NCBI GenBank assembly: GCA_029561955.1
Contig: JAKQWO010000022.1
Span: 1 to 37,533, forward strand
DNA length: 37,533 nt
From: Candidatus Cloacimonadota bacterium
GTDB lineage: Bacteria > Cloacimonadota > Cloacimonadia > Cloacimonadales > Cloacimonadaceae
Reading direction: 5' to 3'
Shown here: positions 1 to 37,533 of the stretch, in pieces
Layout of the letters: every line of letters starts with the position of its first letter
Position numbering within the stretch: the first letter of the stretch is position 1
Program-made: the position numbers and the translations under genes
Notes under the pieces: generated by a model
The model's input: only the letters and a program-made list of their open reading frames with translations
Told to the model about the DNA's origin: nothing
Databases searched by the model: none

Positions 1-53
1 TGGGATGGCAGGTCTTTATTTTAGTCCGCTTGGTGACCCTCCACTCACTTGGC

Positions 54-138
54 CCTTGCTTACCCGCAGGGAGATGCCGTGGTGATACTCGGGTTTTTCC
101 CGGGTGGCTCCGAGTAATCACCGGGCGGCTAAGCAAGG
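54..138 (-). repeat. 85-bp dispersed palindromic repeat, copy 1
   Basis: The element is bounded by a perfect 9-bp inverted repeat (CCTTGCTTA / TAAGCAAGG). Further in are a 4-bp stem (CCGC/GCGG), a 6-bp stem (GGTGAT/ATCACC) and a central hairpin ACTCGGG-AAAAA-CCCGAGT, described in the orientation of the other copies. The whole is symmetric, 40 + 5 + 40 bases. Two more copies of exactly 85 bp lie at 19310-19394 and 30384-30468 on the opposite strand. This copy has one mismatch in the central hairpin and one in the 6-bp stem. There is no open reading frame or transposase with it. It resembles a REP/MITE-type palindromic element or a structured RNA; I do not recognise a named family. Confidence 0.85.
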
Positions 139-187
139 AAGAGGTGGGTGGTTGGCAACCTTTCGGTGGGGTCAGGGCTGTTACCTA

Positions 188-229
188 CCTTAGAGCCTCC
201 TTTGTTTAATTAAGGTGGAATTAAGGTGG
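188..229 (-). repeat. 42-bp companion repeat, copy 1
   Basis: This stretch is the exact reverse complement of 30281-30322, 42 of 42 bases. In the other orientation it starts with two tandem copies of the 11-mer CCACCTTAATT and ends with GGAGGCTCTAAGG. In both places it lies next to an 85-bp palindrome, 49 bases away here and 61 bases away at the other copy, with the same relative order and orientation. The two pieces therefore belong to one composite element. The 19310 copy of the palindrome lacks it. Confidence 0.8.
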
Positions 230-310
230 TAAGTAGGGGTGGCTTGGGGATATTCGTCTCTGGTGGCTGAGGTTCAGGGATGAAATGAATCTCGTGAGCT
301 TCTTCTTTCC

Positions 311-943
311 TCAAGTTGATTGACGTTGGCTTTGGATAATCCTTCTTAGTTCGTCAAAAAAGGTATGCATTTGAGAATAGGAGTGAATAGGTTCTATCGA
401 ACGGGCTCTTTCGATGGCATCCTCAAGCTTGTCTTGCAGTTTGGCATAGATTTGTTTTGCGCAGTTGAGGCTCTTATTGTATTCTGGCCAGTGCTTTTTA
501 AGCTCAAGTATCACATCATCACAACATTTGAACATTCTGGTTACGAAATCGTAATGGAGCAATAGCCAAAACTCAAAGCAGGGCCTGGTTTCGATGATGA
601 ATAGCCTGCCATTGGCATTTCTCGAATGCAAACAATTGTCCCTTGCCTGCATGTATTCCGATATCTTGCCCTGAGCGTAAATGGTGTCCATGTCCAGAAG
701 ATAAAAAATCAGCGTGTGTTGTTCTTTGTCATTTAACAAGGATTGGATTTCTTTAAAAACCCTTTTGAATTGATCAGCCCGTTTAGGCAAGGATCTGATG
801 CTAAAACTCACAACATCATGTTCAATCTCATCTCCAATCGATTGCATATATTGTTCTTCGGCCTTTCCATCACAGAACACCTTGATCGTATGTCTGTATT
901 TTTTAAGTTTTGCATCCAGTTCTGTTTTACGCCTCTTCGACAT
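311..943 (-). CDS. rloB: RloB-like Toprim-fold protein of an ATPase/RloB cassette
   Basis: A 210-residue protein with the layout of the RloB family: an N-terminal strand followed by the glutamate motif (VFCDGKAEEQY), an acidic motif (LLDMDT), and the family hallmark RPCFEFWLLLHYDF. These fit a Toprim-type metal-dependent nuclease fold; nuclease activity is inferred, not shown. I chose the ATG at 943 (MSKRRKTEL) over the upstream ATG at 985. It lies just before the first predicted strand and leaves only a 17-bp overlap with the ATPase gene, which points to translational coupling. RloB was named from ORFs found inside restriction-modification loci of Campylobacter, and Toprim proteins paired with ABC-type ATPases are a common defence arrangement (compare PARIS and OLD-type systems). 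No methylase or restriction enzyme lies in the window. A role outside defence cannot be excluded. Confidence 0.72.
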   Translation of the reverse strand: MSKRRKTELDAKLKKYRHTIKVFCDGKAEEQYMQSIGDEIEHDVVSFSIRSLPKRADQFKRVFKEIQSLLNDKEQHTLIFYLLDMDTIYAQGKISEYMQARDNCLHSRNANGRLFIIETRPCFEFWLLLHYDFVTRMFKCCDDVILELKKHWPEYNKSLNCAKQIYAKLQDKLEDAIERARSIEPIHSYSQMHTFFDELRRIIQSQRQST

Positions 944-2204
944 CGTCCACCTCAATATGAATGCTGCCAAGAAATGGTTTGCCACCCAAGAAGCCTTTCT
1001 TGTAGAGACTTTCTATAGAGTGCTCTCTTCTTACAGGGTAATTATCCCAGACATTACTGAGCTTAGTGCTGCCGTCTTTTTTGCGTTCTGTGATCCAAAT
1101 GCAGTCTCTGCGGGCAATGTCTTTTTCTCCGAGTAAGCTTATATCGTGTGTGGTGAAGAGCAATTGGCCGGATTTGGAATTGCTTAGGAACATATAGAGA
1201 AAGTGGATTACTAAATCATGGTGGAGGGAGCTGTCGAGCTCATCAATAGAAACAGATACAGGCCTTTTTATCAACTTATTGAGTAGGGCAGCAAAGCCAA
1301 AAAAGCGTTGCGTTCCAGATGACTCATCAAGAAATTCTATCATGAAGTTACCTCCATCAACGCTGTGCTCTATCAATAGGAGTACGAATTTAGGAGTAGG
1401 CTCATCGACTGAGTTGTACGGTTTTCCAGTAGAGGCTTTATATTCTCTCAGAATCTCCTCCGATACTTGTAGTTCAATCAATTTATAATCAGTTATCATC
1501 AGATCAGCAGTTTTCATCAGGGAAAGGGCGAACTCTCGAGACAATTCCTTTTTACTAATTGCATTGACGACAAGATTTTTTAGATCGTGCTGCGGTTCAA
1601 GCAAGCGAAGAAGATAAAATTTAAACCATTCACGCGCTTTTTGTAGAGGTCCCTTGGCTTCAATTGAAGCGATGGTGGTCAAAACAGATTGGTTGCGGAT
1701 GCTGAGCTCCAGTCTGTCCTGAATAGCTTTACTGTAACCTCGATATGTCCACTTGTACTTGTAAGCATCCTTTTTGGGGTCGTAATCGCGTTGGAACACA
1801 TTTGCAACTCTTCCCTTGGGGTAGTAGTCCAACCTCTCAGATAGTATTCTCTCAGTATTTAGCTCCACATTGTATGAATACATGATGTCCTCATGGCAGA
1901 ATTCAATTTCAAAAGTGCTTGGTTTTTCACTGTCCAAGGCAAAGGGAAGGTATTTGATGGGCTCATCTCTAACGCTGATTGGAGACGAAATGAATTCCCT
2001 CAAAAATTCCAGGGCTTTCAAAATATTGGTCTTACCAGAGGCATTGGCACCATAAATCATGGCCATACGCAATATTCTCACCTTGGGCTTGGGAATCTCA
2101 TAGACAAAGTATTCCTCTAAGTGGTTATCCGACGACGCACGAAAGTCCAGGGTGATTTTCTGGCGGATCGAACGAAAGTTTTGGACGCTGAATGTTATAA
2201 TCAT
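927..2204 (-). CDS. AAA/ABC-type ATPase (RloA/AAA_15-like), partner of RloB-like protein
   Basis: A 425-residue ATPase of the RecF/SMC-like ABC class. Visible motifs are an N-terminal IITFSVQNFRSI strand, Walker A GANASGKTN at residues 52-60, an ABC-signature-like SSGTQRFFG, Walker B VSIDELDSSLHH with D-loop, and the H-loop FTTHD. The start is the ATG at 2204 because AAAAGGAG lies 5 bases upstream and the protein then begins MIITFSVQNF; an in-frame ATG at 2258 only adds an 18-residue tail without such a site. Its 3' end overlaps the RloB-like gene by 17 bp. Single ATPases of this type paired with a small Toprim protein usually act as sensors that switch on the nuclease in anti-phage defence; that role is inferred here from family and pairing. 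There is no coiled-coil insertion of SMC/Rad50 length between Walker A and the signature. Confidence 0.78.
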   Translation of the reverse strand: MIITFSVQNFRSIRQKITLDFRASSDNHLEEYFVYEIPKPKVRILRMAMIYGANASGKTNILKALEFLREFISSPISVRDEPIKYLPFALDSEKPSTFEIEFCHEDIMYSYNVELNTERILSERLDYYPKGRVANVFQRDYDPKKDAYKYKWTYRGYSKAIQDRLELSIRNQSVLTTIASIEAKGPLQKAREWFKFYLLRLLEPQHDLKNLVVNAISKKELSREFALSLMKTADLMITDYKLIELQVSEEILREYKASTGKPYNSVDEPTPKFVLLLIEHSVDGGNFMIEFLDESSGTQRFFGFAALLNKLIKRPVSVSIDELDSSLHHDLVIHFLYMFLSNSKSGQLLFTTHDISLLGEKDIARRDCIWITERKKDGSTKLSNVWDNYPVRREHSIESLYKKGFLGGKPFLGSIHIEVDDVEEA

Positions 2205-2690
2205 ATCTTCTCCTTTTGCAGTTTGTCTGCAATAAATGACACGATATTTGAGCCTCACTTTATGTCAAGGATTATTTTGCAGTTTTTCTGTATTATTTGC
2301 CCTGAGATTGCTCGATTTCTGCTTTGGAAAGGCAGTAGCTGTGGTGTAAAAAAAGAAATTCGCTGATGATGGCCTGTCCCAAGTATGTGACTTGTGGAAA
2401 GAAAGAAACAATATTTAATCAATTTCGTATCCTGAGCCTTATCAGACAGTTACGAGATCGGAATTTTGGGATTTTCGTTATGGGGCGAACATCGTCAGAG
2501 TATATTATGGAGGGAAGTTTGCTGTGAGCGAGTGAGAGAAGGTCAAAAACGCACAATATCAGGTCTATAGAATCAGGTATCAAAGTAGGTCATTAAAGCC
2601 GCAGTTTTGCCCTCTATAAAAAAAAAGACTTTACACAAATGGCGCCTTTCAAAGACTTGTCTTTCAAACCGATTTGAGGTATAAAAAGTA
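2205..2690. other. intergenic region between divergent ATPase and bamA genes
   Basis: This 486-base stretch separates the minus-strand ATPase/RloB cassette from plus-strand bamA, so it should hold promoters for both. I see the ATPase ribosome-binding site at 2210-2217, an A-tract near 2618-2628 and GAGG at 2676-2679 ahead of bamA. I found no convincing -35/-10 pair, RNA gene or coding frame. Confidence 0.4.
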
Positions 2691-4937
2691 ATGAGATTAA
2701 AGCATCTTTTGCTGTGCATTGCACTACTGATCAGCATCGCCAGCTTGTCAGCTTACGGCGAGACCATATACGCCATCAGGGTAGAAGGCAACAAGAGCAC
2801 TTCTGCGGAGTTGGCTACTTCAGCCATTGGCATCAGAGTGGGTGACCCACTTGATCCGGAACAGGTGGCCAGTGCCATCAAAACCCTCTATAAAATGGGG
2901 GTTTACAAGGATATTCAGGTGCATTCCGAGGTTTATCGTACGGGAGTGAACTTGATCATCCAAGTGGTGGAAAATCCCGTTTTGGCCAATATCGAATTCT
3001 TGGGCATGAAAGCGGTGAAAAAGGATAGAGTTGACGAACTTATCAGCCTGAGAGTGGGTAGTTTTTGGAGCGAACATCAAAAGCATAGCTTGGAGCAAAA
3101 GCTGAGCAAAGAGTATAAGAGCAAAGGCTTTAACAACGTTAGGGTGACCATATTTGAAAACGTGGATGAGACCAATAGAGTGAGAGTGAAAGTGGAGGTC
3201 GAAGAGGGGAAAAGGGTAGCCATCAAATCCATAATCTTCGAGGGAAACGAGCAGATAGAATCCGAAGTCTTGCAGAAAAGGATGAAGACCAAAGTGGCAT
3301 CGTTGCTGCGTTCTGGACGCTTTGAGCAGGAAAAGTTTGAGACGGATTTGGTCAATCTGGCCACCTATTACAAGCAAAGAGGCTATGTGGATGTAAGGAT
3401 TGGGCCCTGGGAGCTGATCCCCTTAAATGAAAAGGATTTACAGCTCAGGATCGTCGTCCACGAAGGTGAGAAGTATCTGATGGGTGGCTTGACGGTGGAA
3501 GGCAATCAAAACTTCGATACCGCCACGATTCTATCCCAGTTTACCCAAAAAGTGGGCGAGCCTTTCGATGAAGCCAAGTTTGAAAAGCAGCTTGGCAAAG
3601 TCTATTCCATGTATTTTGACGAAGGTTACATCTACACTCATATCCAGCACGAGAAGACACGGGGAGACAAGGAATTGCAGGTGACCCTGAAAATCAATGA
3701 GGGTTCACGTGCCAAGGTCAGACAGATCCACATCGCTGGCAATAGACGCACCAAAGAGAAGGTAATCAGGCGGCAATTGGACATCGCTCCGGGTGACTAC
3801 TACCGTCAGAGTCAAGTGATACGCAGTCAGCAAAACATCTATAACCTCGGTTTCTTTGAGCCGGACATCGGCTTGGATTATCTGCCCATCAACCAAAATG
3901 GCGACATCGATCTCTATATTGATGTTACGGATAAGCATTCCGGTGTGGCCAATGGAGGCGTGGGCTATAACAGTCAGGATAAATTTGTGGGGCAGCTCTC
4001 CGTCTCTCAAAACAACCTCTTTGGCAACAACTGGGCTGGCAATTTGAGCTGGGAATTCGGTGGCAGCGTTCAAAACTTCGAGCTAGGCTTCACCAATCCC
4101 AATCTGTATGATACAGATATCCTTTTCGGTGCAAACCTATACTATACACAGAAGGACTGGAGCTCTTTCTATTACAAGATTTCCACACGGGGAGCCAGTT
4201 TGCGTTTGGGACAGTATCTGCCGTGGATAGATCGCACGCGCATCGTGGGCAGTTACTCACTCTACAGCAAGAAATACCGCATCACCAATATGGAAAAGAT
4301 CATGGCTGACTCTCTGGCTAATGCGACTCTGCTGGAGCTGGATTCGCTTTCCTGGAGATACACCAGCTCCATCAATGCCACCATCACACGTGACTCGCGA
4401 GACAATATCTTTTTCCCTACCAAAGGTTCTCAAGTGACTGTATTTTCAGAGCTTGCGGGTGGAATTCTGGGTGGTGACTTTGACTACTTCAAGCAGATCA
4501 TGCAGGTGAGCTGGTTTGCCGAAGCATGGGAAAAGATCACGCTCAGAAATAAGTGGCGCTTTGGCTATGTGATGCCCTATGGAAGAAATAAAGACGCACC
4601 ACCGGATGAAAAGTTTTATCTGGGAGGCACTGGCGTGGACGGCATCCGTGGCTATCCTGATCGTAGCATCGGTCCTGCCGGAGGCGGAACCAGGGCGATA
4701 ATCTTCAGCGCAGAAGTGGGTTACCCTATCGCCGGGGATCAGATCATCTTCCTGGCCTTTTTGGATGCTGGAGACAGCTTTAACAAGATGAGAGACTTCA
4801 ACTTCCTCAAGTTTAAAAAAGGCACCGGCGCTGGAGTGCGCATCCGAAGTCCCTTTGGCCTCATCGGTTTTGACTATGCCTACAATCTCGACAAAGGCGG
4901 CTGGGAGCCACACCTGCAATTTGGAACAACCTTTTAA
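2691..4937 (+). CDS. bamA: outer membrane protein assembly factor BamA (Omp85)
   Basis: A 748-residue Omp85 protein that folds and inserts beta-barrel proteins into the outer membrane. A signal peptide (about residues 1-23, cleaved near SAYGE) is followed by about five POTRA repeats to about residue 420; recurring beta-alpha-beta units include IRVEGNKST, IIFEGNEQI, LTVEGNQNF and IHIAGNRRT. The C-terminal barrel begins near GVGYNSQDKF. The Omp85 signature IRGYPDRS lies at residues 652-659 with R653-G-Y, and the protein ends in phenylalanine, the usual barrel C-terminus. Length is close to that of other BamA proteins (about 750-800 aa). The radical SAM gene starts directly after the stop codon, so the two are likely cotranscribed. 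A BamA-type protein shows that the host has two membranes. Confidence 0.95.
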   Translation: MRLKHLLLCIALLISIASLSAYGETIYAIRVEGNKSTSAELATSAIGIRVGDPLDPEQVASAIKTLYKMGVYKDIQVHSEVYRTGVNLIIQVVENPVLANIEFLGMKAVKKDRVDELISLRVGSFWSEHQKHSLEQKLSKEYKSKGFNNVRVTIFENVDETNRVRVKVEVEEGKRVAIKSIIFEGNEQIESEVLQKRMKTKVASLLRSGRFEQEKFETDLVNLATYYKQRGYVDVRIGPWELIPLNEKDLQLRIVVHEGEKYLMGGLTVEGNQNFDTATILSQFTQKVGEPFDEAKFEKQLGKVYSMYFDEGYIYTHIQHEKTRGDKELQVTLKINEGSRAKVRQIHIAGNRRTKEKVIRRQLDIAPGDYYRQSQVIRSQQNIYNLGFFEPDIGLDYLPINQNGDIDLYIDVTDKHSGVANGGVGYNSQDKFVGQLSVSQNNLFGNNWAGNLSWEFGGSVQNFELGFTNPNLYDTDILFGANLYYTQKDWSSFYYKISTRGASLRLGQYLPWIDRTRIVGSYSLYSKKYRITNMEKIMADSLANATLLELDSLSWRYTSSINATITRDSRDNIFFPTKGSQVTVFSELAGGILGGDFDYFKQIMQVSWFAEAWEKITLRNKWRFGYVMPYGRNKDAPPDEKFYLGGTGVDGIRGYPDRSIGPAGGGTRAIIFSAEVGYPIAGDQIIFLAFLDAGDSFNKMRDFNFLKFKKGTGAGVRIRSPFGLIGFDYAYNLDKGGWEPHLQFGTTF

Positions 4938-5885
4938 ATGAGTAAATACCGTCATCTTTTTGGCCCTGTTAATTCCAGACGCCTGGGCTTGAGCTTGGGT
5001 GTGGATTTAGCTCCCTTTAAATACTGCAGCCTAAACTGCGTCTATTGTGAAGTTCAGCGCACCACCGACCTCTTGGTGGAGCGAGCGGAATACATCGAAA
5101 TAGACGGCGTTTTGGCAGAACTGGATAAGGCGCTGGCGCAAAAGCCACATCTCGATTATATCACCTTTTCGGGTGCTGGAGAGCCTACGCTCAATAGCGG
5201 CATCGGCAGGGTAATTCAGCACATAAAAACCCATTATCCGGAGTATAAACTGGCATTGCTCACCAACGGAACCCTGCTCTATGACAAACAGTTACGTGAT
5301 GAGGTCATACCCTGCGACCTGATCCTGCCATCGCTGGATGCCGCATCCCAAGCAAGCTTTGAAAAGATCAACCGGCCGCATCCTCAGCTAAAAGTAGAAA
5401 CTCTGATCCAAAGTCTGACCGACCTCAGGCGTGAATATCAGGGACAAATATGGCTGGAAGTGTTTATCATTCAAGGGATAAGCGATGTGCCGGAAGAGCT
5501 GGAAGCCCTGATAGCAGCGATTGAGCAGATCAAGCCGGATCTGGTTCAGCTCAATGCACTTGACCGCCCCGGAGCGGAAGAATGGGTGCAAGCTGCGCCG
5601 CCGGAGTTGCTTCACAGCATCCAAAGGCTGTTTTCAGCCCGCTTGACCATGCCCGTAGAGGTGATCGCCAAAGCGGCTCTTCCAGTATTGCAGCCGGTGA
5701 GCGATGACTTTATCTCACAGATCCGAGCTGTGCTCCTGCGCCGTCCCTGCACTGCGGAAGACCTTTCCGTCACCTTGGGCACACACATCAACGAGGTTAG
5801 CAAAATCCTGCGGGAGCTCAATCTGCAAGGTAAACTCAGCGTGAAGCGTGAAGCCAGAGGAGTGTTTTACCTGTGGAAGGAGTGA
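4938..5885 (+). CDS. radical SAM protein (COG0731-like) with C-terminal winged-helix-like region
   Basis: A 315-residue radical SAM enzyme. The CxxxCxxC cluster motif is C30-SLN-C34-VY-C37, preceded by FGPVNSRRLGLSLGVDL, a sequence typical of the COG0731 family distantly related to the wyosine enzyme TYW1. The SAM-binding GGE-type motif appears as FSGAGEPT. The last ~70 residues (RRPCTAEDLSVTLG to the end) look like a winged-helix DNA- or RNA-binding module, common in this bacterial subgroup. The substrate is unknown and I do not assign one. The ATG follows the bamA stop codon with no gap and no clear ribosome-binding site, so translation probably depends on bamA. The 3' end overlaps the start of ispD. 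Confidence 0.85.
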   Translation: MSKYRHLFGPVNSRRLGLSLGVDLAPFKYCSLNCVYCEVQRTTDLLVERAEYIEIDGVLAELDKALAQKPHLDYITFSGAGEPTLNSGIGRVIQHIKTHYPEYKLALLTNGTLLYDKQLRDEVIPCDLILPSLDAASQASFEKINRPHPQLKVETLIQSLTDLRREYQGQIWLEVFIIQGISDVPEELEALIAAIEQIKPDLVQLNALDRPGAEEWVQAAPPELLHSIQRLFSARLTMPVEVIAKAALPVLQPVSDDFISQIRAVLLRRPCTAEDLSVTLGTHINEVSKILRELNLQGKLSVKREARGVFYLWKE

Positions 5886-6574
5886 ATGTAGCCATCATCA
5901 CTGCTGCTGGCAGTGGCTTCAGGATGGGCGGCGAGCTCAAGAAGCAGTTTTTGCTGCTGGATGGCGTTCCCATTTTGATCCGGGCTATCATCCCTTTTGT
6001 GGAGTCTTCTCTGATAGATGAGATCGTGGTTACCGCACCGGAAGATGAGCTTAAGACCACTGATAAGCTGATCAAAGAGCATCGTTTGGGTAAGAGCATC
6101 AAGGTGATTTCGGGTGGGAAAACCAGGCAGGAATCTGTTTTTAAAGCACTGATGGCTTGCCCTCAAGACAGCAAATTGGTGTTTATCCATGACGGGGTGC
6201 GGCCTCTGCTCCAAAAGAGTGTGATTGCCGAGCTGGCTGCGGAGCTGGAGCTCTGTTCTGCCGTGATCCCTGTGGCCAAAGTCAAGCCCAGCATCAAAGA
6301 GGTTCAGGATGGCCTAATCGTGAGGCATGTCAAGCGGGAAAATCTGGTGCAAGCGCTCACGCCTCAGGCTTTTGAATACATTCTTATCCGAGATGCCCAT
6401 CAAAAAGCGGTGCAAGATGGATTTGAAGCTACGGATGATGCCGCTTTGGTGCAGCATTATGGGGCAGAGGTGAGGGGCTTGGATTCGGATGCCTTGAATA
6501 TCAAGATAACGGATGAGGCGGACCTGTTAGTGGCGACTCTGCTTATCAAACATTACAGAAAGGACTTATCATGA
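5873..6574 (+). CDS. ispD: 2-C-methyl-D-erythritol 4-phosphate cytidylyltransferase
   Basis: IspD transfers CMP from CTP to methylerythritol 4-phosphate, the third step of the MEP isoprenoid pathway. The 233-residue length is normal. Motifs are the nucleotide-binding loop AAGSGFRMG...KKQF near the start, FIHDGVRPLL, EATDDAALV and the C-terminal NIKITDEADL. The start is uncertain: GTG at 5873 has AGAGGAG about 11 bases upstream, while GTG at 5882 overlaps the upstream stop as GTGA and would give MNVAIITAAG, closer to the family's usual start. The stop overlaps the next gene as ATGA at 6571-6574. ispF follows further down, with a glmS-like gene between them. Confidence 0.93.
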   Translation: MEGVNVAIITAAGSGFRMGGELKKQFLLLDGVPILIRAIIPFVESSLIDEIVVTAPEDELKTTDKLIKEHRLGKSIKVISGGKTRQESVFKALMACPQDSKLVFIHDGVRPLLQKSVIAELAAELELCSAVIPVAKVKPSIKEVQDGLIVRHVKRENLVQALTPQAFEYILIRDAHQKAVQDGFEATDDAALVQHYGAEVRGLDSDALNIKITDEADLLVATLLIKHYRKDLS

Positions 6575-9330
6575 TTATGAAAAGAGTTTTGACGGCCTAC
6601 AATTCCTGGCTGCGACGCTTGGCCGGAAAAGTGGCTAAGTTCAACCCCAGCATTCGCATACCCGTGTTTGGAATGGGATGTGGAGTCTTGGGTTTAGCTT
6701 TGGCAAAAGTGCAACCAAATTTAGGACAATATGCCGCGCAACTGCTCAAAGCACTGGAGTATCGGGGCTTTGATTCCACCGGAGCCGCCTTCCAAGCTGA
6801 AGGTGAAGATATAGTATTACTCAAGGATGTGGGCGCTCCCAGCACCTTGGTCAAGACCTTGGGCATTGAGCGCCAGAGAGGTCAAATCTTTTGTGGACAG
6901 GTGCGTTGGGCGACCTTTGGAGCGGTCACCAAAGACAACGCTCAGCCCCATGAAGTGAAGTGTAAGCGTCATCTCTATGGTGCACACAATGGAAACATCA
7001 CCAACACACGTGAAATGAAGGTCTTTCTCACCAAGGAAGGCCACACTGTGGTGAGCGATAACGATGGCGAGATAGTGGTTCATACGGTGGAGCACTATTT
7101 TGATATTGAGCTGGAAAAAGCGGGTAAACCGAAGGCTGCAGAAGAGATCAAGGCTTGCATGCGCAGAGCTATCGTGAGTGCCAATCAGGATTTGGTGGGC
7201 TCATATGCTGCTGTGATCGTGCATCCTAAGACTCGCACGCTTTGGGCGATCAAGAGCGGCAGTAGCCTCTATTTTGGCGTGGGTGAACTGGATGGTGGTA
7301 AGTTTGCCCTGGCTTCCAGCGATCTCACTGCTGTGTTGAAGTTTACCAAGATGCTGGTGAATCTGCGCGAAGGTGAATTTGTGGAATACAACTCGGATTA
7401 CTTCCAGGTTTATGCAGGTAAAGACCTTTGCTTCAAGCACTTCAATCAAGAAGATGAAACCTATGCCAAAGGCGGTAAAATTCCCACAAAAGCGGTGTAT
7501 TCCAAGCTGAGAGCAGAAGACGTGCAGCTTTTGCCGGAGTATGAATTCTTTATGGAGCAGGAAATCTTTGCCGAGGTGGAATCTACGGGCAAGTTGGTGA
7601 AGCTCTTCCTGGGAGGTTCAAACACGGGCAAGAGGATGTGTAAGCTTCTGGAAAACAATGACATGACCAAAGCTATAGGTGAGCTGGCTTCCAAGTTGAT
7701 GCAGGCAGAAAACCCAGCTAACAGGGAAAAGGTCTTTGACGACTTCCATTCTTCGCCCAAGTGGCAGGCTTTCTTCCCCATCTGCCAAAAGGACTTCCCT
7801 GAGATCTTCGATGTGGCTCTCAAGCAGGATTTTGATAAGAAGTACTTCTTCTGCGCCGAAAAGAACGTCTTTATCGAGCTGATTGGAGACGACTATGAGC
7901 TTTCCCGCATCGCTTTGGCCAAAGCTCTGGATAGCGTGTGCGAGCTGAAAAGCGTCCAGGATTTTGAGAAAGAAGTGCTCAGCTTTTTGAAACTCATCAA
8001 AGAGACAGTGCAACACCAGCGCCGTGCCTATACCATCGCCTGTGGAACCAGCTTCCACGCTACCAAGGTGGCTTCGCTGTTCTTCAATGAAATTGCTGGT
8101 TTTGAGATCATTCCCATCCTGCCCGGAGACTTTAGAGGTGAATATTCGAACTGCCTCAAGGATCACGACTTGATTATCGGCGTCTCTCAATCCGGCGAAA
8201 CCAAAGACTTGATCGACATCTTCAACGACATTGATTCTTCCGGGTTGGATGTGTCTAAGGTGGTGTTGGTAAACAACATGAACTCCACCTTGGGTCAGGA
8301 AAAGAGCGATGTGGCCATCCCCATCCTCTGCGGCCCTGAGATTGCAGTGCCGGCTACCAAAAGCTTCATGAATCAGATCACGCTGCTCTATTACCTGGCG
8401 ATACGCACCGCCAAGATGATCTTGGAAGAGACCAAAAACGGCTGGAATGACGAGGAAAAGAAGGAAAAGCAGGTTCAGTTAGAGACGCGTCTGAAGAGCT
8501 TGGCCTACATCCCGGAGCTGATCAAAGAAACTGTCACCAACACAGCAGACATCATCGACGCCGTGGCAGCCAAGATCTACATGGAGCCTTCCTTGCATAT
8601 TTTGGCCACCAAAATCACCGGTGTGGCCATGGAAGGTGCACTCAAGATCAGAGAAACGGTGCTCAATCACGCTGAAGGCAAGGAAGCCAGCGAGTTTAAG
8701 CACGGGCCAAACACCATCTTGGGCAAAAACACTGTCTTTGGGCTCAAGCATGTGCGCAACTATAGCAAGACCTTCACCGATGCCCTGGATGATATCGGCG
8801 AACAGTGCACCGAGCATGGTGTAGACCGCAAAGAGATGATTGAGATCATCAGGGCGCTCAGTGCTTGGACCTTTACAGCAGCCAAGCCATTCAACCTCAG
8901 TCCCGAAGGCTACAAGATATTCAATAACATCATCAAAGAGAAGGAGTTCATCGAGCCCATGTATAGAAATTACCCTCTGATCTACATCACAGGGCCCAGC
9001 GAAAGGGACGTGAACCTCACCATATCTCAGATCAATACCCACAAGATCAGGGGTGCTGATACCTATGTGATTGCAGAGGAAAACGATAAGCTGCGCAAGA
9101 ATGCGTCTGAAAAGCCCAGCAAAGAGCTCTATTACGGCTGGAACTACATCTTCCTGCCCAAAACCGGTGATAGCCTGCTTACCTGCTTCTCGGCAACCGT
9201 TGTCCTGCAGCTTTTGGCGCTCAAGATGAGCATCCGCAAGATGAAGAAGCTGGATAGACTCGGCATAGCGGACCACGGCGTGCATCCCGATGTCCCCAAA
9301 AACGTGTCCAAATCTATCACAGTGGATTAA
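6571..9330 (+). CDS. glmS: enlarged glutamine--fructose-6-phosphate aminotransferase (GlmS-like)
   Basis: A 919-residue GlmS-like protein; typical GlmS has about 610. The N-terminal glutaminase domain shows Cys37 in GCGVLGLAL, QVRWATFG, HNGNITN and SDNDGE. Two SIS (sugar isomerase) domains follow, with ACGTSFHA (C491) and SQSGETKD in the first, and AMEGALKIRETVLNHAEG and EFKHGP in the second. The C-terminus PKNVSKSITVD keeps the lysine (K914) that binds fructose 6-phosphate, and the isomerase glutamate and histidine are present, so glucosamine-6-phosphate synthesis is likely. Three oddities: 36 residues precede the nucleophilic cysteine, the linker between the glutaminase and SIS domains is about 100 residues longer than usual, and the SIS half is about 120 residues longer. 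AAAGGA 6 bases before 6571 supports that start. The gene overlaps ispD by 4 bases. Confidence 0.85.
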   Translation: MIMKRVLTAYNSWLRRLAGKVAKFNPSIRIPVFGMGCGVLGLALAKVQPNLGQYAAQLLKALEYRGFDSTGAAFQAEGEDIVLLKDVGAPSTLVKTLGIERQRGQIFCGQVRWATFGAVTKDNAQPHEVKCKRHLYGAHNGNITNTREMKVFLTKEGHTVVSDNDGEIVVHTVEHYFDIELEKAGKPKAAEEIKACMRRAIVSANQDLVGSYAAVIVHPKTRTLWAIKSGSSLYFGVGELDGGKFALASSDLTAVLKFTKMLVNLREGEFVEYNSDYFQVYAGKDLCFKHFNQEDETYAKGGKIPTKAVYSKLRAEDVQLLPEYEFFMEQEIFAEVESTGKLVKLFLGGSNTGKRMCKLLENNDMTKAIGELASKLMQAENPANREKVFDDFHSSPKWQAFFPICQKDFPEIFDVALKQDFDKKYFFCAEKNVFIELIGDDYELSRIALAKALDSVCELKSVQDFEKEVLSFLKLIKETVQHQRRAYTIACGTSFHATKVASLFFNEIAGFEIIPILPGDFRGEYSNCLKDHDLIIGVSQSGETKDLIDIFNDIDSSGLDVSKVVLVNNMNSTLGQEKSDVAIPILCGPEIAVPATKSFMNQITLLYYLAIRTAKMILEETKNGWNDEEKKEKQVQLETRLKSLAYIPELIKETVTNTADIIDAVAAKIYMEPSLHILATKITGVAMEGALKIRETVLNHAEGKEASEFKHGPNTILGKNTVFGLKHVRNYSKTFTDALDDIGEQCTEHGVDRKEMIEIIRALSAWTFTAAKPFNLSPEGYKIFNNIIKEKEFIEPMYRNYPLIYITGPSERDVNLTISQINTHKIRGADTYVIAEENDKLRKNASEKPSKELYYGWNYIFLPKTGDSLLTCFSATVVLQLLALKMSIRKMKKLDRLGIADHGVHPDVPKNVSKSITVD

Positions 9331-9333
9331 AGC

Positions 9334-9819
9334 ATGTTTAGAATAGGCCAAGGTTACGACGTCCATAGATTGGTGCCCGGTCGCCCGCTCATCCTGGGTG
9401 GGGTCAAGATCGAGCATGAATATGGTCTTTTGGGACATTCAGATGCGGATGTACTCTTGCATGCCGTGATGGATGCCCTTTTGGGAGCTTTGGCTTTAGG
9501 TGATATCGGAACCCACTTTCCGCCTTCGGATCCGCAATATAAGGACGCCGACAGTGGCAAGTTGCTTGAGACTGTCTGGCAGATGGTCACTTCCAAGGGT
9601 TATAGGTTGATGAACCTGGATGCCACCATCGTGTGCGAACGACCCAAGCTCAAACCCTATATTGATGCCATGCGGGAAAACATCGCATCTCTTTTGGCGA
9701 CAGACATAGGCCAGATTTCCATCAAAGCCACCACAGAGGAAGGATTGGGTGTGAGTGGGTCAGGTGGCGTTGCGGCTCATTGTATGCTGTTTTTGAGCTC
9801 TCAAAACCGGAAGGAATAA
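9334..9819 (+). CDS. ispF: 2-C-methyl-D-erythritol 2,4-cyclodiphosphate synthase
   Basis: IspF makes the cyclic diphosphate MEcPP from CDP-ME-2-phosphate, releasing CMP. The 161-residue length is normal for the family. The metal ligands are visible as D9 and H11 in GYDVHRL and H43 in [12 protein letters not shown]; the conserved GHSDADV and the C-terminal KATTEEGLG...GSGGVAAH are present. It starts 4 bases after the glmS-like stop codon, so it sits in the same transcript as ispD and the glmS-like gene. Confidence 0.95.
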
Positions 9820-9827
9820 AAAAGAGC

Positions 9828-9854
9828 TTGACCAAAATGGGCTTCAAATATACT
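9828..9854 (+). promoter_or_regulatory. candidate promoter for the SpoVG-like/aminotransferase pair
   Basis: TTGACC at 9828-9833 and TATACT at 9849-9854 are separated by 15 bases, a little short for a sigma-70-type promoter. They lie in the 65-base gap after ispF, 30 bases ahead of the next start codon. This would start a transcript covering the next two genes. Confidence 0.4.
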
Positions 9855-9884
9855 TTGATGATATATGGATAAATGGAGTGAAAT

Positions 9885-10196
9885 ATGAATATCCACTTTC
9901 GGGATGTCCAGTCTGGAAGTGTGGAAGCACGTGCGGTTATCCAGATCGCCGACGGGGTTTTTTTGAACGAAATCGCCATCCTCAATTATGACGGCGAGAT
10001 CGTGGTAGAATTTCCCCGCAAGAGTTTTATTGGCAAGAGCAAGCGCACTCACTACATTGATATTGTTACTTTTGAAGACAACGACAAGCGCATTGTCTGG
10101 GAACTTCAGATCAAAGCGGCATATCAGGAGTGGCGCAAGACCAATAAGAAAGTTTTGATATATGACAAAAATAACATAGATGGAGGATCATCATGA
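9885..10196 (+). CDS. small SpoVG-like protein
   Basis: A 103-residue soluble protein with no signal peptide or membrane segment. The pattern (short strands with A-V-I-Q-I-A-D-G-V-F-L-N-E-I-A-I, then EIVVEFPRKS, then YIDIVTFEDND and a terminal helix with AAYQEWRK) resembles SpoVG, a small RNA/DNA-binding regulator of about 85-100 residues. The resemblance is in layout and scattered residues, so the assignment is tentative. GGAG lies ahead of the ATG. Its stop overlaps the aminotransferase start as ATGA, and the ribosome-binding site of that gene (GGAGG) lies inside its last codons. Confidence 0.6.
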   Translation: MNIHFRDVQSGSVEARAVIQIADGVFLNEIAILNYDGEIVVEFPRKSFIGKSKRTHYIDIVTFEDNDKRIVWELQIKAAYQEWRKTNKKVLIYDKNNIDGGSS

Positions 10197-11416
10197 TCAC
10201 CGATTTACAAGCTGCGTTATCTACCAGTGCAAAAGGTATGAAGCGTTCCGCTATCCGTGAGCTGCTCAAGTATTTGGGACAGCCCGGACTCATCTCATTC
10301 TCCGGAGGATTTCCCTCTCCGCTCACATTCCCCGTCCAAGAACTCAAAGAAGTCACAAACGAAGTGATGGACAAAGAAGCCAATATCGCTCTGCAGTATG
10401 GCTCCACCGAAGGTGACAACCTGTTGCGTGAGCTCTTGGTTAAGAGGTACAATTCCCATGGTTTTAATATCGGCAAGGAAAATGTGATCATCACCACAGC
10501 TTCTCAGCAGGCTCTTGATCTGGTCGGCAGGGTCTTTATCGATCCAGGCGATCCCGTGATCGTGGGTTTGCCTTCCTACCTGGGCGGCATCAATGCTTTC
10601 CATAACTACGGTGCCAAGATGATCGGCATTCCCATGGATGAAGAAGGCGAAGATCCCGTCTACATGGAAGAGAGGATCAAAGAACAGATAGCATTAGGCA
10701 AAAGACCCAAATTCATCTATCTGATCCCAGATTTCCACAACCCCGCCGGCATGACCATGAGCGAGCGCAGAAGGAAGCAAATCCTTGATATCGCTCATCG
10801 TTATGACATCCTCATTCTGGAAGACAGCCCCTATCGTGAGCTTCGCTATGAAGGTGAAGAGCAGAAGACCATCTATGAGCTGGATGGCACTGGCCACGTG
10901 ATTCTTTTGGGCACCTTCTCCAAAATCTTCTGCCCCGGCTTCAGGATTGGCTGGGTGATCGGGCATCCTGACGTCCTTGATAAGATCGTTGTTGCCAAAC
11001 AATCCGCTGACCTTTGCACTCCCCCCTTCACTCAGCGCATCGCTGCCCGCTTTATGGAGAAAGGCCTCTTGGACAGCAAGATCGAAGAGATCAAAAAGAT
11101 GTATAGCGTAAAGCAGAAAGGCATGTTGGAAGCTCTGGATGAGTTTATGCCGGAAGAGTTTACCTGGACTCGTCCTGAAGGCGGCCTGTTCCTGATGCTG
11201 GAAGGCCCCAAATACTTGGATACCAACGCCGTATTGCTGGATTGTATCAAGGAAGCAAACGTAGCCTATGTTGCTGGAACTTCCTTCTTCTGCGACGGTG
11301 GCGGCCACCATACCATGCGTCTTAACTTCTCCTACGAGAGCTTGGAGACAAACCGTGAAGGTGCCAAGCGTTTGGGAGACTTCTACAAGAAGCTGATCGC
11401 TAACCACAACAAGTAA
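10193..11416 (+). CDS. PLP-dependent fold-type I aminotransferase (2-aminoadipate/MocR-like class)
   Basis: A 407-residue cytosolic transaminase. It shows the SFSGGFPSPLTFP start typical of the LysN/2-aminoadipate group, the Y-G-S-T-E-G substrate loop, DFHNPAGMTMS, the LEDSPYRELRY aspartate motif and the PLP-binding lysine K244 in GTFSKIFCPGFRIGW. Family members transaminate aromatic, branched or 2-aminoadipate-type amino acids to 2-oxoacids; the exact substrate cannot be read from the sequence. The GGAGG at 10182-10186 sits 6 bases before the ATG, which overlaps the upstream stop. A 2-oxoacid:ferredoxin oxidoreductase operon follows about 100 bases downstream, so it may supply 2-oxoacids to that enzyme; this is inferred from position only. 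Confidence 0.9.
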   Translation: MITDLQAALSTSAKGMKRSAIRELLKYLGQPGLISFSGGFPSPLTFPVQELKEVTNEVMDKEANIALQYGSTEGDNLLRELLVKRYNSHGFNIGKENVIITTASQQALDLVGRVFIDPGDPVIVGLPSYLGGINAFHNYGAKMIGIPMDEEGEDPVYMEERIKEQIALGKRPKFIYLIPDFHNPAGMTMSERRRKQILDIAHRYDILILEDSPYRELRYEGEEQKTIYELDGTGHVILLGTFSKIFCPGFRIGWVIGHPDVLDKIVVAKQSADLCTPPFTQRIAARFMEKGLLDSKIEEIKKMYSVKQKGMLEALDEFMPEEFTWTRPEGGLFLMLEGPKYLDTNAVLLDCIKEANVAYVAGTSFFCDGGGHHTMRLNFSYESLETNREGAKRLGDFYKKLIANHNK

Positions 11417-11431
11417 CATTGTTTCAAATAT

Positions 11432-11469
11432 CTCTCCCCTGCCCTTACCTGTTCCAAGGCGGGGGAGAG
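11432..11469 (+). terminator. GC-rich hairpin after aminotransferase gene
   Basis: CTCTCCCC at 11432-11439 pairs with GGGGAGAG ending at 11469 across a ~20-base loop. It follows the stop codon by 15 bases. There is no continuous T-tract after it, so it may be a weak terminator or an mRNA 3'-end stabiliser. Confidence 0.5.
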
Positions 11470-11517
11470 CTGTCTAAATCGTTTTAAAACATAATAACAA
11501 AGATATATGGAGGAAAG

Positions 11518-11817
11518 ATGCCCAGTAAAGTCCAAAAAGGCAAATCAGGCATGATCATCCGAGAAGAAGACATTCCAGAAAAAATGGAAGTGGAGATCAC
11601 CGAGGTAAAAGACCCGGGAGACTTGAGCTCTCCCGTGTGGATCTATTACAATTGGTGCAAAAAGTGTGGCATCTGTGTGGCGTTTTGTCCCACTGGGTGC
11701 CTTGGACGTCGAGCGGATGGCTCACCTTACGTGGCGAATCCGGAAAAATGTATTCATTGTGAGACTTGTGATAGGCTCTGCCCAGACTTTGCCATCACCG
11801 GTGCAAAGGACCGCTAA
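11518..11817 (+). CDS. korD: 2-oxoacid:ferredoxin oxidoreductase, delta (ferredoxin-type) subunit
   Basis: A 99-residue protein with two 4Fe-4S motifs of the CxxCxxCxxxC type: CKKCGICVAFCPTGC and CIHCETCDRLCP. It carries electrons from the catalytic subunits to ferredoxin. GGAGG stands 5 bases before the ATG. It is the first gene of the korDABC-mce operon; korA follows after 15 bases. A separate small delta subunit is usual for the four-subunit KOR/VOR enzymes. Confidence 0.92.
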   Translation: MPSKVQKGKSGMIIREEDIPEKMEVEITEVKDPGDLSSPVWIYYNWCKKCGICVAFCPTGCLGRRADGSPYVANPEKCIHCETCDRLCPDFAITGAKDR

Positions 11818-11832
11818 GGAGTAAAAGAAGAA

Positions 11833-13089
11833 ATGTCAAAAGCAAAAGAGAACACCAAAACTGCCGCTCCCAAGGCCAAAACCAAGGCCAAAGCCAAGGC
11901 TGAAGCTGAAGTGAAAGTCCCCGGTCCCTTGGAGGAACTGGAGCAGAAGCACGAGCGCAAAAACGTGCTGATGCAGGGCAACGAAGCCGTAGCCTATGGA
12001 GCTTTAGATGCCGGCTGCAATTTCTTTGCCGGCTATCCGATTACACCTTCCACAGAGATTGCCGAAATCTTGGCACGTGAGCTTCCCAAGCGTGGCGGCG
12101 TCTTCATCCAGATGGAAGATGAGATTGCCAGTATCTGTGCCATCACCGGCGCATCATTAGCAGGAGCCAAAGCGCTCACCGCCACCAGTGGCCCCGGTTT
12201 TTCCCTCATGCAGGAAGGCATTGGCTTTGCCAAGATCACCGAGACCCCCTGCGTGGTGGTAAACGTTCAAAGAGCAGGCCCATCCACAGGCATGCCCACC
12301 AGCCCCTCTCAGGCTGACATCATGCAAGCCCGCTGGGGTTCACATGGAGACAGCCCTGCCATCGTCCTTTACCCTGACAGCGTGAAAGAAAGCTATGAGC
12401 TCACCATCAGGGCGATCAACCTCAGCGAAAAGTATCGCACCTGCGTGATACTTTTACTCGATGAAGTGATCGGTCACATGAGGGAATCTGTGCTCTTGCC
12501 GGATTTGAGAAACACCCGTGTGATCAACAGGATCAAGCCCAACGTGCCACCTCACTGGTACAAGCACTATGATAAAGACCAAAAGTATCTCTCACCTTTG
12601 GCCAGCTATGGCGAAGGATATAGATTCCACGTGACAGGTCTCACTCACGACTCCCTCGGCTTCCCCACAAACAAAGCCGCTGAAGGAGCCGAAATGATGG
12701 CCCGCTTGCGCAACAAAATCACCTATAACATCCGTGACTTGGTTCAGATCGAAAGCCATCAGATGGAAGATGCCAAGATTGCGATCTTCGCAGCAGGCAT
12801 CACGGCTCGCTCTGCCAAGGCTGCCGTAGCGATTGCCCGCAGCGAAGGCATCAAGCTTGGGCTTTTGCGTCCTCTCACCATCTGGCCTTTCCCAGATGAA
12901 GCGGTGCGCAAGATGCTGCAAAATGTTGAAGCTGTCATCGTGCCGGAGCTCAACCAAGGCCAATTTATCCGTGAGATCAAACGCCTGACCAAGGACAAGA
13001 CCGAAGGCACCGTGGTAGGCCTCACCAAGGTAAATGGACAGATGCTTACACCAAACGAAATCCTCAGTAAAGTCAAGGAGGTGATGTAA
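11833..13089 (+). CDS. korA: 2-oxoacid:ferredoxin oxidoreductase, alpha subunit
   Basis: A 418-residue alpha subunit holding the pyrimidine-binding half of the thiamine diphosphate site. Motifs include GNEAVAYGALDAGCNFFAGY, PITPSTEIAE, MEDEIASICAITGASLAGAK, TSGPGFSLMQEG and RAGPSTGMPTSPSQAD. The first ~35 residues are an unusual lysine/alanine-rich stretch (repeats of KAKAK and AEAE type) before the conserved domain begins. The stop overlaps the start of korB by one base (TAATG). Specificity for 2-oxoglutarate against branched-chain or other 2-oxoacids cannot be fixed from the sequence; the split into four subunits fits KOR or VOR. Confidence 0.92.
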   Translation: MSKAKENTKTAAPKAKTKAKAKAEAEVKVPGPLEELEQKHERKNVLMQGNEAVAYGALDAGCNFFAGYPITPSTEIAEILARELPKRGGVFIQMEDEIASICAITGASLAGAKALTATSGPGFSLMQEGIGFAKITETPCVVVNVQRAGPSTGMPTSPSQADIMQARWGSHGDSPAIVLYPDSVKESYELTIRAINLSEKYRTCVILLLDEVIGHMRESVLLPDLRNTRVINRIKPNVPPHWYKHYDKDQKYLSPLASYGEGYRFHVTGLTHDSLGFPTNKAAEGAEMMARLRNKITYNIRDLVQIESHQMEDAKIAIFAAGITARSAKAAVAIARSEGIKLGLLRPLTIWPFPDEAVRKMLQNVEAVIVPELNQGQFIREIKRLTKDKTEGTVVGLTKVNGQMLTPNEILSKVKEVM

Positions 13090-13931
13090 TGGCCAACATA
13101 CCCCAAAAAGTAGTGCATGATTATCTGAGACATGATAAGAAATTCCCCCACGTCTGGTGTGCCGGATGCAGCAATGGAATCGTGCTTGGTTCCATCATCA
13201 GAGGCGTTGCCAGCCTGGAGATAGACCGAGATGACATCGTGATGGTTTCCGGTATCGGTTGCTCTTCACGTATGCCTGTGTATGTGGATTTTAATACCCT
13301 TCACACCCTGCATGGCAGAGCCATCGCCTTTGCTACCGGCGTCAAAATGTTCAAGCCCCATCTAAAAGTGATCGTAGTCACCGGTGATGGAGACTGCACG
13401 GCGATCGGTGGCAATCACCTGATCCACGCTGCAAGACGCAACCTTGATCTCACCGTGATCTTGATCAACAACAACATCTACGGTATGACCGGTGGCCAGG
13501 CTTCACCCACCACACCCCACGAGGCAATCGCCACCACAGCTCCCTATGGAAATATCGAGCCGGATTTTGACATCTGCAAGCTCGCCATGGGCGCAGGAGC
13601 TACCCACGTGGCTCGCACCACCGCTTTCCACACTCAGGAAGTGCAAAAGATGGTGGTCGATGCCCTCACTCATCCCGGCTTTAGCCTCATTGAAGTAGTG
13701 AGTGCTTGCCCCGTCATCTATGGACGTCTCAATAAAAAAGGCGGCCCCAGCCAGATGATGAAAGAGATGCGGGACAATTCTATCCCACTTTCAGCCGCGG
13801 ACAAGCTACCTCCCGAAAAGGTGGAAGGCAAGATCATTCGTGGAACCCTGATCAAAGAGGTCAAGCCAGAATACTCTGAAATGTATGCAGACTTACTCAA
13901 ACGTGTTTCTGCCATGGGAGATGAAGAATGA
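13089..13931 (+). CDS. korB: 2-oxoacid:ferredoxin oxidoreductase, beta (thiamine diphosphate) subunit
   Basis: A 280-residue beta subunit. The thiamine diphosphate/Mg motif is GDGDCTAIGG (G99-D100-G101-D102) followed by INNNIYGMTGGQASPT. An N-terminal WCAGCSNG carries the cysteines that help bind the 4Fe-4S cluster, with a further cysteine in GIGCSSRMP. Together with the alpha subunit it decarboxylates the 2-oxoacid and forms acyl-CoA. Its ATG overlaps the korA stop and its stop overlaps the korC ATG (ATGA), so translation is coupled throughout. Confidence 0.94.
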   Translation: MANIPQKVVHDYLRHDKKFPHVWCAGCSNGIVLGSIIRGVASLEIDRDDIVMVSGIGCSSRMPVYVDFNTLHTLHGRAIAFATGVKMFKPHLKVIVVTGDGDCTAIGGNHLIHAARRNLDLTVILINNNIYGMTGGQASPTTPHEAIATTAPYGNIEPDFDICKLAMGAGATHVARTTAFHTQEVQKMVVDALTHPGFSLIEVVSACPVIYGRLNKKGGPSQMMKEMRDNSIPLSAADKLPPEKVEGKIIRGTLIKEVKPEYSEMYADLLKRVSAMGDEE

Positions 13932-14482
13932 AGAACTATGAAATCAGACTTTCCGGCAGCGGCGGTCAAGGCCTCATCTTAGCCAGCATTATCTTGGCAA
14001 GAGCCGCTGTGATCGATAAACGTCACGTAACCCAAACCCAGAGCTATGGCCCTGAATCCCGCGGTGGTTCATCGCGTGCAGACGTGATCATCAGCGACAG
14101 AGAAATCTATTTCCCTGAAGCCATGAACTTCAACTGCCTGCTCGCCCTCACCCAGGAAGCCTGCGATAAATACCTCTTTGATTTGAGAGACAACGGCATC
14201 CTCATCGTGGATACCACCTTCGTGAAAAACATCGCTCTGGCAGCGGACAACACCTACGAACTTCCCTTTACCGATATCGCCATCGAAAGGCTCGGTTCCG
14301 CCATCAGCACCAACATCCTGGCTTTGGGATTTCTGGTGCGCCTCACCAAAGTGGTCAAGGAAGAGTCATTGGAGATTTCTCTGAGACAGAGCGTGAAACC
14401 CGCTTTTATCGACCTCAACCTCAAAGCTCTGCAGATCGGCTATGACTTGGCAGACCAGTGTACGAGCGGGAGCAAGAAATGA
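13928..14482 (+). CDS. korC: 2-oxoacid:ferredoxin oxidoreductase, gamma subunit
   Basis: A 184-residue gamma subunit. It has the N-terminal SGSGGQGLILASIILARAA motif of the pyruvate/ketoisovalerate oxidoreductase gamma domain, then TQSYGPESRGGSSRADVIISD. In this enzyme family the gamma domain helps bind CoA. It overlaps korB by 4 bases and mce by 4 bases. Confidence 0.93.
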   Translation: MKNYEIRLSGSGGQGLILASIILARAAVIDKRHVTQTQSYGPESRGGSSRADVIISDREIYFPEAMNFNCLLALTQEACDKYLFDLRDNGILIVDTTFVKNIALAADNTYELPFTDIAIERLGSAISTNILALGFLVRLTKVVKEESLEISLRQSVKPAFIDLNLKALQIGYDLADQCTSGSKK

Positions 14483-14880
14483 TTAAGAAGGTCAGTCACA
14501 TCGGCATCGCAGTGAAGGACTTGGACGCAGGGATTGCCCTCTATGAAAAGCTGGGACTCACTCTGGAGGGAGTGGAAGAAGTCCCTTCCCAAAAGGTGAA
14601 AGTAGCCTTTTTCCCCGTCGGAGACACACGCATCGAGCTGGTGGCTCCCACTTCTGAAGACAGTCCGGTAGCCAAGTTTATCGAAAAGAAAGGCGAAGGT
14701 GTGCAACACATTGCCTTTGCAGTGGAAGACTTGGAAGCTGCTCTGAAAGAAACAGAGGAAAAAGGGATCAACCTCATTGATAAAACACCCCGTCCCGGAG
14801 CCCATAAAGCTGATATAGCTTTCCTGCACCCCAAATCCACTTTGGGAGTGCTGATAGAGCTCTGCAAGGAAAACCATTAA
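14479..14880 (+). CDS. mce: methylmalonyl-CoA epimerase
   Basis: A 133-residue VOC-fold enzyme that interconverts the (R) and (S) forms of methylmalonyl-CoA. Metal-ligand positions are seen in HIGIAV, EGVQHIAFAV and GVLIEL; the mid-protein TRIELVAPTSEDSPVAKFIEKKGEG is typical of the family. I chose ATG 14479 (MIKKVSHIGIAV), which overlaps the korC stop as ATGA, over an upstream ATG at 14458. Coupling to korDABC suggests that the acyl-CoA pool of that enzyme feeds into, or comes from, the propionyl-CoA/succinyl-CoA branch. No mutase or carboxylase gene is in the window. Confidence 0.92.
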   Translation: MIKKVSHIGIAVKDLDAGIALYEKLGLTLEGVEEVPSQKVKVAFFPVGDTRIELVAPTSEDSPVAKFIEKKGEGVQHIAFAVEDLEAALKETEEKGINLIDKTPRPGAHKADIAFLHPKSTLGVLIELCKENH

Positions 14881-14893
14881 ACAACCCCTAAGA

Positions 14894-14936
14894 CGTGGCG
14901 AGCGGATTCGGCCTCCTTTCCTTCCGCTCGCCCACG
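14894..14936 (+). terminator. strong hairpin after korDABC-mce operon
   Basis: CGTGGCGAGCGGA (14894-14906) pairs with TCCGCTCGCCCACG (14923-14936) with a single bulged base. It lies 14 bases after the mce stop. There is no clear T-tract, so it is either a terminator of limited strength or a 3'-end stabilising hairpin. Confidence 0.55.
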
Positions 14937-14974
14937 CTTCTTATGCCTCCAACGCCCATCACCACAGGAACATA

Positions 14975-15820
14975 ATGCAAGCACTTTCCAAAAGAGTCTT
15001 AGCCGCTCATGACCTCTCCGGCATCGGCCACACCTCGCTTGTCGCCGCCATCGCCATCTTCTATCGTCTGGGCATCAGAGTCGCCGCTCTGCCCACCGCC
15101 CTGCTTTCTGCCAATACAGACCATCCCAACTATACTTTTTTGCCCTTTGATGAGGGAATGACCACCTTCATCGATCACTGGCAGGAGTTAAAGACCAATT
15201 TCGACGCTATTTACAGCGGCTTTTTAGGCGGGCCGGATCAGGTGGACATCCTCAACTATGCCATTGATAATCTCGCCAATAAGGACACCTTCGTCTTGGT
15301 CGATCCCGTCTTGGGCGACCAGCAGATACTCTATCCCTGCTACGATATAGACATGGTGACCGCCATGCGTCGCTTGGTGAAAAAGGCAGACCTCATCACA
15401 CCCAACATCAGCGAAGTGGCCTTCCTTTTGGGTGAAGAATCCCTCGATGATGCCAGGCTTGATTGGGAAGCTATCGCCAAGTGGCTCTGTGAGTTAGGGC
15501 CTCGCCAGGTAGCGATCAGCAGCATCCCCTCTGTGGATACAACCCAGCGTCTTTGCGGTGTATATGATGCAGATTCAGGCCGCTGGCAGACCATCGCCTA
15601 CGGCATCAAGGAAGGCAAGCATCCCGGCTCCGGAGATATGTTTGCCTCTTTCCTCCTGGCCGGCATCCTCAATGGCTACGACCTCTTTGCCTCCAGCCAT
15701 GCTGCGGTGAGGATCATCGACACTGCTCTGGATTTTGACACTCATCCAGATTACTCTTGGAGAGAAGGGCTGCAGTTGGAGCGGCTTTTACAGCTTGATC
15801 TCCATAGCTTTTACCGCTGA
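14975..15820 (+). CDS. pyridoxal/pyridoxamine kinase-like protein
   Basis: A 281-residue ribokinase-fold kinase. AAHDLSGIGHTSL at the N-terminus and LPTALLSANTDHPN match the substrate-binding part of the pyridoxine/pyridoxal/pyridoxamine kinase group; DPVLGD and TPNISEVAFLLGE are typical of the ATP/substrate cleft, and KHPGSGDMFASF carries the anion hole and catalytic Asp221. It would phosphorylate a B6 vitamer to supply PLP. A hydroxymethylpyrimidine kinase is a less likely alternative. GGAA lies ahead of the ATG; the next gene starts 10 bases after its stop. Confidence 0.82.
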   Translation: MQALSKRVLAAHDLSGIGHTSLVAAIAIFYRLGIRVAALPTALLSANTDHPNYTFLPFDEGMTTFIDHWQELKTNFDAIYSGFLGGPDQVDILNYAIDNLANKDTFVLVDPVLGDQQILYPCYDIDMVTAMRRLVKKADLITPNISEVAFLLGEESLDDARLDWEAIAKWLCELGPRQVAISSIPSVDTTQRLCGVYDADSGRWQTIAYGIKEGKHPGSGDMFASFLLAGILNGYDLFASSHAAVRIIDTALDFDTHPDYSWREGLQLERLLQLDLHSFYR

Positions 15821-15830
15821 TTCTATCCCC

Positions 15831-16295
15831 ATGAAACACACAAGACTCATCCTCATTCCGCTGCTTTGCCTGATCTGGCTAATCCCCAATCTCTGCTCTG
15901 CCAAACCGCTTTCCCAACCCACCAAAGCCTTGCTGCTCAGCGCTGTATTTCCCGGTGGAGGTCAGCTTTATAACCATGCTTGGATCAAGGCTGGAGTCGT
16001 GATGGGTGTGCACGGTTATCTGATTACCTCGGCTGTTCAGCACGATGCCAAGCTGAAGGATTATCGCACCAAGGCATTAAACAGCACAGACCCTTTGGAA
16101 GCGAGCCGTTACAAGCAACTGGAGCAGAGATATACCGATAGATTCAACAACGACGTCTGGTGGATAGGCATCACAGCGGCTCTGAGCATGATCGATGCCT
16201 TTGTGGACGCCCATTTGAAGGATTTTGACGCCAATAAACAAGACCTCAGGCTCCGCTTTTCCGGCTCCAGCCTGAGCTTGGAATACAACTTCTAA
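15831..16295 (+). CDS. DUF5683-like small membrane/periplasmic protein
   Basis: A 154-residue protein starting at MKHTRLILIPLLCLIWLIPN, a signal peptide or membrane anchor. I chose ATG 15831 because the upstream ATG at 15735 lies within the kinase gene and adds 32 residues before the hydrophobic segment. PTKALLLSAVFPGGGQLYNHAWIKA matches the conserved PGxGQxYN core of DUF5683, whose function is unknown. A second hydrophobic segment is WWIGITAALSMIDAFVDAHL. The protein ends with LSLEYNF, similar to an outer-membrane strand ending. Confidence 0.72.
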   Translation: MKHTRLILIPLLCLIWLIPNLCSAKPLSQPTKALLLSAVFPGGGQLYNHAWIKAGVVMGVHGYLITSAVQHDAKLKDYRTKALNSTDPLEASRYKQLEQRYTDRFNNDVWWIGITAALSMIDAFVDAHLKDFDANKQDLRLRFSGSSLSLEYNF

Positions 16296-16311
16296 TGAGG
16301 ATAAAAGCAAC

Positions 16312-17100
16312 GTGAACAGACTATTCTTACCGCTTTTCCTGTTGCTTCTGGCATCACTGCTTCCCAGCAAGACCACCACGCTCACGGTGGCAGATTTTGA
16401 AGCGGCCATCCTCAAACAAACCAATCTGCAGAGGGCTAAATACCAACTTCCCGCACTTCTGCCAAATGCTGAGCTCAGCGATTTGGCCCGACGCCACGCC
16501 CGCAATATGGCACGCCAAAAGTTCTTTGCCCACCAGGATAAAGAAGGTATGCAGGTAAGTGACAGGCAACGGAAATACTACCCCCAGCTCATGGTGCAGT
16601 GCATCGGCGAAAACCTAGCCTACAATCAACACAGCAGACGTGTCTTCAGCCCCACCGAAATCGTGCAGGGCTGGATGGATTCACCCGATCACAGGGAAAA
16701 CATCCTCTCACCCGATTACAGCCATCTGGGAGTGGGCGTAGTCTTGATTGCAGACGAGCTTTACAGCGTGCAAAACTTCGCCTACCCTGTGGTCAAAATG
16801 CTCTCCCAGCCTCTCAAAAGATACTCACGCAACAAAAGCTATCTCTTTCAATTTCAATATCTGGCCGTGCAGCCCAAACACGATTTTGCCGCCTATCTGA
16901 TCCTGCCCAAAAAGGACACTCGGGTAATGCTGACTTCCAATACCTACGCCTTGGGTGTCAAGCCTCTGCAAATCGAGTGGATTGGCGGCAACACCTTCAA
17001 GCTGAAGCTACCCTTTGAATATGGAAAAGGCCAATACCGCTTGGCTTTCGGTTGGGGCGGCGCCTACAGCGAATCTGATTTTACCTTCAAAGTAAGATAA
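16312..17100 (+). CDS. secreted CAP (SCP/PR-1)-domain protein
   Basis: A 262-residue protein starting with GTG (AGG about 11 bases upstream) and a signal peptide (residues 1 to about 20). The CAP domain covers about residues 25-160 and shows the four key positions: HARNMARQKFFAHQD, CIGENLAYN and SPDHRENIL, then HLGVGVV. The last ~100 residues form an extra beta-rich segment with no match I recognise. CAP proteins are extracellular and have varied roles; no activity can be assigned. It follows the DUF5683-like gene by 16 bases and ends convergent to xth. Confidence 0.88.
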   Translation: MNRLFLPLFLLLLASLLPSKTTTLTVADFEAAILKQTNLQRAKYQLPALLPNAELSDLARRHARNMARQKFFAHQDKEGMQVSDRQRKYYPQLMVQCIGENLAYNQHSRRVFSPTEIVQGWMDSPDHRENILSPDYSHLGVGVVLIADELYSVQNFAYPVVKMLSQPLKRYSRNKSYLFQFQYLAVQPKHDFAAYLILPKKDTRVMLTSNTYALGVKPLQIEWIGGNTFKLKLPFEYGKGQYRLAFGWGGAYSESDFTFKVR

Positions 17101-17126
17101 CCTTTCCCAAGCCGCATAATCCAGCT

Positions 17127-17897
17127 TTAGATGCTGATCGTCAGCGTCACCGGACAGTGGTCTGATCCCATCACGTCATCCCGGATGTCTGCGTCTTTCA
17201 CCCAAGCCAGATGTTCTTGATCCACAAAGAAATAGTCTATCCTCCAGCCCACGTTTCTCACCCTTGCTCCAGCTCTGTAGCTCCACCATGAATAGCGATG
17301 CGGCTCAGGGTGAAAATGGCGGAATGTATCTACCCAACCGTGCTTTACGATTTTATCCAGCCACTCTCTTTCAATGGGCAAAAAGCCTGAAGTCTTCTCG
17401 TTTTCCTTGGGACGTGCGAGGTCAATGGGATGATGAGCGGTGTTGTAATCTCCTGCCACGATAACCAGCTTGCCCGTCTTGCGTTTCTGTTGCATCACCT
17501 CAAAGAACCGCTCATAAAAGCGCAGCTTATAGTCCAGCCTTGTCTCATTTTGCTGCCCGTTGGGGAAGTAGATATTGAAGAGGATAAACTTCTCATATTC
17601 GTTCATCACTATCCGCCCCTCGGTGTCAAACTCTTCCACGCCAATGGCATACTCCGTCTTCAGCGGCTCAAATGCAGCCATGGTCAAGGTGCCGGAATAG
17701 CCTTTGCGCTCGGCATGAGACCAATACCTCTGATACCCCGTCAAAGCGTCCAGTTCCTTGGGGATCTGATGCTCTTGCAGCTTAGTCTCCTGCAGGCAGA
17801 GAAAGTCTGGCTTTTCCGCCTGTATCGTCTTGATAAAATCCTTTTGCAAAACAGCTCTGAGGCCGTTTACGTTCCAGCTCCAAAAAGTGATGTCCAT
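17127..17897 (-). CDS. xth: exodeoxyribonuclease III
   Basis: A 256-residue enzyme of the exonuclease III/AP endonuclease family. Motifs: FWSWNVNGLRA, LCLQETKLQ with the metal-binding glutamate, AGDYNTAHHPIDLARP, RIDYFFVD and the C-terminal GSDHCPVTLTI with catalytic Asp-His. It repairs abasic sites and degrades one strand of duplex DNA. I chose ATG 17897 (MDITFWSWNVNG), with GGAG about 6 bases upstream, over an ATG at 18014 that adds 39 unrelated residues. It is convergent with the CAP gene. Confidence 0.94.
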   Translation of the reverse strand: MDITFWSWNVNGLRAVLQKDFIKTIQAEKPDFLCLQETKLQEHQIPKELDALTGYQRYWSHAERKGYSGTLTMAAFEPLKTEYAIGVEEFDTEGRIVMNEYEKFILFNIYFPNGQQNETRLDYKLRFYERFFEVMQQKRKTGKLVIVAGDYNTAHHPIDLARPKENEKTSGFLPIEREWLDKIVKHGWVDTFRHFHPEPHRYSWWSYRAGARVRNVGWRIDYFFVDQEHLAWVKDADIRDDVMGSDHCPVTLTISI

Positions 17898-18077
17898 GAG
17901 GGCTCCATTGTTTGTTTTGATCCAGAATTTTGCTTGGAGGCTAAATGTCAAGCTCGAAGTCATAAAAACAGGTAGATTACCACGGTAAGCGACCCACCCG
18001 AAGGTAAAACCCAAAGCCTCGCTCTGGAGAGCTCAGCTCTAACGGCTCCTTAAGTCTGCTCACTACTACTCAGCAAG

Positions 18078-18746
18078 TTAGCTATCTTTGTTTCTAGATT
18101 TCTTAAACAAGATAAACGAATGCAGCGAGGGATAGAGCAGGCAGCCAAAGGCTAGCACGGTAGTGATAGTCTGAAGCAAGCTGGAACCTGTCAAAAAGAG
18201 CCCTTTAATGATCAAGATCAGTCCACCGATCACAAACAGCCAACCGCCCAAACGGTGAGTCTTTTCCCAGATCAGCTCATTGGCGATGGTCCAGGGTGTG
18301 CGGATGCCTATCATGGTGTTCTTGGGCACTTTCGGCAGTATATTGCCCAAAAATACGAAGAGGAAGCCGATGAGCACCAGGATCAGCTTTATGCCCGGCA
18401 CCTCACCCCATTTGGCCACATACAGAGAGTAGAGGCTGAGGGCAGCAAAACAGCTCAAAAGCGTGGTAGTGAGCGGCGGCAAGATATTCTCAAACCGCTC
18501 GGCGTTGCGTTTGTACCAGGGGGAATACCAGTGAAACATAAAGAGCAGCAAAAACATGAACACATTTATTCCTAGACCCCAAACGAGGCCTGCCGTGCGC
18601 CCCGTCCAGCCATCGATCTGGCTCTGGTAGTTCCAGTGGATTGGAACTTGCGCATCTGCGGGCAACTGGGTAGCGAACCAGAGCACTGCAGCCAGGTGCA
18701 AAACCAACACCAACAGTGCCCATTTGTACTTCTTGATTCTAGACAT
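18078..18746 (-). CDS. sdpI: SdpI-family membrane protein
   Basis: A 222-residue membrane protein with about six transmembrane helices. The N-terminal half matches DUF1648 (PIHWNYQSQIDGW); the second half has the SdpI signature GNILPKVPKNTMIGIRTPWT...WEKTHRLGGW. In Bacillus SdpI is an immunity protein against the SdpC toxin and a signal partner of the repressor SdpR. AAAGGAG lies 7 bases before ATG 18746; a second ATG directly upstream at 18749 has only 4 bases. It overlaps the sdpR gene. No SdpC-like toxin is seen, which is usual for such orphan pairs. Confidence 0.88.
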   Translation of the reverse strand: MSRIKKYKWALLVLVLHLAAVLWFATQLPADAQVPIHWNYQSQIDGWTGRTAGLVWGLGINVFMFLLLFMFHWYSPWYKRNAERFENILPPLTTTLLSCFAALSLYSLYVAKWGEVPGIKLILVLIGFLFVFLGNILPKVPKNTMIGIRTPWTIANELIWEKTHRLGGWLFVIGGLILIIKGLFLTGSSLLQTITTVLAFGCLLYPSLHSFILFKKSRNKDS

Positions 18747-19020
18747 CATTCTTCTCCTTTCTTTGGATCAGATCCAGCAACCAACTGCCAAAGTCCTCAA
18801 GCACCGTGGTGTTGAGACTGTAAAAGACGAACTGCTTATCTTTGCGGGTGGAAACGAGGTCTGCGTTGCGCAACACCTTTAGATGCTCGCTGATGGCGGG
18901 CAGGCTGATGGTGAAATGGCCGGCGATCTCGTTCACAGACATCGGTCCATGGCGTCTCAGCAGGGAGAGTATTTCCCGGCGGGTGCGGTCTGCTATGGCC
19001 TTGTAGAATGAATCTGACAT
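18739..19020 (-). CDS. sdpR: SdpR/ArsR-family autorepressor
   Basis: A 93-residue winged-helix repressor. FYKAIADRTRREILSLL, NEIAGHFTISLPAISEHLKVL and FYSLNTTVLEDFGSWLLDLI match the SdpR subgroup, in which the repressor blocks its own operon until SdpI sequesters it at the membrane. There are no cysteine or histidine clusters for metal sensing. AAAGGAG stands ahead of the ATG. Its stop lies inside the start of sdpI, so the pair is one operon. Confidence 0.9.
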   Translation of the reverse strand: MSDSFYKAIADRTRREILSLLRRHGPMSVNEIAGHFTISLPAISEHLKVLRNADLVSTRKDKQFVFYSLNTTVLEDFGSWLLDLIQRKEKNDV

Positions 19021-19046
19021 CTTTTCTCCTTTCTTTAGTATTTAGT

Positions 19047-19082
19047 TTAATGCCTAATTAACCAAAGGCCGAAATATGTCAA
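19047..19082 (-). promoter_or_regulatory. candidate sdpR promoter with overlapping operator
   Basis: On the minus strand TTGACA (19082-19077) is followed after 16 bases by TAATTA (19060-19055). A 15-base inverted repeat, TTAAT-N5-ATTAA (19047-19061), overlaps the -10 hexamer. A repressor bound there would block its own transcription, as expected for SdpR. Confidence 0.5.
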
Positions 19083-19661
19083 GTGCTTTCTGAACGCATG
19101 GCTTCCTCGCTGCATTCAACATACTATTTAGCAGGTAGTTAAGAAATTCCTATAAGTGGGGATTACCCTGATTCCATGTCCAATCAACTGTCAGAACAGT
19201 TTAAAAAAAAGGCTCAGCTTCGTTTATGATAGGTCAAATGAGGGCCACCCTACCGGTATTACTAAAACCAAATAATGCAGCAGCACCAGAGTGTCCTTAC
19301 CTACTTCTTCCTTGCTTAGCCGCCCGGTGATTACTCGGTGCCACTCGGGAAAAACCCGAGTATCACCACGGCATCACCCTGCGGGTAAGCAAGGAAGGGG
19401 CAGGTGCCAAATCACCCCAGCAAGGTAGAGGCGGTCGCTGAACCACCCAAGCGCTTATCAGTGACGGAGGCAGAAGCCCATCCTTAGGGCAATGTGCCTC
19501 TCGGATTGTCAGGCTTGATCTAGATGTAAAAAACGAGGGCTGTTAGACCTTCTCATCGAACCGTAAAAACAGCGTTTGGTATTTACATGGATTTCTGCTA
19601 CTTTATTGGTAACAGTGTTTACAACATCGAAGACCAACATTACAAATACAAAGAGGAAACT
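19083..19661. other. intergenic region upstream of first M6 peptidase gene
   Basis: This 579-base stretch contains one 85-bp palindrome (listed separately) and otherwise no convincing gene. AGAGGA lies just before the M6 start. The motif GTGTTTAC-A-ACA near 19613 resembles one near 30849 ahead of the second M6 gene. Confidence 0.4.
19310..19394 (+). repeat. 85-bp dispersed palindromic repeat, copy 2
   Basis: Same length and symmetric structure as the other two copies, with perfect 9-bp ends and a perfect ACTCGGG-AAAAA-CCCGAGT centre. It is in the same orientation as the copy at 30384. The 42-bp companion repeat is missing here, though ATAATGCAGC just upstream is also found upstream of copy 3. 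Confidence 0.85.
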
Positions 19662-21920
19662 ATGCGATACATCTCAAGACTGGCAATCTTAAGTCTGCTT
19701 TTGATTGTCACCAACATAATGGCAGCGCCTCACAGCTTTCTGCCGATTGAGGCGATTCAGCCGGATGGAAGCCGGATCAGCATCTATGCCAGCGGCGATG
19801 AATTTCACAACTGGCTGCACGATGAGAACAACTATACTATAGTCAAGGACGAGAGAGGCGCCTACGTCTATGCCATGCAGGAACGTGGCAGCTTGGTTCC
19901 CTCAGATTTACTGGTGGGAAGAGATAGCCCCGACCTGCGCAACATCACAGCAGGGCTTAACCTCAGCCGGGAAGAGATCAAAGTCAAGTATGATCGCTGG
20001 GCAACCATGCGGGATTACTCCAGTAGCCGCGCTCCGCACACCGGTCAATTGAACAATATCGTGATCTTTATCAAGTTTTCTGATAGTCCGGAGTTTAGCA
20101 CTTCCTTCAGCTACTATCAGCAGATCTTCAACGCCGCGGCAGACAACTCAATGAAGCGCTATTTCCAGGCCGCATCCTACAATCAGTTGAGCGTAGATTC
20201 CTTCTTCTATCCTGCGCCCAATGGAAATGTGGTATTAAGCTATACAGACACCTATCCGCGCAGCTACTTCCAGCCCCAAAGTGCCTCTAATCCCAATGGC
20301 TATAATGGAGATATTGAAAGGACTCAACGCGAGCAGCAGATGTTGGCAAGAGCTGTGAATGCTGTCAGCTCGCAGATTCCCGCCACCTTGAATATCGATG
20401 GAGACAATGATGGCTCTGTGGATAACGTTTGCTTCATCATCCAAGGTCAACCCGGTGAATGGGCAGACCTGCTCTGGCCGCATATGTGGGCTCTTTATAC
20501 TGTCGATGCCAGGATAAATGCCAAACTGGTGTGGGATTTCAACTTCCAACTGGAAACCTCGCTGAACAACTCCGGTGCCAGCGTGTTGGCGCATGAGATG
20601 TTCCACAGCTTGGGAGCTCCAGACCTGTATAGATACTATAACGATACCATAGAACCTGTAGGAAGATGGGATTTGATGTCTTACAACTTAAATCCACCTC
20701 AACACATGAGTGCCTGGATGAAGTACAATTACGGAGATTGGATAGCCAACGTGCCCACCATCACCACTTCTGGAACCTATACCCTGCACCCAGTGGCCTC
20801 TTCCTCCACAAACAACATCTACCGCATCAATAGCTGGAAGGATGACGAATACTACGTGTTGGAATACAGAAAGTCGGACGGCACCTACGATGGCAACCTT
20901 CAGGGCACAGGACTGCTGGTCTATAGATTGGACACCAGGGAAGAAGGCAACGCTGAAGGCCCTCCGGATGAACTCTATATCTACAGACCGGGTGGAAGCA
21001 ACACCGTGAATGGAAACCTGAATCAGGCACACTTTTCCCAACAAACTGGACACACTGAGATCAGTGAGGCCACGACGCCAAACGGCTTTTTGGGTGATGG
21101 CTCAGCCGGAGGCTTGAACCTCTTTGACGTAGGCACAGCGGGCGAAACCATCACCTTCAAAGTGAAAGTATCGGACATCCAGCTCACCTATCCGCATGGA
21201 GGCGAGGTCTGGAATAGAAGCGAAAATAAAGAGATCACCTGGAAGAGTAAAGTCACCACAGGAAACGTGAAGCTCGAGTATAGCAGCAATGGAGGCCAAA
21301 GCTGGATTCTGATTGCCTCCAACGTGAGCAATAGCGGTAGCTACACCTGGAACAATGTGCCTGCGATGAACAACAGCTCCAATGTGCATATCCGCGTCAC
21401 TCTCATGGGCACAAACCACTGGGATTCAAACTACTATCCTTTCACGGTTATGGGAATTAGCTCAAACCCTCCCCGTAACCTGAGTGCCACACCCGGCTAC
21501 GCCTCTGTAATCCTCAACTGGCAAGCTCCGTTAGCCGACAACCCTACAGGCTACCGCATCTATCGAAATGGCAGTCTGCTAACCACGGTCACAGCACTCA
21601 CTTACACGGACAACGCCGTAGTGAATGAGACCACTTACTCCTACTATGTGATCGCTGTATATAGCGGCGGTGTTTCTGAGCCTTCCAACACGGTTCAAGC
21701 TACTCCTACCAGCACCGTGATTGCCAGCATTATCAAGATTCCTGGCGGTTTCCGCCTCACCTGGAATGCTGTGCCAAATGCCACAGCCTATGGGGTTTGG
21801 CGCGCTACCGATCCCTACGGAACCTATGTAAGGATAGCTAATAACTTCACTGGCACAATCTACAACGATCTGACAGAACTACCCAAGGCTTTCTACCGCA
21901 TCAAGGCGATCAGAAACTAA
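19662..21920 (+). CDS. secreted M6-family metallopeptidase with Fn3-type tail
   Basis: A 752-residue secreted protein. A signal peptide (ending near NIMAAPH) is followed by an M6-type peptidase region with the zinc motif HEMFH at residues 311-315 and an LNIDGDNDGSVDNV calcium-like loop before it. From about residue 505 comes a Kre9/KNH-like beta domain (QLTYPHGGEVW), from about 600 an Fn3 domain, and from about 683 a C-terminal Fn3-like domain ending DLTELPKAFYRIKAIRN. I chose ATG 19662, directly before the hydrophobic segment and with AGAGGA upstream, over ATG 19587. There is no FlgD-like sorting tail. The C-terminal domain is shared with the C25 protein downstream. The peptidase region is closely similar to the second M6 protein. 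Confidence 0.9.
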   Translation: MRYISRLAILSLLLIVTNIMAAPHSFLPIEAIQPDGSRISIYASGDEFHNWLHDENNYTIVKDERGAYVYAMQERGSLVPSDLLVGRDSPDLRNITAGLNLSREEIKVKYDRWATMRDYSSSRAPHTGQLNNIVIFIKFSDSPEFSTSFSYYQQIFNAAADNSMKRYFQAASYNQLSVDSFFYPAPNGNVVLSYTDTYPRSYFQPQSASNPNGYNGDIERTQREQQMLARAVNAVSSQIPATLNIDGDNDGSVDNVCFIIQGQPGEWADLLWPHMWALYTVDARINAKLVWDFNFQLETSLNNSGASVLAHEMFHSLGAPDLYRYYNDTIEPVGRWDLMSYNLNPPQHMSAWMKYNYGDWIANVPTITTSGTYTLHPVASSSTNNIYRINSWKDDEYYVLEYRKSDGTYDGNLQGTGLLVYRLDTREEGNAEGPPDELYIYRPGGSNTVNGNLNQAHFSQQTGHTEISEATTPNGFLGDGSAGGLNLFDVGTAGETITFKVKVSDIQLTYPHGGEVWNRSENKEITWKSKVTTGNVKLEYSSNGGQSWILIASNVSNSGSYTWNNVPAMNNSSNVHIRVTLMGTNHWDSNYYPFTVMGISSNPPRNLSATPGYASVILNWQAPLADNPTGYRIYRNGSLLTTVTALTYTDNAVVNETTYSYYVIAVYSGGVSEPSNTVQATPTSTVIASIIKIPGGFRLTWNAVPNATAYGVWRATDPYGTYVRIANNFTGTIYNDLTELPKAFYRIKAIRN

Positions 21921-21939
21921 GCTAAGAAAAAATGATTAT

Positions 21940-21986
21940 GCCGGTTCTGCTCTCCTTGTCCTTGGCGGTGGGGTAGAGGAACCGGC
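21940..21986 (+). terminator. hairpin after first M6 gene
   Basis: GCCGGTTC (21940-21947) pairs with GAACCGGC (21979-21986); a smaller CTC/GAG pair lies inside. It follows the M6 stop by 19 bases and has only a weak T-rich tail. The rest of the 332-base gap to the C25 gene shows one promoter-like element and no coding frame. Confidence 0.5.
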
Positions 21987-22138
21987 TTCACTTTCCATTG
22001 TCTTGTACAGAAGGGAAGCATGCAGTGGTGCTTATCCAGTCATGAACCACATTTTCACTCGGAGAAGAAAGTGGCTGATTGGAACGGAAGTTGCATCTCC
22101 TTCCCAGTAAACCGTGCGACGGATGCTGGATTTTTCTA

Positions 22139-22149
22139 TTGACAGATAG
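22139..22149 (+). promoter_or_regulatory. conserved TTGACAGATAG element upstream of first C25 gene
   Basis: TTGACAGATAG stands 104 bases before the C25 start codon. The identical 11-mer stands 104 bases before the second C25 start. TTGACA matches a -35 hexamer; no clear -10 hexamer is shared at the right distance, so its role as a promoter is tentative. Confidence 0.4.
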
Positions 22150-22252
22150 GCTCAGATCAGACATTTGACTGCACGTGGGGGGCTCTGTTTACGTGGGCAC
22201 TTCATCATATTAAAAATCAAAACAATTCAATGAATACATCAAGGAGAACCCT

Positions 22253-25200
22253 ATGAACTTCAAGTTCCAGGCCAAGATATTGCTGCTTCTGGCAGTGATA
22301 TTGACAGTGGCTTTGGCTCTGACTGCCCAGACCAGGCAGGTAGAGCTGAACCTTAACCCAAACCAGGCTGCGCTAAGAAACAACAGCGACCTCGGTTTTG
22401 ACGTCAACTACTCAGTTGGCGAGCTTAGAATCATGGAAGTCCAGACCAAGGAGGGCATGTTTGACGAGCTCTCCATTGAAGGCTGGGGCTTCACTAACGA
22501 AGTGGGCGAGCCCAAACTGCCCATGCTGCGCCGCACTATCGCAGTGCCTTTGGGTGCGGAAGTCCGCTTCACCCTCAATTCACAATCAATGCGGGAGCTT
22601 GACAGCAAAGCCAATACGCTGAAAAACCGTGTCATCCCCGCTCAGGAACCCATCTCAAAATCCGCTACCACCATACCCTTTGTGGTGAATGAAGCGCTTT
22701 ATCGCCGCAACGAATTCAATACCCGTGAATGGATAGAAGTATCGGAACTGGGCATCCTGCGCGGTGTGCGTGTCTTTGCTCTCGACTTTTATCCCGTGCG
22801 CTACAACCCCGTCACCAACAGCATCCAAGTCATGGAAAACCTGGATGTCCGTATAGATTTCGTCAATCCCGACCTTGGCGCAACTGCAGATTTGCTTGCC
22901 AAGACTGCCTCTTGGGAGTTTGACCAGCTTTATGCCAGAACCTTCTTCAACTGGGACGCTGACAACCGTACTGTGTTAGTGCGCCAGCCCACCAAGATGG
23001 TCATCCTCTGCCCGGTTGGCTATACAAGCAACATCCAGAGCTACGTGGATTGGAAGACACAGCAGGGCTTTGCCGTAAGTGTGGTTACCGTCGGTAGCGG
23101 CGGCACCGTGGCAAACAACTCCACCGCCATCAAGAACTACATGCAGAACCTGTGGAACTCTGCCACCTCCCAAGACCCTGCTCCTACCTACCTAATCATC
23201 ATCGGTGATGAATCTGGAACCATCGCTGTTGCATCCAACACAGCAGAGGTTTCTGGCATCATTACCGACCTCACCTACGTGCGCCTCAGTGGCAGCGACT
23301 ATATGCCGGAAATGTATCACGGTCGCTTCTCCGTCTCCAGCACCACCGAACTGGCCAACGTCATCGAGAAGACAATAACCTACGAAAAGACCCTGATGCC
23401 AGATCTCAGCTATCTGGGGAAGACAGTGCTCATAGCCGGTGTGGACAGTAACTTCGCACCAACTCATGGCAATGGTGCCATCAACTATGCCACCACTGAG
23501 TATTTCAACGCTGCCCACGGCATCACCTCCAACAATTACCTCTATCCCGCCTCCGGCCAGAGTGCTGCCCAGATCAGGGCCAATGCCAATGAAGGACGAG
23601 GCTACATCGTCTATACTGCTCACGGGAGCCAGACTTCTTGGCACGATCCCAACTTCAGTGTCTCCCACGTAAATGCCATGACCAACTCCGGCAAATACGG
23701 TATTATGGTAGGCAACTGCTGCATCACCAACGAGTTCAACTATTCCAGTCCCTGCTTTGGCGAAGCTGTCATCCGTAAGGCTGACGGTGGCGGCGTGGCC
23801 TACATCGGCGGTATAGACAGCACCTACTGGAATGAAGACTATTACTGGGCTGTGGGTTATAAAACCAACATCAACGGCTCAGCTCCAGCTTATGATGCTA
23901 CCAAGTTAGGTGCTTACGATGCCATGTTCCACACCCACGGTGAAGCCTATTCCAAATGGGCTACGACCACCGGTGAGACCATCTACGCCGGCAACCTGGC
24001 CGTGCAGCAAAGTGGCAGTTCACGCACTAACTACTACTGGGAAATCTATCACATCATGGGTGACCCTTCCTTGATGCCTTATATGGGAGTTCCCACTGCC
24101 AATCCGGCCTCTTATCCCACCCAAATCATGATCGGCCATACCAACTACGTCATCACCGGCGCTGCTCCCTACACCCGCGTCGGCCTCACCATGAATGGAG
24201 TGATCTATGGTGCTGGTATCACTGATGCTTCCGGTAACCTGAACCTCAGCATCGAGCCCTTCACCACAGCCGGAACCGCCAAACTGGTACTCACCGCCCA
24301 GAACCGCATCACCAAGATTGCAGACATCACCGTCACACCCTCCAGTGGCCCTTACATCTCTGTGACTGCAGTCGCTTATGATGACGCAAATAACGATGTG
24401 CCGGAATACAACGAAAGCGGCTACCTGGATGTGACCTTTGAAAACGTGGGCACCCAGGCTGCCTCCAACGTGAGCGCTGTGCTGAGCTGCTCCACTGCCG
24501 GCGTCACCATCACCGATGCCAACCACAGCATCAGCAGTCTGGCGGCAGGTGCTTCCGTGCTTGCAAACGACGCCTTTGCTATTACGATTGCCAACAACAT
24601 CGCCAACGGCACCGTGGCCAACTTTACTATCACCATGACCATGAGTGGTCACGATCCTTGGACGCACAACTTTACATTCACCCTGAATGCGCCGGATTTG
24701 GCCTTCGGTAATATGACCATTTCTGATCCCACCGGCAACAACAACGGACGCCTTGACCCGGGCGAAACTGTGACCGTCACTATGAGACTGCTCAACAACG
24801 GCGGTGCTGCTTCCCTTGCTGGAACCGCTACCCTGAACTGCAGCACAACAGGCATCACGGTCAATAACGGCAGCGCCAACTTCAGCGCCATCTCTGCTGC
24901 CGGTTATGTCGACCTCACATTCTCGATCACCGCCGCAGCCAGTATGGACATCGGTACGGTTGCCACCTTCAACTTTGCTGCTACAGCAGGCAATTACAAT
25001 GCCAACAAGACCGAAAATACCTCTGTAGGCATCATCATCGAGGATTTTAACACAGGAGATTTCAACTCCTATCCTTGGATCATGGGCGGAACATTGCCTT
25101 GGACCATAGACAACAGCACCTATTACAGTGCTGCCTATAGTGCCAAGAGCGGTGCCATCTCTCACAGTCAGACCAGCAGCATGGAAACAACCAGGATCCT

Positions 25201-28200
25201 GAGTTCCTCAGGCGAGCTTAGCTTCTGGTACAAGGTTTCCTCCGAATCCGGGTATGACAAGCTGCGCTTCTACGTGGACGGTACCCAACAAGGCGAATGG
25301 TCTGGAACAGTAGATTGGACTCAGACCACTTACGACTTGGCTGCCGGCACCCGCGTACTGAAGTGGGAATATACCAAGGACTACAGCGTGTCTTCCGGTT
25401 CGGACTGTGCTTGGGTGGATGACATTATCTTCCCTGCTTCCACAGCTCCCAGCAACTTCTATCCACCTCAAAACCTGATCGCTACACCCGGCAACGGTTT
25501 TGTGAACCTCGTCTGGCAAGCCCCGCTGACCGGTACCCCTACAGGTTACCAGATTTATCGTGATGGCAGCCTGCTGACCACGGTCACCGGCCTCAATCAT
25601 ACCGACGACACCGTAGTGAATGAAACAACCTATTCCTACTATGTGGTGGCAGTCTACAGCGGCGGGGTTTCTGATCCCTCCAACACTGTTCAGGCCATGC
25701 CCTCTGCCATCGTACCCACCGAAGTTGTCATCGGCACCGGCACCAGCTCCAACGGCACTTACACCGCCTGCCCCATCAATATCTGGTACAAGAGCCTCCA
25801 TGGACAGTCGGTTTATACCGCTGCAGAACTCAATGCTGCAGGGGTTGTTGGTCCTATCAACATTACTCAGATTGGATTCAACGTAACAGGCATACCAGCT
25901 TATGCCATGCCCAATTTCGTGGTCCGCATGGGACACACCACTGCTGCTGACGCTTCCAGTTGGATCCCTGAAGACCTCCTCACACAGGTCTGGAGCAACA
26001 CTTTATATCAGCCCACAGAGCTCGGTTGGAATATGTACACCCTCTCCACACCTTTCCTCTGGAATGGAACAGACAACATCGTAGTGGACACAGCTTTTAG
26101 CCCTACCAGTAACTACAGTTCCAGTGGTACTACGGAGTATACAAGCGTGACCAACGGTTACCGCTTTGTGCGCTTAGACTCCTCTGATCAGACTGGAGTC
26201 TTTAGCGGAGGTTCCGCCATTAGCCAGCGTCCTAATCTCAAGTTAGCCCTGCTACCCAATGAAGACGGCCCCATGATAATGGTCAATCCTACCAGCTTGG
26301 ACTATGGCGAAGTAGCCGTGGGCAGCACTGAAATAAAGACCTTCACCATCCAGAACGGCGGTAATGAAACCCTTACCGGCACCATCACCACGCCCGCAGG
26401 TTACACTGTGGCTGAGGCTGGTCGTTCCACAGAAGTCCTGATGACAGGAAAGGAAAGCCGCAACAGCCCTGCTTTCAGTGTGAACGCAGGTGCCACCAAG
26501 ACCTACAACCTCAGTTTTGCACCCACCGAAGCGATTGCCTACAACGGCAACGTGGTGATTGCCAACAACTCCATCAATCAAGCCAGCGTCAATATCGCGG
26601 TGAGCGGCACAGGCTATATCCCGCCCACCCTCAACGTAGATAACGATGCCCTCTATGCCTATCTGCAGGTGGATACCGAAGGCACAGACAGCTTCACTAT
26701 CACCAACACCGGCAGCAAGCCTCTTACATTCAACATCACTATGGAAGAGCTGCCCTCCAGGGCCAATAGCGGACTGCAGGTAGCTTCCGCTCAAGACAGG
26801 AGCATCGCAGGCAGCACATTTACCCTGGATGCCACGGATTACCTTCCCGGTACCACAGTAGACTGGACCTTCACCGTAACCAACGGCAGCACAGACACAG
26901 AGTGGCTTGAAGATGTGATCATCGCCTTCCCCGCCGGTGTGACTGTTAATAGCGCCACCAACTTTGTGGGTGGCGGTGGCGGAGCCATGACTCCGGATGT
27001 GACTAACGGCAATGGCGTGACCATAACCTGGCATGGCGAAACCTCCAGCGGTTGGGGTGTAGTCCAGGGAGGTCAAACCGCTTCCGCTACGGTCAATGTG
27101 ACCATAGGCGCAAACTTCAGCGGTGACCTCACTTTGCCCTGGACCATCAACGGTGATGTCTACGGGCAAGAACCTCACGTAGTCTCCGGAACCGTCGTGC
27201 TGGCTCAAGACTTGCCACCCATTGACTGGCTGAGCATTGCACCCCTCTCCGGCAACCTGGCTGGAGGCGAAAGCATAACCGTCACCGCCTACTTCTCCGC
27301 CATCGGCAAGCCAGTGGGCACCTACGAGGCTGAGCTCACCATCCATTCTAACGATCCCGTCAATCCCAGCCAGATCGTATTCGCCACCATGGACGTCTGG
27401 GAAGTTGGCAACCACGCTCCCACCATCAACCTGCCTGATACCTTCTCATTTGACCGCAACAGCAGTCTGACAGTGGATTTCACCCCCTACGTTTCCGATG
27501 CAGACTCCGATCCCCTCACATTAGGCTACAGCGGCAACACTAACATCCTGGTGGAAATCAGCGGCCTCAATGTATCCTTCACCGCCGCCCAAAACTGGAC
27601 TGGCAGCGAAACCATCACCTTCTCTGTCTATGACGGCCACACCTACGCCTACGACAGCGTCGTGGTGACTGTCAACCAGGTTGCCGGCCCCGAGTGGACA
27701 CCCGTCGTCTATCCCAACTCCGCCACCATTCACGGTATCGTGAGCATCTACGAAGTGGCAGCCGGACTCAACGATGTGGTAGGCGCTTTTGTGGGTGACG
27801 AATGCCGTGGTAGAGCCGATGTGGTGATCAATAGTGGCAATGCCTACGTGACTTTGATCGTAAACCTGGCCTCAGATGACGAAACGATCAGCTTCAAGAT
27901 CTATGACTACAGTGCCAACCTGACCTACGACGCCAACCAAACCTACACCCTTGGCTATGGCGAAGTGATCGGAACCACCGAAAGCCCTGTTCCCATCAGC
28001 GTGATCGAAATCACCGAGCTTGATACTCCTGTGATCACCGGCATCACCAAGATTGATGGCGGCTTCAGCATCACCTGGAACGCTGTAGAAAACGCCGATT
28101 ACTACGAGGTTTGGCGTGCCACCGATCCCTATGGAACCTATGAAATGGTCGGCTCCAACATCAATGCACTGATGTATAGCGACCTGACCGAACTGCCCAT

Positions 28201-28234
28201 GGCCTTCTACTACATCAAAGCGATCAAAAACTAA
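22253..28234 (+). CDS. giant secreted gingipain-like C25 cysteine peptidase
   Basis: A 1993-residue secreted protein. A signal peptide (1 to about 25) is followed by a C25-type propeptide (about 30-230) and a C25 catalytic domain (about 245-600) with catalytic His457 in YTAHGS and Cys490 in GNCCITNEF, where the cysteine-plus-five phenylalanine spacing matches gingipains. Then come CARDB/Ig-like repeats (about 700-920), a jelly-roll adhesin-like domain (about 925-1060), Fn3 (1067-1155), a beta module shared with the second M6 protein (1155-1330), an Ig-like SLDYGEVAVGS domain, a second shared block (1459-1712), a cadherin-like domain, and a C-terminal Fn3-like domain ending DLTELPMAFYYIKAIKN. 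AAGGAG lies ahead of the ATG. No FlgD-like tail. The M14 gene follows after 3 bases. Confidence 0.92.
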   Translation: MNFKFQAKILLLLAVILTVALALTAQTRQVELNLNPNQAALRNNSDLGFDVNYSVGELRIMEVQTKEGMFDELSIEGWGFTNEVGEPKLPMLRRTIAVPLGAEVRFTLNSQSMRELDSKANTLKNRVIPAQEPISKSATTIPFVVNEALYRRNEFNTREWIEVSELGILRGVRVFALDFYPVRYNPVTNSIQVMENLDVRIDFVNPDLGATADLLAKTASWEFDQLYARTFFNWDADNRTVLVRQPTKMVILCPVGYTSNIQSYVDWKTQQGFAVSVVTVGSGGTVANNSTAIKNYMQNLWNSATSQDPAPTYLIIIGDESGTIAVASNTAEVSGIITDLTYVRLSGSDYMPEMYHGRFSVSSTTELANVIEKTITYEKTLMPDLSYLGKTVLIAGVDSNFAPTHGNGAINYATTEYFNAAHGITSNNYLYPASGQSAAQIRANANEGRGYIVYTAHGSQTSWHDPNFSVSHVNAMTNSGKYGIMVGNCCITNEFNYSSPCFGEAVIRKADGGGVAYIGGIDSTYWNEDYYWAVGYKTNINGSAPAYDATKLGAYDAMFHTHGEAYSKWATTTGETIYAGNLAVQQSGSSRTNYYWEIYHIMGDPSLMPYMGVPTANPASYPTQIMIGHTNYVITGAAPYTRVGLTMNGVIYGAGITDASGNLNLSIEPFTTAGTAKLVLTAQNRITKIADITVTPSSGPYISVTAVAYDDANNDVPEYNESGYLDVTFENVGTQAASNVSAVLSCSTAGVTITDANHSISSLAAGASVLANDAFAITIANNIANGTVANFTITMTMSGHDPWTHNFTFTLNAPDLAFGNMTISDPTGNNNGRLDPGETVTVTMRLLNNGGAASLAGTATLNCSTTGITVNNGSANFSAISAAGYVDLTFSITAAASMDIGTVATFNFAATAGNYNANKTENTSVGIIIEDFNTGDFNSYPWIMGGTLPWTIDNSTYYSAAYSAKSGAISHSQTSSMETTRILSSSGELSFWYKVSSESGYDKLRFYVDGTQQGEWSGTVDWTQTTYDLAAGTRVLKWEYTKDYSVSSGSDCAWVDDIIFPASTAPSNFYPPQNLIATPGNGFVNLVWQAPLTGTPTGYQIYRDGSLLTTVTGLNHTDDTVVNETTYSYYVVAVYSGGVSDPSNTVQAMPSAIVPTEVVIGTGTSSNGTYTACPINIWYKSLHGQSVYTAAELNAAGVVGPINITQIGFNVTGIPAYAMPNFVVRMGHTTAADASSWIPEDLLTQVWSNTLYQPTELGWNMYTLSTPFLWNGTDNIVVDTAFSPTSNYSSSGTTEYTSVTNGYRFVRLDSSDQTGVFSGGSAISQRPNLKLALLPNEDGPMIMVNPTSLDYGEVAVGSTEIKTFTIQNGGNETLTGTITTPAGYTVAEAGRSTEVLMTGKESRNSPAFSVNAGATKTYNLSFAPTEAIAYNGNVVIANNSINQASVNIAVSGTGYIPPTLNVDNDALYAYLQVDTEGTDSFTITNTGSKPLTFNITMEELPSRANSGLQVASAQDRSIAGSTFTLDATDYLPGTTVDWTFTVTNGSTDTEWLEDVIIAFPAGVTVNSATNFVGGGGGAMTPDVTNGNGVTITWHGETSSGWGVVQGGQTASATVNVTIGANFSGDLTLPWTINGDVYGQEPHVVSGTVVLAQDLPPIDWLSIAPLSGNLAGGESITVTAYFSAIGKPVGTYEAELTIHSNDPVNPSQIVFATMDVWEVGNHAPTINLPDTFSFDRNSSLTVDFTPYVSDADSDPLTLGYSGNTNILVEISGLNVSFTAAQNWTGSETITFSVYDGHTYAYDSVVVTVNQVAGPEWTPVVYPNSATIHGIVSIYEVAAGLNDVVGAFVGDECRGRADVVINSGNAYVTLIVNLASDDETISFKIYDYSANLTYDANQTYTLGYGEVIGTTESPVPISVIEITELDTPVITGITKIDGGFSITWNAVENADYYEVWRATDPYGTYEMVGSNINALMYSDLTELPMAFYYIKAIKN

Positions 28235-28237
28235 GAT

Positions 28238-30079
28238 ATGAAAAACATAATCATAGCGATTATACTGATTCTGCTCTCCCTGCCCTTGGTGGCAGGGGAG
28301 TGGAACCAGTATTACTTCCGGTTTGAACTTATAGACAAAACCCAGTTGCAAAGCCTCACTCAGATCATCTCCATCGACAACGTGAAGGGAAACTGGGTCT
28401 ATGCTTATGCAAACGACTCTGAATGGGCTCAGTTCAGCGCTTTGGGCTACAATACCCAGCTCCTGCCAGCTCCATCCAGCGAATTTCCTGTGGTGATGAG
28501 CTCTGATGTCAGCGAGGCCAAAAACTGGGACAGCTATCCCACTTACAGTGCCTACGTAACCATGATGAACGACTTTGCCGCCATCTATCCCCAGCTCTGT
28601 CAGATCATCAATGTAGGCACCACCGCCAACGGACGCTCCCTCTTGGTTGCCAAGATTTCAGACAACGTTACCAGCGAGGAAAAGGAGCCCGAAGTGCTGT
28701 TCACCAGCACCATGCACGGCGATGAGACTACCGGCTGGATGCTGATGCTGCGCCTCATCGACACACTCCTCAGCCAATATGGAACCAATCCCCGCCTCAC
28801 CAACATCGTCAACTCTATGGAGCTCTACATCTGCCCCAACACCAATCCTGACGGCACTTACTACGGTGGTGACAACACCGTGGCCAACGCCCGCCGCTAC
28901 AATGCCAATGGGGTAGACCTCAACCGCAACTATCCCAATTATAACGGCAGCCTCAATCAAGGCGCCATCCAGCCTGAAACGCAGGCTATGATGGACTTTG
29001 CCAATAGCCGCGACTTTGTCTTTGGCGCAAACTTCCACGGCGGCGCAGAGGTGGTGAACTATCCCTGGGATTACACCTACACCCTGCATCCGGACGATGC
29101 CTGGTTTATCTCCTCCAGCCTGGTTTATGCCTCCAATGCCCAAGCAAACGGCCCCAGCGGCTACTTTACCGGTATCAGCTCCAACGGCATCACCAACGGT
29201 GCCGACTGGTATTCAATCGCCGGTGGACGCCAAGATTGGATGAATTACACCCGCAACGGTCGTGAAGTGACGATCGAATGCTCAAACACCAAGCTGCCCT
29301 CCGCTTCCACCATGCCCAATTATTGGAGCTACAACTACGAAGCCATGCTCAGCTATCTGGAATTGGCTTTGGACGGCATCCATGGCACGGTTGTGGACGC
29401 ATACGGCAATCCCTTGGCTGCCACGATCAGCATCGCCGGTTATGACAACACCTATTCCATCGTTGAGACAGACGCCACGCACGGTGATTTCTACCGCTAC
29501 CTCCAACCTGGCACCTACACCCTCACCGTGACCACTGCCGGCTATGATCCTCAAGATGTTCAGGTGACCGTCAATGCAAATCAGATGACGCCCCTAAACG
29601 TGGTCTTCGGCGAGCTTCCCAACGATCTGGAAATCAGTCTCAATGCCGGCTGGAACCTGATCAGCCTGAACAAAGTGCCCGCTTCCTCTGCTTTGACTGA
29701 TGTCTTCTCTGGCATGCCCGGACTCATCCAAGTAAAGAACGAAGCCCTCAGTTACATGCCTTCCATGGCAGCGTATTTCAATACCTTGGAAGAGCTGACT
29801 GTGAGCGGTGGCTATTGGGTGAATATGTCTGCTCCTGCTACGCTGACGGTGAGTGGGGCACAGGTACAAGCCTCTACCACACCCATCAGCCTCAAAGCCG
29901 GCTGGAACCTCGTTTCCTACCTGCCTGAAGAGGCTAAGCCCACTTCTACTGCCCTGGCTTCCATTTCCTCATATCTGCAGGGTGTGAATCATTTAGGTAG
30001 CTATCCTACCAACATGGAACCCGGAAAAGGCTATTGGATCAAGGTTTCGCAGGATTGTAGCCTTAGTTATCCTAATTAA
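28238..30079 (+). CDS. secreted M14-family zinc carboxypeptidase
   Basis: A 613-residue secreted carboxypeptidase. After the signal peptide (MKNIIIAIILILLSLPLVAG) the catalytic domain shows zinc ligands H160 and E163 (HGDE) and H267 (NFHGG), substrate-binding ARRYNANGVDLNRNYP and general base E347 in VTIECSNTK. A carboxypeptidase regulatory-like domain (GIHGTVVDAYGNPL) follows at about 380-460, then two repeats beginning NAGWNLIS and KAGWNLVS. It starts 3 bases after the C25 stop with no clear ribosome-binding site, so it is translationally coupled to it. It would trim C-terminal residues from peptides released by the endopeptidases. Confidence 0.92.
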   Translation: MKNIIIAIILILLSLPLVAGEWNQYYFRFELIDKTQLQSLTQIISIDNVKGNWVYAYANDSEWAQFSALGYNTQLLPAPSSEFPVVMSSDVSEAKNWDSYPTYSAYVTMMNDFAAIYPQLCQIINVGTTANGRSLLVAKISDNVTSEEKEPEVLFTSTMHGDETTGWMLMLRLIDTLLSQYGTNPRLTNIVNSMELYICPNTNPDGTYYGGDNTVANARRYNANGVDLNRNYPNYNGSLNQGAIQPETQAMMDFANSRDFVFGANFHGGAEVVNYPWDYTYTLHPDDAWFISSSLVYASNAQANGPSGYFTGISSNGITNGADWYSIAGGRQDWMNYTRNGREVTIECSNTKLPSASTMPNYWSYNYEAMLSYLELALDGIHGTVVDAYGNPLAATISIAGYDNTYSIVETDATHGDFYRYLQPGTYTLTVTTAGYDPQDVQVTVNANQMTPLNVVFGELPNDLEISLNAGWNLISLNKVPASSALTDVFSGMPGLIQVKNEALSYMPSMAAYFNTLEELTVSGGYWVNMSAPATLTVSGAQVQASTTPISLKAGWNLVSYLPEEAKPTSTALASISSYLQGVNHLGSYPTNMEPGKGYWIKVSQDCSLSYPN

Positions 30080-30080
30080 G

Positions 30081-30108
30081 TCGTCAGTCATCAGTCGTCA
30101 GTCGTCAG
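30081..30108 (+). repeat. heptamer tandem repeat (TCGTCAG x4)
   Basis: Directly after the M14 stop codon are four 7-base units: TCGTCAG, TCATCAG, TCGTCAG, TCGTCAG, followed by a decaying TCGCTGC. It is noncoding. Confidence 0.85.
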
Positions 30109-30212
30109 TCGCTGCGCAAGTGGCGGAGATACAGGTACTTGCAGTGGGGATACGCCCAGGTCTGGAGCTTTTTTCTTTTCCCCACGAATTACACTAATTG
30201 CACGAATTAAAG

Positions 30213-30236
30213 GGCCAGTCAACGCTGGCCTTTTTT
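30213..30236 (+). terminator. intrinsic terminator of the C25-M14 transcript
   Basis: GGCCAG (30213-30218), a 6-base loop, CTGGCC (30225-30230), then six T residues. It is a textbook intrinsic terminator, 134 bases after the M14 stop. The surrounding 825-base gap to the next gene also holds the heptamer repeat, the 42-bp and 85-bp repeats and a promoter, each listed separately. Confidence 0.85.
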
Positions 30237-30280
30237 ACTTTATCCAGAATAATCCCAGATAATGCAGCGGCTCCTATGAG

Positions 30281-30322
30281 CCACCTTAATTCCACCTTAA
30301 TTAAACAAAGGAGGCTCTAAGG
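30281..30322 (+). repeat. 42-bp companion repeat, copy 2
   Basis: Exact reverse complement of 188-229. It starts with a tandem CCACCTTAATT pair and lies 61 bases upstream of the 85-bp palindrome at 30384. Confidence 0.8.
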
Positions 30323-30383
30323 ATGCGAAACGATATTTACCATGGTGCTGACCGAGAAAAACCGTATTGCTTTCTTACCTCTT

Positions 30384-30468
30384 TCTTGCTTAGCCGCCCG
30401 GTGATTACTCGGAGCCACTCGGGAAAAACCCGAGTATCACCACGGCATCACCCTGCGGGTAAGTAAGG
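30384..30468 (+). repeat. 85-bp dispersed palindromic repeat, copy 3
   Basis: Same symmetric structure as the other copies, with a perfect centre hairpin. Both changes in its outer 9-bp stem (TCTTGCTTA / TAAGTAAGG) leave G-U-compatible pairs in RNA. Same orientation as the copy at 19310, 11,074 bases away. Confidence 0.85.
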
Positions 30469-30717
30469 GTGGTGGCTGAACCGACCAAGTATGTTCGCTT
30501 ACAAAACCGCCCAAAAAGGTACCCGGCTCATCTTGAATCGCCGTATTCTACCAGCGCCCCGATCCTCGAAACACCGCTTCCCATCTACATTTGGCCGCCA
30601 CTCACAACTACGGCGAAGCCGCCCAGCCACCCTCAAAAGTGAATCACGTTCACTTTCCCTATTGCTTTCGCAGAGCCAGATTCCGGAGCATCAGTTTTGT
30701 TTTTTTTAAAAAAGTCC

Positions 30718-30746
30718 TTGCTTGATCCCATGGGTTTGAGTATAAT
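30718..30746 (+). promoter_or_regulatory. sigma-70-like promoter of second M6 gene
   Basis: TTGCTT (30718-30723), a 17-base spacer and a perfect TATAAT (30741-30746). A T-run/A-run (about 30698-30713) directly upstream could act as an UP element. The predicted leader to the ATG at 30905 is about 150 bases. Confidence 0.7.
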
Positions 30747-30904
30747 GTCATTCGACTATCGGATTCGCCCAGCTTGTGAGTCCTTAGTCGCTTTCGTGCC
30801 CTTAACAAACCTGAGAGATAATGTTTAGGATTGACATCCGCTGCTGAAGCGGTGTTTACGACAGAGATAGTAACCATAACAAAGTCAGATTCAGAGAGGA
30901 AAAG

Positions 30905-33900
30905 ATGAAAAGGATCATGAAACTGGCTTTCTTGTTTATGGTCTTGATAGGCGCTAACTTGGTGGCTGCACCTCACAGCTTCCTCCCGATTGAGGCAACT
31001 CAGCCGGATGGGAGCAAGATCACTATGTATGCCAGCGGTGACGAATTTCACAACTGGCTGCATGATGAAAACAACTATACTATCGTAAGGGACGAAAGCG
31101 GAGCTTATGTCTATGCTATCCAAGAGCGTGGCAGCCTTGTCCCTTCGGATTTATTGGTGGGAAGAGATAGCCCCAATGTGCGCAGCATTGCGCCGGGGCT
31201 GAACCTGAGCCAGGCAGAGATCAGAGCCAAATATGACCTCTATGCAGAAATGCGGGATTACTCCAGTAACCGCGCCCCGCACACCGGTCAATTGAACAAT
31301 ATCGTGATCTTTATCAAGTTTTCTGATAGTCCGGATTTTAGCACTCCTCTTAGCAACTATCAACAGATGTTCAACGCATCAGCGGCCAACTCGATGAAAC
31401 GCTATTTCCAGGCCGCCTCCTACAATCAGTTGACCGTAGACTCCTATTTCTACCCTGCACCGGTTGGGAATACTGTGATCTGCTATCAGGATACACTTCC
31501 TCGCAGTTACTTCCAGCTCTATCACATCACCAACAATCCCAATGGCTACTCCGGTGATACCGAGCGCAAGAACCGAGAACATGCCTTGCTGCAAAGAGCT
31601 GTAGATTTTGTAAATACAAACTCGCCGATTCCAACCTCTTTGAATATAGATGGAGACAACGATGGCCTTGTGGATAACGTTTGCTTCATCATCCAAGGTC
31701 AAACTGATGCCTGGGCAAATCTGCTCTGGCCACACCAGTGGTCTCTCTATTCTGTAACCGTCAATATCAATGGTAAACGGGTCTATAACTACAATTTTCA
31801 ACTGGAGAACTCACTTAACAACTCCGGCACCAGCGTGCTGGCGCATGAGATGTTCCACAGTCTGGGGGCTCCGGACTTGTATAGGTATGTAAATAAAACT
31901 ATCGTTCCCATAGGGAGTTGGGACTTGATGGCTACCAACCTCAATCCTCCTCAACACATGAGCGCTTGGATGAAGCACAAATACGGGCAGTGGATAAATT
32001 CAGATAACGTGCCCACCATCACCACTTCCGGAACCTACACCCTGAGCCCGGTAGCATCTTCCTCTACCAACAATATCTACCGCCTCAATAGCTGGAAAGC
32101 GAATGAATACTATCTGCTAGAATACAGAAAGTCGGATGGCACCTACGATGGCAACCTTCCGGGTACCGGACTGCTGGTCTACAGACTGGATGCGACGAAA
32201 AACGGAAACGCCCAAGGCCCTCCCGATGAGCTCTATATCTATAGACCGGGTGGGACAAACGATGTGAATGGAACCTTAAGCCAAGCCCACTTTTCCCAGC
32301 AGATTGGACGCACCGAGATCAGCGAAGCCACGACGCCAAGTGGCTTTTTGGGTGACGGCTCAGCAGGAGGTTTGAATCTCTTTGACGTGGGCTATGCGGG
32401 CGATACGATCAGCTTCAAGGTGAAAGTATCAGACATCCAGCTCACCTATCCGCATGGGGGAGAGGTCTGGCAGAGTGGCGAAAACAAAGAAATCACCTGG
32501 AAGAGCAAGTCCACCGCCGGGAACGTGAAACTCGAATGCAGCAGTGATGGAGGCCAAAGCTGGAATCTGATCGCCACAGGCTTGAACAATACCGGCAGCT
32601 TCACCTGGAATTTTGTGCCTTCCATGAACAATAGCACCAATGTGCATATCCGCGTCAGTCTCATCGGCACGAACCACTCGGATTCAAACTACTATCCCTT
32701 CACAGTCAGCGGAATCAGCCTCAATCCTGCCAGACACCTGATTGCCACATCCGGAAATGGCACAGTGAGCCTCGCTTGGCAAGCTCCGCTCTTCGGCATC
32801 CCCACAGGCTATAGTATCTATCGCAATGGCAGCTTGCTGACTACCGTCACAGACCTCAGTTATACAGACAACGCTGTAGTAAATGGAACTATCTACAGCT
32901 ACTATGTGGTCGCAGCCTATAGTAGCGGGATCTCCATCCCCTCCAACACGGTTCAGGCTATGCCTGCCAACTCCGTGCTCACAGAAGTCATCATCGGTAC
33001 TGGTAACACTACCACTACCACTGTTACCCCCAGCCCTATCAACGTAAGTTTCCAAAGCCTGCACGGGCAGTCAGTTTATACCGCTGCGGAGCTCAATGCT
33101 GCCGGTGTGGTTGGCTCGACCTATATTACCCAGATTGGCTTCGATATCAAGGCATTACCAGACAAGATTATGCCCAATTATATCATCCGCATGGGACACA
33201 CCAACGCCATCGACGCCTCCGATTGGATCACTACCGGTCTTGTACAAGTCTGGAGCAGCAGTACCTACCAGCCTGTAGACAAAGGCTGGAACATGTTTAC
33301 CCTTTCCACTCCCTTCCTCTGGAATGGAGTCGACAACATCGTGGTCGACACCGCTTTCAGTCTGATCGGCTCTACCAGCTCCACAGGAACCGTCATGTAT
33401 ACTGCTGCGTATAACGGTTACCGCTATGCAATCAGTAACGATACTGATCAGACCAACGTCTTTAACGTTGGTGCCACCTCTATTTTCCGCCCCAATCTAA
33501 AGCTCGCCCTGGGAAGCTCCATCATCAACATCAGCAGCGACGCACTCTATGCCAACCTGCAGGTGGGAGCTGCAAGCACACGCAGCTTTGTCATCACCAA
33601 CACCGGTAGACAAGCTCTCGACTTTAATATCAACCTGGAAGAGCTGACCGGTAGCGGCTCATCCCGAACCGTAGGCAAAGCTTCCGGTCAAGGTAAAAGC
33701 ATCGCAGGCAGCACCTTAACCTTGAATACCACGAACTACCAGCCCGGCTCTACGGTGAACTGGACTTTTACCGTATACAACGGCAGCGTGGACTCAGAAT
33801 GGATTAAAGACGTGAGCATTACTTTCCCCAAAAATGTGACCGTAAATAGCGTCACCAATCTCGTGGGCGGCAGCGGCGGAAATCTGACACCTTCTGTGAC

Positions 33901-35302
33901 CGGTGGCAACACTACGACCATCACCTGGAGCGATGTATCCGGCCAAGGCTTCGGCTTTATCCAGGGAGGTCAATCCGCCTCAGCTACGGTCAACGTGACC
34001 ATAGGTGCCAGTCTCAGCGGCGACCTCTCTTTGCCTTGGACCATCACTGGCGATGGATGGGCATCCTTACCTCACACCCTCTCCGGCTCCATCGTGCTCA
34101 CCGAACGTTTGTCCCCTGTTTCCTGGTTGATTGTACAACCTCTCTTCGGCACCATTCCTGCAGGTGCAAGCGCCACCATTACCGCCAGTTTCTCCGCCGA
34201 GGGCATGGCTGTGGGCAGCTATCAAGCTCTGCTTACCATCCAGTCCAACGACCCCGAAAACCCTGTCTTGAATGTGAACGCCGGCATGAATGTGTGGGAG
34301 GGCAGCTCGCCCACCGAAATCCTTCCCGGGGTGGACTATCTCGTCGATGATTTGCCCGGCGTCAGCTACAATTCCAGCCATAACCTGATCGTTGTCGATG
34401 GAATAGATGAAACCACGCCAGAAATTGCCGCCTTGCCCAATCTGAATCCTGCAACTGCTTTTATTGCCGGCTATTCTGGCACGGGCAGCAACGTTACCCT
34501 CACCTTCAATATCACTGCAGCAGGCACCTACCATCTGATAGGATTTTGGGGCGGAAACTGGCATCAAGCCGACCCCTTCCCCTTGGTTGTCTCACCAACG
34601 GATAACACCATCGTGCTCAGCGGCATCAATTTCACCGCCAAGAGTAACGTCTACGTCGTCCTCAGTAATGGTGGAGACCCTTCCACCCTGCCCGTGGAGC
34701 TCTCGCATTTCTCCGCAACCGTGACCGCAGAAAACTTTGTCCAGCTCACCTGGGTCTCGCAGACTGAGAGCAACCTTTTGGGCTACAACGTTTACCGCAA
34801 CGCTGCTTTAGACTTGAGCTCAGCGATCAAGATCTCTGGTATGATAGAAGGCACCAATACCTCTACCGCACAGACTTACATCTATGTGGATGAGGAACTG
34901 GAGCAGAGCGGCACCTATTACTACTGGCTGCAAAATGTGGATCTTGATGGCAGCTCCAGCTATCACGGCCCCGTAAGCGTGCTTTTCGATGCTGAAGCCG
35001 GCACAGTCATTCCACCCATCCCGCTCGTGACCAGGCTGGAAAACGCCTATCCCAATCCTTTCAACCCAGATACCGCCATCCCTTACCAACTCAAAGACCC
35101 TGCCAAGGTCAAGATAGACATCTACAACCTAAAAGGGCAGTTGGTGCGCAGCTTTGAGCAAAGCCACGATACTCCGGGGTATTACCGTCTCATCTGGAAT
35201 GGCTGCGACCGCTCCGGTAAAGCCCTGGCCTCCGGTGTGTATCTCTATAAGATGAGCTGTGGCAGCTATCACGCCGCCAAGAAAGTGATTCTAAAGAAGT
35301 AA
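30905..35302 (+). CDS. large secreted M6-family metallopeptidase with T9SS-type C-terminal domain
   Basis: A 1465-residue paralogue of the first M6 protein. A signal peptide (ending near LVAAPH) precedes the M6 region with zinc motif HEMFH at residues 314-318, a Kre9-like domain (about 509), Fn3 (about 607), then two blocks also found in the C25 protein (about 692-870 and 874-1130), a carbohydrate-binding-like stretch (about 1139-1260), an Fn3 domain (LPVELSHFSATV, about 1265-1370) and a C-terminal FlgD-like sorting domain (about 1378-1465: ENAYPNPFNP, IYNLKGQLVRSF, LASGVYLYKM, KKVILKK). This last domain is the type A T9SS signal in the FCB group, implying secretion across the outer membrane. 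GAGAGGA lies ahead of the ATG. Confidence 0.93.
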   Translation: MKRIMKLAFLFMVLIGANLVAAPHSFLPIEATQPDGSKITMYASGDEFHNWLHDENNYTIVRDESGAYVYAIQERGSLVPSDLLVGRDSPNVRSIAPGLNLSQAEIRAKYDLYAEMRDYSSNRAPHTGQLNNIVIFIKFSDSPDFSTPLSNYQQMFNASAANSMKRYFQAASYNQLTVDSYFYPAPVGNTVICYQDTLPRSYFQLYHITNNPNGYSGDTERKNREHALLQRAVDFVNTNSPIPTSLNIDGDNDGLVDNVCFIIQGQTDAWANLLWPHQWSLYSVTVNINGKRVYNYNFQLENSLNNSGTSVLAHEMFHSLGAPDLYRYVNKTIVPIGSWDLMATNLNPPQHMSAWMKHKYGQWINSDNVPTITTSGTYTLSPVASSSTNNIYRLNSWKANEYYLLEYRKSDGTYDGNLPGTGLLVYRLDATKNGNAQGPPDELYIYRPGGTNDVNGTLSQAHFSQQIGRTEISEATTPSGFLGDGSAGGLNLFDVGYAGDTISFKVKVSDIQLTYPHGGEVWQSGENKEITWKSKSTAGNVKLECSSDGGQSWNLIATGLNNTGSFTWNFVPSMNNSTNVHIRVSLIGTNHSDSNYYPFTVSGISLNPARHLIATSGNGTVSLAWQAPLFGIPTGYSIYRNGSLLTTVTDLSYTDNAVVNGTIYSYYVVAAYSSGISIPSNTVQAMPANSVLTEVIIGTGNTTTTTVTPSPINVSFQSLHGQSVYTAAELNAAGVVGSTYITQIGFDIKALPDKIMPNYIIRMGHTNAIDASDWITTGLVQVWSSSTYQPVDKGWNMFTLSTPFLWNGVDNIVVDTAFSLIGSTSSTGTVMYTAAYNGYRYAISNDTDQTNVFNVGATSIFRPNLKLALGSSIINISSDALYANLQVGAASTRSFVITNTGRQALDFNINLEELTGSGSSRTVGKASGQGKSIAGSTLTLNTTNYQPGSTVNWTFTVYNGSVDSEWIKDVSITFPKNVTVNSVTNLVGGSGGNLTPSVTGGNTTTITWSDVSGQGFGFIQGGQSASATVNVTIGASLSGDLSLPWTITGDGWASLPHTLSGSIVLTERLSPVSWLIVQPLFGTIPAGASATITASFSAEGMAVGSYQALLTIQSNDPENPVLNVNAGMNVWEGSSPTEILPGVDYLVDDLPGVSYNSSHNLIVVDGIDETTPEIAALPNLNPATAFIAGYSGTGSNVTLTFNITAAGTYHLIGFWGGNWHQADPFPLVVSPTDNTIVLSGINFTAKSNVYVVLSNGGDPSTLPVELSHFSATVTAENFVQLTWVSQTESNLLGYNVYRNAALDLSSAIKISGMIEGTNTSTAQTYIYVDEELEQSGTYYYWLQNVDLDGSSSYHGPVSVLFDAEAGTVIPPIPLVTRLENAYPNPFNPDTAIPYQLKDPAKVKIDIYNLKGQLVRSFEQSHDTPGYYRLIWNGCDRSGKALASGVYLYKMSCGSYHAAKKVILKK

Positions 35303-35324
35303 AGCAGGACAGATCAATGAATGA

Positions 35325-35354
35325 AAGCCTTGGGTTTAGTCTCGGGGCTTTTTT
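35325..35354 (+). terminator. intrinsic terminator of second M6 gene
   Basis: AAGCCTTGGG (35325-35334) pairs with CTCGGGGCTT (35341-35350), including G-U pairs, across a TTTAGT loop and runs into a T-tract, 23 bases after the stop. The remaining gap to the next gene (35303-35679 in all) shows only the promoter-like element below. Confidence 0.8.
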
Positions 35355-35565
35355 GTAATTCGTGCTTCAGGATAGTTTCTATAGCGGACTTTCTCCCTAT
35401 CCTACAAGGCGAGCTGGAAGTCCAATTTGTCACTTGGAGCAAGCGCAGATGTGCAACCAAAATCGGGGTGTACACCTCTTTTTAGACAGAGCAGGAATTG
35501 ATTGAGGGAACAGGTGGTTGCAGCATTATAGCATCGGTTTTGTGGTGGGGCAGGGGATTTTTCAC

Positions 35566-35576
35566 TTGACAGATAG
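35566..35576 (+). promoter_or_regulatory. conserved TTGACAGATAG element upstream of second C25 gene
   Basis: Identical 11-mer to that at 22139, at about the same distance from the start codon. Downstream TATTAC (35587-35592) is at 15 bases, short for a -10 hexamer. Conservation across the duplication suggests a function, probably as a promoter. Confidence 0.4.
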
Positions 35577-35679
35577 CTTCGAGTTCTATTACTTGTCGAG
35601 GCATTGATTTTGCCACATGTTTGAGTGTTTTGGCATGTTTACAATTTAACCATTCGAATGAATCCATAAGGAGAAACTT

Positions 35680-37533
35680 ATGAACTTCAAGCTCGAGACA
35701 AAGATATTGCTGCTGCTGGTAGCGATATTGACTGCGGCTTTTGCTTTGACTGCCCAAACCCGGCAGGTGGAGCTGAGCCTTGCCCCAAACCAGGCTCTGC
35801 TAAGGAATAACAGCGACCTCGGTTTTGACGTCAACTATAGCGTTGGCGAGCTTAAAATCATGGAAGTCCAAACCCAAGAGGGCACCTTTGACGAGCTCTC
35901 CATCGAAGGCTGGGGCTTCAGCACTGAAGTGGGCGAGCCAAAGCTGCCTATGCTGCGCAGGATCATATCTGTACCTTTGGGTGCAGAAGTCCGCTTAACC
36001 CTCAATGCACAACAGATGCGGGAACTGGACAGTAAAGCCAACACCTTGCGCAATCCCGTTATTCCCGCTCAGGCACCTATCTCCAAAGCTGCCACTACCA
36101 TACCCTTTGAGGTAAATAAAGCACTTTATCGCCGCAATGAGTTCAACACCCGTGAATGGGTGGAGGTTTCGGAGCTGGGTTTCATGCGCGGCGTGCGTGT
36201 TTTCGCCCTCGACTTTTATCCCGTGCGCTACAATCCCGTCACCAACAGCATCCGCGTATTGGAAAATCTCGATCTGCGCGTAGACTTTATCAATTCGGAT
36301 TTAGGTGCTACAGCAGATTTGTTGGCCAAAACAGCTTCCTGGGAGTTTGAACGTCTTTATGCCAGTACCCTTTTCAATTGGGATACCAGCACCCGCACCG
36401 TGCTGGTACGTCAACCTACCAAGATGGTCATTCTCTGCCCGGTTGGCTACACCAATAATACCAGCCTGCAGGACTACGTGACTTGGAAGACCCAGCAGGG
36501 CTTTGCGGTAAGCGTGGTAAGCGTCGGTAATGGAGGCAATGTGGCCAATACTACCACTTCTATTAAAAACTACATGCAAAACCTGTGGAATAATGCTACT
36601 CCTCAAAATCCAGCCCCTACCTATCTGATCATCATCGGTGATGAATCCGGCACCAACTCTATTGTCTCAAATCCCGGAGGAACCTGCACCACTCAGACCG
36701 GTGATCACATCACCGACCTCACCTATGTGCGCCTCAGTGGCAATGACTACTTACCGGAGATGTATCACGGCCGCTTCTCCGTTTCATCTACCACCGAGCT
36801 GGCCAACGTCATCAACAAAACCATCACCTTTGAAAAGACACAGATGCCAGACCTCAGCTATCTGGGCAAAACAGTGCTCATTGCCGGTGTGGATGCCACC
36901 TACGCAACCACCCATGGCAACGGTGCCATCAACTATGCTACCACCGAGTATTTCAATGCTGCCCACGGTATCACCTCCAACACCTATCTCTATCCTGAAT
37001 CCGGCCAAAGTGCTGCACAGATCAGAGCCAACGCCAATGATGGACGCGGTTACATGGTCTATACCGCTCACGGGAGCGAGACCTCATGGGCAAACCCCAG
37101 CTTTTCTGTGTCCAATGTCAATGCCATGACCAACTCTGGCAAATATGGTGTAATGGTGGGCAACTGCTGTATTACCAACAAGTTTAACCACACTAGCACC
37201 TGCTTTGGCGAAGCCGTCATCCGCAAGGCTGACGGTGGTGGTGTGGCCTACATCGGCGGTACCAACAACACTTACTGGTATGAGGATTATTACTGGGCGG
37301 TGGGTTACAAACCTGGCCCCGATGGTACTGCCCAGCCTTATAATGCTTATAGGCTGGGTGCTTACGACGCCATGTTCCACACCCACGGTGAAACCTATGA
37401 CAAATGGGCTACCACCATCGGTGAAACCGTTTATGCGGGTAACTTGGCAGTAGTGCAAAGCAATAGCTCACTCAGGGACTACTACTGCCAAGTTACCCGC
37501 ATAAACGGTTTCACCGATGGTGGAACCGTTTAT
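35680..37533 (+). CDS. second gingipain-like C25 peptidase, 3' end cut by window
   Basis: An open frame runs from ATG 35680 (ATAAGGAG upstream) to the window edge, 618 codons. It is a close paralogue of the 1993-residue C25 protein: signal peptide MNFKLETKILLLLVAILTAA, C25 propeptide, and catalytic domain with His464 (YTAHGS) and Cys497 (GNCCITNKF). It tracks the paralogue to about 37480 (SSLRDYY, matching SSRTNYY). After that the frame reads CQVTRING instead of WEIYHIMG, which coincides with a fold-back repeat and is probably not real coding sequence. Gene order M6-C25 repeats that of the first cassette, so an M14 gene may follow beyond the window. Confidence 0.9.
   Translation, partial: MNFKLETKILLLLVAILTAAFALTAQTRQVELSLAPNQALLRNNSDLGFDVNYSVGELKIMEVQTQEGTFDELSIEGWGFSTEVGEPKLPMLRRIISVPLGAEVRLTLNAQQMRELDSKANTLRNPVIPAQAPISKAATTIPFEVNKALYRRNEFNTREWVEVSELGFMRGVRVFALDFYPVRYNPVTNSIRVLENLDLRVDFINSDLGATADLLAKTASWEFERLYASTLFNWDTSTRTVLVRQPTKMVILCPVGYTNNTSLQDYVTWKTQQGFAVSVVSVGNGGNVANTTTSIKNYMQNLWNNATPQNPAPTYLIIIGDESGTNSIVSNPGGTCTTQTGDHITDLTYVRLSGNDYLPEMYHGRFSVSSTTELANVINKTITFEKTQMPDLSYLGKTVLIAGVDATYATTHGNGAINYATTEYFNAAHGITSNTYLYPESGQSAAQIRANANDGRGYMVYTAHGSETSWANPSFSVSNVNAMTNSGKYGVMVGNCCITNKFNHTSTCFGEAVIRKADGGGVAYIGGTNNTYWYEDYYWAVGYKPGPDGTAQPYNAYRLGAYDAMFHTHGETYDKWATTIGETVYAGNLAVVQSNSSLRDYYCQVTRINGFTDGGTVY
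37412..37523. other. 43-bp perfect fold-back at contig end (likely artefact)
   Basis: Positions 37481-37523 are the exact reverse complement of 37412-37454, with 26 bases between the arms. The last 33 bases (37501-37533) are themselves nearly palindromic (ATAAACGGTT ... AACCGTTTAT). The break in homology to the paralogous C25 gene falls at the microhomology ACTACTG, where the second arm starts. This pattern fits a chimera or a misassembled contig end. Confidence 0.8.

Follow-up and report, generated by a model that had tools for sequence, protein, structure and literature searches.

The MITE QMITE2 of Coxiella burnetii has a full length of approximately 190 bp and occurs in tens of copies, many of which are truncated, lack terminal inverted repeats (TIRs) and then resemble palindromic REPs; an association with GTAG-type REPs is also on record (PMC10969869). 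The palindromic elements of Rickettsia are likewise multicopy, but are 100–150 bp long and inserted inside genes (PMC10969869). Many intergenic palindromes also characterize the REP/REPIN systems with their RAYT (PMC3733652, PMC3116915). The palindromes of Candidatus Cloacimonadota reported here can be likened by description to QMITE2 with respect to element length (~190 bp), tens of copies, TIR-less REP-like remnants and association with GTAG-type REPs, but differ from it in their host, their IS1380-type TIR, their 5-bp target duplications and a core that is more uniform than the TIRs. While they share the multicopy palindrome with the Rickettsia elements, none of their copies was located inside a gene called by a simple codon-bias gene caller. 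Compared to REP/REPIN, with which they have the many intergenic palindromes in common, the elements are much longer and TIR-bounded with target duplication, and a search of the host for a Y1 transposase gave no match. IS1380-family ISs resemble them in a TIR starting with CCC (plus the 5-bp duplication and a DDE_Tnp_1_4 transposase in the relative L160); however, the palindrome element is non-coding, i.e., the ends are in common and the interior is not. Literature searches on palindromic repeats in Cloacimonadota and on IS1380-related MITEs yielded, by title and abstract, no earlier description of the present family.

The window (the whole stretch of 37,533 nucleotides analysed here) is one contig of the host genome (G000), a Candidatus Cloacimonadota MAG of 2.13 Mb that is 99.5 % complete and fragmented. 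It contains three palindrome copies (H1) of 85 bp each, at 54..138 (copy 1, minus strand), 19310..19394 (copy 2, plus strand) and 30384..30468 (copy 3, plus strand), sharing 96–98 % pairwise identity. Their positions and the 40-5-40 layout with nested stems, both contained in the initial annotation, are confirmed by the sequence. The symmetry of copy 2 is imperfect (73 % identity to its own reverse complement); its fold, calculated as RNA, consists of a single long stem closed by a loop of five bases and has −50.6 kcal/mol, compared to −23.7 ± 3.1 kcal/mol for shuffles (z = −8.8). Since the symmetry of the palindrome runs on for approximately 10 bp beyond the 85-mer on both sides, the natural unit comprises about 105 bp. 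Copy 2 is located between genes for an ArsR-like protein (18739-19020, minus strand) and an M6-like peptidase (19587-21920, plus strand). On the side of copy 1, an RloB-like gene (311-985, minus strand) lies beside a gene for an AAA_21/AbiEii-type ATPase (927-2258, minus strand), together occupying positions 311-2258 and looking like an RloA/RloB-type defence pair.

Far beyond these three copies, a genome-wide search for the 40-bp core (at most 3 mismatches) revealed at least 98 copies in the host genome, with no match for the reversed pattern, demonstrating the multicopy nature of the palindrome. The congener G003 harbours at least 54 copies and the congener G002 two, while the other three congeners contain no copy at the same threshold. 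Among 98 genomes searched, matches were restricted to the host and these two congeners; the matching public records are Candidatus Cloacimonadota MAGs, and the viral contigs searched gave no match. Tandem, convergent and divergent gene pairs are all represented as contexts, divergent pairs accounting for 21 of 69 copies in G000 and 9 of 44 in G003. Orientation within tandem gene pairs is not significantly biased (20 same versus 11 opposite; 13 versus 11). Many intergenic regions are occupied in both G000 and G003, in either orientation and without flank homology (L014/L206, L026/L204, L054/L216, L055/L197 and others), which suggests insertion-tolerant or preferred regions.

Several palindrome copies are flanked by an outward-facing 17-bp TIR (CCCnRATAATGCAnTAG), a pattern matched 71 times in the genome versus 6 times for the reversed control. 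The cut-off (4 of 17 mismatches) was set once the motif was already known from these very copies, with a wrong-orientation control serving as safeguard. By this measure, 25 of the 98 G000 copies with enough flanking sequence possess the TIR on both sides, 36 on one side and 37 on neither (wrong-orientation control: 3/98); the corresponding numbers for the 55 copies of G003 are 3, 9 and 43. In the window, a degenerate TIR (ACCAAATAATGCAGCAG, 19267..19283, plus strand, 2 mismatches) is present to the left of copy 2, and CCCAGATAATGCAGCGG (30254..30270, plus strand, 2 mismatches) forms the left end of the element containing copy 3. Lengths of the two-TIR elements cluster at 189–190 bp and range up to 342 bp.

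Exact 5-bp target duplications (including TTTAT, ATAAA, TTAAA, TTAAT and TTGAA) flank 6 of 28 two-TIR records, equalling 5 distinct cases as L154 repeats L093; random pairing would be expected to yield 0.63 (maximum 3 in 500), and duplications of any other length occur at most once. In the single resolved filled/empty comparison, the insertion at the host locus L002 is bordered by TTTAA on either side, its counterpart L116 of G003 is empty, and the edges of the insertion coincide with degenerate TIRs. Two further sites are occupied in one genome and unoccupied in the other, with edges that are not resolvable: the copy-2 site of the window is without a copy in G003, and an SdpI gene near this site is accompanied by a palindrome in G003 and by none in the window. 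Judging from the TIRs, the duplications of 5 bp and this empty site, the element ends at the TIRs rather than at the palindrome edges.

We therefore regard the palindromes with high confidence as a type-II MITE family: the elements are 189–342 bp long, non-coding and multicopy, their TIRs are common to autonomous ISs, and the target duplication has a fixed length. The MITE-like mobile palindrome, one of several options offered by the initial annotation, is supported by the many intergenic copies, the IS1380-type TIRs, the 5-bp duplications and the filled/empty pair. In the full form of approximately 190 bp, a TIR and a short arm precede the 105-bp imperfect palindrome, followed by a second arm and TIR; longer forms include in addition either another hairpin module (H2), from which a 42-bp repeat derives, or other small hairpins. 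Most likely, an IS1380-family transposase from ISs with the same TIR recognises the ends, and insertion would proceed into intergenic AT-rich targets with duplication of 5 bp. Subsequent decay of the TIRs may then yield copies resembling the bare palindrome. An abundant MITE family together with a likely IS1380-type partner is hereby added for the Cloacimonadota.

The partner is visible in the host at the contig ends: C49 and C51 of G000 terminate within an IS, presenting the TIR CCCAGATAATGCAGTAG followed by the N-terminus of a transposase. A Pfam search for IS1380 over the relatives recovered no full gene in G000, where the partner was seen only via these contig ends. The G000 assembly does not contain an IS1380-type element in complete form, which weighs against the MITE reading. 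A homologue (L160) from a genome of the same family is a complete IS of approximately 1.6 kb with TIRs at both ends and the duplication GTAAA. Its transposase matches DDE_Tnp_1_4 (PF13701) over the cut-off; the best NCBIfam match is NF033539 (IS1380) with 163.8 bits, below the curated cut-off of 180. As the TIR of the palindrome element is that of both the IS start in the host (C49/C51) and L160, these shared ends point to mobilisation of the palindrome element in trans, most likely by an IS1380-family transposase.

The 42-bp repeat, which had been reported as partner of two of the three palindromes, was found to be exact at 188-229 (plus strand) and 30281-30322 (minus strand) and missing beside copy 2. 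The repeat belongs to the module H2, which keeps a fixed spacing from the palindrome: H2 of copy 1 (181..239, plus strand) is 43 bp away from H1, and H2 of copy 3 (30271..30328, minus strand) lies 56 bp upstream of H1. Profile searches with the 42-bp repeat gave 20 hits in the examined stretches of G000 and 22 in those of G003, many being pairs on both strands because the repeat is itself palindromic. All hits are at most 300 bp from a palindrome and nearly always on its left side, commonly at ~40–58 bp; since the stretches had been picked around palindromes, the proximity is partly built in, whereas side and spacing are not. A genome-wide search with a 61-bp query located 7 places, each adjoining a palindrome. 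In L037, TIR, palindrome, H2 and TIR are combined within one element of 285 bp.

Conservation is distributed unevenly along the element. In 5-bp bins, the major-allele frequency is about 0.81–1.0 across the 85-mer and drops to about 0.35–0.45 within some 25–40 bp outside. Simple MITE decay would not lead one to expect TIRs and core to decay differently, a point that counts against the MITE reading. Core identity amounts to 0.898 within G000, 0.892 within G003 and 0.846 between the two. Orthology of copies was accepted if at least one of the two palindrome-adjoining flanks scored higher than a null of mismatched pairs, resulting in 8 pairs that were assembled in two rounds (26 public loci, then 31 further G003 stretches); 7 of them look sound by gap lengths or flank matches and one (L063/L213) is doubtful. 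The mean core identity of these orthologous pairs is 0.837 and thus no higher than that of random cross-species pairs, and most orthologous copies show the state that is the consensus in their respective species, e.g., at position 13. Inversion of the palindrome in place was considered, as several sites filled in both species differ in palindrome orientation, and rejected: all 8 orthologous pairs have the same orientation, and all 8 inverted pairs lack clear flank homology (one-sided in the best of them, p = 0.039), so that separate insertion events into a shared intergenic region are the better reading.

That orthologous cores are no more alike than random pairs suggests either concerted evolution or a species-specific binding factor. 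Provided that the orthologous insertions predate the split of the species, concerted evolution of the core is somewhat favoured, a guarded judgement because the set is small and was picked after viewing the alignments, and because shared MITE arms could aid flank similarity. Within the MITE family, recombination between copies (ectopic gene conversion) would most simply cause the uniformity of the core within a species, to which selection on host-protein binding could contribute. The family makes it possible to study, in countable form, a miniature transposon whose ends decay around a uniform middle, and with two copy-rich congeners, one copy-poor congener and several in which no copy was detected, the homogenisation of small repeats becomes testable by comparison.

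A second backbone was recognised in G003. Its ends (GGCTCATGTTCA...TGAACATGAGCC) enclose 3 of the 55 copies, and one end is present at 4 more (control: 0); the cut-off of 3 of 15 mismatches was again chosen with the motif already known from these copies and safeguarded by the wrong-orientation control. L126 combines these ends with an exact 8-bp duplication (GTATTTTA), and L194 with a duplication matching at 7 of 8 bases. In the window, a degenerate outer inverted repeat of the GGCTCATGTTCA type (GGCTCAGCTTCGTTT, 19211..19225, plus strand, 3 mismatches) is located to the left of copy 2, whose left arm also has the IS1380-type end. The simplest reading would be that one MITE is nested within the other. 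Considering this backbone and the copies without an IS1380-type TIR (37/98 in G000, 43/55 in G003), the palindrome may owe its spread to more than a single route. One may tentatively speculate that the core represents a DNA module, functional or self-homogenising, for which at least two MITE backbones serve as vehicles. Its genome-wide uniformity would then be maintained by concerted evolution, either by ectopic conversion or by a binding protein specific to the species, without dependence on the transposon ends responsible for its initial spread.

A related but unlikely explanation holds that the palindrome is a selected DNA site, carried by MITEs, to which a host factor of the nucleoid, of repair or of replication would bind. 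A core far more uniform than its flanks, many invariant columns in its centre and the species-specific consensus states at orthologous sites agree with such a site, and the nucleoid or recombination role listed in the initial annotation would fit the uniformity within species. However, gene conversion alone accounts for this uniformity, no co-distributed protein was identified, and with only 2 copies in G002 and none in three congeners the palindrome is not essential in the genus.

It is highly improbable that the 85–105-bp palindrome is itself the mobile unit, REP/REPIN-like and moved by a RAYT-type Y1 transposase, with the TIR arms being incidental. The sharp fall of conservation ~10 bp outside the 85-mer, the many copies without TIRs and the occurrence of the core in two TIR backbones would be compatible with this proposal. 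Yet, the unit is part of a longer TIR-bounded element, is far longer than a REP of 20–40 bp with GTAG or CGTC tag, and TIRs, 5-bp duplications and empty site place the ends elsewhere. Moreover, no match to the Y1 transposase family PF01797 at E ≤ 1e-5 was obtained in the 99.5 % complete but fragmented G000; G002 and G003 gave weak matches, and G004, a genome without palindrome copies, gave the strongest one. As a separate observation, REP-like hairpins tagged with GTAG/GTAC start at most 12 bp left of the palindrome in 13 of 91 G000 copies (e.g., L015, L016, L019, L028), with a control rate of ~0.5 % that refers to a window of 25 bp. The outer arm of the palindrome seems to act as a docking place for REP-type repeats, even though the host search for a Y1 transposase had no hit.

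A hint of selection on RNA structure had been seen in the two outer-stem changes of copy 3. While both do keep G-U pairing, pairing among 146 distinct copies is no better than in 3'-shuffled controls: double-changed pairs number 3 (shuffle mean 2.8) and such cells 6 (shuffle mean 5.2), low divergence among the copies limiting the power of this test. Common variants at columns 13, 34 and 36 break stem pairs without compensation. The alternative pairing of GGTGATTACTCGG with CCGAGTATCACC exists, but is broken at 19:56 in 69 and at 26:50 in 42 of the 146 copies. A regulatory cassette that spread as structured RNA, be it a riboregulator, an mRNA stabiliser, a terminator or an attenuator, is therefore a highly improbable explanation, since, despite a very stable hairpin and intergenic copies, covariation stays at shuffle level, neither strand nor position is significantly biased, divergent gene pairs are well represented and the window has no Rfam match.

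IS1380-type ends were also observed on elements other than the palindromes. The host contigs C1, C8 and C15 (L135, L136, L137) end in one common sequence that opens with an IS1380-type TIR (CCCAAATAATGCAGTAGGATTTCC...), probably representing a further multicopy IS or MITE at which the assembly was interrupted. In G028, a genome of a different genus, several elements of ~345 bp (L163, L167, L169) carry the same TIR at both ends together with a remnant of the transposase N-terminus, and constitute a type-I MITE belonging to this IS group.
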